A DNA stretch of 51,603 bases from Bacilli bacterium (GTDB lineage Bacteria; Bacillota_I; Bacilli_A; RF39; UBA660): assembly GCA_017612805.1 (NCBI GenBank), contig JAGAFD010000001.1, positions 1 through 51,603 on the forward strand, written 5' to 3'. This document shows, one piece after another, positions 1 to 51,603 of the stretch. The stretch's first letter is position 1; every line of letters begins with the position of its first letter. The notes beneath the pieces were generated by a model. It saw only the letters and a program-made list of their open reading frames with translations. It was not told the DNA's origin and ran no database searches. The translations under genes were made by a program, and so were the position numbers.

Positions 1-14
1 CATCGGGTCTCGAC
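1..14 (+). repeat. 3' end of variable repeat (VR)
   Basis: CATCGGGTCTCGAC at 1-14 recurs exactly at 227-240. The two copies diverge immediately downstream (TTCTTAG here, CACTTAT there). This shared GC-richer block is where the initiation-of-mutagenic-homing region of a retroelement would lie. The variable part of the VR is to the left of the window. Confidence 0.75.
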
Positions 15-28
15 TTCTTAGATACTAG
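1..28 (+). CDS. 3' end of a retroelement target (variable) protein, partial
   Basis: The first 28 bases read as the last eight codons of a gene (I-G-S-R-L-L-R-Y then TAG at 26-28). The I-G-S-R stretch is identical to the end of the template repeat at 227-240. This is how the C-terminus of a diversity-generating-retroelement target protein with a C-type-lectin-like fold usually ends. The rest of the gene is outside the window, so function (adhesion or ligand binding is usual for the family) is inference. Confidence 0.7.
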
Positions 29-35
29 GTAAAGC

Positions 36-60
36 GGAGGTTTGGAGGTGGCCAACCTCC
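36..60. other. hairpin/cruciform just downstream of VR
   Basis: GGAGGTT (36-42) and AACCTCC (54-60) form a perfect 7-bp stem. It can be extended by GG (44-45) with CC (52-53) past a bulged T. It starts 8 nt after the target gene's stop codon and no T-run follows, so it is not a terminator. GC-rich cruciform hairpins at this place are known to promote target recognition in phage BPP-1-type retroelements. The role here is by analogy. Confidence 0.6.
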
Positions 61-123
61 ATAATAAAGAAAAAGATGGATGATATTTTTTAATAGGGAT
101 TTGGTATGTGGCCTAGGTGTTTT

Positions 124-240
124 AGCTTCTTTTGATTCCCCTTGTTGGTGGTAATATGAACAATGGAACTAATGCTGGTATATGGTATTGGAATTTGAAC
201 AATGGATCTAGTAATACGAACTATAACATCGGGTCTCGAC
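124..240 (+). repeat. template repeat (TR) of a diversity-generating retroelement
   Basis: The right boundary is fixed by the 14-bp match to the VR end; the left boundary is approximate. Read in the frame of the I-G-S-R end, 153-239 contains ten AAY (Asn) codons interleaved with G, W and Y codons, for example N-M-N-N-G-T-N-A-G and W-N-L-N-N-G-S-S-N-T-N-Y-N. Adenine-rich AAY codons are the signature of a template copied by an RT that mutates at A. No start codon or RBS serves this stretch and the frame is closed by TAG at 123-125, so it is best read as template RNA rather than a gene. Confidence 0.8.
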
Positions 241-368
241 CACTTATATATGTTTTTTCATTACATACCATTTTCCTTACCCCTTGGTAAAAATTAGTCG
301 TTCTGGGTTGGATTAGTAAAAAATTGAAAGTCCGATAGACAAATATAAGAATTAAAAAAGGACCAGAT
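241..368 (+). other. TR-RT spacer, probable structured part of the template RNA
   Basis: 128 nt with no credible ORF separate the TR from the reverse transcriptase. It holds a small hairpin (TTACC CCTT GGTAA near 277-290) and ends in the RT ribosome-binding site AAAAAGGA. In the BPP-1 system the equivalent spacer is part of the TR transcript and is needed for cDNA priming. That role is inferred from position only. Confidence 0.4.
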
Positions 369-1418
369 ATGAAAAGAATAGGATATATATTTGATAAAAT
401 AGTTGATATAAATAATATTGAGTTAGCAATTTATCATGCTTCAGCAGGGAAATCAAGGCGAAGAAGTGTTGATAAAATATTAGATAGTCCATCTTATTAT
501 GCTAAAGAAATACAGAATCTTTTACTTAACAAAGCATATAATCCGAGTCCATATGTTGAAATGATTATTCATGATGGAAATCACAAAAAAGAGAGAATTG
601 TTTATAAACCAGCCTTTTATCCAGACCAAGTAGTTCATTGGGCTTTAATGCAACAAATTGAGCCTATTTTAAGACGTGGAATGTATGATTGGTGTTGTGC
701 CTCTATTAAACATCGCGGATTACATTATGGCATGAAAAAAATTAAGAAAATATTGGTTGAAGATCGTAAAAATACTAAATATTGTTTAAAATTAGATATT
801 AGGAAGTTTTATCCTAGCATAAACAAAGAATGCCTTAAGAATAAGTTTGCTAATCTTATAAAAGACTGCGATACTTTATGGTTAATTAATGAAATAATTG
901 ATAGCGTTGATTCGGGAGTACCTATTGGAAATTATACTAGTCAATGGTTTGCCAATTTCTATTTGCAAGATTTAGACCATTATATTAAGGAAGATTTGAA
1001 AATTAAGTATTATATTCGATATATGGATGATATGGTTTTGTTTAGTAATAATAAAAAGAGATTACATCTTGCAAAAAAACAAATAAGTGACTTTATAGCT
1101 CATGACTACTTAAAACTAAAAGATAACTGGCAATTATTTAAAGTTGATTCTCGCCCTTTAGATTTTTTAGGTTATCGTTTTTATCGTGGCTATACAACTT
1201 TAAGAAGAGGTAATTTTTTGAGAATTAAAAGAAGAGTAAAAAAAGTCTATAAAAAAACTAAACTTAATTTTCATGACGCTAGTGCTATATTAAGTTATAA
1301 TGGCTGGTTGAAGCATGCCAATTCATATCACTATATTCATCGTTATATAAAGCCTTATATTGATTATGAATTGTGTAAAAATGTTGTAAGAGAAACAATT
1401 AAAACGATGGTGAATTAA
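369..1418 (+). CDS. diversity-generating retroelement reverse transcriptase
   Basis: A 349-residue reverse transcriptase, the usual length for the stand-alone RTs of diversity-generating retroelements. The catalytic Y-M-D-D is at residues 218-221. Block 4 reads I-G-N-Y-T-S-Q (186-192), the GxxxSQ form typical of this class, where group II intron RTs have QGxxxSP. No maturase or endonuclease domain follows. The basic C-terminal region resembles the thumb of such RTs. It would copy the template RNA at 124-240 into A-mutagenised cDNA that replaces the VR ending at base 14. No accessory avd gene is seen between TR and RT or downstream; it could lie to the left. The start is supported by AAGGA 9 nt upstream. 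Confidence 0.9.
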   Translation: MKRIGYIFDKIVDINNIELAIYHASAGKSRRRSVDKILDSPSYYAKEIQNLLLNKAYNPSPYVEMIIHDGNHKKERIVYKPAFYPDQVVHWALMQQIEPILRRGMYDWCCASIKHRGLHYGMKKIKKILVEDRKNTKYCLKLDIRKFYPSINKECLKNKFANLIKDCDTLWLINEIIDSVDSGVPIGNYTSQWFANFYLQDLDHYIKEDLKIKYYIRYMDDMVLFSNNKKRLHLAKKQISDFIAHDYLKLKDNWQLFKVDSRPLDFLGYRFYRGYTTLRRGNFLRIKRRVKKVYKKTKLNFHDASAILSYNGWLKHANSYHYIHRYIKPYIDYELCKNVVRETIKTMVN

Positions 1419-1441
1419 TCTTATTATGTTTTTTTGTTATT

Positions 1442-1469
1442 AACTAACTATTTATTAGTTAGTTTTTTT
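1442..1469 (+). terminator. terminator after the RT gene
   Basis: AACTAACTA (1442-1450) and TAGTTAGTT (1456-1464) form a 9-bp stem with loop TTTAT, followed by T5. A TATAAT box at 1474-1479 follows within 5 nt of the T-tract. Confidence 0.85.
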
Positions 1470-1473
1470 GTTA

Positions 1474-1479
1474 TATAAT
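1474..1479 (+). promoter_or_regulatory. -10 box for the ATP-grasp gene
   Basis: TATAAT sits 5 nt after the RT terminator and about 16 nt before the start codon. No convincing -35 can be made out because that position falls inside the terminator hairpin. Confidence 0.5.
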
Positions 1480-1495
1480 AAAAGTGGTGATGATA

Positions 1496-2494
1496 ATGGC
1501 TTTTTATAGTTATATATTTACGGCAAATTATAAGAGATTTAGCAAAAATTTAAAAATGGTTAGTAAAAAATATCATAAGAGTTATATTGGTATGATGTTT
1601 GACACTGTATATTCAGTTAAAAAATATGGTATTGGATTAACGGATTATTTAAACTATCAATTCTATTTAAAAAGTAAAGCAGAACGTAAGGAGTATGCCG
1701 GAATTAAAATTCAAAATACTTTCTATGAAACGGTATCGCCAAGTGCTTATAAAGAACGTTATACAATTAAACCAAGTTTCTTAAAAGAATTTAGTACTTA
1801 TACTAAAAGAGCTTTTTTAGTTCCTGATGGAAATAATAAAGATGAGTTTATGAAATATATTAAGGGTAAAGATTATTTCATGTCTAAACCATATGATGGT
1901 TTAGGTGGGGCTGATGTTTCAAAAGTTAATGTTAAAGAAATTAAGAATTTAAATGAATATTACAAATATATATGTGATAACCATTTATTCTTAGAAGATT
2001 TAGTAATTCAACATGAAGATTTAAATAAATTATGTGCAACTTCAGTAAATACGATTCGTATTATGACTTTTAATGATCATGGAAAGCCAAGAATTTTATG
2101 GGCTGGTCTTCGTATTGGTAATGGGGTTAATAGTGTTGATAATTTCCATGCTGGTGGCATGGCATCGCCAATTGATTTAGAAAAAGGAACTTTAATAAAT
2201 AAAGCGGTAGATAAAGATTTAAATGAATATGAATATCATCCTAAAACTAATACTAAAATTGTAGGTTTTAAAGTCCCATATTTTAAAGAAGTAAAAGAAT
2301 TAGTTTTAAAAGCTAGTTTAGAATCCGATAAGATATTGGTAGTTGGTTGGGATGTTGCAGTAACCCCAACAGGACCTGTTATTATTGAAGGTAATCGAAG
2401 ACCTGGCTTTGATGTTGTTCAAGTTGCTGATCGTCGTGGCCGTATGGATATCATTCGCGATGTTTTAGGAAGTATTAACAATGAAAAAAAATAA
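1496..2494 (+). CDS. ATP-grasp enzyme of the sugar-transfer-associated type
   Basis: About 332 residues. The C-terminal two thirds have the ATP-grasp pattern seen in proteins often found with polysaccharide genes. Visible blocks are K-P-Y-D-G-L-G-G, a Gly-containing nucleotide loop; S-V-N-T-I-R-I-M-T; N-F-H-A-G-G-M; G-W-D-V-A-V-T-P-T-G-P; and the metal-binding I-I-E-G-N-R-R-P-G-F-D. The family ligates a carboxylate to an amine or similar acceptor using ATP; the substrate is unknown here. I chose ATG 1496 because GGTGAT (1486-1491) is its Shine-Dalgarno; upstream in-frame GTG/ATG codons fall within that signal. The next gene overlaps the 3' end by 14 nt, so the two are probably translationally coupled. 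Confidence 0.75.
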   Translation: MAFYSYIFTANYKRFSKNLKMVSKKYHKSYIGMMFDTVYSVKKYGIGLTDYLNYQFYLKSKAERKEYAGIKIQNTFYETVSPSAYKERYTIKPSFLKEFSTYTKRAFLVPDGNNKDEFMKYIKGKDYFMSKPYDGLGGADVSKVNVKEIKNLNEYYKYICDNHLFLEDLVIQHEDLNKLCATSVNTIRIMTFNDHGKPRILWAGLRIGNGVNSVDNFHAGGMASPIDLEKGTLINKAVDKDLNEYEYHPKTNTKIVGFKVPYFKEVKELVLKASLESDKILVVGWDVAVTPTGPVIIEGNRRPGFDVVQVADRRGRMDIIRDVLGSINNEKK

Positions 2495-3116
2495 ATTTAG
2501 TATTACCGGAATAGCGTTAATAATCTTTTTGCTAATAAGTTTTTTATTAACATTATTACGTTATCAATTTATCGGCAATAACATTGTTGTCTTAAGTGGC
2601 TTAAATATCGTTATTTTTAGTAGGTTAGTGAGTATTTTATATTTCATATTTAATTTTATTTTAAATAATGGTATTTACTTTTTATTAATTATCTATATTA
2701 TTTTAAATATGTTAATTAAAAACGAAAAAGCGATGATGGCTATTAGAATTATTATATTTTTACTAATGGGTGGATTCCTAATATATCTTTTTGTTTCGGA
2801 TATTGTTACGTTAATTAATCTATTTGGTACAAGTTATCTATTTATGATAGGTATTATTAATGTTTTGTTAATGATTGCTAATTTAATGATTATGTTATCA
2901 ATCATGATTTATATTATTAATAGTATTCCTAATGGTAGATTATTATATTTTATCAATACCGTTTTAATGGCTGCTTTTATAGTGTTGTCACTACTTTGTA
3001 ATATTGCCTTATTATTCTTATCAACATTTAATTTCTATTTAATAGTAAGTATTTTATACACAATGGTTATTTTAGTAGTCCGTATTTTAATACCACTATA
3101 TTTTTATCATAATTAA
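2481..3116 (+). CDS. polytopic membrane protein of unknown function
   Basis: 211 residues, almost entirely Ile/Leu/Phe/Val, with roughly five or six predicted membrane spans (about residues 8-28, 40-62, 64-78, 87-108, 118-145, 155-180, 185-208) and few charged residues between them. No motif is recognised. It overlaps the end of the ATP-grasp gene and is probably cotranscribed with it, so a role in the same cell-envelope process is possible. It is closed by its own terminator. Confidence 0.6.
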   Translation: MKKNKFSITGIALIIFLLISFLLTLLRYQFIGNNIVVLSGLNIVIFSRLVSILYFIFNFILNNGIYFLLIIYIILNMLIKNEKAMMAIRIIIFLLMGGFLIYLFVSDIVTLINLFGTSYLFMIGIINVLLMIANLMIMLSIMIYIINSIPNGRLLYFINTVLMAAFIVLSLLCNIALLFLSTFNFYLIVSILYTMVILVVRILIPLYFYHN

Positions 3117-3139
3117 ACTACTATTTAGTAGTTTTTTTT
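3116..3139 (+). terminator. terminator overlapping the upstream stop codon
   Basis: AACTACTA (3116-3123) and TAGTAGTT (3126-3133) form an 8-bp stem, followed by T6. The first A is the last base of the stop codon of the membrane protein gene. Confidence 0.8.
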
Positions 3140-3147
3140 GTTATAAT
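3139..3147 (+). promoter_or_regulatory. extended -10 promoter of tex
   Basis: TGTTATAAT is a perfect extended -10 (TGnTATAAT) and begins with the last T of the preceding terminator. Transcription would start near 3154, only about 10 nt before the ATG. No -35 is recognisable. Confidence 0.6.
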
Positions 3148-3163
3148 AAAACCGGTGACTAGA

Positions 3164-5314
3164 ATGAATGATATCGTAATTGAAAGTTTAGAACGTGAAT
3201 TAAAAATCACAAAAGAGCAAATTAAAAATGTATTAGGTATGCTTAGTGAAGGTGCAACCATTCCTTTTATTGCTCGTTATCGTAAAGAAAAAACGGGTGG
3301 ATTAGATGAAGATCAAATAAGAACTATTGAACAAGCATATAAATATCAAGTTAATTTATATGAACGTAAATTAGATGTTATTAGATTAATTGAAGAAAAG
3401 GATTTATTAACGGATGAGTTAAAAAATAGTATTTTAGCTTGTGAAAAATTAGCTGAAGTTGAAGATATTTATCGTCCATTTAAAGAAAAGAAAAAAACGA
3501 AAGCAACGGAAGCAATTAATAATGGGTTAGAACCTTTGGCTAAAATGATTATGGCTTTTCCAACTAAAGGTGATTTAGATAGTTTAACTACTAACTTTAT
3601 CAACGATAAAGTTAAAAGTTCTAAAGAAGCTTTAGAAGGAGCTTCATATATTATTGCGGAATGGATTTCTGATAACTCTTATTATCGTAAATGGATTAGA
3701 AATAATGTTTATCATACAGGTTTTATAACTTCAAAAATTAAAAAAGGGGTAACTGATGAGGCTAAAACATTTGAAAGATATTATGATTTTAAAGAAGCTA
3801 TTAAATCAATTAAACATTATCGTGTCTTAGCCATTAATCGTGGTGAAGATAAAAAAGTTTTAACAGTAAATATTGAATATGATTTAGATGAAATCATTAA
3901 TTACTTAGAATCTAAAATTATAAAAAATAGTGCCTCTTTTGTAACTCCTTTAGTTAAAGAAAGTATTAAGGATTCATTAAAAAGATTAATCATGCCATCA
4001 ATTGAAAGAGAACTACGTAGTGAATTAACCGAAAATTCCGAAGTAAAAGCAATTGATACTTTTAGTAAAAACTTAGAACACTTATTATTAACAAGACCAA
4101 TTAAAGGTCAAATTGTTTTAGGATTTGATCCTGGTTATGTTAATGGTTGTAAGATTGCTGTTGTTGATGAATCTGGTAAATATTTAGATTCAGTAGTAGT
4201 AAAACCATTCTTAAATTCTAATCAAGAAAAAAATATTGCCGATTCTAAAAAAATTGTTGCTAATTTAGTTAATAAATATCATGTTAATATTATTTCTATT
4301 GGTAATGGTACAGCTTCTCGCGAATCTGAAAAATTAGTAAGTGAAATGATTAAAGAATTTAATTTAGATTGTAAATATGTTATTACATCTGAAGCGGGAG
4401 CATCAGTTTATTCGGCATCCAAATTAGCTATCGAAGAATTTCCTAATTTAGAAGTTGAAAAAAGAAGTGCCGTATCAATTGGTAGAAGAATTCAAGACCC
4501 ATTATCTGAATTAGTAAAAATTGATCCTAAATCAATTGGCGTTGGTGAATATCAATATGATGTTAATCAAAAAAACTTAAGTGAGGCTCTAGATTTTACC
4601 ACATCAAAAATTGTTAATGAAGTAGGGGTAAACATTAATACAGCTTCAAAATCTATTTTAAAATATATATCTGGTTTAACTGCTAAAGCAATCGATGCAT
4701 TATATACATATAAAGAAACTAAACATATTGATAATCGTGATGAAATCAAAAAAATTAAAGGGATTACCCCTAAAATCTATGAACAAGCCATTGGCTTTTT
4801 AAGAATTAATGATGGAAATAATCCCTTAGATAAAACCGGTATCCATCCGGAAAGTTATGGTATTACTAATGAATTTTTAAAACAAATTAATTTAAATATT
4901 AAAGATATTAATACCAAAGAGTTTAAAGAATCTTTAAAAAATATTGATGTTAATAAATATGTTAATTCATTAAATACTGATATTTATACATTAGAAGATA
5001 TTAAAAAAGAACTATTAAATCCAGGATTAGATCCTCGTGATAATTTAGAACAACCACTTCTTAAAAGTAATGTTTTAACGATTGATGATTTAACTTGTGG
5101 TATGAAATTACAAGGAACAGTTCGTAATGTTGCTTCTTTTGGGGCATTTGTTGATATTGGTCTTCATGACGATGGTTTAATTCATATTTCCAAATTAAGC
5201 AAGAATTTTGTTAAAGATCCTCTTGATATTGTAAATGTTGGTGATATAATAGAGTGCACGGTTTTAAAAATTGATAAAATTAGTAAAAAAGTTGAGTTAT
5301 CACTAATCGACTAA
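3164..5314 (+). CDS. tex: Tex-family RNA-binding transcription accessory protein
   Basis: 716 residues, the usual Tex length. Order of domains: N-terminal helical HTH-like region with the conserved G-A-T-I-P-F-I-A-R-Y-R-K-E block (about 28-40); a YqgF/RuvC-like nuclease-fold domain starting at G-F-D-P-G-Y (about 325); helix-hairpin-helix repeats (about 480-560); and a C-terminal S1 domain (G-T-V-R-N-V-A-S-F-G-A-F-V-D-I-G, about 645-716). Tex binds nucleic acid and associates with RNA polymerase and ribosomes. ATG 3164 is preferred over GTG 3155 because the GTG lies in the Shine-Dalgarno GGTGA. It is monocistronic with its own extended -10 promoter. Confidence 0.93.
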   Translation: MNDIVIESLERELKITKEQIKNVLGMLSEGATIPFIARYRKEKTGGLDEDQIRTIEQAYKYQVNLYERKLDVIRLIEEKDLLTDELKNSILACEKLAEVEDIYRPFKEKKKTKATEAINNGLEPLAKMIMAFPTKGDLDSLTTNFINDKVKSSKEALEGASYIIAEWISDNSYYRKWIRNNVYHTGFITSKIKKGVTDEAKTFERYYDFKEAIKSIKHYRVLAINRGEDKKVLTVNIEYDLDEIINYLESKIIKNSASFVTPLVKESIKDSLKRLIMPSIERELRSELTENSEVKAIDTFSKNLEHLLLTRPIKGQIVLGFDPGYVNGCKIAVVDESGKYLDSVVVKPFLNSNQEKNIADSKKIVANLVNKYHVNIISIGNGTASRESEKLVSEMIKEFNLDCKYVITSEAGASVYSASKLAIEEFPNLEVEKRSAVSIGRRIQDPLSELVKIDPKSIGVGEYQYDVNQKNLSEALDFTTSKIVNEVGVNINTASKSILKYISGLTAKAIDALYTYKETKHIDNRDEIKKIKGITPKIYEQAIGFLRINDGNNPLDKTGIHPESYGITNEFLKQINLNIKDINTKEFKESLKNIDVNKYVNSLNTDIYTLEDIKKELLNPGLDPRDNLEQPLLKSNVLTIDDLTCGMKLQGTVRNVASFGAFVDIGLHDDGLIHISKLSKNFVKDPLDIVNVGDIIECTVLKIDKISKKVELSLID

Positions 5315-5366
5315 ATCGGCTATTTTATTTAATTAAAACATTATAAGATATCCTTGGAGGGATAAC

Positions 5367-6071
5367 ATGAAAGTATTATTAATTAGTGATTATGATGGAA
5401 CAATTGGTGATTTATGTATTAGAGCAAATCTAGGTGCTATTCGTGAATTTGTTCAAAAAGGGCATGTTTTAAATATATCAACGGCTAGAACATATCGTGA
5501 TATTAAAACAGTAACTAATTGTTTAAAAATTGATTATCAATATTTAACTTGTGATAATGGTGCAGTATCTTTTGATGCCAATAATAGAGTAATTAAACTT
5601 AATGCATTTAATAAAAGAGAATTAGAATTTTTTAATGATTGTTTAAAAAACAATAAGAATTGCTTAAATATTACATTTATTGATTATCACGGGAATCGTT
5701 ATTCAAATAATATTCCTAATTATCATTTAGATAGTATTACTTCTATTCAAGTTATCTGTAATCCTTTTTATGATTTAAGTAACGAATTTAGAAATATTCC
5801 TGGTTATAAATGTGATCATTATTGTGGTAATATTTATAATATTAAAAGAGCATATGTTAATAAAGCATATGGTGCTAGTAATGTAATAGATCATTTAGCA
5901 GAACAAGACAGAGAAGAATATATGGTTTATAGTGTTGGTAATTCTTATAATGATTTATGTTTATTAAAAAAATATAATGGTTATCGAACACCACTTTCTT
6001 CTAAAGTGTTAAAAAATAATCAAATTAAAAAGACTAAAAGTGTCCATTCTTTAATTAATAAAATAATATAG
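5367..6071 (+). CDS. HAD-superfamily (Cof-type) phosphatase
   Basis: 234 residues. The N-terminal nucleophile motif is D-Y-D-G-T (residues 8-12). Motif II S/T lies in N-I-S-T-A-R-T. A late G-N-S-Y-N-D (about 193-198) gives the motif IV metal-binding Asp. The cap between them is of the Cof type. Such enzymes dephosphorylate sugar phosphates, flavin or similar small molecules; the substrate cannot be told. The first motif is DxDGT as required. The start is supported by TGGAGGG 9 nt upstream, one of the few canonical ribosome-binding sites here. The stop is followed after 17 nt by the CmpB-like gene, so cotranscription is likely. Confidence 0.85.
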   Translation: MKVLLISDYDGTIGDLCIRANLGAIREFVQKGHVLNISTARTYRDIKTVTNCLKIDYQYLTCDNGAVSFDANNRVIKLNAFNKRELEFFNDCLKNNKNCLNITFIDYHGNRYSNNIPNYHLDSITSIQVICNPFYDLSNEFRNIPGYKCDHYCGNIYNIKRAYVNKAYGASNVIDHLAEQDREEYMVYSVGNSYNDLCLLKKYNGYRTPLSSKVLKNNQIKKTKSVHSLINKII

Positions 6072-6088
6072 TTGTTAAAGGAGTTTAT

Positions 6089-6685
6089 ATGAATATAATT
6101 AGTTTTTGGTTTTTAAAATTTATGTTTTTTGCCATTCTTGGTTATATCATGGAAGTTATTTTTGCATTATGTAAAGATCATAAACTTATTAATCGTGGGT
6201 TTTTATATGGGCCATATTGTTCAATTTATGGTTGTGCTGGTATATTAATGGCTTTAATAAATCCGCGATTAAATATAATAGTAATCTTTTTATTATCAGC
6301 AATACTATGTGGTATTTTAGAAGGTATTGCGGGATTCTTACTAGATTATTTTTTCCACATGCGTTGGTGGAATTATCAAAACCAATTTTTGAATATAAAT
6401 GGTTATACTTGTCCTAAGTATATGATTATTTTTGGTCTATTTAGTATTATTGGGGTATTTTTAATAAACCCTTTTTATGATTATTTATATTCATTAATGA
6501 ATATGAAGATCTTAAATACTATGACAATTATTTTAATAATTATTTATATTGTTGATACTATTATCAGTGTTATTTTAGTAATGAAATTAAAAAACAAGTT
6601 AAATAAAGAAGAACGTATTAATACAACGCTAATTATCGAAAACAAAAAGAATAGTTTACTTAGTTTACTAGGAATAGGCAATTAA
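6089..6685 (+). CDS. CmpB-like membrane protein (putative ABC transporter permease family)
   Basis: 198 residues with about five membrane spans and the blocks F-L-Y-G-P-Y-C-S-I-Y-G and R-W-W-N-Y near residues 38-48 and 90-95. These match the family annotated as putative ABC-transporter type IV permease (CmpB). The true biochemical role of that family is not established and no ATPase gene is adjacent. The C-terminal 35 residues are charged and cytosolic. It is preceded by AAAGGAG. The transcript ends at the hairpin overlapping its last codons. Confidence 0.75.
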   Translation: MNIISFWFLKFMFFAILGYIMEVIFALCKDHKLINRGFLYGPYCSIYGCAGILMALINPRLNIIVIFLLSAILCGILEGIAGFLLDYFFHMRWWNYQNQFLNINGYTCPKYMIIFGLFSIIGVFLINPFYDYLYSLMNMKILNTMTIILIIIYIVDTIISVILVMKLKNKLNKEERINTTLIIENKKNSLLSLLGIGN

Positions 6686-6702
6686 TTGACTATTCTTTTT
6701 TT
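6672..6702 (+). terminator. terminator overlapping the end of the CmpB-like gene
   Basis: GAATAG (6672-6677) and CTATTC (6690-6695) form the stem, followed by T7. The 5' arm lies in the coding sequence. The -35 of the next promoter (TTGACT, 6686-6691) lies in the loop and 3' arm. Confidence 0.7.
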
Positions 6703-6715
6703 ATTATGGTAAAAT
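6686..6715 (+). promoter_or_regulatory. promoter for the 6736 gene, embedded in a terminator
   Basis: TTGACT (6686-6691), 18-nt spacer, TAAAAT (6710-6715). The spacer is the T-tract of the preceding terminator. Confidence 0.65.
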
Positions 6716-6735
6716 TAAAGTAGGATGTGAATAAT

Positions 6736-7251
6736 ATGGATAGAGCCAAGAATATTATTGTTTTAGATTTTGTTTTATTAATTGGAAGTTTATTAATTAT
6801 TTTATGCCCATTATTAAAAATAACCGAGATTAATTATATATTACTTTCAATGTTCTTGCTATATGGTTACATTAGTTCATTTAAATTTTTACTAAGAAGA
6901 AATTACCGTGATTTTGAATCACTATATACTTCGATGGCGGCTTTATCTTTTAGTGCAATATTATTCTTTACTAATCTTAATACTAATAAAAGTTTAGCTT
7001 TATTTATTCTTATCTGGTCTTTTGTATTAGCAATTATTAAATTAATTAAATGTGATTATTATCATGATTTAAAAAATCCATTATGGATGAGTAAGATGAT
7101 GAATCTAGTATTATTCTTAATTACTGGTTTTATTTCATCAATTAATTTTAATAGTGGTAACACCGTATCTATTATTGTAATTGGCTATTTCTTTTTAATT
7201 AACTTTATAGTAGAATTAATGCATGATGTTTTTGAAATGATTAGAGGTTAA
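6736..7251 (+). CDS. small polytopic membrane protein, DUF308-like
   Basis: About 171 residues in six hydrophobic segments arranged as pairs, with short polar loops, reminiscent of HdeD/DUF308 membrane proteins. No catalytic residues are seen. The start is ambiguous: GTG 6727 (three residues longer) or ATG 6736. The ATG is better spaced from AGGATG. The gene ends 2 nt before the methyltransferase start, so the two form an operon. Confidence 0.6.
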   Translation: MDRAKNIIVLDFVLLIGSLLIILCPLLKITEINYILLSMFLLYGYISSFKFLLRRNYRDFESLYTSMAALSFSAILFFTNLNTNKSLALFILIWSFVLAIIKLIKCDYYHDLKNPLWMSKMMNLVLFLITGFISSINFNSGNTVSIIVIGYFFLINFIVELMHDVFEMIRG

Positions 7252-7253
7252 TA

Positions 7254-8111
7254 ATGAAATTAGTTAATGATTTTTTAGATTATGAAATACTTGATATGGC
7301 TAATGGTGAAAAGTTAGAACGTTGGGGTAACGTTACTTTAGTAAGACCGGATCCTGAAATCATTTGGCCAGTTAAAACGCATCCTGAGTTATGGGATAAT
7401 GTTGATGCTCATTATTACCGTAGTAATAAGGGTGGAGGAACCTGGGAAGTATATAATAAAAAATTAGATAGTTGGACCATTAATTATAAAGATTTAACTT
7501 TTAATTTGAAATTAATGGGTTTTAAACATACTGGTTTATTTCCAGAACAAGCTTATAATTGGAATTATTTAGATAATGTTATTAAACCAGGTGATAAAGT
7601 ATTAAACTTGTTTGCTTATACTGGTGCTGCCTCAGTTAAAGCACTATCTTTAGGTGCTAGTGTTGTTCACGTTGATTCATCTAAAGGAATGATTGACTGG
7701 GCTAAAGAAAATGTTAAAGCATCTGGTTTAGAAGATAAACCAATTAGATTCTTAGTTGATGATTGTATTAAATTTGTTAAAAGAGAAATTAGACGTGGTA
7801 ATAAATACGATGTCATTATTTTAGACCCACCATCATTTGGTAGGGGATCTAATGGTGAAGTTTGGGATATTAATAAGGATTTATATCCCTTATTAAATGA
7901 TTTATGTGAGTTACTAAGTGATAATGTTAAAATGGTTTTAGTTAATTCATATACTACGGGTTTATCAAAAACCGTAATTGAAGATTTATTAAATTTAACG
8001 GTTAATAAAAAAATTCCTGGTACCATTGAAAGCGACGAGCTAGGAATTAAAATGAAGGATAGTAATCTTATATTACCTTGCGGTATTTATGCCAGATGGA
8101 CTAAATTATAG
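7254..8111 (+). CDS. class I SAM-dependent methyltransferase, RlmI/YtxM-like group
   Basis: 285 residues. The N-terminal part is of the type that precedes rRNA cytosine methyltransferase domains. The Rossmann core has motif I L-N-L-F-A-Y-T-G-A-A (about 120-129), the acidic loop H-V-D-S-S-K-G, D-D-C (about 168), and the catalytic-type D-P-P-S-F-G-R-G (about 189-196). This fits the SAM methyltransferase family related to the 23S rRNA C5-methylcytosine enzyme RlmI, but the target base is not predictable. It starts 2 nt after the upstream stop, with GAGGTTA as RBS. Confidence 0.8.
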   Translation: MKLVNDFLDYEILDMANGEKLERWGNVTLVRPDPEIIWPVKTHPELWDNVDAHYYRSNKGGGTWEVYNKKLDSWTINYKDLTFNLKLMGFKHTGLFPEQAYNWNYLDNVIKPGDKVLNLFAYTGAASVKALSLGASVVHVDSSKGMIDWAKENVKASGLEDKPIRFLVDDCIKFVKREIRRGNKYDVIILDPPSFGRGSNGEVWDINKDLYPLLNDLCELLSDNVKMVLVNSYTTGLSKTVIEDLLNLTVNKKIPGTIESDELGIKMKDSNLILPCGIYARWTKL

Positions 8112-8116
8112 TATAT

Positions 8117-8161
8117 AAAAATCATCTTTTCATATATTTAAATGAAAGGATGATTTTTTTT
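8117..8161 (+). terminator. terminator hairpin that contains the spoVS RBS and start codon
   Basis: 5' arm 8117-8133, loop 8134-8141, 3' arm 8142-8158: a 17-bp stem with a single G-U pair, followed by T's to 8161. It terminates the methyltransferase operon. The 3' arm carries AAAGGATGAT (the Shine-Dalgarno of spoVS), and the last T's of the run are the TT of the TTG start codon at 8160. Confidence 0.85.
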
Positions 8162-8420
8162 GGAAATATTAAAAGTATCTTCAAAGTCTAACCCTAGTAA
8201 AGTTGCTGGAGCGATTGCCAATATTTATAGGGAAGAAAAAATAGTAGAAATACAAACTGTGGGAGCTGGTTCATTAAATCAGGCAATTAAAGCAATTGCT
8301 ATAGCGCGAGGATTTATTGCCACATCCGGAGATAACTTAGTCGTAATCCCTGCCTTCAGTGATGTATTAATAAATGGGGAAGAAAAAACAGCTATTCGCT
8401 TAATTATTGAAGCTAAATAG
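8160..8420 (+). CDS. spoVS: stage V sporulation protein S
   Basis: 86 residues and a near full-length match to the SpoVS family. Conserved blocks are M-E-I-L-K-V-S-S-K-S, V-A-G-A-I-A, G-A-G-S-L-N-Q-A-I-K-A-I-A-I-A-R-G, I-P-A-F and G-E-E-K-T-A-I-R-L-I-I-E. SpoVS is a small Alba-like protein required for normal sporulation and septation in Bacillus. The TTG start at 8160 gives exactly the family N-terminus. Its RBS is buried in the hairpin 8117-8158, and the 3' end of the coding sequence is itself one arm of a terminator (8383-8429), so expression is likely to depend on RNA structure. Confidence 0.95.
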   Translation: MEILKVSSKSNPSKVAGAIANIYREEKIVEIQTVGAGSLNQAIKAIAIARGFIATSGDNLVVIPAFSDVLINGEEKTAIRLIIEAK

Positions 8421-8429
8421 CTGTTTTTT
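8383..8429. terminator. bidirectional terminator formed by the 3' end of spoVS
   Basis: AAAAAACAGCTATT (8383-8396) and AATAGCTGTTTTTT (8416-8429) are perfect 14-nt complements. The 5' arm is inside spoVS. The A-run/T-run pair gives a T6 tract on both strands. It therefore also ends the convergent minus-strand gene, whose stop codon lies at 8428-8430. Confidence 0.85.
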
Positions 8430-9057
8430 AATGATTAATAATAAATGTTGCTATGATTACACCTAAATTAATAATGATTAAGGCAATAGCAGCAATTGAT
8501 ACAAAGCCAAACTCATTAACTTCTTTTTCATCGTCATCATAATAATTAACATTACCATTTTTTAAAATATGAGTTTTACCACGCGATTGATTTTGATTTT
8601 CATAAGTTTGTAAAATACTATAATAAGCATCTTGTAAACTTTGATCATTCATCGTTTGCGGTTTATCGATAATAATGGATAAATTATCAACGGTTTGTTG
8701 AATTTCGGGTGTTAAATAACTATATGCTTGTACTAAATGAAAATGGGTTTGCGCTAATCTTTGTAAAAAATCTGTTGGCGGAATAAGATTTGGCTTTTGC
8801 ATTGACATATATGCTAAAATACTTCTTTCATATTCTTCTGACGCTAAGATTCTAGCTTTAATAATATTTATTAACAAAGTACTATCGATTCTGTTTAATT
8901 CTAGATCATTAACAAATTTAGGTGAATCTGCTAAAGATTTTAAATCAAATTTAGTGATATTAACGCTATCCATCCCATTAGAAATGATATCGTTATCATA
9001 AGTGATATCGTCAATACCATGCTGATAGAAATATTCAATATATTGTTGATTATCCAT
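8428..9057 (-). CDS. tail-anchored acidic protein of unknown function
   Basis: 209 residues. The body (1-180) is acidic, helical and Gln/Asn-rich. The only hydrophobic segment is at the C-terminus (about 187-206), with two polar residues after it, so this is a predicted tail-anchored membrane protein with its body in the cytosol. No signal peptide and no recognised domain. Start: AGGTGA lies 5 nt before ATG 9057; the upstream ATG 9066 overlaps the Shine-Dalgarno. It is convergent with spoVS and shares its terminator. Function unknown. Confidence 0.55.
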   Translation of the reverse strand: MDNQQYIEYFYQHGIDDITYDNDIISNGMDSVNITKFDLKSLADSPKFVNDLELNRIDSTLLINIIKARILASEEYERSILAYMSMQKPNLIPPTDFLQRLAQTHFHLVQAYSYLTPEIQQTVDNLSIIIDKPQTMNDQSLQDAYYSILQTYENQNQSRGKTHILKNGNVNYYDDDEKEVNEFGFVSIAAIALIIINLGVIIATFIINH

Positions 9058-9268
9058 ATCATTCACCTATGGTAATAATATCAAAATTATTAAAAATTTT
9101 CAATAATCATTAAATTTATATTTTGGTTATTAAAAAGAATCATAATTAATAATTTTTAATAACAAAAAAATGATTATTAGTTTATTAATAATCATCGATA
9201 ATTTAAAAATCCACTTTTGACCAAGTAAATTAGAAGTGCTATTTATATGGCCAGAAAGGAGGTATTTT
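9058..9268. other. AT-rich divergent intergenic region with minus-strand terminator hairpin
   Basis: About 210 nt with more than 80% A/T and no ORF. ATGATTATTA (9170-9179) and TAATAATCAT (9186-9195) form a perfect 10-bp stem. On the minus strand the hairpin is followed by T7 (complement of 9163-9169), so it terminates leftward transcription. No minus-strand gene lies directly upstream of it; see findings. Promoters for the divergent genes must also be here, but the AT richness prevents a firm call. Confidence 0.5.
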
Positions 9269-9619
9269 ATGAATCAAGTAGTTATTGTTGGCCGATTAAC
9301 GCAAGACTTAACGGTTGAAGAATCAGAAAACGGTGTAAAAAGAACATCGGCTAATGTTGCGGTTAACCGTGGTTATAAAAATGTTGATGGTATTTATGAA
9401 ACTGATTTTATTCGTTGCGTTTTTTGGAATGGTATAGCAGAAACGACAGCTACTTATTGTCACAAAGGAGATATTGTTGGTGTTAAAGGTCGCTTACAAA
9501 CTTCTTCTTATGAAAAAGATGGTGAAACTAAATATTCCGTAGAAATCATTGCGGAAAAAGTAACATTCTTATCTAACAAAAAGAATGCCGATATTAAAAC
9601 GGTATCTACTGATGATTAA
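9269..9619 (+). CDS. ssb: single-stranded DNA-binding protein, short form
   Basis: 116 residues with the SSB OB-fold: M-N-Q-V-V-I-V-G-R-L-T-Q-D at the N-terminus, then F-I-R-C-V-F-W-N (the Trp and Phe stack on ssDNA) and V-K-G-R-L-Q-T-S-S-Y. The start at ATG 9269 is fixed by AAAGGAGGT immediately upstream. The acidic D-D-x-x-P-F tip that recruits partner proteins is absent; the protein ends in K-T-V-S-T-D-D. It may be a secondary SSB, for example a competence or element-linked paralogue, with the replicative SSB elsewhere. The 3' end overlaps that of the convergent Xre gene. Confidence 0.9.
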   Translation: MNQVVIVGRLTQDLTVEESENGVKRTSANVAVNRGYKNVDGIYETDFIRCVFWNGIAETTATYCHKGDIVGVKGRLQTSSYEKDGETKYSVEIIAEKVTFLSNKKNADIKTVSTDD

Positions 9620-9807
9620 AATTCATCATAAAATAAATCATCCGGTTTAACTCCCAACAAACTAGCTATTTTCTTAGCCATTTTATAAGTTAATGTTCTT
9701 TGATTATTTTCAATTTGGGAATAAAATGGTTCACTAATTTTTAATAGGGTTGCCATCTCTTTAACTTTAATATTCTTTTTAATTCTTAAATCTTTTAACT
9801 TTTTCAT
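9616..9807 (-). CDS. small Xre-type HTH regulator, probably leaderless
   Basis: 63 residues, a single helix-turn-helix domain: V-K-E-M-A-T-L-L-K-I-S-E-P-F-Y-S-Q-I-E-N with N-Q-R and K-I-A-S-L-L-G-V following, and no other domain. ATG 9807 is preceded at 6 nt by a perfect -10 TATAAT (complement of 9814-9819), so the transcript would start at or next to the A of the ATG. It is divergent from the Xre gene at 9894. The pair is arranged like a small regulatory switch; the targets are unknown. Confidence 0.85.
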   Translation of the reverse strand: MKKLKDLRIKKNIKVKEMATLLKISEPFYSQIENNQRTLTYKMAKKIASLLGVKPDDLFYDEF

Positions 9808-9893
9808 ACTTTTATTATAGCTTATAATTAACAATAAGTTAACTATAAACTATTCGTTATTTTCATTACCTATAATTATTTTTAGGTGATATT
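9808..9893. promoter_or_regulatory. divergent promoters and possible operators between two Xre genes
   Basis: Minus-strand -10 TATAAT at 9814-9819 with TTAACT as a possible -35 (17-nt spacing). Plus-strand -10 TATAAT at 9871-9876, followed by AGGTGAT and the ATG at 9894. Between them TTAAC-AATAA-GTTAA and the overlapping palindrome AGTTAACT lie near 9828-9845. They are plausible binding sites for either regulator and would allow mutual or self repression. Confidence 0.55.
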
Positions 9894-10250
9894 ATGTTTA
9901 ATGGTGAAAGGCTTAGAAAACTCCGTATCGAAAAAGGCTTAACTCAACAAGAACTTGGAGACTTGATAAATGTTACTAAAGCTGACATAAGTATGATAGA
10001 GAATAACAAAAGATCTCCTAAAATAAGTTCTATTATTGAATTCATGATGATCTTCAATGTATCTAGTGATTATTTATTAGGTGCTGATTCAATAATTAAA
10101 GAATATAAAAATGCTGAAGTTGCTACTACGATAATGACAAAAGAGGAAATAAAATTTATTGAAGAATTAAAAAAGAATAAATTAGTTTATGACATCTTAT
10201 TAGAAGATCCTTTAAGAGGAGTAACTCTTATTAATAAGAAAATAGGTTAA
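9894..10250 (+). CDS. Xre-type HTH transcriptional regulator
   Basis: 118 residues. The N-terminal HTH (residues 4-60) has L-R-I-E-K-G-L-T-Q-Q-E-L-G, K-A-D-I-S-M-I-E-N-N-K-R-S-P, and the usual N-V-S-S-D-Y-L-L-G close. The C-terminal 55 residues are charged, helical and could oligomerise. The start is at ATG 9894 after AGGTGAT. It is divergent from the smaller Xre gene at 9616-9807, with about 86 nt between the two starts. It ends at a hairpin that also contains the RBS of the next gene. Confidence 0.85.
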   Translation: MFNGERLRKLRIEKGLTQQELGDLINVTKADISMIENNKRSPKISSIIEFMMIFNVSSDYLLGADSIIKEYKNAEVATTIMTKEEIKFIEELKKNKLVYDILLEDPLRGVTLINKKIG

Positions 10251-10254
10251 ATTT

Positions 10255-10290
10255 AAAAAAATCACATAATTTTAATTAGGTGATTTTTTT
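10255..10290 (+). terminator. terminator hairpin containing the RBS and TTG start of the next gene
   Basis: AAAAAAATCAC (10255-10265) and GTGATTTTTTT (10280-10290) are perfect 11-nt complements around a 14-nt loop. The loop ends in TTAG, and AGGTGAT across the loop/arm border is the Shine-Dalgarno of the gene at 10289. The TT of its TTG start are the last T's of the stem. Confidence 0.75.
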
Positions 10291-10876
10291 GTTTAAATTA
10301 ATTAAAAATCTACTTATGATTATAATCTTTATTATTTGTTTATATCTAACTACTATCCTAAATAATCAAATTATTAAAAGAAGTACAATTTATCAAGATA
10401 TTATTAAATATAAAAGTAATTATGAGACGCCATTTATTGAATCGACTATTATTGATAATAAATATTTAATAGTAGGAAGCATTGGTAAAAAAGTAAATGT
10501 TAATAAAAGTTATTACCAAATGAAAAAACTTGGTTTTTATCATGCTAACTTTTATAGTTATGATTATCAAAAACCATATCTTAATAAAAAATATATTATT
10601 CTTAAATTTAATCCCTTATTAAAATCAATTGTCGTTATATCTAATTATGAAGTACCTTTTTTTACTAGCGTTACCACTTTTGAAAGCTATCCGTATCAAT
10701 TAAATATGATCTTTATTAATAAGTATAATTATCATTCTTTAAAAGACGAAATAAATTATGGTAACTTCATTTATTTAGAAGATGATTTAACGTTTAGCGA
10801 AGTAATTTATTTAACTAATTATTGGTATCAAAAGGGTTTTAAAATAATTAAATTAGATGATTTACAATTAAACTAA
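10289..10876 (+). CDS. membrane-anchored protein of unknown function
   Basis: About 195 residues: one N-terminal membrane segment (about 5-26), then an extracytoplasmic domain rich in Tyr, Asn and Lys with no cysteines. No family is recognised. TTG 10289 is chosen because it has the correct distance from AGGTGAT (10278-10284); GTG 10280 lies inside that signal. Its 3' end contains the -35 of the RNase J promoter (10861-10866). Confidence 0.55.
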   Translation: MFKLIKNLLMIIIFIICLYLTTILNNQIIKRSTIYQDIIKYKSNYETPFIESTIIDNKYLIVGSIGKKVNVNKSYYQMKKLGFYHANFYSYDYQKPYLNKKYIILKFNPLLKSIVVISNYEVPFFTSVTTFESYPYQLNMIFINKYNYHSLKDEINYGNFIYLEDDLTFSEVIYLTNYWYQKGFKIIKLDDLQLN

Positions 10877-10889
10877 TCTTTGCTATAAT
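10861..10889 (+). promoter_or_regulatory. promoter of the RNase J gene
   Basis: TTTACA (10861-10866), 17-nt spacer, TGCTATAAT (10881-10889), a near-consensus -35 with a perfect extended -10. The -35 lies within the last codons of the preceding gene. Confidence 0.8.
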
Positions 10890-10945
10890 TTATCTAGCGT
10901 TTAACTTTATTTTAAAATTTATATATAGAAAAGAAGATGATTTTA

Positions 10946-12586
10946 ATGAGTAAAATTAAAATATTCGCCCTAGGTGGGTTAGATGAAGACGGCAAAAATA
11001 CGTATTGTATTGATATTAATAACAATATCTTTATTTTTGATTGTGGCTTAAAATATGCCAATGAAAATCTTTATGGTATCGATTATATAACTGCTGATTT
11101 TTCTTATTTAGAAAAGAATAAAAAACGTATTAAAGGGGTGTTTATTACCCATGGCCATTACGAAAATATGGGTGCAGTAAAGGACTTAGTTAATACCATT
11201 AAAAACATTCGTATCTTTGCTACTAAATATACTAAAAAGATTTTAATATTTGATGGAGTAAACGAAGATAATATTTATGAAATTATACCGCATAAAAAAT
11301 TAGTGTTTGGTGATATTTCGATTTTTCCTATTAATGTAAATCATAGTTGCCCAGATGCAGTTATGTTTGTAATTAATACTCCAGATGGTGCTATTTGTTA
11401 TACGGGGGATTTCTTAATTGATCCGGCAATGAGTGGTAACTTTGATATGGATTTAGGCCGTATCGCATATGTTGGTAAACAAGGGGTATTAGCCCTTTTA
11501 AGTGAATCACCATTCAGTGAAAAAAATGGTTTCACATCACCAAACCATCGTTTAAAAGAATTCTTTAAAGATACGATTAATCGTAATAAAGAAAGAATCA
11601 TTTTTTTAGTATTACCATCAAATATTTATGCTTTACAAGAAATTTTAGATGGCGTAGTAAATACCCATCGTAAAGTATTGTTGATGGGTAAAAAATTACA
11701 ATATGTATTAAAGATGGGTAAAGAAGAAGGTTATTTAACTTATGATGACAATATTATTGGCGATTTATCAAATGTTAATGATGCTGATTCAATTATTATT
11801 GTTAGTGATGAAAGAGATAACCAATACGGATCAATTTCTAAAATCTTAAATGGATATGATAAATTTATTAAATTAAAAAATACTGATACGATTGTTTTTG
11901 CAGAACCAAAATATGATAGTACGGAAAAAGTATTAGTAAAAGTTCAAAATGACTTAGCAGAAGCTGGCTGTAATATTATTAATATTCCAAAAGATAAAAC
12001 CCTTTTATACCATGCTTCTTCTGAAGACTTATTATTAATGCTAAAATTATTGAATCCTAAATACTACATTCCGGTTCGCGGTGAATACCGTTACATGGTT
12101 AATAATGCTAACTTAGTTAATAGTATTGGATTTTCTGCTGAAAACATTATCTTAAAACAAAATGGTGACGTTATTGAAATTGAAGATGGTAATTTATTAG
12201 ATACTTATGAACATATTAAAGTAAATGATATTTTAATTGATGGTAACTCATCTGATGATGTCGGCGATTTGGTTATTAAAGATCGTCAAATGTTAAGTGA
12301 AAATGGTATTGTATTAATTAGTGCAACTATTGATAAGAATAATAAAAAAATATTGGTAGAACCAAAAATCACTACTAGAGGATTTATTTATGTAAAAGAT
12401 TCAGCGGAAATGATTAAAGAAATCCAAAATATTAGTTTAGAAGTTATTGAAAGAAATATTACCTCTAACTATGTTGATTTTAATAATATTAAAAATGAAA
12501 TTAGAGAAGATTTAGGAAGATATTTATATCAAGAAACTGAATGTAAGCCTATGATTATTGCAGTTATTCAAGAAGTAGAAGTATAA
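10946..12586 (+). CDS. RNase J-family protein with degenerate active site
   Basis: 546 residues with the RNase J layout: metallo-beta-lactamase fold split by a beta-CASP domain, then the C-terminal dimerisation region. The catalytic signature is broken. The usual H-G-H-E-D-H is H69-G-H-Y-E-N74, so the two zinc ligands D and H are E and N. The H-V-S-G-H motif keeps only the last His (H356). The P-V-H-G-E-Y-R motif has R378 for His. H133 and D155 (in T-G-D-F) remain. This resembles the RNase J2 subunits of other Firmicutes, which act mainly as partners of RNase J1, so a structural role is likely. ATG 10946 is preferred to ATG 10937 from the spacing to AGATGAT. Confidence 0.85.
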   Translation: MSKIKIFALGGLDEDGKNTYCIDINNNIFIFDCGLKYANENLYGIDYITADFSYLEKNKKRIKGVFITHGHYENMGAVKDLVNTIKNIRIFATKYTKKILIFDGVNEDNIYEIIPHKKLVFGDISIFPINVNHSCPDAVMFVINTPDGAICYTGDFLIDPAMSGNFDMDLGRIAYVGKQGVLALLSESPFSEKNGFTSPNHRLKEFFKDTINRNKERIIFLVLPSNIYALQEILDGVVNTHRKVLLMGKKLQYVLKMGKEEGYLTYDDNIIGDLSNVNDADSIIIVSDERDNQYGSISKILNGYDKFIKLKNTDTIVFAEPKYDSTEKVLVKVQNDLAEAGCNIINIPKDKTLLYHASSEDLLLMLKLLNPKYYIPVRGEYRYMVNNANLVNSIGFSAENIILKQNGDVIEIEDGNLLDTYEHIKVNDILIDGNSSDDVGDLVIKDRQMLSENGIVLISATIDKNNKKILVEPKITTRGFIYVKDSAEMIKEIQNISLEVIERNITSNYVDFNNIKNEIREDLGRYLYQETECKPMIIAVIQEVEV

Positions 12587-12624
12587 AATATGGTTATCTG
12601 GTTATCATAGTAATGGTGATAAAA

Positions 12625-13050
12625 TTGGATAACATTGAATTTTTAAATTATATTTATCAAAATGCTAAAATGGGTGTTATAGGAATTGAACATATTGAAA
12701 ACAATATATTGAATGATGATTTAAAGCATCTTATTTTAAAACAAAAACAAGATTATCAAGATATTGTTGATGAAGCTAAAGCTTTATTTAAAAGATATCA
12801 TAAAGAAGAAAAAGATATTTCTACTATGGCAATTATTGGTAGTTATATTTCGGCTAAGTTTAATTTATTGAAAGATAATAATACTAACACGGTTGCCAAA
12901 ATGATGATTGAAGGTAGTAATAAAGGAATCATTGAAATTACCGAAAAGATGAATAATTATCATGGTGATAATCATGAATTAATTCTTTTAGCCAAAAAAC
13001 TATTACGAAGTGAAGAATACAATTTAGAGGAATTAAAGAAATATTTATAA
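12625..13050 (+). CDS. small helical protein, possibly ferritin-like
   Basis: About 141 residues, almost wholly alpha-helical by composition. N-terminal L-D-N-I-E-F-L-N-Y-I-Y-Q-N-A-K-M-G is followed by E-H-I and later H/E-containing helices, similar to small four-helix proteins of the ferritin-like or DUF2383 kind found in Clostridia. A full set of metal ligands cannot be assigned. TTG 12625 is placed 3-4 nt after GGTGAT; ATG 12613 has no RBS. It sits between RNase J and ftsK and ends at a perfect palindromic terminator. Confidence 0.5.
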   Translation: MDNIEFLNYIYQNAKMGVIGIEHIENNILNDDLKHLILKQKQDYQDIVDEAKALFKRYHKEEKDISTMAIIGSYISAKFNLLKDNNTNTVAKMMIEGSNKGIIEITEKMNNYHGDNHELILLAKKLLRSEEYNLEELKKYL

Positions 13051-13078
13051 CTAACTATTTAAATAGTTAGTTTTTTTT
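13049..13078 (+). terminator. palindromic terminator overlapping the stop codon
   Basis: AACTAACTATTT and its perfect complement AAATAGTTAGTT occupy 13049-13072, followed by T6. The first two A's belong to the stop codon of the upstream gene. Confidence 0.85.
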
Positions 13079-13086
13079 GTTATAAT
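13078..13086 (+). promoter_or_regulatory. extended -10 promoter of ftsK/spoIIIE
   Basis: TGTTATAAT starts at the last T of the preceding terminator. The start of transcription would be near 13093, about 10 nt before the ATG. Confidence 0.6.
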
Positions 13087-13103
13087 TAGAATGGTGATAG
13101 TAG

Positions 13104-15326
13104 ATGGCTAAGCGTAAACAAAAAAGAAGTAGTACAACTAAATCTTTCGGCCATAGTGCAGAACTTACTGGTTTAATCCTAATTTTATTAGGTATTATTG
13201 GCTTTGGTTTTGGCCCAGTAGGAACATTCTTAAAGAAGTTCTGTATGTTCTTAACCGGTGAATGGTATTTCATAGTACTATTTGGTTTATTATATTTTGG
13301 GGTTTATATGGTTATTAAAAGAAAATTTCCTAAATACTATAAACCACGTTTAATCGGTATTTATATTATTGTGATGGTTATTTTAGTTGCTAGTCATTTT
13401 GAATTTATTAATACTAGTTTAAGATTTAAAGAAATTATCAAATTAACATGGCATGAATATGTTGCTCGTATTCATACGGTAAATAGTATGGGTGGCGTAT
13501 TTGACACCGGTAGTACCAACATTATTATTGGTGGTGGTATGATTGGTGCTTTACTTGCTGGTTTAATGGCTCAATTACTTGGTAAAGTAGGTACCATTAT
13601 TACTCTAGTAGTATTGGGTATTTTTGGTATTATATTATTATTTGATATTACCATTGCTGATATCTTTGAAAAAATTAAAAACTTCTTCTTTAACAAAGAT
13701 GGCGAATCTGACGAAGATGATGATAAAGCTTCATTAAGTCGTTCTAAACGTGATAAAGAAGTAATTATTACTAATAGTGATGAACCAGAAGATCATAAAA
13801 TTGTAATTACAAGTATGGATGATATCAAAGAAGGAAAACCGGTTTCTGAAAAAACGGAAGCTATTGAAGTAATGCAAAATAGTAATTATCGTCTTCCTTC
13901 AATGGATTTATTAGATGATCCAGTTAAGAATCGTAAAACGGCAACGGAAGAAGAAATTCATCGTAATCGTGAAGCCTTAGAAAAAGTATTAGGTGATTTC
14001 CAAATTAAAGGAACGGTTGTGGAAATTCATGTTGGACCTTCAGTAACACAATATGAAGTGTCTATTCCTGCCGGTACTAAAGTAAGTCGTATTGTTTCAA
14101 TTAATAAAGAAATAGCTCTTGCACTTGCGGCAACAGATGTCCGTATTCAAGCGCCAATTCCTGGTAAATCAACCATTGGTGTTGAACTTCCTAATAAGAA
14201 TGTTTCACCAGTTAAGATTAAAGAAATTTTAGGTAATATTCCATCTAAAGATATGGATTCAAAATTGTTAGTATCTTTAGGTAAAGATATTATGGGTCGT
14301 GTTAAAACTGCTGATATTTCTAAAATGCCACATTTATTAGTAGCAGGTTCTACTGGTAGTGGTAAATCGGTATGTATTAATAGTATTATTGCATCTATCT
14401 TAATGCGTTATCGCCCTGATGAAGTAAAACTAGTTTTAGTAGATCCTAAAAAAGTAGAATTATCCAATTATAATGGCGTTCCACATTTACTATGTCCTGT
14501 TGTAAATGATCCTAAAAAAGCCAACGCTACATTACAAAAGATTGTTGCAGAAATGGATAAACGTTATGATATTTTCTCTGATAACAACGTAAAAAATATT
14601 AGTGGTTATAATGAATATGTTGAAAAAGAAAATAAAAAACCTCATGATATGCCACTTAAGAAAATGCCATATATCGTTGTAATTATTGATGAGTTAGCTG
14701 ATTTAATGCTAGTTGCCTCTAAAGAAGTTGAAGACTCAATTATGCGTATTACCCAAATGGCTCGTGCCGCTGGTATTCATTTAATTGTAGCAACACAAAG
14801 ACCTTCAACTGATGTAATCACTGGTGTTGTTAAAGCTAATATTCCATCACGTATATCATTTGCTGTATCAAGTCAAATTGATTCAAGAACTATTTTAGAT
14901 ATGGCTGGAGCCGAAAAGTTACTTGGCCGTGGTGATATGTTATATTTACCAATGGGTGAGAATGTTCCAATTCGTATTCAAGGATGTTATATTTCTGATA
15001 GCGAAATTGAACGTCTTATTAAATACGTATGTAACGAACAAAAAGCACAATATAATGAAGAGTTTGCTAATGTATCGTCATCAACACCACAATCTGGTGG
15101 TGGGGGAATGGCTGATGGCGCCGATGATCCATTATATGATGAAATTGTTGAATTTGCGGTTTCAACCGGAAAGATCTCAGCATCATTAATTCAACGAAGA
15201 TTCCGTCTTGGTTATAATCGTGCCGCAAGATTAGTTGATCTATTAGAAGAACGCGGTATTATTGGACCACAAAATGGTTCTAAACCAAGAGAAGTTTTAG
15301 TAAAACTCGATAATAAAGAACAATAA
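13104..15326 (+). CDS. DNA translocase FtsK/SpoIIIE
   Basis: 740 residues. Four N-terminal membrane spans (about 24-190), an acidic linker, then the RecA-like motor with Walker A G-S-T-G-S-G-K-S (about 416-423), the D-P-K-K-V-E-L block and Walker B V-V-I-I-D-E-L-A-D. The C-terminal gamma winged-helix (about 675-735, R-R-F-R-L-G-Y-N-R-A-A-R) reads KOPS/SRS polarity sites. The protein pumps chromosomal DNA through the division septum; in spore formers SpoIIIE fills the forespore. Which of the two roles it has cannot be told from sequence. ATG 13104 follows GGTGATAGTAG. Confidence 0.93.
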   Translation: MAKRKQKRSSTTKSFGHSAELTGLILILLGIIGFGFGPVGTFLKKFCMFLTGEWYFIVLFGLLYFGVYMVIKRKFPKYYKPRLIGIYIIVMVILVASHFEFINTSLRFKEIIKLTWHEYVARIHTVNSMGGVFDTGSTNIIIGGGMIGALLAGLMAQLLGKVGTIITLVVLGIFGIILLFDITIADIFEKIKNFFFNKDGESDEDDDKASLSRSKRDKEVIITNSDEPEDHKIVITSMDDIKEGKPVSEKTEAIEVMQNSNYRLPSMDLLDDPVKNRKTATEEEIHRNREALEKVLGDFQIKGTVVEIHVGPSVTQYEVSIPAGTKVSRIVSINKEIALALAATDVRIQAPIPGKSTIGVELPNKNVSPVKIKEILGNIPSKDMDSKLLVSLGKDIMGRVKTADISKMPHLLVAGSTGSGKSVCINSIIASILMRYRPDEVKLVLVDPKKVELSNYNGVPHLLCPVVNDPKKANATLQKIVAEMDKRYDIFSDNNVKNISGYNEYVEKENKKPHDMPLKKMPYIVVIIDELADLMLVASKEVEDSIMRITQMARAAGIHLIVATQRPSTDVITGVVKANIPSRISFAVSSQIDSRTILDMAGAEKLLGRGDMLYLPMGENVPIRIQGCYISDSEIERLIKYVCNEQKAQYNEEFANVSSSTPQSGGGGMADGADDPLYDEIVEFAVSTGKISASLIQRRFRLGYNRAARLVDLLEERGIIGPQNGSKPREVLVKLDNKEQ

Positions 15327-15349
15327 ACACCTAAAGCATTAGGTGTTTT
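15327..15349 (+). terminator. terminator after ftsK/spoIIIE
   Basis: ACACCTAA (15327-15334), loop AGCA, TTAGGTGT (15339-15346), then TTT. It starts directly after the stop codon. Confidence 0.8.
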
Positions 15350-15353
15350 AATT

Positions 15354-15382
15354 TTGCATAATCAATAAAAATACGTTATAAT
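15354..15382 (+). promoter_or_regulatory. promoter of engB
   Basis: TTGCAT (15354-15359), 17-nt spacer, TATAAT (15377-15382). Confidence 0.8.
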
Positions 15383-15403
15383 ACTTTATGAAGTGGTGAT
15401 TTT

Positions 15404-15988
15404 ATGAAAATCGATACAGTAGAATTAAACACAATGGCTGTTAGAGTAAGTCAATATCCAGAAGATAATTTACCAGAATTTTTATTATGTGGTAGAAGTA
15501 ATGTTGGTAAAAGTTCTTTTATTAACACTTTATTAGCTCGTAAAAATTTTGCTAGAACATCGGCTACTCCTGGTAAAACTCAAACACTTAATTTTTATTT
15601 ATGTAATAATGCTTTCTTTTTAGTGGATGTTCCTGGTTATGGATATGCAGCCGTTGATAAACAAAAGCAAAAGAAATTTGGTTTAATGATTGAAGAATAT
15701 ATTAAAACTAGAGAAAATTTAAAAAGAGTATTTATGTTAGTAGATTTCCGTCATAAACCAAGTGAAGATGATATTTTAATGCTAAACTTCTTAAGATATT
15801 ATGATATGCCAGTAACTATTATTGCTACTAAATATGATAAAGTTAATACTAATCAAAGAATAAGATTAGAAAAACTATTAAAAGAAACATTAAACTTAAA
15901 TGAAAATGATTCATTTATTACTTTTTCATCAGTTACTAAAAAAGGCCGTGAAGAAGTATTTGATTTAATCAGTAAAGAATTAAACTAA
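15404..15988 (+). CDS. engB: ribosome-assembly GTPase EngB (YsxC)
   Basis: 194 residues, a single TRAFAC GTPase domain: G1 G-R-S-N-V-G-K-S-S (about 29-37), the switch I Thr region A-T-P-G-K-T-Q-T-L, G3 D-V-P-G-Y-G (about 74-79), G4 T-K-Y-D (about 144-147) and G5 F-S-S-V. EngB assists late assembly of the 50S subunit and is usually essential. The gene has its own promoter and a terminator overlapping the stop. The second ribosome-assembly GTPase, Der, lies about 550 nt downstream, separated by a pseudopilin gene. Confidence 0.95.
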   Translation: MKIDTVELNTMAVRVSQYPEDNLPEFLLCGRSNVGKSSFINTLLARKNFARTSATPGKTQTLNFYLCNNAFFLVDVPGYGYAAVDKQKQKKFGLMIEEYIKTRENLKRVFMLVDFRHKPSEDDILMLNFLRYYDMPVTIIATKYDKVNTNQRIRLEKLLKETLNLNENDSFITFSSVTKKGREEVFDLISKELN

Positions 15989-16010
15989 TTCGTCAAACAG
16001 ACGAATTTTT
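15987..16010 (+). terminator. terminator after engB
   Basis: AATTCGTC (15987-15994), loop AAACA, GACGAATT (16000-16007), then TTT. The 5' arm begins in the stop codon. Confidence 0.8.
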
Positions 16011-16012
16011 AC

Positions 16013-16042
16013 TTGTTTTAAAATATTTAATTATTCTATAAT
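16013..16042 (+). promoter_or_regulatory. promoter of the pseudopilin gene
   Basis: TTGTTT (16013-16018), 18-nt spacer, TATAAT (16037-16042). Confidence 0.65.
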
Positions 16043-16059
16043 TAAAGTAGGTGATAAGT

Positions 16060-16482
16060 ATGAATAATAAAGGTTTTACATTAGTAGAAGTATTAGCAAC
16101 TGTTGCTATATTAGGAATCTTAATTGGACTAACGGTACCAGCAAGTATTGCAATTGGAAATCGTATTAAAACCAATATGTATTGTAAAAAGATTACGATG
16201 CTAGAAAAAAGTGCTGTTTTATATGGCCAAGATAACTATGATTTAGTATATAGTAAAGGTACTACTGGATTAACGATCAAAGTATCTGATTTAGTTATTA
16301 ATGGATATTTAAAGAAAGATAATAAAGATCTTGAAGTTGGTAAAGGGGCGATTGTTAATCCTAAAACGAGTGGTAGTTTAGATAATTATCGTATTCGTTT
16401 AAAAGTAGACAATGTTAATACTAAGAACCGTGTTACAGCAACTTGTATTGAATCTGATTGTACTAATTTATGTCCAGAATAG
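16060..16482 (+). CDS. type IV pseudopilin (ComGC/PilE-like)
   Basis: 140 residues. A class III signal of only four residues (M-N-N-K) precedes G and the methylated-F motif G-F-T-L-V-E-V-L, followed by a roughly 20-residue hydrophobic helix with the conserved Glu at +5. The globular domain has four cysteines: one near residue 43 and three close together at the C-terminus (C-I-E-S-D-C-T-N-L-C-P-E). It would be processed by a prepilin peptidase and assembled in a pilus or competence pseudopilus. No assembly ATPase, platform protein or peptidase gene is nearby, so it is an orphan. ATG 16060 follows AGGTGATA. Confidence 0.85.
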   Translation: MNNKGFTLVEVLATVAILGILIGLTVPASIAIGNRIKTNMYCKKITMLEKSAVLYGQDNYDLVYSKGTTGLTIKVSDLVINGYLKKDNKDLEVGKGAIVNPKTSGSLDNYRIRLKVDNVNTKNRVTATCIESDCTNLCPE

Positions 16483-16483
16483 T

Positions 16484-16512
16484 TTGCAACATCATTAATT
16501 CTATGTTATTAT
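16484..16512 (+). promoter_or_regulatory. promoter of der
   Basis: TTGCAA (16484-16489), 17-nt spacer, TATTAT (16507-16512). Confidence 0.7.
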
Positions 16513-16539
16513 TAAAAACCAGAAATGTGGGTGATTTAA

Positions 16540-17847
16540 ATGAAAAAGACAGTTTGTTTAATTGGTCGACCTAACGTTGGTAAATCAACGCTTTTTAATC
16601 GTCTTATCAAAGAAAAGAAAGCTATTATCATGGATGAACCTGGTATAACTCGTGATCGTTTATATGGTAATGTTTTTTATAATAATAAAGCTTTCTTACT
16701 AATTGATACTGGTGGAATTACTTTTGAAGAAGGTAATTTTAATGAAGATATTAAATTGCAAGCGGAATTAGCAATTAATGAATCGGATGTTATTATCTAT
16801 TTAGTTGATGGTAGAACACCAATTACTAGTGATGATATTGAAATTAGGAATTTATTAATGCGTTTTAATAAAAAAGTGGTAGTTGCCGTAAATAAATTAG
16901 ATAATGATAATCTAGCCAATGAAGTATATAATTTTTATGAATTGGGATTTGCTAATGTTTTTGCTATTTCAGCCGCCCACAATCTAGGAATTAAAGAATT
17001 ATTAGATGAAGTAACCGCCGATTTTAGTGAAGTAGAAGAAGTTAAATCATCTTATCCAAGAATTAGCTTAATTGGAAGGCCAAACGTTGGTAAATCATCT
17101 TTAGTCAATGCTATGTTAAACGAAGAAAGAAGTATTGTATCTGATGTTGCTGGTACTACAAGAGATAGTATTGATACTAATTTCCGTTATGAAGGTAATA
17201 CCTATACTTTAGTAGATACTGCCGGAATGCGAAAAAAAGGTAAGATTTATGAAAATGTTGAAAAATATAGTTTAATTCGCAGTTTAAAAGCAATTGAAAA
17301 TAGTGATGTATGTGTTTTAGTTATTGATGCTTCTGAAGGTATTATTGAACATGATAAACATATTGCGTCATATGCGATTGATGCTGGTAAAGGTTTAGTA
17401 TTATGCGTTAATAAATGGGATTTAATTGAAAATAGTGATGAAAAGATCAAAGAATGGAAATTATTATTAAAGCATGAATTTCAATTCATTCCTTATGTTA
17501 AAGTAGTATTTTTATCAGCTAAAACTAAAAAACGTGTTCACACGTTAATGCCAGAAGTATTAACAGCTTACGAAAATAATAATAAAGTTATTAAAACTAG
17601 TTTATTAAATGACTGTATTGTTGATGCCGTAAGTTTACATGAACCACCTTCATATAAAGGAAGAAGATTAAAAATATTATTTGTTAATCAAACTAGCTCT
17701 AATCCACCCAAATTTACTTTTAGTGTTAATTCGAAAAATTTAGTTCATTTTAGTTATCAAAGATATTTAGAAAATAAGATTCGTGAGTCTTTTGATTTAA
17801 CCGGAACACCAATTATAATTCAATTTAAAAATCGTAGTGATAAGTAA
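16540..17847 (+). CDS. der: ribosome-biogenesis GTPase Der (EngA)
   Basis: 435 residues with two tandem GTPase domains followed by a KH-like domain, the unique Der layout. G1 of domain 1 is G-R-P-N-V-G-K-S-T (about 8-16), with G3 D-T-G-G and G4 N-K-L-D. Domain 2 has G-R-P-N-V-G-K-S-S (about 182-190), D-T-A-G-M and N-K-W-D. The C-terminal part (about 350-435) is the KH-like domain with P-P-K-F-T-F. Der acts in 50S maturation and is usually essential. The terminator's 5' arm encodes the last residues (S-D-K). Confidence 0.96.
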   Translation: MKKTVCLIGRPNVGKSTLFNRLIKEKKAIIMDEPGITRDRLYGNVFYNNKAFLLIDTGGITFEEGNFNEDIKLQAELAINESDVIIYLVDGRTPITSDDIEIRNLLMRFNKKVVVAVNKLDNDNLANEVYNFYELGFANVFAISAAHNLGIKELLDEVTADFSEVEEVKSSYPRISLIGRPNVGKSSLVNAMLNEERSIVSDVAGTTRDSIDTNFRYEGNTYTLVDTAGMRKKGKIYENVEKYSLIRSLKAIENSDVCVLVIDASEGIIEHDKHIASYAIDAGKGLVLCVNKWDLIENSDEKIKEWKLLLKHEFQFIPYVKVVFLSAKTKKRVHTLMPEVLTAYENNNKVIKTSLLNDCIVDAVSLHEPPSYKGRRLKILFVNQTSSNPPKFTFSVNSKNLVHFSYQRYLENKIRESFDLTGTPIIIQFKNRSDK

Positions 17848-17864
17848 CAACTTATCACTTTTTT
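17836..17864 (+). terminator. terminator overlapping the end of der
   Basis: AGTGATAAGT (17836-17845) and ACTTATCACT (17850-17859) form a perfect 10-bp stem, loop AACA, then T5. The stop codon lies at the top of the stem and loop. Confidence 0.85.
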
Positions 17865-17887
17865 CATATAAATAAATAGGTGATTAT

Positions 17888-18124
17888 ATGAATAATGAAT
17901 TATTAGATAAAGTAGAAGCAAAGACCAATGTATCGAAAGATACTTTAACTTTATTAGCTAAAAAAATTGAAGACTCTAATTTAACGGATGAATCAGTATT
18001 AAGGGATGTTATTAAAACTTTATCTAAAATAACTAATAAAGATGTCTCAAAGGAGAGGGAAGATAAAATAATCAACGCGATTATGAATAATAAGATTCCA
18101 AATAATATTGATAAATTCTTTTAA
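17888..18124 (+). CDS. spoVIF: sporulation protein SpoVIF (YjcC-like)
   Basis: 78 residues, helical. The pattern K-V-E-A-K-T-N-V-S-K-D-T-L-T-L-L-A, then D-E-S-V-L-R-D-V-I, N-K-D-V-S-K-E-R-E-D-K-I-I and a closing N-K-I-P-N-N-I fits the small SpoVIF/YjcC family. In Bacillus that family acts late in spore-coat assembly. It is adjacent to spoIVA (54 nt apart), which supports a sporulation role. The start is ATG 17888 after AGGTGATTAT. Recognition is from memory of the family pattern. Confidence 0.75.
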   Translation: MNNELLDKVEAKTNVSKDTLTLLAKKIEDSNLTDESVLRDVIKTLSKITNKDVSKEREDKIINAIMNNKIPNNIDKFF

Positions 18125-18178
18125 TTTGGTTCTAAGAATTCTTGCTTTACATAAGTATTACTATAAAGTGAGGTATAT

Positions 18179-19657
18179 ATGGAAAGAAAAGAAATTATTG
18201 AAAATTTAAAAAATCGTGGTAATGGTGAAATTTATTTAGGAGTTGTAGGTAGTGTACGAACTGGTAAATCAACCTTTATTAAAAAACTAATTGAAAAAAT
18301 GATTGTACCAAATATTGATGATGAATTTATTAAAAAACAATGTTTGGATGAAATCCCTCAAACCAGTGGCGGAAAAAATATTATGACGATTGAACCAAAG
18401 TTTGTTCCATCTAATGGGGCATTAATTGAACTTGATGGTTTAAAAACTAATATTAAGTTAGTTGATTGTGTTGGTTTTGTAACGCCAAACGCGATAGGTT
18501 ATTTAGATAATGATGGGAATCCTCGTATGGTAAAAACTCCTTGGTATAGTGAAGAGATTCCGTTTATTGAAGCTGCTGAAATTGGAACGCAAAAAGTTAT
18601 TAAAGATCATGCCACCATTGGTATAGTAGTTACTTGTGATGGATCATTTTCTGAACTTTCTAGAGCTGATTACATTGAACCTGAAGAAAAAGTGATTAAT
18701 GAATTAGTCAGTATTGGAAAACCATTTGTAATTATTGTTAATACCAATGATATTAATAGTAATAGTTGTATGGAAGTAGTAAATGAACTTAAAAATAAAT
18801 ATGAAGTTCCTATTCTACCAGTTAATATTGACATGATGAACGATAATGATATTAATAATATTTTAAGAGAAACTTTATATGAATATCCGGTAGATAATAT
18901 TGAAATCAAAATTCCAGAATGGATATCAGTATTACCAAGTAGCCATTATTTAAAAGAGCATTATTTAACTTGTATTAAAGAAAGTGTTAAGACTGTTAGA
19001 AAAGTAAGAGATGTTGATGGAATTATTAGTGCTTATGAAGATAGTCCTTTTATAAATAAAGCTTTTATTAGTAAAATTGATTCTAAAACCGGTATTGTGG
19101 AATTAACTCTTGAAAGTGATGATGCATTATATGATGAAGTATTAAGTGAATATATGAATGGTAAGAAAAATTCTAAAGCTGAAACATTGCGTATTTTTGC
19201 TAACTATGATGAATTAGAAAAAGAACAAAACACCATTAAGCAAGCATTAAAAATGGTTAAAAATGGTGGTTATGGTATTGTCTATCCGGAATTAAAAGAT
19301 ATGCGCTTAGAAACACCAGAGATTATTAAACAGGGTGGTAAGTACGGTGTTAAATTAAAAGCTATTGCCCAGTCGATTCATATGATGAAAGTGGATGTCG
19401 AAAGTGTATTTGAACCAATTATCGGTTCTGAACTACAATCTAAAGAATTAATTGATCATATTATGAAAGATTATGAATCCGATCCATCAAGTATTTGGAA
19501 AAGTGAAATCTTTGGTCGTAGTTTAGATGAAATTGTTAAAGAAGGTATTCAAGCTAAATTAGCAATGATGCCAGACCAAACTCGTTATAAATTACAAAGT
19601 ACGGTAACTAAAATAGTTAATAAAGGATCGAATAATTTAATTGCTTTAGTTTTCTAG
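18179..19657 (+). CDS. spoIVA: stage IV sporulation protein A (spore-coat morphogenetic ATPase)
   Basis: 492 residues, the family length. The N-terminal TRAFAC-like nucleotide-binding domain has Walker A G-S-V-R-T-G-K-S-T (about 24-32), an R-T-G-K-S variant specific to SpoIVA, a Walker B-like D-C-V-G-F block, and N-T-N-D at the base-recognition position. The long C-terminal region ends in A-L-V-F, which anchors the coat basement layer through SpoVM in Bacillus. SpoIVA hydrolyses ATP to polymerise over the forespore. Start: ATATATG after GTGAGGTA, 54 nt after spoVIF. Confidence 0.96.
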   Translation: MERKEIIENLKNRGNGEIYLGVVGSVRTGKSTFIKKLIEKMIVPNIDDEFIKKQCLDEIPQTSGGKNIMTIEPKFVPSNGALIELDGLKTNIKLVDCVGFVTPNAIGYLDNDGNPRMVKTPWYSEEIPFIEAAEIGTQKVIKDHATIGIVVTCDGSFSELSRADYIEPEEKVINELVSIGKPFVIIVNTNDINSNSCMEVVNELKNKYEVPILPVNIDMMNDNDINNILRETLYEYPVDNIEIKIPEWISVLPSSHYLKEHYLTCIKESVKTVRKVRDVDGIISAYEDSPFINKAFISKIDSKTGIVELTLESDDALYDEVLSEYMNGKKNSKAETLRIFANYDELEKEQNTIKQALKMVKNGGYGIVYPELKDMRLETPEIIKQGGKYGVKLKAIAQSIHMMKVDVESVFEPIIGSELQSKELIDHIMKDYESDPSSIWKSEIFGRSLDEIVKEGIQAKLAMMPDQTRYKLQSTVTKIVNKGSNNLIALVF

Positions 19658-19659
19658 GT

Positions 19660-19688
19660 TTGACAAATAAATAATAATATGTTATTAT
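19660..19688 (+). promoter_or_regulatory. promoter of the 19708 gene
   Basis: TTGACA (19660-19665), 17-nt spacer, TATTAT (19683-19688). It begins 2 nt after the spoIVA stop codon. Confidence 0.75.
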
Positions 19689-19707
19689 TTCAAACCGTGG
19701 GGTGAAA

Positions 19708-20340
19708 ATGGTGAGTGAATTAAACGCAAAAAATATTATATTATATCAAGCAGGTTTAGACCATTTTAAAAAAGAATTAAAAAATAAAATTGCTTATGCA
19801 TATGATACATATTGTTATAGTAAATTAGATCCATTATTTATTACTTTAAAAGAAATGGATAAGAAAACTTTTAACAAAGTAAATAAAAATCTTATTGGCG
19901 TTTGTGATAATCGTGCAATTGCTGATTTTCCAAAAACAATGAATTATTTAGTACAAAATATTGATTTGGCTAAAACTTATTTAGAAGAATACAATCAATA
20001 TAAAATATTTATTAAAAATTTTGCGGCTTTATGGGTTGAAAGAAAACAAACTGAAGCTAATGAATGTTATTTAGAATGTCGTTTAAGAATAATTGCTAAA
20101 TTAAAACAATCATATCGCAAAAGTTATGAAGAACGTGGTTTTACTGACGAACAATTTTTACTTGAATTATTAGGTAGTTTGCCTAAACATTTAGATGAAG
20201 AAATGAGAGCTTCTTGTGCTGAATTAAGAATTAAATTAATGAATGATCTTAATGGTAGAGATTTTAAATCTCGTAAAGATCGTCGTTTAGTAAATCAACG
20301 TCGTATGGTTGGTCATATTAAACCAATAAATAATATGTAA
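19708..20340 (+). CDS. conserved-looking helical protein of unknown function
   Basis: 210 residues, no signal peptide or membrane span, rich in Lys, Glu, Leu and Tyr, therefore cytosolic and mostly helical. The C-terminal 30 residues are strongly basic (R-K-D-R-R, N-Q-R-R) and could bind nucleic acid. No family is recognised. It has a near-consensus vegetative promoter of its own, so it is not simply part of the spoIVA unit. ATG 19708 is 4 nt after GGGGTGA. Confidence 0.55.
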   Translation: MVSELNAKNIILYQAGLDHFKKELKNKIAYAYDTYCYSKLDPLFITLKEMDKKTFNKVNKNLIGVCDNRAIADFPKTMNYLVQNIDLAKTYLEEYNQYKIFIKNFAALWVERKQTEANECYLECRLRIIAKLKQSYRKSYEERGFTDEQFLLELLGSLPKHLDEEMRASCAELRIKLMNDLNGRDFKSRKDRRLVNQRRMVGHIKPINNM

Positions 20341-20504
20341 ATAAATAATCAAATAAATGCCAATTTTGTGGCAAATATTTGGTTTTTTTATGCTAAAATA
20401 GCGATTTTTCTTGCATAAATACGGCATTTTTGGTACTTTTAGATTGTAAGGGTAACATAATGCCCGTACATATAATAGATTTTATTTTAGGAGGTAAAAT
20501 TATT
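20341..20504 (+). promoter_or_regulatory. promoter/leader region of the HU gene
   Basis: Contains a weak terminator for the upstream gene (TGCCA/TGGCA then CAAATATTTG and T7, about 20357-20388), an extended -10 TGCTAAAAT right after it (about 20391-20399), and a second -10 TATAAT at 20471-20476. The mRNA leader from the second site would be short and ends in AGGAGG. More than one promoter would fit an abundant protein. Confidence 0.5.
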
Positions 20505-20777
20505 ATGTCAAAAACTGAATTAGTAGAATTCATCGCTTCTAAAGCTGGATTAACAAAAGCAGATGCTGCTCGTGCTTTAGATGCTGCAGTAGAAGGTATT
20601 ACTGCTGGTCTTAAAAAAGAAGGAAAGGTTGCTTTAGTTGGTTTTGGTACATTTGCTGCTAAAAAACGTCCTGCTAGAGAAGGTATTAACCCATTAACAA
20701 AACAACCAATTAAGATTGCTGCTAAAACTGTTGCATCATTCAAAGCTGGTTCTAAATTAAAAGACGCTTTAAACTAA
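20505..20777 (+). CDS. hup: HU-family DNA-binding protein
   Basis: 90 residues, the exact HU length. M-S-K-T-E-L-V-E-F-I-A at the N-terminus and G-F-G-T-F-A-A-K-K-R-P-A-R-E-G-I-N-P-L-T-K, the DNA-contacting beta-arm with the Arg-x-Gly-x-Asn-Pro intercalation tip. It dimerises to bend and compact DNA. The start at ATG 20505 is fixed by TTAGGAGGTAAAA, a canonical strong RBS. It is monocistronic with a strong palindromic terminator. Confidence 0.96.
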   Translation: MSKTELVEFIASKAGLTKADAARALDAAVEGITAGLKKEGKVALVGFGTFAAKKRPAREGINPLTKQPIKIAAKTVASFKAGSKLKDALN

Positions 20778-20790
20778 GATAAGCAAATTA

Positions 20791-20820
20791 AATAACCCTT
20801 TATAAAGGGTTATTTTTTTT
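20791..20820 (+). terminator. terminator after hup
   Basis: AATAACCC (20791-20798) and GGGTTATT (20807-20814) around TTTATAAA (itself palindromic), followed by T6. Confidence 0.9.
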
Positions 20821-20885
20821 ATGGCTTTTTATATAACTTTTTGTTATACTTAAAGTAGGAAAGTAATAAAAAAGGATGAATAAAT

Positions 20886-21503
20886 ATGAAATCATTTTTT
20901 AAAAACCATATTAAATTAATATTTGCTTTTATTTTAGGTGGCCTTATTTCTAGTAGCATTGTAGTTATTTTTGCTATTTCTTCTAATAATATAACTTATA
21001 CACCACCACAAGGAGTATCAGCTAATACTGTAGCTAATGCCTTGGATGATTTATATAATATTACGGAGCAAAGAATTAATCTAAATAATATGCCAATGCC
21101 TACACACTTTTTACATGATGGCACTAATATGCCAGATGAAACTTCACCAACTACTACGAATGAATATTCACGCGTTTATTTAGGCTATTATGAAGATGTT
21201 ATTTATGGTAGTAATGAAGCTCAATATGGAGTTTGTATAGTAATGCATGATGACCTATTTGAATTAGCAAATCCTAGGATGCATTGCTTTAGGCCTAACA
21301 GCATTCTGTTGGAGACAGCTCACTTAAGACAAGTGTTTCCTGCTTTTGAATGTAACAATGAATATTGTGAAGGCTCAGAAGTTGATTCGATTTATGTTTC
21401 GTGTCGAGTTTATTATAATGGCAGTGTTTCTTGTCATGATGATATATTTGGCGGAAGTTGTTATTTATATACCGATTATGAAAATGAAGATCGCTGTTGG
21501 TAA
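20886..21503 (+). CDS. Cys-rich exported protein, paralogue 1
   Basis: 205 residues. Basic N-terminus and one membrane segment (about 11-32) with the motif F-I-L-G-G, then A-I-S-S-N and the segment I-T-Y-T-P ... V-A-N-A-L-D-D-L-Y. This resembles the N-terminal V-x-x-A-L-D-x-L-Y signature of many Firmicute surface proteins. The exported domain has about eight cysteines, all in its second half. It shares the whole layout with the next gene (N-N-M-x-x-P-T, A/S-P-T/L, R-V-Y-L-x-Y-Y, H-C-F-R, H-L-x-x-x-F-P). Function unknown. An extended -10 TGTTATACT near 20848 is likely the promoter. Confidence 0.65.
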   Translation: MKSFFKNHIKLIFAFILGGLISSSIVVIFAISSNNITYTPPQGVSANTVANALDDLYNITEQRINLNNMPMPTHFLHDGTNMPDETSPTTTNEYSRVYLGYYEDVIYGSNEAQYGVCIVMHDDLFELANPRMHCFRPNSILLETAHLRQVFPAFECNNEYCEGSEVDSIYVSCRVYYNGSVSCHDDIFGGSCYLYTDYENEDRCW

Positions 21504-21530
21504 TAAATAAAAGTAGAGAGGAAAAAGAAT

Positions 21531-22097
21531 ATGCAAAAGTTTACTAAATTTATTAAAAATAACATAAAAATAGTAATTGGCTTTATTTTAGGCGGAATTC
21601 TTTTCGGTGGTGTTACTTTTACAGCGGCATCTTCTGGAAACGCTAGCGGAGTAACTTATACAACTTCCGGTACCACTACAACGGTTCAAGCAAAAATAGA
21701 TGAATTATATGGAAAAACGTCTTCGTGGTTTGATGTTAACAATATGAGTGCACCAACTAATTATTTATTTGATGATCATGCTCCAGATGCAACATCACCA
21801 TTATTTCCACCAGAAGGTAAAAGAGTATATTTAGCATATTATCCTGATGGAAACATTGGCGTATGTATTTTTAAGGATAATGAGCAACATTGCTTTAGAA
21901 GTATCGAATGGATTGCCGAATCAAAGCATCTTCAAAGTATATTTCCTAGTAGCGAATGTCATTATGAATACGGCATCTTAGTTTGCGATAATAATGAAGC
22001 AGGGTGTTTTATTCAAAACGATGGCATAGTTAATTGCTGGGATAAGATTGAATACGAGGAGTGCACCGCAGGATTAGATAACAATTGGTGCGGATAA
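21531..22097 (+). CDS. Cys-rich exported protein, paralogue 2
   Basis: 188 residues, a tandem paralogue of the upstream gene, 27 nt apart and surely cotranscribed. N-terminal membrane segment with F-I-L-G-G, then V-T-Y-T-T and V-Q-A-K-I-D-E-L-Y. Shared blocks include V-N-N-M-S-A-P-T-N, R-V-Y-L-A-Y-Y, V-C-I-F, H-C-F-R-S and L-Q-S-I-F-P-S-S-E-C. Identity between the paralogues is only moderate outside these blocks, so the duplication is not recent. The RBS is AGAGAGGAAA. Function unknown; disulfide-stabilised extracytoplasmic domains are likely. Confidence 0.65.
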   Translation: MQKFTKFIKNNIKIVIGFILGGILFGGVTFTAASSGNASGVTYTTSGTTTTVQAKIDELYGKTSSWFDVNNMSAPTNYLFDDHAPDATSPLFPPEGKRVYLAYYPDGNIGVCIFKDNEQHCFRSIEWIAESKHLQSIFPSSECHYEYGILVCDNNEAGCFIQNDGIVNCWDKIEYEECTAGLDNNWCG

Positions 22098-22102
22098 TTA
22101 TT

Positions 22103-22131
22103 AAAATAACTTATAAAAGAGTTATTTTTTT
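22103..22131 (+). terminator. terminator after the exported paralogues
   Basis: AATAACT (22105-22111) and AGTTATT (22120-22126) form the stem, then T5. Confidence 0.8.
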
Positions 22132-22145
22132 ATGCTAAAAAATGA

Positions 22146-22174
22146 TTGAAACCCACTTGACTTTATAGTATAAT
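22146..22174 (+). promoter_or_regulatory. promoter of the methyltransferase gene
   Basis: TTGAAA (22146-22151), 17-nt spacer, TATAAT (22169-22174). It is one of the best vegetative promoters in the window. Confidence 0.8.
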
Positions 22175-22209
22175 TTTAGTATTAAACGCATTTTGGGATA
22201 TGGTGGTTT

Positions 22210-22800
22210 ATGAATCATTATTTTACTGATAATTCGGATTTAAAAAGTGAATTAAAAAATATTGTGTATCACTATAATGATTATACTTTTAACTTTACTA
22301 GTGATAATGGGGTATTTTGTAAAGATCGTATTGATTTTGGTAGTGATTTATTAGTAAAAGCATATTTAAAAAATGCTAGAAATAATCTTGATATTTTAGA
22401 TGTTGGTTGTGGCTATGGTTTTATGGGTTTAGTAATAGCTAAATTAACCAATTCACATGTAGATTTAATTGATATTAATAAACGAGCACTTCACTTATGT
22501 GAAATGAATATTAAATCATTAAAAGTTGATGCTAATTGTTTTTATAGTAATATTTATGAAAACGTTTCTAATAAATATGATGTTATTATAACAAACCCGC
22601 CAATTAGGGCAGGCAAAAAGGTGGTTTATGGTATTTTAAAAGAGGCACTAAATCATATGAAACCAAATGGTGAATTATGGTTTGTTATAAGAAAGAATCA
22701 AGGAGCTTTATCAGCAATCAAAGATATTAGTGATTTATATGATTGCACTGTGGTTGATAAAGCCAAAGGATTTTTAATAATTTGTGCAAAAAGCCGTTGA
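22210..22800 (+). CDS. YbxB/RsmC-like 16S rRNA guanine methyltransferase
   Basis: 196 residues, class I methyltransferase of the small-MTS family: H-Y-F-T at the N-terminus, motif I D-V-G-C-G-Y-G-F-M-G (about 61-70), D-I-N-K-R-A, and the N-P-P-I-R-A-G (about 131-137) motif of N-methyltransferases acting on guanine. YbxB lies directly before rpoB in Bacillus subtilis, as here, which supports the assignment. RsmC-type enzymes make m2G in 16S rRNA. The stop is TGA. The rpoB promoter starts within its last codons. Confidence 0.85.
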   Translation: MNHYFTDNSDLKSELKNIVYHYNDYTFNFTSDNGVFCKDRIDFGSDLLVKAYLKNARNNLDILDVGCGYGFMGLVIAKLTNSHVDLIDINKRALHLCEMNIKSLKVDANCFYSNIYENVSNKYDVIITNPPIRAGKKVVYGILKEALNHMKPNGELWFVIRKNQGALSAIKDISDLYDCTVVDKAKGFLIICAKSR

Positions 22801-22825
22801 CAAGGAATAATATAACTGATAAAAT
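22797..22825 (+). promoter_or_regulatory. promoter 1 of rpoBC
   Basis: TTGACA (22797-22802), 17-nt spacer, TAAAAT (22820-22825). The -35 overlaps the TGA stop of the methyltransferase. Confidence 0.75.
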
Positions 22826-22831
22826 TATAAA

Positions 22832-22861
22832 TTGGTGACGTATTGTTTTTTCTTGTACAAT
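22832..22861 (+). promoter_or_regulatory. possible promoter 2 of rpoBC
   Basis: TTGGTG (22832-22837), 18-nt spacer, TACAAT (22856-22861). Weaker than promoter 1. Confidence 0.4.
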
Positions 22862-22900
22862 ATAGGCTCAAAAAAATCTTATGCATAGGGGTGAAACGAA

Positions 22901-25900
22901 TTGGCATACAAAGTAAAAAAATTTGGTGACCATCGAGAAAGAAGAAGTTTCTCAAAAATTAAAAACACCTTAGAATTAAACAACTTATTGGAGATTCAAA
23001 AGAAGTCATATCACGATTTCTTAGAAAATGGAATTAAGGAAATATTTGACGAAATATTTCCAATAGAAAGTTTCACTGGTAATATTTCACTAGAGTTTGG
23101 TGATTATTATTTTGATGAACCACGCTATACGATTAAGGAAGCAAAAGAACGTATGGTAAACTATGCTGCTCCTTTAAAAGTTCAAGCTCGTGTATTTATT
23201 CATGAAACCGGAGAAGTTAAAGAACAAGAAATCTTCTTAGGTGACATGCCTTTAATGACTGATGCTGGAACATTTATTATTAATGGCGCAGAACGTGTTA
23301 TCGTATCACAATTAGTAAGAAGTCCATCTATCTACTATAAACAAGAAATAGATAAGAATGGCCGTCATATTATTAGTTCTGAAGTTATCCCTAATAAAGG
23401 TACTTGGTTAGAATATGAAACAGACGCTCGTGATGTTTTATATGTACGTATTGATCGTACTAGAAAAGTTACAATTACAACTTTCTTAAGAGCTTTAGGT
23501 TTATCTAATGATGAAGACATTATTAGTGTTTTTGGTGAGAACCAATATATTTTAAATACTATTGAAAAAGATAGTACTAAAAATACTGATGAAGCTTTAA
23601 TTGAAATTTATGAAAAATTAAGACCAGGAGAACCAGCTACACTAGATTCTGCAAAGAACCAATTAGTAGTTAGATTCTTTGATTCATTCCGTTATGATTT
23701 AGCTAAAGTAGGTCGTTATAAATTTAATAAGAAATTAAATGTATTAGATCGTTTAGTAGACTGTACATTAGCTGAAGATATTAAAGACGGTAAAAAGATT
23801 GTTGCTAAAAAAGGTACTTTAGTAACTAAAGAAATATTAGAAGAATTAAGACCATTATTTGAAAAAGGTTATGGTGTTAAAGAAACTATTATTAATGAAG
23901 AATTAGATGAATATAATAAAATTCAAGAAGTTTTAGTATATGATAAGAAAGATGATAGCAAAATAGTTAAGATTATTGGTAATGATCAATCAATTACTGT
24001 TAAACGTTTAACTATTTCTGATGTATATGCATCAATATCTTATTACTTAAACTTACTTGATGGTATTGGATCATTTGATGAAATCGATAATTTAGGAAAT
24101 AGACGTATTCGTCAAGCCGGAGAATTAATTTCTAATCAATTTAGAACTGGTATTGCTCGTATGGAAAGAGTTATTAGAGAACGTATGACAACTCAAGAAA
24201 TTGATGCTGTTACACCTAAATCTTTAATTAACATTCGTCCAGTTACTGCTGCATTAAAAGAATTCTTTGGTTCATCTCAATTATCACAATTCATGGATCA
24301 AATTAACCCAATTGCTGAGTTAACTAATAAACGTCGTTTATCTTCTCTAGGTCCAGGCGGATTATCAAGAGAACGTGCTGGTATGGAAGTACGTGACGTT
24401 AACCCAAGTCACTATGGCCGTATTTGTCCAATTGAATCACCAGAAGGTCAAAATATCGGTTTAATTACATCACTTGCTAGTTATGCTAAAGTTAATGAAT
24501 ATGGTTTCTTAATGACTCCATATCGTAAAGCAGCTAATGGTGTTGTATCTGATGAAATCGTTTATTTAACTGCTGATGAAGAAAAAGATTTCTATATTTC
24601 TCAAGCATCTATCAATATTGATGCAAAAGGCAATATTTTAGATGATAAATGTATTGTTCGTTTAAACGATGATACGGTTATCGTTCCAAAAGAAAAAGTT
24701 AATTATGTCGACGTAAGTCCAAGTCAAGTAGTAGCTATTACTACAAGTTGTATTCCATTCCTTGACCATGATGATGCTCACCGTGCGTTAATGGGTGCGA
24801 ACATGCAACGTCAAGCAGTTCCGGTATTAAAACCAGAAGCTCCAATTGTTGGTACTGGTGTTGAATACATTGCTGCTCGTGATTCAGGTTCTACAATTGT
24901 TTGTAAAGCTGACGGTGTAGTTGAATATGCTGATGGATTGCGTATTGACGTTAAAACTGCTAAAGGAAAAGATACTTATTATTTAGCAAACTTTGAACGT
25001 TCAAATGCATCAAGTTGTATTAATCATCATCCAATTGTTAAAAAGGGTGATAGTGTTCATGTTGGTGAAGTTATTGCTGATGGACCAAGTTGTGAAAAAG
25101 GTGAGTTAGCTTTAGGTAAAAACTTAACGGTTGCCTTCATGACTTTTGATGGATATAACTATGAAGATGCCGTTGTATTAAACGAAAGATTAATTAAAGA
25201 TGATGTTTATACATCACTTCATATTGAACATTATGATATTGAATGTCGTGATACTAAATTAGGTCCAGAAGAATTTACAAGAGATATTCCAAATGTTGGT
25301 GATGAAGCTCGTAAAAACTTAGACGCTAATGGTATTATTCGTATCGGTACTGAAGTTAAAGAAGGCGATATTCTTGTTGGTAAAGTTACACCAAAAGGAG
25401 TTCAAGAATTAACTTCAGAAGAAAAATTATTACATGCTATCTTTGGTGAAAAAACTCGTGAAGTTAGAGATACATCACTTCGTGTTGAACATGGTGCTGA
25501 TGGTATTGTTCATGATGTTAAGATTTATACTAAAGAAAATAGTGATGAATTACCTGCTGGTGTTTCAAAACTAATTCGTGTATATATTATTCAAAAACGT
25601 AAAATCCAAATCGGTGATAAAATGTCTGGTCGTCATGGTAACAAAGGTGTTATCTCACTTATCTTACCTGAAGAAGACATGCCATACTTACCAGATGGTA
25701 CTCCAGTAGATATCGTATTAAACCCACAAGGTGTTCCATCTCGTATGAATATCGGACAAATCCTTGAATTACATTTAGGATATGCTGGTAAAAAATTAGG
25801 CGTTCATTATGCTACTCCAGTATTCGATGGTGCTTCAGTAGATGATATTAAAGCAGAAATGAAAGAAGCTGGTATTGAACCAGATGGTAAAACTGTTTTA

Positions 25901-26506
25901 TATGATGGACGTACTGGTGAACCATTCGAAAATCGTGTATCTGTTGGTGTAATGTATATGATCAAACTTGACCACATGGTTGATGATAAGTTACATGCTC
26001 GTGCAACTGGACCATATTCATTAGTTACTCAACAACCATTAGGTGGTAAAGCACAATTTGGTGGACAACGTTTCGGTGAAATGGAAGTTTGGGCTTTATA
26101 TGCATATGGTGCATCTCACGTATTACAAGAAATTATGACTATCAAGTCAGACGATGTAGTAGGTCGTGTAAAAGTATATGAAGCATTAGTTAAAGGTAAA
26201 ACTATTAATCAAGCTGGTATTCCTGAATCATTCCGTGTATTAATTAAAGAATTCCAAGCTTTAGGATTAAATGTTCAAATTATTAATAATAATGATGAAG
26301 TAGTAGATCTTAAAGATATGGAAGTGGACGATGAAGATAGTGGTGATGCTTTATCAATTGACGAAATCAATTTAGAAGGTAATGAACCTGCTCCAGTTCC
26401 AGATGATGTTGAAATCATGGATGATGATTCTGAATTTGATGATGATTTAGAAAGCCTTGAATTTCCAGGAGATATAGATGATATTGATGAGGAGGTTGAC
26501 TTATAA
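22901..26506 (+). CDS. rpoB: RNA polymerase beta subunit
   Basis: 1201 residues. The start is TTG 22901 after AGGGGTGA. All core blocks are present, including the rifampicin pocket [11 protein letters not shown] and the following [12 protein letters not shown]465 here equals M515 in E. coli, so Asn476 occupies the His526 position and Ile468 the Asn518 position. The C-terminus ends in an unusually acidic tail (about 1140-1201, mostly D and E). rplJ/rplL are not upstream; the gene follows a YbxB-like methyltransferase directly. rpoC starts at the last base of its stop codon, so the two are translationally coupled. Confidence 0.98.
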
Positions 26507-29500
26507 TGATCGATGTAAATAATTTTAAAGGTATCAAAATAGGTATTGCTTCCCCAGACGATATTAGAAAATGGTCTTTTGGTGAAGTTAAAAAACCAGA
26601 AACAATTAATTATCGTACGTTAAAACCTGAAAGAGACGGTTTATTCTGTGAAAAGATTTTTGGCCCATCAAAAGACTATGAATGTTCTTGTGGAAAATAT
26701 AAAAGATTAAGATATAAAAATGTTGTATGTGATCGTTGTGGTGTTGAAGTTACAAGTTCTAAAGTTCGTCGTGAACGTATGGGACATATTGAACTTGCTT
26801 CACCATGTTCACATATTTGGTTCTTCAAAGGGGTTCCATCTAAGATGGGTCTAGTATTAGACATGAGCCCAAGAGAACTAGAAGAAGTATTATACTTTGT
26901 AAGTTATGTTGTTATTGATCCAGGAAAAGCTCCTCTTGAAAAGAAACAAACATTAAGTGATAAAGAATATCGTGCTTACTATGAAAAATATGGTAATTCA
27001 TTCCGTGTAGGTATGGGTGCTGAAGCTATCCAAGAATTATTAAAAGAAGTTGATATTGAAAAAGAACTTAATGAGTTAAGAAAAGAATTAGACGGTGCTA
27101 CTGGTCAAAAACGTATTCGTCTAGTTAAACGTCTAGACTGCTTAAATGCATTCCATGAATCTAACAATAGACCTGAATGGATGGTATTAAATGTATTACC
27201 TGTTATTCCACCAGATCTAAGACCAATGATTCAATTAGATGGTGGTCGTTTTGCAACATCTGATTTAAATGATTTATATCGAAGAATTATTAACCGTAAT
27301 AATCGTTTAAAGAAGTTAATTGAACTTAACGCTCCATCAATTATTGTTCAAAATGAAAAACGTATGTTACAAGAAGCTGTTGACTCATTATTTGATAATG
27401 GTCGTAGAGGTCGTTCAGTAACTGCAGCTGGTAACCGTCCATTAAAGAGTTTATCTTCAATGTTAAAAGGTAAACAAGGACGTTTCCGTCAAAACCTATT
27501 AGGTAAACGTGTTGACTATTCAGGACGTTCAGTTATCGTTGTTGGACCTAACTTAAAGATGTATCAATGTGGTATTCCAAAAGATATGGCTTTAGAGTTA
27601 TTTAAACCACACGTAATTCATGGCCTAGTAGAAAGAGAATTAGCGCATAATATTAAAGGTGCTAAAAAATTAATTGATAATAAAGACGATTGCATTTGGG
27701 ATGTTGTAGAAGATGTAATTACTGAACATCCAGTAATGTTAAACCGTGCTCCAACATTACATAGATTAGGTATTCAAGCATTCGAACCTAAACTAGTTGG
27801 TGGTAAAGCTATTAGATTACATCCATTAGTATGTACAGCCTTCAACGCTGACTTCGATGGTGACCAAATGGCTGTTCACGTACCTTTATCAGAAGAAGCT
27901 AAAGCTGAAGCTCGTATCTTAATGTTAGGTGCTAATAACATCTTACATCCAAAAGATGGTACTCCAATTGTTACACCATCACAAGATATGGTATTAGGTA
28001 ACTATTACTTAACAATTGAAGAAGCTGGCTTAGAACATGAAGGTAAAGTTTATAAGAATACTAATGAAGCATTAATGGCTTATGATCGTAAAGAAATTAC
28101 ACTACATACTCGTATTGCTATTCCTGCTCGTAGTTTCAAACATAAATTATTTACTGATGAACAAAAAGATAAATACTTAGTAACAACTGTTGGTAAAATT
28201 AAATTTAATGAAATTCTACCATATTCATTCCCATATGTAAGTGAACCAACGAGTGACAATATTGAAGGTGTTACTCCAGATCAATACTTCATTCCAATGG
28301 GAGAAAATATTCCAGAATACATTAAGAATATGCCTATTGTTAAACCATTCGATAAGAAATTCTTAAAGAAATTAATTGCTCAAGTATTTAAACGTTATAA
28401 AACTACTGAAACTTCAGTAATGCTTGATAAATTAAAAGATTTAGGTTTCAAATATTCAACTATTGCTGGTATTACCATTTCAATGACTGACGTAATTAGT
28501 ACTGATAAAAAAGATGAAATTGTTGCTAAAGCTCAAGAAAATGTTGATAAGATTAATAAACAATTCCAAAGAGGTTTAATTACTGACGAAGAACGTTATG
28601 TAAGTGTTTGTGATATTTGGAATAAAGCTACTAATGAAGTTGCATCTGAACTTGAAAAAATTAGTAGTACTGATACTAAGAATCCAGTATTCATTATGAT
28701 GAATTCTGGTGCCCGTGGATCTATCCAACAATTTAAACAATTAGCTGGTATGCGTGGATTAATGGGTAAACCAGATGGAACCATGGTAGAAGTTCCAATC
28801 ACTTCTAACTTCATGGAAGGTGAAACCGTAAACGAATTCTTCTTAAGTACTCATGGTGCTCGTAAAGGTGATACCGATACCGCATTACGTACTGCCGACT
28901 CTGGTTACTTAACTCGTCGTTTAGTTGATGTAGTTCAAGATATCATTGTTAAAGAAGATGATTGTGGTACAATTTCTGGTGTTGAAGTTTCTGACTTCAT
29001 TAATGATAAAGATGGTACATTAATCGAATCATTATATGAACGTATTGTTGGTCGTTTCGCAGCTCAAAAGATTGTTCATCCAGAAACTAAAGCAGTTTTA
29101 TGTGAAGCTGGTGAAATGATTACTGAAAATATCGCTAACAAGATTGTTAAAGCTGGTATTAAGAAAGTTGAAATTAGAAGTATCTTAACTTGTAAGACTA
29201 TCAATGGTGTATGTCAAAAATGTTATGGCCGCAACCTTGCAACTGGTAACTTAGTTGAAACTGGTGAAGCGGTAGGTATTATGGCTGCTCAATCAATTGG
29301 TGAACCTGGTACCCAATTAACCATGCGTACATTCCATACTGGTGGTATTGCTGGTGGAGAAGATATTACTCAAGGTTTACCAAGAGTTGAAGAATTATTC
29401 GAAGCTCGTAATCCTAAGAAGAAAGCTACAATTGCTGAAATTGCTGGTGAAGTTACGAAGATTGAAGAAGCTAATGGTAAACATAAAATTACTGTTACTA

Positions 29501-30204
29501 ATGATGTTGAGTCACGCGAACATATTACTAACTACAACATGAAAGTTAGAGTTAACATTGGTGATAAAGTAGTAGCTGGTGAAAAATTAACTGAAGGTGT
29601 TATTGCACCAAAAGAATTACTTGCTGTTACTGACCCAATTACTGCTCAAGAATATATTGTTAAGGAAATTCAATTAGCATATAAATCTCAAGGTGTTGAT
29701 ATCTCAGATAAACACGTTGAAGTTATTGTTAAACGTATGATTAACAAAGTTAAAATTCTTGATCCAGGAGATACTGATTTCGTAGAAGGTTTAAGTGTTT
29801 CATTAAGTGAATTTACACAACGTAATAAACCAGTAATCTTACGTGGTGGTGTACCTGCTAAAGCACTTCCTATCATGTTAGGTATTACTAAATCAAGTCT
29901 TGAAACTGATTCATTCTTATCAGCTGCATCATTCCAAGAAACAACTCGTGTATTAACTGATGCTGCTATTCGTGGAAAAGCTGATATGTTATCAGGATTA
30001 AAAGAAAATGTTATTATTGGTAAATTAATTCCAGCTGGTACTGGTTGTAAACAATATAATGACATTGAAATGATGTTACAAAAAGAATTCATGGGCGATG
30101 ATGCTTCTGAATTCTTAGAAGAAAAATTCATGGATGACGCTGATTTAAAATCTGATTTAGAAGAAATCAAAGAAGAATCTGATAATGAAGAAACTCAAGA
30201 GTAA
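26506..30204 (+). CDS. rpoC: RNA polymerase beta' subunit
   Basis: 1232 residues. Zinc-binding cysteines near residues 58-75 (C-S-C-G ... C-D-R-C-G); the catalytic N-A-D-F-D-G-D-Q-M (about 446-454) that holds the active-site magnesium; the trigger-loop region [12 protein letters not shown] (about 943-954); and the second zinc site C-K-T ... C-Q-K-C-Y-G. The C-terminus is acidic like that of RpoB. The ATG overlaps the rpoB stop (TAATG), and GAGGAGG lies upstream within rpoB. The last codons form one arm of the terminator. Confidence 0.98.
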
Positions 30205-30217
30205 TCTTGAGTTTTTC
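30191..30217 (+). terminator. terminator overlapping the end of rpoC
   Basis: AAACTCAAGA (30191-30200) and TCTTGAGTTT (30205-30214) form a perfect 10-bp stem around GTAA, followed by T's. The 5' arm encodes the last RpoC residues. The 3' arm contains TTGAGT, the -35 of the next promoter. Confidence 0.85.
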
Positions 30218-30235
30218 TTATATTTATGATATAAT
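30207..30235 (+). promoter_or_regulatory. strong promoter of a small + strand RNA
   Basis: TTGAGT (30207-30212), 17-nt spacer, TGATATAAT (30227-30235): a good -35, ideal spacing and a perfect extended -10. No ORF with an RBS follows before the terminator at 30318-30358. Confidence 0.8.
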
Positions 30236-30241
30236 GTATTT

Positions 30242-30358
30242 ATTGAAGGAAACTTCATAAAATAAATTTAGGAACATTTAGTTTAAAGCTGAATGCCTAC
30301 CTGTTTATTTGGTTTTTGGCATTTAATTAACCAAAAGATTAATTAAGTGCCTTTTTTT
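30242..30358 (+). ncRNA. small RNA, probable antisense antitoxin RNA
   Basis: About 117 nt from the predicted start (30242) to the T-run of an intrinsic terminator (GGCATTTAATTAACC, 30318-30332, pairing with GATTAATTAAGTGCC, 30337-30351, then T7). It contains no translated ORF. It is convergent with, and overlaps, the 3' end of the minus-strand ORF 30357-30446 and the rest of that mRNA's predicted 3' region. The segment 30268-30302 is the near-identical counterpart of the 5' leader of the minus-strand mRNA. This is the architecture of 3'-overlapping type I antitoxins such as RatA or SR4. Assignment by structure only. Confidence 0.55.
30318..30358 (+). terminator. terminator of the small + strand RNA
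   Basis: A 15-bp stem (30318-30332 with 30337-30351) with one mismatch and one G-U, loop AAAA, followed by T7 (30352-30358). On the minus strand no T-run follows, so it should terminate only the + strand RNA. Confidence 0.8.
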
Positions 30359-30446
30359 ATTTCAAAACTATTATCAAAGCAATAGTTAAGGATAAAATGA
30401 TAGTAATGAAATATAAAACTCTTATAATAAAAGTTTTTATGGTCAT
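30357..30446 (-). CDS. 29-residue hydrophobic peptide, putative type I toxin
   Basis: ATG at 30446 (minus strand), TAA at 30359-30357. 29 residues: a short M-T-I-K-T start, one continuous Ile/Leu-rich segment interrupted by R9 and by small Ser/Thr residues, and a C-terminal Lys. That is the size and shape of membrane toxins of the TxpA/Fst/holin-like kind. AAAGGAGG lies 9 nt upstream, a far stronger Shine-Dalgarno than most genes here have. That site is sequestered: ACCTCCT and AGGAGGT (30478-30484 and 30455-30461 on the complement) form a 7-bp stem. The stop codon overlaps the T-run of the convergent small RNA. No homologue is identified from memory. Confidence 0.6.
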   Translation of the reverse strand: MTIKTFIIRVLYFITIILSLTIALIIVLK

Positions 30447-30547
30447 TATATCAAACCTCCTTTCGTTATTTCAGGATAGGAGGTAGGCACAGAGCTACTA
30501 ATTGTTCCTAATAAAATTAATAGTAAAACTATGTTCGCAAAGCAATG

Positions 30548-30553
30548 ATTATA
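30548..30553 (-). promoter_or_regulatory. -10 box for the toxin mRNA
   Basis: TATAAT on the minus strand, giving a start near 30541 and a leader of about 95 nt before the toxin ATG. The -35 is weak (TTAAAA at 18-nt spacing). Confidence 0.5.
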
Positions 30554-30575
30554 CACCGGTTTTACGGTGCTTTTT
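30554..30575 (+). terminator. second + strand terminator
   Basis: CACCG (30554-30558), loop GTTTTA, CGGTG (30565-30569), then C and T5. It overlaps the toxin mRNA promoter and would shield the glycosyltransferase gene from read-through. Confidence 0.65.
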
Positions 30576-30667
30576 AACATTTATTATTGATAAATAAAAA
30601 TTGTATTATTACTTAAAATATGGTAAATTATTGATATAAAATATCTTATTTAGAGAGGAATTATCTT
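30576..30667 (+). promoter_or_regulatory. upstream region of the glycosyltransferase gene
   Basis: 92 nt, very AT-rich. Several TATAAA-like boxes (for example near 30634) are possible -10 elements, and AGAGAGGAA is the RBS. No single promoter can be chosen. Confidence 0.35.
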
Positions 30668-31507
30668 ATGAAATTAAATGCCGTTGTAATTAATTATAAT
30701 GACTATCAAAATACAATTAATTTTGTTAATACGATAGCTGCATATAATGTAGTTAATAAAATTATAATTGTTGATAATTTATCAACTGATGATTCCTTAA
30801 TTCATTTAAAAAAGTTGGATAATAAAAAAGTTCATGTTATTGCTAATCCCATTAATAGTGGTTATGGGGAAGGAATAAATATTGCTGCTCGTTATTTAAT
30901 TAATAATCGTATTGATGGTGTATTAATGGTTTGCAATACGGATATTGAAATAAAAGGTGAACTAGATTTAATGAAAATGATGGCTGAGTTTAATGACCAC
31001 AGTGTTGCGGTAGTAGCTCCCATTATTGATGAATTAGGTACCATGCGTTATGGTTTTAAAATTAATACGGTTAAAGAAGAAATCTTAATGTCATTACCAT
31101 TTGTATATGAAAAGAATTTAAAAAAATATCGTTTTTATGAAAGTTATAATCATTACGTTGATTGTATTATGGGATGTTTCTTTATGATTCGCTTAGATGT
31201 ACTTAAAAATATTGATTATTTTGATAGTAATATGTTTTTATATTATGAAGAAAATGTTTTAGGAATTAAATTAAAAAATTATGGTGCTAAATCTGCAGTA
31301 TGTCAAGATGTAGTGGTTAAACATAATCATTCTAAAACAATTGATAAGAGCGTTAATCGTATTAACAAATATAAATTATTAAAACAAAGTCAAAGATATT
31401 ATTTAAAACAATATTTAAATGCTAGTTGTTTTAGTTTGTTAATCTTTGATATGATTGTTTTATTCTTTAAACTGGGTTTAAGAATTAAATTACTTATAAA
31501 GAGGTGA
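30668..31507 (+). CDS. family 2 glycosyltransferase (rhamnosyltransferase-like)
   Basis: 279 residues, GT-A fold. The nucleotide-sugar site starts V-V-I-N-Y-N-D; V-D-N-L-S-T-D-D-S and N-x-G-Y-G-E-G-I-N follow; and the metal-binding motif is C-N-T-D-I-E (about 95-100). The C-terminal half includes M-G-C-F-F-M-I-R and D-S-N-M-F-L-Y-Y-E-E-N-V-L-G, the E-x-x-D-like catalytic region of WbbL-type rhamnosyl transferases, and ends with a basic hydrophobic membrane-associating segment. It likely adds a sugar to a cell-wall or surface glycan on the cytoplasmic face. It is 5 nt from miaB, so it is cotranscribed with it; no other glycan genes are near. Confidence 0.85.
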   Translation: MKLNAVVINYNDYQNTINFVNTIAAYNVVNKIIIVDNLSTDDSLIHLKKLDNKKVHVIANPINSGYGEGINIAARYLINNRIDGVLMVCNTDIEIKGELDLMKMMAEFNDHSVAVVAPIIDELGTMRYGFKINTVKEEILMSLPFVYEKNLKKYRFYESYNHYVDCIMGCFFMIRLDVLKNIDYFDSNMFLYYEENVLGIKLKNYGAKSAVCQDVVVKHNHSKTIDKSVNRINKYKLLKQSQRYYLKQYLNASCFSLLIFDMIVLFFKLGLRIKLLIKR

Positions 31508-31512
31508 GGTAA

Positions 31513-32919
31513 ATGCAATTACCAGATTTAAAAGAAGCACGTAAAAGAACTAATAATAAAGTAGATTATATATATGAAAATAAAAAAGTTGAAAAAGTAT
31601 TAAGTGGTAAGAAGTACTTTTTAAAAACTTATGGTTGCCAAATGAATGTCCATGATAGTGAAGAGATAGCGGGACGTTTAGAACGTCTTGGTTTAACTAA
31701 AACGGATAACATGGAAGATAGTGATGTAGTTATTTTAAATACTTGTGCGATTCGTGAAAATGCCCATGATAAGATGTTTGGTTTCTTAGGAAGATGTAAA
31801 CACTTAAAAGAAACTAAAAAGGATTTAATTATTGGTATTTGCGGTTGTATGGCTCAAGAAGCAAGTGTATGTGAGGAAATCATTAAAAAGCATCCATTTG
31901 TAAATATTGTTTTTGGAACTCATAACATTAATGAATTAGAAGAATTATTATTAAAAAATGATCATAAATTAGATATTAATGTATATAGTATTGAAGGGAA
32001 CGTTTATGAAAACATTCCGTATAGTAGAGACAGTAAAAAAACCGCTTGGGTAAATATCCAATATGGTTGTGATAAGTTCTGTACTTATTGTATTGTTCCT
32101 TATACTAGAGGAAAACAAAGATCAAGAAAAAGCCAAGATATTATTAACGAAGTAAAAGAATTGGTTGCTAACGGTTATTTAGAAGTAACCCTTTTAGGAC
32201 AAAATGTTAATGCTTATGGTAAGGATTTGGAAGATGAATTATCTTTTCCAGAATTATTACAATCGGTAAGTGATACTGGTATTAAAAGAATTTTCTTTGT
32301 AACTTCTCATCCTTGGGATTTTACTGATGAATTAATTGATGTTATTAAGAATAATGATAATATCATGCCTTACGTTCATCTACCACTACAAAGTGGAAAT
32401 GATCATATTTTAAAATTAATGGGTCGTAGATATACGAAAGAAGAATATTTAGAATTAGTTAAAAAGATTAAAGCTAATATCCCTAATGTTTGTTTAACAA
32501 CCGATATTATTGTTGGTTTCCCAGGTGAAACAGAAAGTGAATTTGCGGATACTTTAGAAGTAGTCGAAGAAGTTAAATATGATAGTGCCTTTACTTTTAT
32601 TTATTCACCACGTGTGGGAACTCCAGCTGCTTTAATGAAAGATAATGTAACTTTAAAAGAAAAAGAAGATCGCTTACAAAGATTAAATACTATTGTTAAT
32701 AAGTATGCTCTTATTAACAATCAAAAATATCAAGATAAAGTCGTTGAAGTGTTAGTATTAGGAGAAAGTGAAAAAGATCATGACAAAGTTTATGGTTATA
32801 CTAATACCATGAAATTAGTAAATGTTAATGCTCCTAAAGATGTTATCGGAAAGATTATTAACGTTAAAATTACTGATTGCAAAAGCTTTAGTTTAGATGG
32901 AGTAATTATTGATAAATAG
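31513..32919 (+). CDS. miaB: tRNA-2-methylthio-N6-dimethylallyladenosine synthase MiaB
   Basis: 468 residues. MTTase N-terminal domain with three cluster-binding cysteines (Y-G-C-Q-M-N about 43, N-T-C-A about 79, G-C-M about 113). The radical SAM motif C-D-K-F-C-T-Y-C (about 187-194) is followed by I-V-P-Y-T-R-G, and a TRAM domain fills the C-terminal 65 residues. This is the MiaB form rather than MtaB or RimO, judged from the N-terminal extension and the K-T-Y-G-C-Q-M-N-V-H-D-S-E block. It methylthiolates i6A37 in tRNAs reading UNN codons. GAGGTGAGG precedes the ATG. Confidence 0.95.
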   Translation: MQLPDLKEARKRTNNKVDYIYENKKVEKVLSGKKYFLKTYGCQMNVHDSEEIAGRLERLGLTKTDNMEDSDVVILNTCAIRENAHDKMFGFLGRCKHLKETKKDLIIGICGCMAQEASVCEEIIKKHPFVNIVFGTHNINELEELLLKNDHKLDINVYSIEGNVYENIPYSRDSKKTAWVNIQYGCDKFCTYCIVPYTRGKQRSRKSQDIINEVKELVANGYLEVTLLGQNVNAYGKDLEDELSFPELLQSVSDTGIKRIFFVTSHPWDFTDELIDVIKNNDNIMPYVHLPLQSGNDHILKLMGRRYTKEEYLELVKKIKANIPNVCLTTDIIVGFPGETESEFADTLEVVEEVKYDSAFTFIYSPRVGTPAALMKDNVTLKEKEDRLQRLNTIVNKYALINNQKYQDKVVEVLVLGESEKDHDKVYGYTNTMKLVNVNAPKDVIGKIINVKITDCKSFSLDGVIIDK

Positions 32920-32958
32920 AGGATCTTATTATATAATTATTACATAATAGGTGATGCT

Positions 32959-33528
32959 ATGAAAAAGCGATATCGTTATGGTTTAATCATTGTAATTATT
33001 TTATTAGTATTAACTACTAGTATTGGATCTACCTATAGTTTATGGGCTTTTCATCTTGAACAAACTGGTTCAAATAATGTGTCAACACCAACTTGTTTTG
33101 CTATTGATGTTGATAGTGCCGAAGATTTATATCTTACCGATGCTTATCCAATGAGTGATGCTGAAGGAATATTAACACAACCATATATCGCATCAATTAC
33201 TAATAATTGTAGTGGTGCAATGCCATTTAAAATGATTATTGAACAAACTAATAATGAATTAAGTAGTAATATTCGGATTAATTTAACGGGTTCTTATAAC
33301 CTTGCTGCTAGTGATTTATCAAACTATTATGACGCTAATATGGGTTATGTCTTAATAAGCAATACCATTCCGGCTAATAGTACTAAAACATTTTCACTAA
33401 GAATGTGGGTTAAAGATGGTAATCATGGAACCTCAACAACTAGCGATGGTACGGAAATTACCGGAACTAATATTAATAATAAAACATTTTCTGGAACAGT
33501 TAAGTTTATAGCACATACTAATTTTTAG
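32959..33528 (+). CDS. secreted surface protein with N-terminal signal, TasA/camelysin-like pattern
   Basis: 189 residues. Signal segment 6-26, then S-T-Y-S-L-W-A-F and Q-T-G-S-N-N-V, T-P-T-C-F, P-M-S-D-A-E-G and I-T-N-N-C-S-G. This block order recurs in secreted proteins of gut Firmicutes and loosely resembles TasA/camelysin-type beta-sandwich proteins. Two cysteines (in T-C-F and N-N-C) could pair. No sortase signal or C-terminal anchor. Its own -10 (TATAAT near 32931) and a terminator make it monocistronic. Function unknown; a fibre or coat component is possible. Confidence 0.6.
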   Translation: MKKRYRYGLIIVIILLVLTTSIGSTYSLWAFHLEQTGSNNVSTPTCFAIDVDSAEDLYLTDAYPMSDAEGILTQPYIASITNNCSGAMPFKMIIEQTNNELSSNIRINLTGSYNLAASDLSNYYDANMGYVLISNTIPANSTKTFSLRMWVKDGNHGTSTTSDGTEITGTNINNKTFSGTVKFIAHTNF

Positions 33529-33549
33529 ATTCCAATAAGGAATCTTTTT
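33527..33549 (+). terminator. terminator after the surface protein gene
   Basis: AGATTCC (33527-33533), loop AATAA, GGAATCT (33539-33545), then T4. It begins in the stop codon. Confidence 0.8.
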
Positions 33550-33572
33550 AATAATAAGATAAAGGTGATTAT

Positions 33573-36500
33573 ATGAAAAAGGTTATTGATGGTAATACAT
33601 TGTGTGGTAAAATTGCTTATTTTTTAAGTGAGTTATGTTTTGTATACCCAATAACACCATCTTCTCCGGGGGCTAGTGAAATTAATCGCTTAAATGAAAT
33701 AAAAAGTAAAAATTTATTTAATAGAGTAACCAAAACATATGAAATGCAAAGTGAAGCAGGGGTAGCTGGTGCTATGCATGGTGCTTTAATGGATGGAACC
33801 TTATGTTCAACCTTTACTTCTTCACAAGGGTTGCTTTTAATGATTCCTAATCTTTATAAAATGGCAGGAGAAAGTCTTCCTGGGGTAATTCATGTTGCAT
33901 CAAGAACCGTTGCTACGAATGCCTTATCTATTTTTGGGGATCACTCTGATATCTATGCCTGTAATAATACGGGTGTTTGTATACTTTCATCAGCTAATCT
34001 TGAAGACATTAAATATTTAGGTTTAATTGCTCACTTAGCCAGCATTAAAGGAAGTCTTCCTTTTATTCATTTTTATGATGGCTTTAGAACTAGTCATGAA
34101 TATAATGTAACTAATTTATTAGAAGATAAAGAATTACTAGAATTAATTGATTTTAACAAAATTAAAGAATTTAAAAAACATGCATTATCGCAAAATAAGT
34201 TTCAAAGAGGTATGAGTGTAAATGAAGATATTTATTTTCAAACTCTAGAAGCTAAAAATAATGATTATCAAAACATGGTTAAAATCGTTGATGATTACAT
34301 GAAAATGATTAATCAAAAATATCAAACTAACTATGAGCCATTTAGTTATTATGGTGCTAAGAATCCTAAACATCTTATTATTGCTATGGGTAGTGTAACG
34401 GACACCATCAAAGAAGTTATTGACTATGAAAATAGTTTAGGTAAAGAATATGGGTTAATAACAGTTTATTTATATCGCCCATTTAGTAAGGAATATTTAC
34501 TTAAAGTAATACCTGATTCAGTTAAAACAATTGCCGTTTTAGATAGAGCTAAAACAGCGGGAAGTAGAGAGCCATTATTCTTAGATGTTGCTTCATGTTT
34601 AATTGGTAAAGATATTAAACTAATTGGCGGAAGATATGGTTTATCTTCTAAAAATACTACTCCAGCACAAATTAAAGCGGTCTTTAATAATTTAGAAAAT
34701 GACTTATTAGATAACTTTACTATTGGTATTTTAGATGATGTTACAAACTTAAGTTTAACTATTCCTGATTATCAACTTAATACTAATAATCAAGAGATAA
34801 AATTATATGGTTATGGTTCAGATGGTTTAGTAACTTGTTCAAAAGATTTATTAAAAATTATTGGGGAAAATTCCGCAAAGTTTGTTAATGGCTATTTTGA
34901 ATATGATAGTAAAAAAAGTGGCGGCTTAACAATTGGACATTTACGTATTGGTGACCAAAAAATTAATGAACCATATTATGTTGATCATATTTCTTTAGTA
35001 GTTATTTCTGATGAGAATTATTTATTAAACAAAGTATTATTTGATAATGTATTACCTAATTCTAATGTTTTAATTAATACTAGTAAGAATATTAATGATT
35101 TAATATATAATGAAGCTAATGGTAATAAGATCAATGAATTAGCATTAAATATTTATACTATTGATGCTAATAAGATTGCTGCTGAAGCTAATATTCCAGG
35201 TAAGATTAGTATGATTATGGAAGCATGTATTTTAAAACTACTTGATTTAGAAAGTTTAATGCCAATATTAGAAGATAATATCAAAAAACGCTTTAGTGAT
35301 AAAGGCAGTGATGTTGTTAATAATAATTTAAGTGCAATTAAACATGCAATAGTAAAAAAACAAGAAGTTAATATTAGAAATATTATTCGTATTAATAATG
35401 ATCTTTTCTATCGTTTAATTAATCATCAAAGTAATGATTTAAAAGTTAGTGAAGTTTATGATTATAAAGATGGTATTTATCCTGGTGGTAAAGCTAGTTT
35501 AGTATTAAGTAATAAATCATTAGTACCAGTATGGAATAAAGATAAATGTAGTGGCTGTATGAAATGTAGTATCGTATGTCCATTTGGGGTATTAAGACCA
35601 GTTATTAATGATGAAGAAGGTATTCCTAAAAAAGACCAATATTTAAGAATTACCGTTAATGAAGATTTGTGTACTTCTTGTGGCTTATGTGTTAAAGCTT
35701 GTAATTTTGAAGCTTTAACTATGGGTAATAAAACTAATCAAGAAAAATATTTTGTTGATAAATATTTTAATCAAGGTAAATGTAGTGATAATACTATTCT
35801 TGATTTACAAACTGGACCATATCCATTCCAATATCCTAGTGCTTGTGCCGGATGTGGTGAAGTTAATTATTTAAAACTAATGGGTCAATTATTACAAGAT
35901 AAAATGGTTGTTGCTAATGCTACTGGCTGTTCATCAATTTATGGTGGATCAGCACCAGTAACTCCATACAACGTTCCATGGGCTAATTCATTATTTGAAG
36001 ATAATGCTGAATTTGGCATTGGTATTAAACGCAGTCTTGATTTAAAGAAACAATATGTTTTAGATTTAATTGAAGCATCGATTGAAAGTGTATCCGAAGA
36101 AACTAAAAAACTATATGAAGAGTATTTAGCAAATCAAGATAATTATGATATAATAAAGAATGTAATAGATAGCATAAAGGACTTAGATATTCCTAAAGAA
36201 TTAAAAGATAACTTGAATTATTTATTACCAAAAACGGTGGTTATTGCCGGTGGCGATGGCTGGGCTTATGATATTGGCTTTAACGGTATTGATCAAGCTT
36301 TATCTAGCAATTTAGACATCAATATTTTAGTTTTAGACACTGAAGGCTATTCTAATACTGGTGGTCAAGCATCAAAAGCATCACCACAAGCAGCATCTTT
36401 AGAATTCCAAAACTTAGGAAAGAAAAATCCTAAAAAAGATTTATTTAAGATTGCCATCTCTTATCCAAATGTTTATGTTGCTGAAACATCTTATTTAGCA

Positions 36501-36860
36501 AATCCAATGCATACCTTTAAAGTATTTAAAGAGGCAATTAATCATAAAGGGCCTTCAATTATTATTTGTTATGCAACTTGTATTGAACATGGTATCAATT
36601 GTGGTTTATCTTCATCAATAGAAGAACAAAAATTATTAATTGATAGTGGTTATGAAATCTTAATGCATTATGATAATAAATTAATAATTGATAGTAAAGA
36701 ACCTGACTTCACTAAATTAGATCAAGTATTTGATCGCGAAGTTAGATATAAAAAATTAAAAAATAAAAATAAAGATATTTATGATGAATTAGTAAGTCTT
36801 AATAAAGAGGCGATTATTAATCGTTATAATTATTATAAGGAGCTTGGTAGTAATGAGTAG
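33573..36860 (+). CDS. nifJ: pyruvate:ferredoxin/flavodoxin oxidoreductase
   Basis: 1095 residues, the fused single-chain form. The N-terminal pyruvate-binding domain has Y-P-I-T-P-S-S-P (about 26-33). Domains II-IV follow, then two 4Fe-4S clusters, C-S-G-C-M-K-C-S-I-V-C-P (about 656-667) and C-T-S-C-G-L-C-V-K-A-C-N (about 701-712). The thiamine diphosphate domain has C-A-G-C-G-E and G-G-D-G-W-A-Y-D-I-G (about 890-899), with D-T-E-G-Y-S-N-T-G-G-Q as the ThDP/Mg motif. It converts pyruvate and CoA to acetyl-CoA, CO2 and reduced ferredoxin, marking an anaerobe. It is slightly shorter than the typical 1170. RBS AAAGGTGAT. Confidence 0.97.
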   Translation: MKKVIDGNTLCGKIAYFLSELCFVYPITPSSPGASEINRLNEIKSKNLFNRVTKTYEMQSEAGVAGAMHGALMDGTLCSTFTSSQGLLLMIPNLYKMAGESLPGVIHVASRTVATNALSIFGDHSDIYACNNTGVCILSSANLEDIKYLGLIAHLASIKGSLPFIHFYDGFRTSHEYNVTNLLEDKELLELIDFNKIKEFKKHALSQNKFQRGMSVNEDIYFQTLEAKNNDYQNMVKIVDDYMKMINQKYQTNYEPFSYYGAKNPKHLIIAMGSVTDTIKEVIDYENSLGKEYGLITVYLYRPFSKEYLLKVIPDSVKTIAVLDRAKTAGSREPLFLDVASCLIGKDIKLIGGRYGLSSKNTTPAQIKAVFNNLENDLLDNFTIGILDDVTNLSLTIPDYQLNTNNQEIKLYGYGSDGLVTCSKDLLKIIGENSAKFVNGYFEYDSKKSGGLTIGHLRIGDQKINEPYYVDHISLVVISDENYLLNKVLFDNVLPNSNVLINTSKNINDLIYNEANGNKINELALNIYTIDANKIAAEANIPGKISMIMEACILKLLDLESLMPILEDNIKKRFSDKGSDVVNNNLSAIKHAIVKKQEVNIRNIIRINNDLFYRLINHQSNDLKVSEVYDYKDGIYPGGKASLVLSNKSLVPVWNKDKCSGCMKCSIVCPFGVLRPVINDEEGIPKKDQYLRITVNEDLCTSCGLCVKACNFEALTMGNKTNQEKYFVDKYFNQGKCSDNTILDLQTGPYPFQYPSACAGCGEVNYLKLMGQLLQDKMVVANATGCSSIYGGSAPVTPYNVPWANSLFEDNAEFGIGIKRSLDLKKQYVLDLIEASIESVSEETKKLYEEYLANQDNYDIIKNVIDSIKDLDIPKELKDNLNYLLPKTVVIAGGDGWAYDIGFNGIDQALSSNLDINILVLDTEGYSNTGGQASKASPQAASLEFQNLGKKNPKKDLFKIAISYPNVYVAETSYLANPMHTFKVFKEAINHKGPSIIICYATCIEHGINCGLSSSIEEQKLLIDSGYEILMHYDNKLIIDSKEPDFTKLDQVFDREVRYKKLKNKNKDIYDELVSLNKEAIINRYNYYKELGSNE

Positions 36861-37047
36861 TGATCCAATAATAGAAGATTATCGTAAAAAGCTATTAGAG
36901 CTTCGTAGGCAAGAAGTATTTGCAAAGATGAGTAACGGGCCAAAACGTGAAAAAGTATTATTACAAATTGAACAAGAAATACTTAAAGTAAGAAAAGGTT
37001 TGGCTAAACGTCAAACGGAATTGGTAATTAGCAAAAAAGGATTATAA
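36853..37047 (+). CDS. small coiled-coil protein of unknown function
   Basis: 64 residues, highly charged (K, R, E), predicted as one or two long helices from residue 5 to 55, no membrane segment. ATG 36853 overlaps the last 8 nt of nifJ and follows AAGGAG, so it is translationally coupled to nifJ. No family recognised; a regulatory or assembly partner of the oxidoreductase is conceivable but only from position. Confidence 0.55.
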   Translation: MSSDPIIEDYRKKLLELRRQEVFAKMSNGPKREKVLLQIEQEILKVRKGLAKRQTELVISKKGL

Positions 37048-37066
37048 AAGAAGGAAGGTGATAATA

Positions 37067-38872
37067 ATGAAAAAAGAAATGATCGTAATAGTTTCTTCAT
37101 TATTTGTCACGCTTGCTTCTATTTTATTGGTTAGTTATGCTTATTTTAGGCCTAAAAGAGCTGCGCAACCAGTAACTACCTCTAGTGCGGCGGTCGTTAG
37201 TAAAGTAGTAGGATTAAATGCTAGTTACGAAAATAATTTAGCTAGTGTATTTCAAAATTTAGTTCCTAGTAAAGATGAATATGCTTTAACTAATAACCCT
37301 GGTTTTTCATTTAGTGTAACTAATACATCTAATGGCCGTGTATGTTATAAAATCATATTAGAAGAAGACGCTTTAGGATCAAATGAAGTAAAATTAAATA
37401 GTGCCTTTTTAAAAATAAATATCTCTAAAGCTGGAGAGCCTGATATTGATAATACTTATTATTATGCTGAATTAGATCAAGGAATTATTATGACTTCATT
37501 TATTGGGGTTAATGAAACTCAAGAATATGTTATAAAAGCTTGGATTGATGAGGATGCTCCAATGATTATTAAAGGTAAAAGTCTTAACTTACATATTGCT
37601 TTAGATTTATTTAGTGAACCAGTTTCTAAATCAGCTGAAAAATATTTCCGTGATCATAATAATTTGAAAGATGCGATTCGTTGTGAATTAGATTATACTA
37701 ATTGTGGAACAGGTAATATCACGGATCTAAATACTGTTATTAGTAGTAATAGTGAATCAGTAATTATTTTAACTAAAGATATTGAATTTGACGATGATGA
37801 TGATAAAATCGTTATTCCATCTGGTCGTTCAGTAGTATTTGATTTAAACGGTTATAAAATTAAAAAGACTGATCGAAAAGCTATTTTTGAAAATGCGGGT
37901 AACTTACGAATTATTGATAGTATGCATACTGGTAAAGTTGTTAATACATATGACGGTTCAAACGGTTATACGGTTACAACAACTGGTTATTTAATTATTG
38001 AAGGGGGAACCTTTATAACCAATAGTGGTACTGTTGTCTTAATTGGAACATCAACTACCGCTACTGGAAAAGCGGAATTAAAACCGTCTTCTGTTTTTAA
38101 AGAATTAAATAAAGAAGGATCAGGATTAATATTTGATATTTATTCTGCTGATTCATCACCATTAAAAACTAATTGCGTAGCAATATCTAAATCTACTAAC
38201 TCGGTATTTGATAATAATGAAGCCATATCGGGTACGGTTAAAATTTATGGTGGTAAATATATTCATTTCTTCAGACGTGTTATTCATGGAAAATATACAA
38301 TGAATTATAATATTGTACCAACTGACCCTTTATATATTGGATCATATGGTGGTGATAGTTATGGAGCAATTGTTAATAAAGGTTCTGGAACTTTTAATAT
38401 CAATGCAACACCAGCAGTGGTTTGTAACGAAAACCCTAATGATACCACTTCAGGAATGTGTGCTTATGCCGCAAGTTATTATGATTCTCATGATGATGGT
38501 CGAGCTAACAACTATGCATTAGCTAACTGGGAAGATGGTGTTATTAACGCTTTAGGCGGTACATATAATGGTGATAAAGTTTCCGTATTCAATAATAAAA
38601 ACGGTACGCTTAATATTATGAGTGCAAAAATAATTAGTAATCGTTATGGTATCCAAAATAATAGTTCATCAAGTTATTCTGGGATTCTTAATATGTGTAA
38701 TATAACTTTTAGTGGTAATCCATCTCGATATGATATTTCTGCTGAAGGGTTAGGGCAAGTAGCATACCATGATGTAACATTTAGTAATGGTACACAAACC
38801 CCATCGTCAAATTCAATTGAAGATGATAACCATGTCATAACTTTAACCGATCACTGTGTATTAACTAATTAA
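37067..38872 (+). CDS. large exported beta-helix-like surface protein
   Basis: 601 residues. Signal/anchor segment about 4-25 (V-S-Y-A-Y-F follows), then a beta-sandwich-like domain (about 45-185) similar in style to the 32959 protein. The right-handed beta-helix-like repeat region (about 210-590) has recurring G-G-T/K-Y, V-x-I/F-N-N and G-T/S-L-N-I steps, as in parallel-beta-helix adhesins and lyases. No catalytic residues identified, and no LPxTG or other C-terminal anchor. ATG 37067 follows GGAAGGTGATAATA. An adhesin or envelope structural protein is the best guess. Confidence 0.6.
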   Translation: MKKEMIVIVSSLFVTLASILLVSYAYFRPKRAAQPVTTSSAAVVSKVVGLNASYENNLASVFQNLVPSKDEYALTNNPGFSFSVTNTSNGRVCYKIILEEDALGSNEVKLNSAFLKINISKAGEPDIDNTYYYAELDQGIIMTSFIGVNETQEYVIKAWIDEDAPMIIKGKSLNLHIALDLFSEPVSKSAEKYFRDHNNLKDAIRCELDYTNCGTGNITDLNTVISSNSESVIILTKDIEFDDDDDKIVIPSGRSVVFDLNGYKIKKTDRKAIFENAGNLRIIDSMHTGKVVNTYDGSNGYTVTTTGYLIIEGGTFITNSGTVVLIGTSTTATGKAELKPSSVFKELNKEGSGLIFDIYSADSSPLKTNCVAISKSTNSVFDNNEAISGTVKIYGGKYIHFFRRVIHGKYTMNYNIVPTDPLYIGSYGGDSYGAIVNKGSGTFNINATPAVVCNENPNDTTSGMCAYAASYYDSHDDGRANNYALANWEDGVINALGGTYNGDKVSVFNNKNGTLNIMSAKIISNRYGIQNNSSSSYSGILNMCNITFSGNPSRYDISAEGLGQVAYHDVTFSNGTQTPSSNSIEDDNHVITLTDHCVLTN

Positions 38873-38901
38873 TTGCATTTTTTAAATAATTGTATTATAA
38901 T
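38873..38901 (+). promoter_or_regulatory. promoter of the thrS T-box transcript
   Basis: TTGCAT (38873-38878), 17-nt spacer, TATAAT (38896-38901). It starts directly after the stop codon of the preceding gene. Confidence 0.8.
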
Positions 38902-38907
38902 TAACAC

Positions 38908-39102
38908 ATAAATCAATGAAGAGAGACACGATTTATATTATTGATTAATAGAGAGTTTATGGTTGGTGGAAATAAACATGATTGATATAAATTACTACTT
39001 TCTGAGAGAATTAATAAATTCCGGGTAATTCCGTTAAAGATTTAAGAGTTAATTAGAGGATGGTACCGTGCGTTAAGCACTCCTTAGGTACCATCTTTTT
39101 TT
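38908..39102 (+). promoter_or_regulatory. T-box riboswitch, threonine type
   Basis: Leader from about 38908. Stem I elements are AGAGAG, GGTTGGTGG and the region before CTTTCTGAGAG, in which ACT at 38994-38996 (Thr codon) is the likely specifier followed by the conserved purine. The T-box core GATGGTACCG (39059-39068) contains TGGT for pairing with the tRNA acceptor end. GATGGTACC (39059-39067) and GGTACCATC (39087-39095) form the terminator, followed by T7. Uncharged tRNA-Thr would favour the antiterminator and turn on thrS. Confidence 0.92.
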
Positions 39103-39123
39103 ATTTAGAAAGAAGGAAGACAA

Positions 39124-40875
39124 ATGATAAATTTTAAAGAAGATAAAGAATTAATGCCATTAAATCACTCTTGTGCACACGTTATGGCGCAAGCGGTAAA
39201 ACACTTATTTCCAAATGCTAAGTTTTGGGTAGGACCAGTAATTGAAGAAGGATTCTACTATGACATGGATTTAGGAGACAAAGTGCTTAGTGAAGAAGAT
39301 ATTGATGCTATTTCTAAAGAAATGAAAAAAATCATTAAAGATGGAAAAAGAATCGTAAGACAAGAAATAACTCGTGAAGAAGCACTAGCAATGTTTAAAG
39401 ATGATCCATATAAAATTGATTTAATTAATAATATGGATGATGATACTAACATTACTTGTTATACGCAAGGTGATTATACCGATCTTTGTCGTGGACCACA
39501 CGTTGAAACTGTTAAGGAATGTAAGTATTTTAAATTAATTAAGTTTAGTGGCGCTTATTGGAAAGGTGATGCTAAAAATAAAATGCTTCAACGTATCTAT
39601 GGGGTATGTTTTAAAACAGAAGAAGATTTAAACAATCATTTACAAGAATTAGAAGAAGCAAAAGAAAGAGATCATCGAAAAATAGGTAAAGATTTAGATA
39701 TCTTTATGACACATGATTTGGTTGGTAAGGGAATGCCTTTATGGTTACCAAATGGGGCAATCGTTCGTAAACAATTAGAAAATTATATTTATGAAAAAGA
39801 AAGAAAGATGGGTTATAAACATGTTTATACTCCTTGTGTAGGTACCGTTGATTTATATAAAACATCTGGACACTGGGATCATTATCAAGAAAACATGTTC
39901 CCTAAAATGCAAGTTGATGAAGAAGAATTTGTGCTTCGTCCAATGAATTGCCCACACCATATGTTAGTTTATGGCAATGATATTCATTCTTATAAAGAAC
40001 TTCCAATCCGTATTGGTGAATTTGCTACTGACTTTAGATATGAAGCATCTGGTGCGGTAAAAGGATTAGAACGTGTTAGATGTATGTGTCAAAATGATGC
40101 CCATTTATTTGTAAGACCAGATCAAATTGGCGATGAGTTTAAAAAAGTAGTATCTTTAATCTTAGATGTATATCATGATTTTGGTATTAAGAATTATAAG
40201 TTTAGATTATCATTACGTGATAAAGCTGATAAAGAAAAATATTTTGATGATGATGATATGTGGAATGAAGCTGAATCTAAATTAAGAAGCGTATTAAATG
40301 AATTAGGAGTAGAATACTTTGAAGCTATTGGTGAAGCTGCATTCTATGGACCTAAATTAGATGTTGAAGTAAAACCAGCTGTTGGACCAGAAGTAACTTT
40401 ATCAACATGTCAATTAGATTTCTTACTTCCAAGAAGATTTAATTTAAGTTATATTGATTCCAATGGTGAAAAACAAACACCAATTGTACTACATCGTGCA
40501 ATATTTGGAACATTCGATCGTTTCACTGCATTTATTTTAGAAGAAACTAAAGGAGCCCTTCCTTTATGGCTTTCTCCAACCCAAATTAAAATCTTACCAG
40601 TTAATAATGAATATCACTTAGATTATGCTACGGATTTATATAATAAATTAATTAACTTAGATTTTAGAACAACCCTTGATAGCCGTGAAGAAAAAGTTGG
40701 TTATAGAATGCGTGAAGCCGTTATTACTAAAACCCCAATTACTTTAATAATTGGTCAAAATGAAGTGGATAATAACTTAGTTTCATACCGTTTATATGGT
40801 AGTGAAGAAACTAAGACTGTTACTTATGATGAATTTGTAACATACATAACTAATCGTATTAAAGAATATAAATAA
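39124..40875 (+). CDS. thrS: threonyl-tRNA synthetase lacking the TGS domain
   Basis: 583 residues; typical bacterial ThrRS has about 640. The sequence starts directly with the editing domain (N-H-S-C-A-H at 14-19, later C-Y-T-Q-G-D-Y-T-D-L-C-R-G-P-H). The class II catalytic core with R-P-M-N-C-P-H-H (zinc Cys, about 277-284) and the anticodon-binding domain (about 480-583) follow. The usual N-terminal TGS domain is missing. There is no upstream in-frame extension, since the T-box terminator lies 22 nt before the ATG. It charges tRNA-Thr. Regulation is by the T-box leader. Confidence 0.96.
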   Translation: MINFKEDKELMPLNHSCAHVMAQAVKHLFPNAKFWVGPVIEEGFYYDMDLGDKVLSEEDIDAISKEMKKIIKDGKRIVRQEITREEALAMFKDDPYKIDLINNMDDDTNITCYTQGDYTDLCRGPHVETVKECKYFKLIKFSGAYWKGDAKNKMLQRIYGVCFKTEEDLNNHLQELEEAKERDHRKIGKDLDIFMTHDLVGKGMPLWLPNGAIVRKQLENYIYEKERKMGYKHVYTPCVGTVDLYKTSGHWDHYQENMFPKMQVDEEEFVLRPMNCPHHMLVYGNDIHSYKELPIRIGEFATDFRYEASGAVKGLERVRCMCQNDAHLFVRPDQIGDEFKKVVSLILDVYHDFGIKNYKFRLSLRDKADKEKYFDDDDMWNEAESKLRSVLNELGVEYFEAIGEAAFYGPKLDVEVKPAVGPEVTLSTCQLDFLLPRRFNLSYIDSNGEKQTPIVLHRAIFGTFDRFTAFILEETKGALPLWLSPTQIKILPVNNEYHLDYATDLYNKLINLDFRTTLDSREEKVGYRMREAVITKTPITLIIGQNEVDNNLVSYRLYGSEETKTVTYDEFVTYITNRIKEYK

Positions 40876-40893
40876 TTATTAGGGGGATGCTAG

Positions 40894-41643
40894 ATGAAAA
40901 AGATTAATATAAATGCTAAACTAATTAAAATAATCTCATTAAGTATTGGAATATCTTTATTATCTAGCATTGCTTGTAATAAAGATAATATAGAAGAACC
41001 AAATCCAACATTTGAAATATCTCGTGAATTAGAAGATGGCTCTTTTTATAATTATATCTATGATTATAAAACTAAAACGGATATTAATGGACTTACTATT
41101 ATTAATTATGCTTATGATAAAGAAGATAGTAAGAATTATCATTTAATTCGTATTAAATATAATAATCTAATAAATGAAGCAACCGATATTAATGAAATTA
41201 GAAAAATATTAGAAGATTTTAAAAAAGCTATGGATGAAAATGCTTTAATCGCATTAAATAAGTATCATAATGCTAATCAATATTTTCATGATAATGAAGC
41301 TTATTTATACGAATTATATGAAACTTATGAGAATTTAGATTTAGATAAGATTCCGGAAAATGAAGAAAGTATTTATAAAGCTATATATAATGCGGATAAC
41401 TATAGTGTGGTAATCACTAATAATGTTAATATTATTGGTGATGATGGATTCATTATTTATATTAATGAAACGGATAATATGTTTAGTGATTATCAACATG
41501 AACGCATTGGCAAGTCTGGCAGTTTTGTCTTAAATACTAAAGAAGCTAATGAAGCATATTTGAAGCGCGTTAATGAATTTGAACCATTAATATTAAATGA
41601 AGAAGATTTAAGTAAAGTATATAGTAAAAAAATGGTCAAGTAA
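40894..41643 (+). CDS. putative lipoprotein of unknown function
   Basis: 249 residues. Basic N-terminus, hydrophobic h-region (about 11-25) and a lipobox-like S-S-I-A-C with Cys at about 28; Leu at -3 is not present, so lipidation is probable but not certain. The mature part is acidic, Tyr/Asn-rich and helical in the middle. It shares its architecture with the next gene (lipid-anchored, then acidic helical domain with N-E-A-x-D ... A-K/D repeats), but clear homology is not seen. 18 nt after thrS, RBS AGGGGGA. No domain recognised. Confidence 0.55.
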   Translation: MKKININAKLIKIISLSIGISLLSSIACNKDNIEEPNPTFEISRELEDGSFYNYIYDYKTKTDINGLTIINYAYDKEDSKNYHLIRIKYNNLINEATDINEIRKILEDFKKAMDENALIALNKYHNANQYFHDNEAYLYELYETYENLDLDKIPENEESIYKAIYNADNYSVVITNNVNIIGDDGFIIYINETDNMFSDYQHERIGKSGSFVLNTKEANEAYLKRVNEFEPLILNEEDLSKVYSKKMVK

Positions 41644-41655
41644 TTTTTAGTTAAC

Positions 41656-41684
41656 TTGCTTATTTAAAGAATATATACTAAAAT
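41656..41684 (+). promoter_or_regulatory. promoter of the 41709 lipoprotein gene
   Basis: TTGCTT (41656-41661), 17-nt spacer, TAAAAT (41679-41684). Confidence 0.7.
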
Positions 41685-41708
41685 ATTAATAGTAGAGGAG
41701 GTATTCTT

Positions 41709-42716
41709 ATGGCTAAGAATATTACTGCTAATAAAAAAATGATCAAATTATTGAAAAAAGCACAATTTGGTTTGGCAACAGCAGCATCAGTATTTACTTT
41801 AGCAGGATGTGCTAATAACAATAATAAAGTTGTTGAAGAACCAATTCCGGTTGAAACTGAACTTCCTGAAGTAAAACCAGAAGAAGAAAACAAAAATATA
41901 ATTACTGTAGAACCACAAAAGGTTTACGAAAAAGATGGTTCAATATCTTATTATGCTCCAGAAGGTTTTGTACTTCGCCAAGATGAAAACGGAGAATACT
42001 ATTGTGAAAAAGAAGTGACTGATGAATATCAACCAACTTCAAATCAACAAGCTGAAGATTCAATGATTGAAGAATATGTTGCTCTAAAAGCTCGCGAGAT
42101 GGATGGTTATAGTGTTACTTCAATGGTTGATGGAATTGAAGTTAAGAACTTTATGTATTCACCAACCAATGATATCTATGATATTCGTCTTGATTATGCA
42201 GCAAAGATTGCTGATGCGAAAACTAAAGATGAAGCTGATCAATTATTTAATGAAGGTAAAAGGGCATTTGAAAAAGCCGTTTATCAAAATCGCTTAGATT
42301 ATGAAAATGCGAAAACAAATTATGAAGCTAAACGTCGTGATGTAGTTGATGATTATACCAGATTCTCTGGATTTGATTTCTATCGTAATGATGGTCAAGA
42401 TATCAGCGATTTAGAGCAATGTGGTGGAATGTATGAATTTGATAACAAAGTGGTTATTGCTAATTCATATCATTTAGTAGTTTGGTATAAAGATACGGGA
42501 GCTTTATTAATAATTTCACCAGAACCAAATCATACGGCTCCGGGAATTATTAAAGTAGGTAACGTTGGTACTTATTATGAATATGATAAATCTTACATGG
42601 AAAAAATATTAAAAGATTATCAAAATCGCGGAATAAAAACCATTTCTAAAGAAGAATTAGAAAGCCATGGTTGTTATTTCTCGCTAGATTTTTCACAACC
42701 CGTGATAAGATTATAA
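41709..42716 (+). CDS. lipoprotein of unknown function
   Basis: 335 residues. The signal peptide ends in a classical lipobox, T-L-A-G-C (Cys about 34), followed by a Pro/Glu-rich spacer (E-E-P-I-P-V-E-T-E-L-P-E-V). The body contains a helical part (about 110-220, rich in A, K, E, D) and a C-terminal part with one conserved-looking C (in L-E-Q-C-G-G) and H-T-A-P-G. No enzymatic motif recognised. Strong RBS AGAGGAGGT. Likely attached to the outer face of the membrane. Confidence 0.65.
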   Translation: MAKNITANKKMIKLLKKAQFGLATAASVFTLAGCANNNNKVVEEPIPVETELPEVKPEEENKNIITVEPQKVYEKDGSISYYAPEGFVLRQDENGEYYCEKEVTDEYQPTSNQQAEDSMIEEYVALKAREMDGYSVTSMVDGIEVKNFMYSPTNDIYDIRLDYAAKIADAKTKDEADQLFNEGKRAFEKAVYQNRLDYENAKTNYEAKRRDVVDDYTRFSGFDFYRNDGQDISDLEQCGGMYEFDNKVVIANSYHLVVWYKDTGALLIISPEPNHTAPGIIKVGNVGTYYEYDKSYMEKILKDYQNRGIKTISKEELESHGCYFSLDFSQPVIRL

Positions 42717-42721
42717 AAAAC

Positions 42722-42750
42722 TTGACAAATAAAGAATAATAACGTATATT
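42722..42750 (+). promoter_or_regulatory. promoter of infC-rpmI-rplT
   Basis: Perfect TTGACA (42722-42727), 17-nt spacer, TATATT (42745-42750). It lies directly after the lipoprotein gene stop. Confidence 0.85.
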
Positions 42751-42756
42751 ATTATC

Positions 42757-42896
42757 GTTATATAAAAAAAGGAAAGCGATTATTAGATCCACCTGATTAC
42801 CAAAGGTAATAGGTAAAATGCCAAAGAATTAATAAGATTAATAGGCAAGGTGGATACTAGGTATCTACCTTTTTTAATGTATGGAGGTGCATTTAT
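42757..42896 (+). promoter_or_regulatory. infC leader (L20-leader-like attenuator)
   Basis: ATCCACCT (42786-42793) can pair with AGGTGGAT (42848-42855) as a long-range antiterminator. GGTGGATAC (42849-42857) can instead pair with GTATCTACC (42861-42869), followed by T6, as a terminator. TTACC-AAA-GGTAA forms a small internal hairpin. This mutually exclusive design and the gene order match the L20-responsive leader of Firmicute infC operons, where excess L20 favours termination. Confidence 0.8.
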
Positions 42897-43439
42897 ATAG
42901 CAGCAAACAAAAATGAACTACCAATTAATGAACAAATTAAGGTTAGTGAAGTAATGGTTATTGGTCCAGGTGGAGAACAATTAGGGTTAAAGAGTATTAC
43001 TGATGCCCTAACTTTAGCTAACTATGCTGGTTTAGATTTAGTTTTAATGAATGAAGGTCAAACTCCAGCAGTAGCAAAAGTAATGGACTATAATAAATAC
43101 CGTTATGAAAAACAAAAGCGTTTAAAAGAAAGTCAAAAACGTCAACGTGAAACAAGTAAAGATATTAAAGAATATAAATTATCAGTACTTATTGATGTTG
43201 GGGATTTTGAAACTCGTAAACGTGGTGCATTAGAATATTTAAAGAAGGGTCATAAAATTAAGGCTTCTTTAAGATTTAAAGGACGTCAAATGGCACATCC
43301 TGAATTAGGTAAAGATGTGTTATTAAGATTTGCTGATGCCTTAAGCGAATATTCTGATATTGAAACACAACCTAAATTAGAAGGTAAGAGTATGTTTATG
43401 CTATTAGCGCCTAAAAAAGATATGGAAGGAAGTAAATAA
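42897..43439 (+). CDS. infC: translation initiation factor IF-3, AUA start
   Basis: 180 residues when started at ATA 42897, giving I/M-A-A-N-K-N-E-L-P-I-N-E-Q-I-K-V-S-E-V, the expected IF-3 N-terminus. The first ATG (42954) would lose 19 conserved residues. GGAGG (42883-42887) is 9 nt before ATA; ATT 42891 is only 3 nt away and is less likely. IF-3 rejects non-AUG starts, so rare start codons on infC are the classic autoregulation device. N-domain V-I-G-P-G-G-E-Q-L-G, linker rich in K-Q-R, C-domain with F-K-G-R-Q-M-A-H-P-E. First gene of infC-rpmI-rplT. Confidence 0.95.
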   Translation: MAANKNELPINEQIKVSEVMVIGPGGEQLGLKSITDALTLANYAGLDLVLMNEGQTPAVAKVMDYNKYRYEKQKRLKESQKRQRETSKDIKEYKLSVLIDVGDFETRKRGALEYLKKGHKIKASLRFKGRQMAHPELGKDVLLRFADALSEYSDIETQPKLEGKSMFMLLAPKKDMEGSK

Positions 43440-43441
43440 TT

Positions 43442-43633
43442 ATGGCTACTAAACAAAAAACACATCAAGCATCTGCTAAAGTTTTTAAAGTTAAAAAGAA
43501 TGGTACTTTAACTTATAAGAAGAGTGGTGGAAATCACCAAACTAATAAAGATACTGCAAAAGCTATCAGACAAAGACGTAATAAAGGAATATTAAGTAAA
43601 GGAGATACTAAGAGACTTAAACAAGTTGTCTAG
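43442..43633 (+). CDS. rpmI: 50S ribosomal protein L35
   Basis: 63 residues, the family length: M-A-T-K-Q-K-T-H at the N-terminus, R-R-N-K-G-I-L-S near the end, and very basic. It starts 2 nt after the infC stop with GGAAG as RBS. A component of the large subunit. Middle gene of the infC operon, regulated with it by the leader. Confidence 0.97.
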   Translation: MATKQKTHQASAKVFKVKKNGTLTYKKSGGNHQTNKDTAKAIRQRRNKGILSKGDTKRLKQVV

Positions 43634-43651
43634 TATTTGAGGTGAGATAAT

Positions 43652-44209
43652 ATGGCAAGAGTTAAAGGCGGAAATGTCGCTAAAAATAGAAGAAGAAAAG
43701 TATTAAAAGAAGCTAAAGGTTATTTTGGAAGTAAACATCGTTTATTCAAAACCGCACAAGAACAAGTATTCCACAGTGGTGCTTATGCTTATCGTGATCG
43801 TAAACAAAATAAACGTAACTTTAGAAAATTATGGATTACTAGAATTAATGCTGCATGTCGTATGAACGATATCAGTTATTCAAAATTTATTGCTGGTTTA
43901 AACTTAGCTGGTTTAGAAATTAACCGTAAAATGTTAAGTGAAGTAGCAATCAATGATCCAAAACAATTTACATCTTTTGTTGAATTAGCTAAAAAAGCTT
44001 TAAATGGTGAAGTTAAAGCTCCTAAAAAAGAAGAAACTAAAGTAGAAGCTAAAGCTGAAACTAAAAAAGCACCTGCTAAAAAAGAAGCTAAAACTGAAGA
44101 TTTAGAAGCTTTATCTGTAGCAGAATTAAAAGAAAAAGCTAAAGCTGCTGGTATCAAAGGTATTACTAGTATGAAAAAAGCAGATTTAATTGCTGCATTA
44201 CAAAAATAA
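43652..44209 (+). CDS. rplT: 50S ribosomal protein L20 with C-terminal Rho_N/SAP-like extension
   Basis: 185 residues against the usual 117-120. Residues 1-117 are canonical L20 (M-A-R-V-K-G-G at the start, [20 protein letters not shown]). A Lys/Ala/Glu-rich linker (about 118-148) follows, then a compact module [17 protein letters not shown] ... K-K-A-D-L-I-A-A-L. This has the helix-extended-loop-helix pattern of Rho N-terminal or SAP-like nucleic-acid-binding domains. L20 is needed for 50S assembly and controls the operon leader. The extension is a continuous reading frame with similar codon use. Fusion is seen; its function is inference. Confidence 0.92.
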
Positions 44210-44242
44210 AAACATTTAAGTAAAAACTTAAATGTTTTTTTA
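44209..44242. terminator. bidirectional terminator between rplT and trmL
   Basis: AAAACATTTAAG (44209-44220) and CTTAAATGTTTT (44227-44238) are perfect 12-nt complements, with an A-run on one side and a T-run on the other. It serves the convergent rplT (+) and trmL (-). Confidence 0.88.
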
Positions 44243-44773
44243 TTCAAAATCTTCTATAAAATGATTACCTTTATGACCATCATCACTTGGTTCATCTCTT
44301 AATAGATCATCATAGTTTCTTTGCCTTAAAGCTTCATATAAAACTAAGGCAGCACAATTTGATAAGTTTAAGCTTCTTACTTTATCGGTCATCGGAATTC
44401 TTGCACAATTAGCTAAATTGGGCTTTAAAATGCTTCTGGGAATTCCAGTTGATTCTTTACCAAAAACTAAATAAATATCTTGGTTATCATTAGCTTCATC
44501 CGTATAATCAAAATCACTATGGGGTTTATGACCATATCTGGTATAAAAATAAAACTTACCATTGTTCTTATTGATAAAGTCATCCCAATTTTGATATATT
44601 TCATAAACACAATTATCAATATAATTAACGCCACTTCTTTTTAAATATTTCGGCTCCATCGAAAAACCTAATGGTTCAATTAAATGAAGCTTTGTATTAG
44701 TAGCAACACAAGTACGCATGATATTACCAGTATTACCTGGTATTTCTGGTTCATATAAAACAATATTTAACAT
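44240..44773 (-). CDS. trmL: tRNA (cytidine/uridine-34 2'-O) methyltransferase TrmL
   Basis: 177 residues, SPOUT fold: N-terminal L-N-I-V-L-Y-E-P-E-I-P-G-N-T-G-N-I-M-R-T-C (motif 1), L-V-F-G-K-E-S-T-G-I-P (motif 2), and the knot M-T-D-K-V-R-S-L-N-L-S-N-C-A-A-L-V-L-Y-E (motif 3). Methylates the wobble ribose of tRNA-Leu in E. coli. The C-terminus has an extra acidic tail of about 20 residues. Start ATG 44773, 2 nt after the thioredoxin-like gene's stop codon, so the two form a minus-strand operon. Confidence 0.93.
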   Translation of the reverse strand: MLNIVLYEPEIPGNTGNIMRTCVATNTKLHLIEPLGFSMEPKYLKRSGVNYIDNCVYEIYQNWDDFINKNNGKFYFYTRYGHKPHSDFDYTDEANDNQDIYLVFGKESTGIPRSILKPNLANCARIPMTDKVRSLNLSNCAALVLYEALRQRNYDDLLRDEPSDDGHKGNHFIEDFE

Positions 44774-44775
44774 TA

Positions 44776-45312
44776 TTAATCTTCGATTTGATTAATGTCT
44801 AGTAATTTTTGGAAATCACCAGCATCCATCATATTTTTATCATCACGAGTAATAATACCAGCTTTAGTTACGGTATTATTATTTACATAAATAATTGTAG
44901 GTACTTGTTTAATTGTTACATCAAAAATACTTAAAGAACTATTAATTTCGTCTAAATAATTTTTATCATCTTTAATATCAGTTACATTATAGTAATAAAA
45001 ACTATCAGCTAAATTATATTTATTAATAAGTTTTTTTAAACTTTTTTCCATATTATAAGTATCTTTAGAATCAGTATAACTAATTAAGATAAAGTATTCA
45101 TTACCACTTTCATTTAATAAGCTATCAAATTCTTTTTTATTATTAATTTCTTTAGTAATGATACCATTCTTAACTAAGTATGATTGTGAATATAAATGCT
45201 TTTGATAAGCTTTATACCAACTAAAACCATAGATAACTAATAAAATGCTACCAATTGCTAATCCAAATACAATTAAATAATTTTTTAGTGGAACATAACG
45301 ATTACTTTTCAT
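44776..45312 (-). CDS. membrane-anchored thioredoxin-fold protein, no CxxC
   Basis: 178 residues. One N-terminal membrane span (about 12-32), then an extracytoplasmic domain with a thioredoxin-like strand order: F-I-L-I-S-Y-T-D-S-K-D at the usual active-site place and V-K-Q-V-P-T-I-I-Y-V-N, a cis-proline-containing motif. The C-x-x-C is replaced by T-D-S-K, so it cannot act as a disulfide oxidoreductase. ATG 45312 is preferred to ATG 45321 because the latter overlaps the RBS AAAGG. First gene of a two-gene operon with trmL. Confidence 0.7.
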   Translation of the reverse strand: MKSNRYVPLKNYLIVFGLAIGSILLVIYGFSWYKAYQKHLYSQSYLVKNGIITKEINNKKEFDSLLNESGNEYFILISYTDSKDTYNMEKSLKKLINKYNLADSFYYYNVTDIKDDKNYLDEINSSLSIFDVTIKQVPTIIYVNNNTVTKAGIITRDDKNMMDAGDFQKLLDINQIED

Positions 45313-45335
45313 AATTACCATCCTTTTACATTCTT

Positions 45336-45364
45336 ATTGTATCATAGGCTATTTATTGATGCAA
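45336..45364 (-). promoter_or_regulatory. promoter of the thioredoxin-like/trmL operon
   Basis: On the minus strand: TTGCAT (45364-45359), 17-nt spacer, TGATACAAT with the -10 TACAAT at 45341-45336. Confidence 0.75.
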
Positions 45365-45402
45365 TTAAATCATTTAATCATAGGATATAACGGAGGTATG
45401 AA

Positions 45403-45753
45403 ATGAATGGTATGTTAGAAGATTTATCAACTAGTTTAGAAAAAGGTTCGGTTTTTAAAACTGATTATAAACCATACTTAGATTATCCTATTTTTAGTAT
45501 TAAAGCATCTAACGAAAAAGAAGCATTATTATTAAAAATCTATGAAGTATCTTTTTATTTAAATGATCTAAATTTATATTTAGATGTTCATGATAATAAA
45601 GATATCTTAAAAGAGTTTAACAAGTATACCAATATTTATAATAGTTTAGTTAGTGATTATGAAAGTTTATATGGTCCAATAAATTTAAATACTAGTTATG
45701 ATGATGATTTTAAATGGCTTAATAATTGGCCATGGGAGGATAACCATGTATAG
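45403..45753 (+). CDS. cotJB: spore coat protein CotJB with CotJA-like N-terminus
   Basis: 116 residues. Residues about 10-30 (L-E-K-G-S-V-F-K-T-D-Y-K-P-Y) resemble the end of CotJA (G-T-x-F-P-x-L-x-x-P-Y). From about 38 it is CotJB: L-L-x-K-I-Y-E-V-S-F-Y-L-N-D-L-N-L-Y-L-D-V-H and Y-G-P-I-N, ending in W-L-N-N-W-P-W. CotJB is a small component of the inner spore coat and works with CotJC, which overlaps it by 8 nt. RBS GGAGGT. A CATA-containing box near 45377 could be a mother-cell sigma -10, but the match is weak. Confidence 0.8.
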   Translation: MNGMLEDLSTSLEKGSVFKTDYKPYLDYPIFSIKASNEKEALLLKIYEVSFYLNDLNLYLDVHDNKDILKEFNKYTNIYNSLVSDYESLYGPINLNTSYDDDFKWLNNWPWEDNHV

Positions 45754-46300
45754 TTATAAAAAGTTATTAAATTATCCCATTAATATAACGAAAAAGAATC
45801 CTAAACTAGCTTCTTATTTAATTACTCAATTTGGGGGACCTAATGGTGAATTAAATGCCGCTTTAAGATATTTTTGTCAAAAGTTTAGTATGCCAGATGA
45901 TCGCGGAAAAGCACTGTTAAATGATATTGCTACCGAAGAATTAGGGCACTGTGAAATGATTGCAACTCTAGTTAAGGCTTTAACTAAAGATGCAACATTA
46001 GAAGAACTAGCTAAATATAATTTAGATAAAAACTATGTGGAAAATAGTATGTCTATTTATCCAACCGATTGTTTTGGTAATAAATATATGGCAACTTTTG
46101 ATGTATTTAAAGATCCTATCGTTAATTTAATTGAAGATATGGCAGCCGAAGCAAAAGCAAGAAAAGTATATGAAAACTTAATTGATATTACCGATGATCC
46201 TGAAGTAATTAGCGTATTACTCTTTTTAAGGGAACGTGAAATAATTCATTTTAATCGTTTTAAAGAATTAAAAGAATACTATGAATCATTAGGTTATTGA
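45746..46300 (+). CDS. cotJC: spore coat protein CotJC (manganese-catalase family)
   Basis: 184 residues of the Mn-catalase ferritin-like fold: L-I-T-Q-F-G-G-P-N-G-E-L-N-A-A-L-R-Y (Glu ligand), A-T-E-E-L-G-H-C-E-M-I (E-x-x-H pair, about 69-79), and a second E-D-M-A-A-E-A-K-A-R ... R-E-R-E-I-I-H-F-N-R-F. The di-metal ligands are thus present and it may be an active coat catalase. ATG 45746 overlaps the end of cotJB and follows GGGAGGATAA; upstream in-frame ATGs lie inside cotJB. The stop codon is TGA. Confidence 0.92.
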   Translation: MYSYKKLLNYPINITKKNPKLASYLITQFGGPNGELNAALRYFCQKFSMPDDRGKALLNDIATEELGHCEMIATLVKALTKDATLEELAKYNLDKNYVENSMSIYPTDCFGNKYMATFDVFKDPIVNLIEDMAAEAKARKVYENLIDITDDPEVISVLLFLREREIIHFNRFKELKEYYESLGY

Positions 46301-46343
46301 CATGAATAATAGATATTGATAAGATAAATCTCGAGGTAGTAGT

Positions 46344-47033
46344 ATGAAGATAAAATATGGGACATTAAGAATTAAATCTGATATAAAAAAGATTACTAAA
46401 TATATCAAAGCATTAAGTGAATTAGAATATAAATCATATGCATCAAATTTTGAAGAGAAGATTATTATTAATAATTCTATTAATAGTTTAGGTGATGATG
46501 AGTTAAATAAACACATTTATTATGAACGTTTGTTATATGCTTTAAATTATTTAAAATTAGCAGTAGCTTATAAAGAATTTGAATTAGGGCTTTTAAGTAT
46601 TAATAATGGTATGGAAGATGAATTAATTTTTCAAGAAGAAATTAAGGTTTTACAAAAATTATGTGAAGCCGTAATTAAAAATCCTATTGGTTATACAACT
46701 ATTGATTCTTTATATGAATGCTATGCCTCTTATGATGATGCACTACATATTAGCGATTATATGGAAGAGGCATTTAATTTTCTTCAAGGAAAAGAAGGAC
46801 TATATCAAAAGTATTATACATATTTTAAAATGCGTTATGATAATAAGTATAGCCATGATTATTTAGCTAAATTAATATTTGGTGATTATGATAAAAGATA
46901 TAATATTTTTAATGCTGTTTACTATGGTAAAAATTTTAAAAGTATCATTAAAGCAATCGCTAATTATGATTTAAAATCTTATCAAAATAAACTAGATGAT
47001 GAATATGTTAAAGTTTTAGATAAACTCTATTAA
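46344..47033 (+). CDS. cytosolic helical protein of unknown function
   Basis: 229 residues, no signal or membrane segment, predicted all-helical, rich in Tyr, Lys, Asn and Glu. Repeated helical pairs with conserved-looking Y-A-L-N-Y-L-K-L-A and A-F-N-F-L-Q-G suggest a TPR-like or bundled structure, but no family is recognised. It lies between cotJC and ftsA with its own terminator; GAGGTAGT is the RBS. Position would fit either sporulation or division; neither is supported by sequence. Confidence 0.5.
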   Translation: MKIKYGTLRIKSDIKKITKYIKALSELEYKSYASNFEEKIIINNSINSLGDDELNKHIYYERLLYALNYLKLAVAYKEFELGLLSINNGMEDELIFQEEIKVLQKLCEAVIKNPIGYTTIDSLYECYASYDDALHISDYMEEAFNFLQGKEGLYQKYYTYFKMRYDNKYSHDYLAKLIFGDYDKRYNIFNAVYYGKNFKSIIKAIANYDLKSYQNKLDDEYVKVLDKLY

Positions 47034-47056
47034 GCACTTAATATAAGTGCTTTTTT
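47032..47056 (+). terminator. terminator upstream of ftsA
   Basis: AAGCACTTA (47032-47040) and TAAGTGCTT (47044-47052), loop ATA, then T4. The 5' arm starts in the stop codon. Confidence 0.85.
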
Positions 47057-47058
47057 CT

Positions 47059-47087
47059 TTGCATTTTTAACTAAATAATTATATAAT
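47059..47087 (+). promoter_or_regulatory. promoter of ftsA-ftsZ
   Basis: TTGCAT (47059-47064), 17-nt spacer, TATAAT (47082-47087), directly after the T-tract of the preceding terminator. Confidence 0.8.
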
Positions 47088-47114
47088 TAGTTTAGTAAGA
47101 TAAAGAGGTATAAT

Positions 47115-48347
47115 ATGCGTAGAATAATTGCTAGTTTAGATGTTGGTTCGAATACCATTAAATTAGTTGTTCTAGAGCTTTATAAAAAATGTGTTAATGT
47201 TTTAGCGGTTAATGAAGTACCTAGTGGTGGTATTAAAAAAGGAATTGTTATTAACCAAGACTTAGCATATGAAGCCTTAGAAGAACTATTTAATCGTACT
47301 AAAAAAACCTTGGATTTAGATATTAATGAAGTTGTTGTTAACGTTTCAGCTAATGACTTAGAAACGATTTTGGTTTCTGGGGAAGTATTAGTTAATGACT
47401 TAGATAATCCCGTAGTTACCCCTGATTTAATTAGTAAAGTATTAAAAAATGCTGCGGAATATAAAGTTAGCGATAATCGGATGATCGTTAATATTAGTCC
47501 AATCAAGTTTAAAGTTGATGATATGGATACTATTAATCCAATTGGTTTAACTGGTACTAAATTAAAAGTTAAAGCAGTATTAAATAGTGTTCCTAAGAAA
47601 AATTTTTATGGTATTTTAAGTGTATTAAGTAAGCTTAATGTGGAAGTAGTGGATTATTCAATATCTGGTCAAGCTGATTATTATACTTACCATAAAGATA
47701 AACAAGATAATGAATGTGGTGTTGTTATTAATATCGGTTGTGATACAACTAATGTCTCAATATTAAATAAAGGTATTGTTACATCATCATCAATTTTAGA
47801 TATTGGTGGTGCTTCTATCGATAGTGATTTAGCTTATGTTTATAATATTTCTAAGAATGATGGTAAGTTAGTTAAAGAAAAAATCGGTTTGGCAATATCA
47901 ACTAATGCATCGATTAAAGAAACCTATAATTTAACGAATAAAAATGATGAATTAATCACGGTTAATCAAAAAGAATGCAGTTTAGTTATTGAAAGCAGAT
48001 TAAAAGAAGTATTAGAATATGCAAAAAAAGAAATAAATAACTTAACAAAAAAGCCAATTAGTTATATAATTATTACAGGAGGAATAAGTGAGTTAAAAGA
48101 TTTTAATTTACTTATTGAAAGTATTTTTGGTTCAGAAGTAATTTTAGGTAGTATCCCAATTATGGGAGTTCGTAATAATAAATACAGTACTTGTATTGGT
48201 TTAGCTAAATACTTTGATTATAAACTAAGATTACGTAAAGAGGAATATTCAGCGTTTTCCGATGATGAGTTAAAGTCATTGACCCGTCATAGTCATAATG
48301 GAAATAAAGTATTTGATAAAATTTTTGGATATTTCTTTGAAAATTAG
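47115..48347 (+). CDS. ftsA: cell division protein FtsA
   Basis: 410 residues, actin-like ATPase. Phosphate-1 motif S-L-D-V-G-S-N-T-I-K (about 6-15), the SHS2/1C domain (about 85-165), phosphate-2 V-I-N-I-G-C-D-T-T-N (about 208-217), and adenosine motif I-I-T-G-G-I-S-E-L (about 319-327). The C-terminal amphipathic membrane-targeting helix is K-V-F-D-K-I-F-G-Y-F-F. FtsA tethers FtsZ to the membrane. It is 12 nt from ftsZ. RBS AAAGAGGT. Confidence 0.95.
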   Translation: MRRIIASLDVGSNTIKLVVLELYKKCVNVLAVNEVPSGGIKKGIVINQDLAYEALEELFNRTKKTLDLDINEVVVNVSANDLETILVSGEVLVNDLDNPVVTPDLISKVLKNAAEYKVSDNRMIVNISPIKFKVDDMDTINPIGLTGTKLKVKAVLNSVPKKNFYGILSVLSKLNVEVVDYSISGQADYYTYHKDKQDNECGVVINIGCDTTNVSILNKGIVTSSSILDIGGASIDSDLAYVYNISKNDGKLVKEKIGLAISTNASIKETYNLTNKNDELITVNQKECSLVIESRLKEVLEYAKKEINNLTKKPISYIIITGGISELKDFNLLIESIFGSEVILGSIPIMGVRNNKYSTCIGLAKYFDYKLRLRKEEYSAFSDDELKSLTRHSHNGNKVFDKIFGYFFEN

Positions 48348-48359
48348 GAGGGAATAAGG

Positions 48360-49433
48360 ATGAGCGAATTAAAAATGGATGCTATTGCTAAATTAAAAGT
48401 AATAGGTGTAGGTGGCGGTGGATGTAACGCTGTTAACCGAATGATTGAATCAGGAGTTAAAGGTGTAGACTTCATTATAGCTAATACTGATTTACAAGTA
48501 TTAAATGCTAGTAAATGTGAAACTAAATTACAAATTGGTGCTAATATCACGGAAGGTTTAGGAGCTGGTGCTAATCCAGAAGTCGGAAGAGAATCAGCAA
48601 TTGAATCTAAAGCCGAAATCGAAGAAGCACTACGTGGCGCTGATATGGTATTCGTAACTTGTGGTTTAGGTGGTGGTACTGGTACTGGTGCTGCACCAAT
48701 TATTGCCGAGATAGCTCAAGATTTAGGAGCTTTAACGGTAGCAATTGTTACTAAACCATTTAAGTTTGAAGGCCCACGTCGTATGGAACAAGCTTTAGTA
48801 GGATTAGAAGAATTAAGAAAACATGTTGATACATTAATTGTTATCCCTAACGAACATTTAAGACAAATTATTGATAAATCAACACCAATGATTGATGCTT
48901 TTTCAGAAGTAGATAATGTATTACATCGTGGTGTTCAATCAATCTCTGACTTAATTGCTGTTACCGGATTAATTAACCTAGATTTTGCCGATGTTAAAAC
49001 GGTATTAGAAAATCGTGGTAATGCAATTATTGGTATTGGTTTAGGTGTTGGTGAAAATAGAGCAATTGAAGCGGCTCGTCAAGCTGTTTCATCACCATTA
49101 CTTGAAACTACTATTGATGGTGCTACTGATGCTATTATTAATATTACTGGTGGTAGAAGCTTAACATTATTAGAAGCTGATGATGCTGCTGAAGTTGTTA
49201 AAGCTGCTGCTAAAACTGATATTAATACCATCTTTGGTGCGGTAGTAAATGAAAACTTAAATGATGAAGTAATTGTAACGGTTATTGCTACTGGTTTTGA
49301 TAAACCAAAAGATACTAGTTACGCAAGCGATGATGATGGAATGATTAAATCTCGTATCTTAGATGATGATTTAGATGATGATATTGATATTCCACCATTC
49401 TTAAGACGTCGCGAAGAAGATGATGATGAATAA
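48360..49433 (+). CDS. ftsZ: cell division protein FtsZ
   Basis: 357 residues, tubulin-like GTPase: [13 protein letters not shown] at the N-terminus, signature loop [13 protein letters not shown] (about 104-116), and T7 loop N-L-D-F-A-D (about 205-210). A short acidic linker precedes the C-terminal peptide [11 protein letters not shown], which binds FtsA. This is about 20 residues shorter than average because of the short linker. RBS GGAGGGAATAAGG. It assembles the division ring; in spore formers also the polar septum. Confidence 0.98.
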
Positions 49434-49458
49434 GATATCTAAATAGATATCTTTTCTT
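49432..49458 (+). terminator. terminator after ftsZ
   Basis: AAGATATCTA (49432-49441) and TAGATATCTT (49444-49453) form a perfect stem, then TTCTTTTT. It starts in the stop codon. Confidence 0.85.
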
Positions 49459-49471
49459 TTTAGAGGTAATT

Positions 49472-50209
49472 ATGGGTAGAAGAAGAAAAAGAAGTTTAGA
49501 TAAAAAATTAACGATTATAACGTTCTTAGTCGTATTATTAGTTTTTGAAATATATACTAACTTTAATAAAGATGTTAATAAACAAGTAAAAAAGGTTGTT
49601 GATCATGGTAATACCATTTCTTATGATATTGCAAGTATTCCTGAATATAATAACAATCCATACGTTATTTTAAATGATAATAAAGCAACGTTTACAGAAG
49701 AAGAAAAAGCAATTACGGAATTGGAAAGTTATAGTGAATTAGACGAACTAAAAAGATGTGGTACGGCTTTTGCATTAGTAAACTTAGATACTATGCCAAC
49801 TAAAGAAAGAGAAAGTATTGGTAAAGTTAAACCAACTGGCTGGCATACGGTAAAATATGATATTGTTGATGGTAAGTATTTATATAATCGTTGTCATTTA
49901 ATCGGTTATCAACTTACGGGGGAAAATGCTAATAACAAAAACTTAATAACTTGTACGCGTTATATGAATACGGTGGGGATGTTAGAGTTTGAAAATAAAG
50001 TGGCTTACTATATTCGCGAAACCGATAATAATGTTTTATATCGGGTAACGCCAGTATTTGATGGCGATAACTTACTTGCAAAAGGAGTTATTATGGAAGC
50101 TTATTCTATAGAAGATAAAGGTAAATTAGAATTCAATGTTTTTGTTTTTAATGTTCAACCAGGGATTAATATCGATTATCAAACAGGTGATTCTTCATTA
50201 GCTAAATAG
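49472..50209 (+). CDS. membrane-anchored DNA/RNA non-specific endonuclease
   Basis: 245 residues. N-terminal membrane segment (about 14-31). The nuclease domain has T-G-W-H, then Y-N-R-C-H-L-I-G-Y-Q-L-T-G (about 136-148) with the catalytic His in N-R-C-H (D-R-G-H in other members) and the metal-binding N in N-N-K-N-L-I-T-C-T-R-Y-M-N-T-V-G-M-L-E-F-E. This is the EndA/NucA-type beta-beta-alpha-Me fold. Likely acts outside the membrane for DNA degradation or uptake; the orphan pseudopilin at 16060 would fit a DNA-uptake role, but this is speculative. It begins 39 nt after the ftsZ stop. Confidence 0.88.
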   Translation: MGRRRKRSLDKKLTIITFLVVLLVFEIYTNFNKDVNKQVKKVVDHGNTISYDIASIPEYNNNPYVILNDNKATFTEEEKAITELESYSELDELKRCGTAFALVNLDTMPTKERESIGKVKPTGWHTVKYDIVDGKYLYNRCHLIGYQLTGENANNKNLITCTRYMNTVGMLEFENKVAYYIRETDNNVLYRVTPVFDGDNLLAKGVIMEAYSIEDKGKLEFNVFVFNVQPGINIDYQTGDSSLAK

Positions 50210-50211
50210 TA

Positions 50212-50240
50212 TTGCTATTTAATAATATTTTTAATATAAT
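50212..50240 (+). promoter_or_regulatory. promoter of the small His/Asp-rich ORF
   Basis: TTGCTA (50212-50217), 17-nt spacer, TATAAT (50235-50240). Confidence 0.7.
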
Positions 50241-50259
50241 AATAGTAGGTGAGGGAAAA

Positions 50260-50370
50260 ATGAAATATAATGATTTACAAAATTGGGAGCAAAATTGGCA
50301 TCATGATACTGATTATGATATTATGATGGCTCACGATTTTGATATTGAACATGATATTAATATGATTTAA
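50260..50370 (+). CDS. 36-residue His/Asp-rich small protein
   Basis: ATG 50260 after AGGTGAGGG, TAA at 50368-50370. The product has two Trp, four His and eight Asp; H-H-D-T-D-Y-D and A-H-D-F-D-I-E-H-D suggest a metal-binding or amphipathic peptide. It has a dedicated promoter with ideal spacing and a good RBS, which supports it being real despite its length. No membrane segment, no family recognised. The IS3 element starts 24 nt downstream, so its original 3' context may have been altered. Confidence 0.55.
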   Translation: MKYNDLQNWEQNWHHDTDYDIMMAHDFDIEHDINMI

Positions 50371-50444
50371 CTCATTATAAAAAGAAGTAAGTAATGAAGT
50401 GAACCCTTAAATTGTTACTTTATTAAAAAGAAGATTTAATGTAG

Positions 50445-50474
50445 AATAACATCTCATGAAAGTGAGGTGTTATT
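50445..50474 (+). promoter_or_regulatory. hairpin sequestering the transposase RBS
   Basis: AATAACATCTCA (50445-50456), loop TGAAAG, TGAGGTGTTATT (50463-50474): 12-bp stem with one G-U. The 3' arm contains GAGGTG, the Shine-Dalgarno of orfA, and is followed by TTT and the ATG. Such hairpins protect insertion sequences from activation by outside transcription. Confidence 0.7.
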
Positions 50475-50477
50475 TTT

Positions 50478-50753
50478 ATGGGAAAACATTATTCTACTGA
50501 GTTTAAGCAAAAAATTATAGATGAATATAAATCTGGTAAGTCAGGTGGATATAACAGAGTGGCTCAAAAATATGGCTTAAGTGATGATACTGTTTACCAT
50601 TGGGTTGTAAAAGATAGAAAACAAGGTAACCAAGAAAATATTCCATATAAGAGAGTTGGACGAACTAAAGAAGAAAATATTGATTATAAAGAAAGATACG
50701 AAATACTAAAAAAATACCAAGCCTTCCTAAAGGCACAACGAGAGAAAAAGTAA
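50478..50753 (+). CDS. IS3-family transposase OrfA
   Basis: 91 residues. HTH of the IS3/IS911 type: Y-S-T-E-F-K-Q-K-I-I-D-E-Y, then Y-N-R-V-A-Q-K-Y-G-L-S-D-D-T-V-Y-H-W-V. It binds the terminal repeats. The C-terminal part (E-R-Y-E-I-L-K-K-Y-Q-A-F-L) corresponds to the leucine-zipper-like region that continues into the fused OrfAB. The reading frame ends K-K-stop at G-AAA-AAG-TAA, the probable -1 slippage site. Confidence 0.92.
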   Translation: MGKHYSTEFKQKIIDEYKSGKSGGYNRVAQKYGLSDDTVYHWVVKDRKQGNQENIPYKRVGRTKEENIDYKERYEILKKYQAFLKAQREKK

Positions 50754-50794
50754 CATTTATTAATTTATATATAAATGAGTATAAACTTTCAAAC

Positions 50795-51550
50795 ATGTGT
50801 GCTGTTTTAGAAATAAGTAAAAGAACTTACTATAAATATAGGAATGCTGAAGATAAAGATTATTATGATTATTTAATAATAAAAGAAATCTTTGATGAGT
50901 CTAAAGGTACATATGGGTATCGAAGGATAACTGAAGGCTTGAAGATTAAATATGGTGTAATATTTAATCATAAAAAAGTGCAAAGAATAATGAATAAATA
51001 TCATATGATGCCAAAGTATCATAAAATATTAAACACAACTAAATATAAAAGAATTGAATCAAATGTAATGCCTAATTTAATAAAAAGGAATTTTACTGCA
51101 ACCAGACCAAATCAAAAATGGACAACCGACATAACATACTTAATTTATAAAGATAAAAGATTATATCTATCAACAATCTTGGATTTATATGATAGAAAGG
51201 TTGTTGCTTATCAAATATCAAAATTTAATGATATAAATATTGTTATAAATACATTAAATGAAGCAATAGCAAAAAGAAAAGATGTATCTGGTTTAATCCT
51301 ACATAGTGATCAAGGATTCCAATATACATCTTATGAATACAAAGCTATCTGCAAATCAAATAATATTCAAATCTCTATGTCAAGAAAAGGAACTCCAATA
51401 GATGATTCACCAATGGAATCTTTTCATGGAATATTAAAGAAAGAAACTTTGTATAATAATGAAATATCTTCGATACAAGAATATCAAGCACTTGTTGAAG
51501 ATTGGATATTATTTTACAACACTTCTAGAATAAAATCAAAAAAGACTTAG
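50795..51550 (+). CDS. IS3-family transposase OrfB (DDE recombinase)
   Basis: 251 residues from ATG 50795. The frame is open upstream to the slip site (50744-50750), reading R-E-K-V-T-F-I-N-L-Y before this Met, so the natural product is an OrfAB fusion by -1 frameshifting. DDE residues are D (T-T-D-I-T-Y-L, about 111), D172 (H-S-D-Q-G) and E208 (S-P-M-E-S-F-H), with 35 residues between the last two as usual; K-K-E follows. Intact, so the element may be active. No RBS of its own is seen. Confidence 0.93.
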   Translation: MCAVLEISKRTYYKYRNAEDKDYYDYLIIKEIFDESKGTYGYRRITEGLKIKYGVIFNHKKVQRIMNKYHMMPKYHKILNTTKYKRIESNVMPNLIKRNFTATRPNQKWTTDITYLIYKDKRLYLSTILDLYDRKVVAYQISKFNDINIVINTLNEAIAKRKDVSGLILHSDQGFQYTSYEYKAICKSNNIQISMSRKGTPIDDSPMESFHGILKKETLYNNEISSIQEYQALVEDWILFYNTSRIKSKKT

Positions 51551-51575
51551 AATATTTTCTAAATCTTCTTTTTAT
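51543..51575 (+). terminator. possible terminator of the IS transposase genes
   Basis: AAGACTTAGAA and TTCTAAATCTT (about 51543-51568) form an 11-bp stem with one mismatch, loop TATT, followed by a T-rich tract. Confidence 0.55.
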
Positions 51576-51603
51576 TATTGTGAACTATTTGGGGTTCACT
51601 TCA

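Follow-up and report, generated by a model that had tools for sequence, protein, structure and literature searches.

A compact diversity-generating retroelement with an RT-18 spacer RNA, apparently lacking Avd, at the end of a contig

The first 1.4 kb of the stretch of DNA analysed here (the window, a whole contig of 51,603 bp from a bin of 1.05 Mb in 10 contigs) carry a diversity-generating retroelement (DGR), a system in which error-prone reverse transcription alters a section of a single protein. We are highly confident that bases 1-1418 are the right half of a compact DGR that apparently works without the Avd protein. The element is a genuine DGR of a known kind, cut by the contig end: base 1 is the true start of the contig and falls within the variable repeat (VR). 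On the plus strand, the end of the target gene, a hairpin, the template repeat (TR), a structured RNA and the reverse transcriptase (RT) gene follow each other in this order. A preliminary description had proposed the right half of a DGR and this has held up, as the visible parts fit and the same layout, together with TR/VR mismatches confined to adenines, is present in about a hundred related loci.

Structure of the truncated cassette

The target gene is represented by its 3' end (1-27, plus strand, read directly as ...IGSRLLRY with the stop TAG at 25-27), and its C terminus resembles that of a host paralog and of the targets of relatives. The 3' end of the VR (IMH, 1-14) is the same as the 3' end of the TR (IMH*, 227-240). 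This 14-bp block, CATCGGGTCTCGAC, had been noticed at base 1 and base 227; it is indeed exact and, allowing up to one mismatch, has no third site in the 1.05-Mb genome, with zero matches for the reversed-pattern control. The VR remnant here amounts to these 14 bp and contains a single template adenine, not counting the last A. The idea that population variation made the contig start just after a mutated adenine was rejected: the preceding TR base is an A in the window and in one relative, and is not an A in five other contigs cut inside the VR. A hairpin or cruciform (36-60, plus strand, inner stem GGAGGT-GGCCA-ACCTCC at 44-60) lies downstream of the VR, starting 8 nt past the target stop as had been described, and similar hairpins are found in related loci. 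The window therefore has both the IMH/IMH* at the 3' ends of the repeats and the hairpin after the VR, which are hallmarks of DGRs. The TR itself had been drawn as an adenine-rich repeat at 124-240 with ten AAY codons. The ten AAY codons are there in the TR frame, but 34 A in 117 bases is not strikingly A-rich, and the alignment with the TRs of relatives moves the 5' limit nearer to 136 (TR approximately 136-240, plus strand).

The RT gene (369-1418, plus strand) encodes 349 aa and was recognized by Pfam (RVT_1) and PHROG (reverse transcriptase). The GxxxSQ-type motif attributed to it previously was recovered as IGNYTSQ (924-944), accompanied by YMDD (1020-1031). Its best sequence match in the PDB (E 9e-30) is 8ub7_A, labelled in the file just as 'Reverse transcriptase', which we take to be the ribonucleoprotein of the BPP-1 DGR. 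The identity to the Brt of BPP-1 is 31% over 68% of the query, and the closest RT in the phage collection is that of Lactobacillus phage LBR48 (50% identity). Motifs and nearest known matches thus point to an RT of the DGR type. It also matches DRT, retron and intron models, and the RNA upstream of it carries in Rfam just the name RT-18, as might be expected if this were another RT system (a retron, a group II intron or a defence-type DRT) preceded by a non-coding RNA, and the repeat a product of chance. We consider this very improbable: all the matches are far below the curated cut-offs (80 bits against 300 for TIGR04416, 62 against 235 for retron_St85), so that the RT reaches the curated family cut-off for neither a retron nor a group II intron, 8ub7 is far ahead of the intron RTs, and relatives at 34-71% identity have TR/VR pairs whose mismatches are adenine-confined.

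To the right of the cassette, a terminator-like inverted repeat with a T run (1442-1470, plus strand) marks the start of the similarity to a DGR-less genome of the same genus (G001), and is followed by the host genes ATP-grasp and Tex, with a 211-aa ORF without Pfam match between the two. At the right end of the window (ca. 51463-51603), 140-141 bp are common to the ends of contigs C6, C7 and C9; this repeat, probably an insertion sequence, broke the assembly. On the left side, no fitting VR or target end was found among the contig ends of the bin (one start masked), and the 5' part of the target gene is not among its contigs. The left-flank gene of G001 gave no match in the bin either, in a search run without a positive control, and degenerate VR and spacer patterns retrieved nothing from viral contigs.

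Adenine-confined variation in related loci

Related loci were drawn from GTDB genomes and IMG/VR, and a pair-scoring script found a good TR/VR pair in 106 loci with a related RT. Over these loci, 1,627 of 1,663 mismatches fall at template adenines, although A makes up 25% of the TR bases, a proportion to be read knowing that both the tolerance of the script to mismatches at A and an 85%-at-A filter favour such pairs. More than half of the template adenines (55%) are changed. The bias is directional, since the same loci score lower when the VR is taken as the template, with almost zero mismatches at A. A hairpin after the VR is present in 68% of the 106 loci against 3% of shuffles, and its loop is GRYCA in 35 of 93, close to the GRNA hairpin loops reported for phage DGRs (PMC3240598).

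The spacer RNA, the helix around the template and Avd

Between the TR and the RT gene lies a structured RNA (273-350, plus strand) that was overlooked in the preliminary description, as was the helix described below. Rfam family RF03021 (RT-18) matches it over its full length at 278-349 with 61 bits, above the gathering score, and it was also found in 13 of 20 related loci scanned, always just upstream of the RT. Our own covariance model, R1, was built from 24 spacers and covers 273-350, including helices 278-281/286-289, 297-299/338-340 and 307-313/330-336. In its seed 87% of the pairs are standard, and the 104 double-change cells exceed those of shuffles (34), a value that no shuffle out of 500 attained. 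R1 matched 63 of 69 further viral loci, where 48 distinct rows, in an alignment fitted to the structure, give 248 such cells and 85 in shuffles. Of the 87 loci outside the seed that have a TR/VR pair, 80 carry the RNA between the end of the TR and the start of the RT and none carries it elsewhere; seven gave no match. This location between TR and RT links RT-18 to DGRs. Most simply, RT-18 would be the spacer RNA used by this branch of DGRs, and a family whose Rfam name and entry state no function would gain a likely one. R1 can also flag such DGRs even when the VR has been lost at a contig end. In L038 the R1 match (6793-6868) is downstream of the RT and not upstream. A more distant RT locus (L012, 1196-1344, minus strand) matches another Rfam RT family, RT-14, with 107 bits, and may thus belong to a separate branch of RTs.

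A second element, helix P0, brackets the TR by pairing the flank 5' of it (95-111, plus strand, AGGGATTTGGTATGTGG) with the segment between TR and RNA (261-277, plus strand, TTACATACCATTTTCCT). Over 89 related, and hence non-independent, loci the best stem has a median score of 10.5, compared with 7.5 for stems of swapped loci. When the arms were placed by reference to the RNA model, in 64 distinct but still related loci, the medians are 27.3 for own pairs and 15.0 for swapped ones, own pairs exceeding 91% of the swapped. At least four pair types occur at several positions (a count biased towards pairing, since the best-pairing arms were selected), while position 4 is a nearly fixed G-U and positions 6-7 are unpaired in many loci. 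The minimum-energy fold of 90-352 includes P0, with a total energy that is not below that of shuffles. As far as the literature searched shows, both the tie between RT-18 and DGRs and the presence, in this branch, of a covarying helix that brackets the TR are new, but an earlier account is possible.

The DGR of Bordetella phage BPP-1 (mtd, avd, TR, brt) resembles that of the window in the VR-TR-RT order on one strand, the hairpin after the VR, a structured spacer RNA between TR and RT and a related RT. It even has a 16-bp stem between avd and the spacer that resembles P0. The differences are in the RNA and in Avd. The BPP-1 spacer belongs to the Rfam family Phage_DGR and has no R1 match, and avd is located between VR and TR, where the window has a gap of ca. 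110 bp without a gene. Handa et al. in 2025 reportedly described flanking RNA that encloses the BPP-1 RT. The spacer of this phage recruits bRT-Avd and provides the priming adenine, and synthesis halts at a motif located where avd ends (PMC12875486). The RT locus of Lactobacillus phage LBR48 is like the window in having an R1 match upstream of the RT, but it belongs to a phage, with holin and lysozyme genes nearby, whereas host genes follow the RT of the window. In Treponema denticola there are non-phage DGRs with surface-directed targets, some of them distant from the RT (PMC4891356). These have an HRDC accessory gene between TR and RT, a gap filled in the window by the RNA alone.

The Avd profiles PF05635 and PF22296 had zero matches in the bin; PF22296 detects the Avd of BPP-1, used as a positive control, and PF05635 by itself is insufficient. 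The left contig, absent from the bin, lies outside this search and could hold an Avd gene. In close relatives neither the VR-TR nor the TR-RT gap could accommodate one. Several genomes with related DGRs do carry an Avd-like gene somewhere, which in some of them may lie near the RT-18 cassette. The DGR of the window thus appears to be without its usual helper protein, and P0 provides a testable prediction on how the template is delimited where Avd is not found.

The way in which the element would work can be sketched from the relatives and the BPP-1 model. TR and spacer would be transcribed together, and in the folded transcript P0 would hold the TR as a closed loop beside the RT-18 domain. The RT would bind this folded RNA and copy it into cDNA from the 3' end of the TR onwards, misincorporating opposite adenines. 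The upstream target gene would then receive this cDNA in place of the VR at its 3' end, a step assisted by the match between IMH and IMH* and by the hairpin that follows the stop. The element is presumed to be active in this organism.

The target protein and its owner

What is diversified, and for whom, is a separate question from the mechanism. The cassette might lie at the right-hand boundary of a prophage, with a phage tail protein as its target, a serious contender to which we give slightly less than an even chance. Many relatives come from IMG/VR contigs and most related targets resemble phage tail proteins; Pfam phage tail domains were matched by three of the six that were tested, in one case below the cut-off. 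Also in favour, an N-terminal membrane segment was found by a hydropathy script in none of 90 related targets. Pulling in the other direction, host genes come directly after the RT in the window, and the bin contains membrane-anchored paralogs with the DGR-target domain, one of which narrowly misses the Pfam cut-off for camelysin and ends in GSRLLRY* like the target of the window. The target next to the RT in a genome of the same family (G027) is anchored by a pilin segment with its N-methylation motif. A host surface protein is therefore a plausible target, and between this and a prophage tail protein the chances are about even. If the host owns it, a cell of ca. 1 Mb keeps a dedicated protein-diversifying machine.

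The structure of one related target, modelled from 21 aligned sequences, has TaqVP, a DGR variable protein, as its sole significant match. With a weak model (pLDDT 62) we take this match as secondary support.

The G027 locus (L212, contig C8), set among host genes, contains the R1 RNA and a TR, but its RT is frameshifted and its DGR degenerate. Such decay does then occur in the lineage, and the DGR of the window could likewise be decaying or inactive, with its parts in place and the target no longer diversified. We regard this as unlikely, given that the RT of the window is intact with its motifs, IMH equals IMH*, and the spacer pairs, P0 and the hairpin have been kept.

A broader and more tentative scenario, which we hold at somewhat below the prophage reading, is that DGRs of the RT-18 type make up a large branch without Avd, where the folded RNA and the TR-closing helix replace the spacer RNA and Avd of BPP-1, and that the element might now be chromosomal in a reduced-genome lineage, where it would diversify membrane-anchored surface proteins.

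The genome of the window has three membrane-anchored paralogs with the target domain (L186, L199 and L215, on contigs C5 and C9), one of them split across two contigs with a 141-bp overlap, adjacent to SpoIIGA and a sigma factor. These two genes, on contig C9, are also what can be said for the earlier characterization of the bacterium as sporulating, which they back in part. Diversification of the host paralogs by the TR of the window was rejected, there being no adenine-only match. In place of the DGR, G001 has a membrane-anchored Gly-rich gene of 679 aa, with similarity to the window from 1442 onwards; in the comparison of this locus (L255, contig C35) with window positions 1442-2505, a similar terminator and leader flank the gene on both sides. 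Another genome, G225, in whose assembly neither an RT nor the R1 RNA was found, has about ten paralogs on many short contigs (L218, L223, L226, L227, L229, L230, L233, L234 and L236), with variable C termini resembling DGR targets. Several of them have a type-IV-pilin-like N terminus, and two carry a DGR-like hairpin past the stop.
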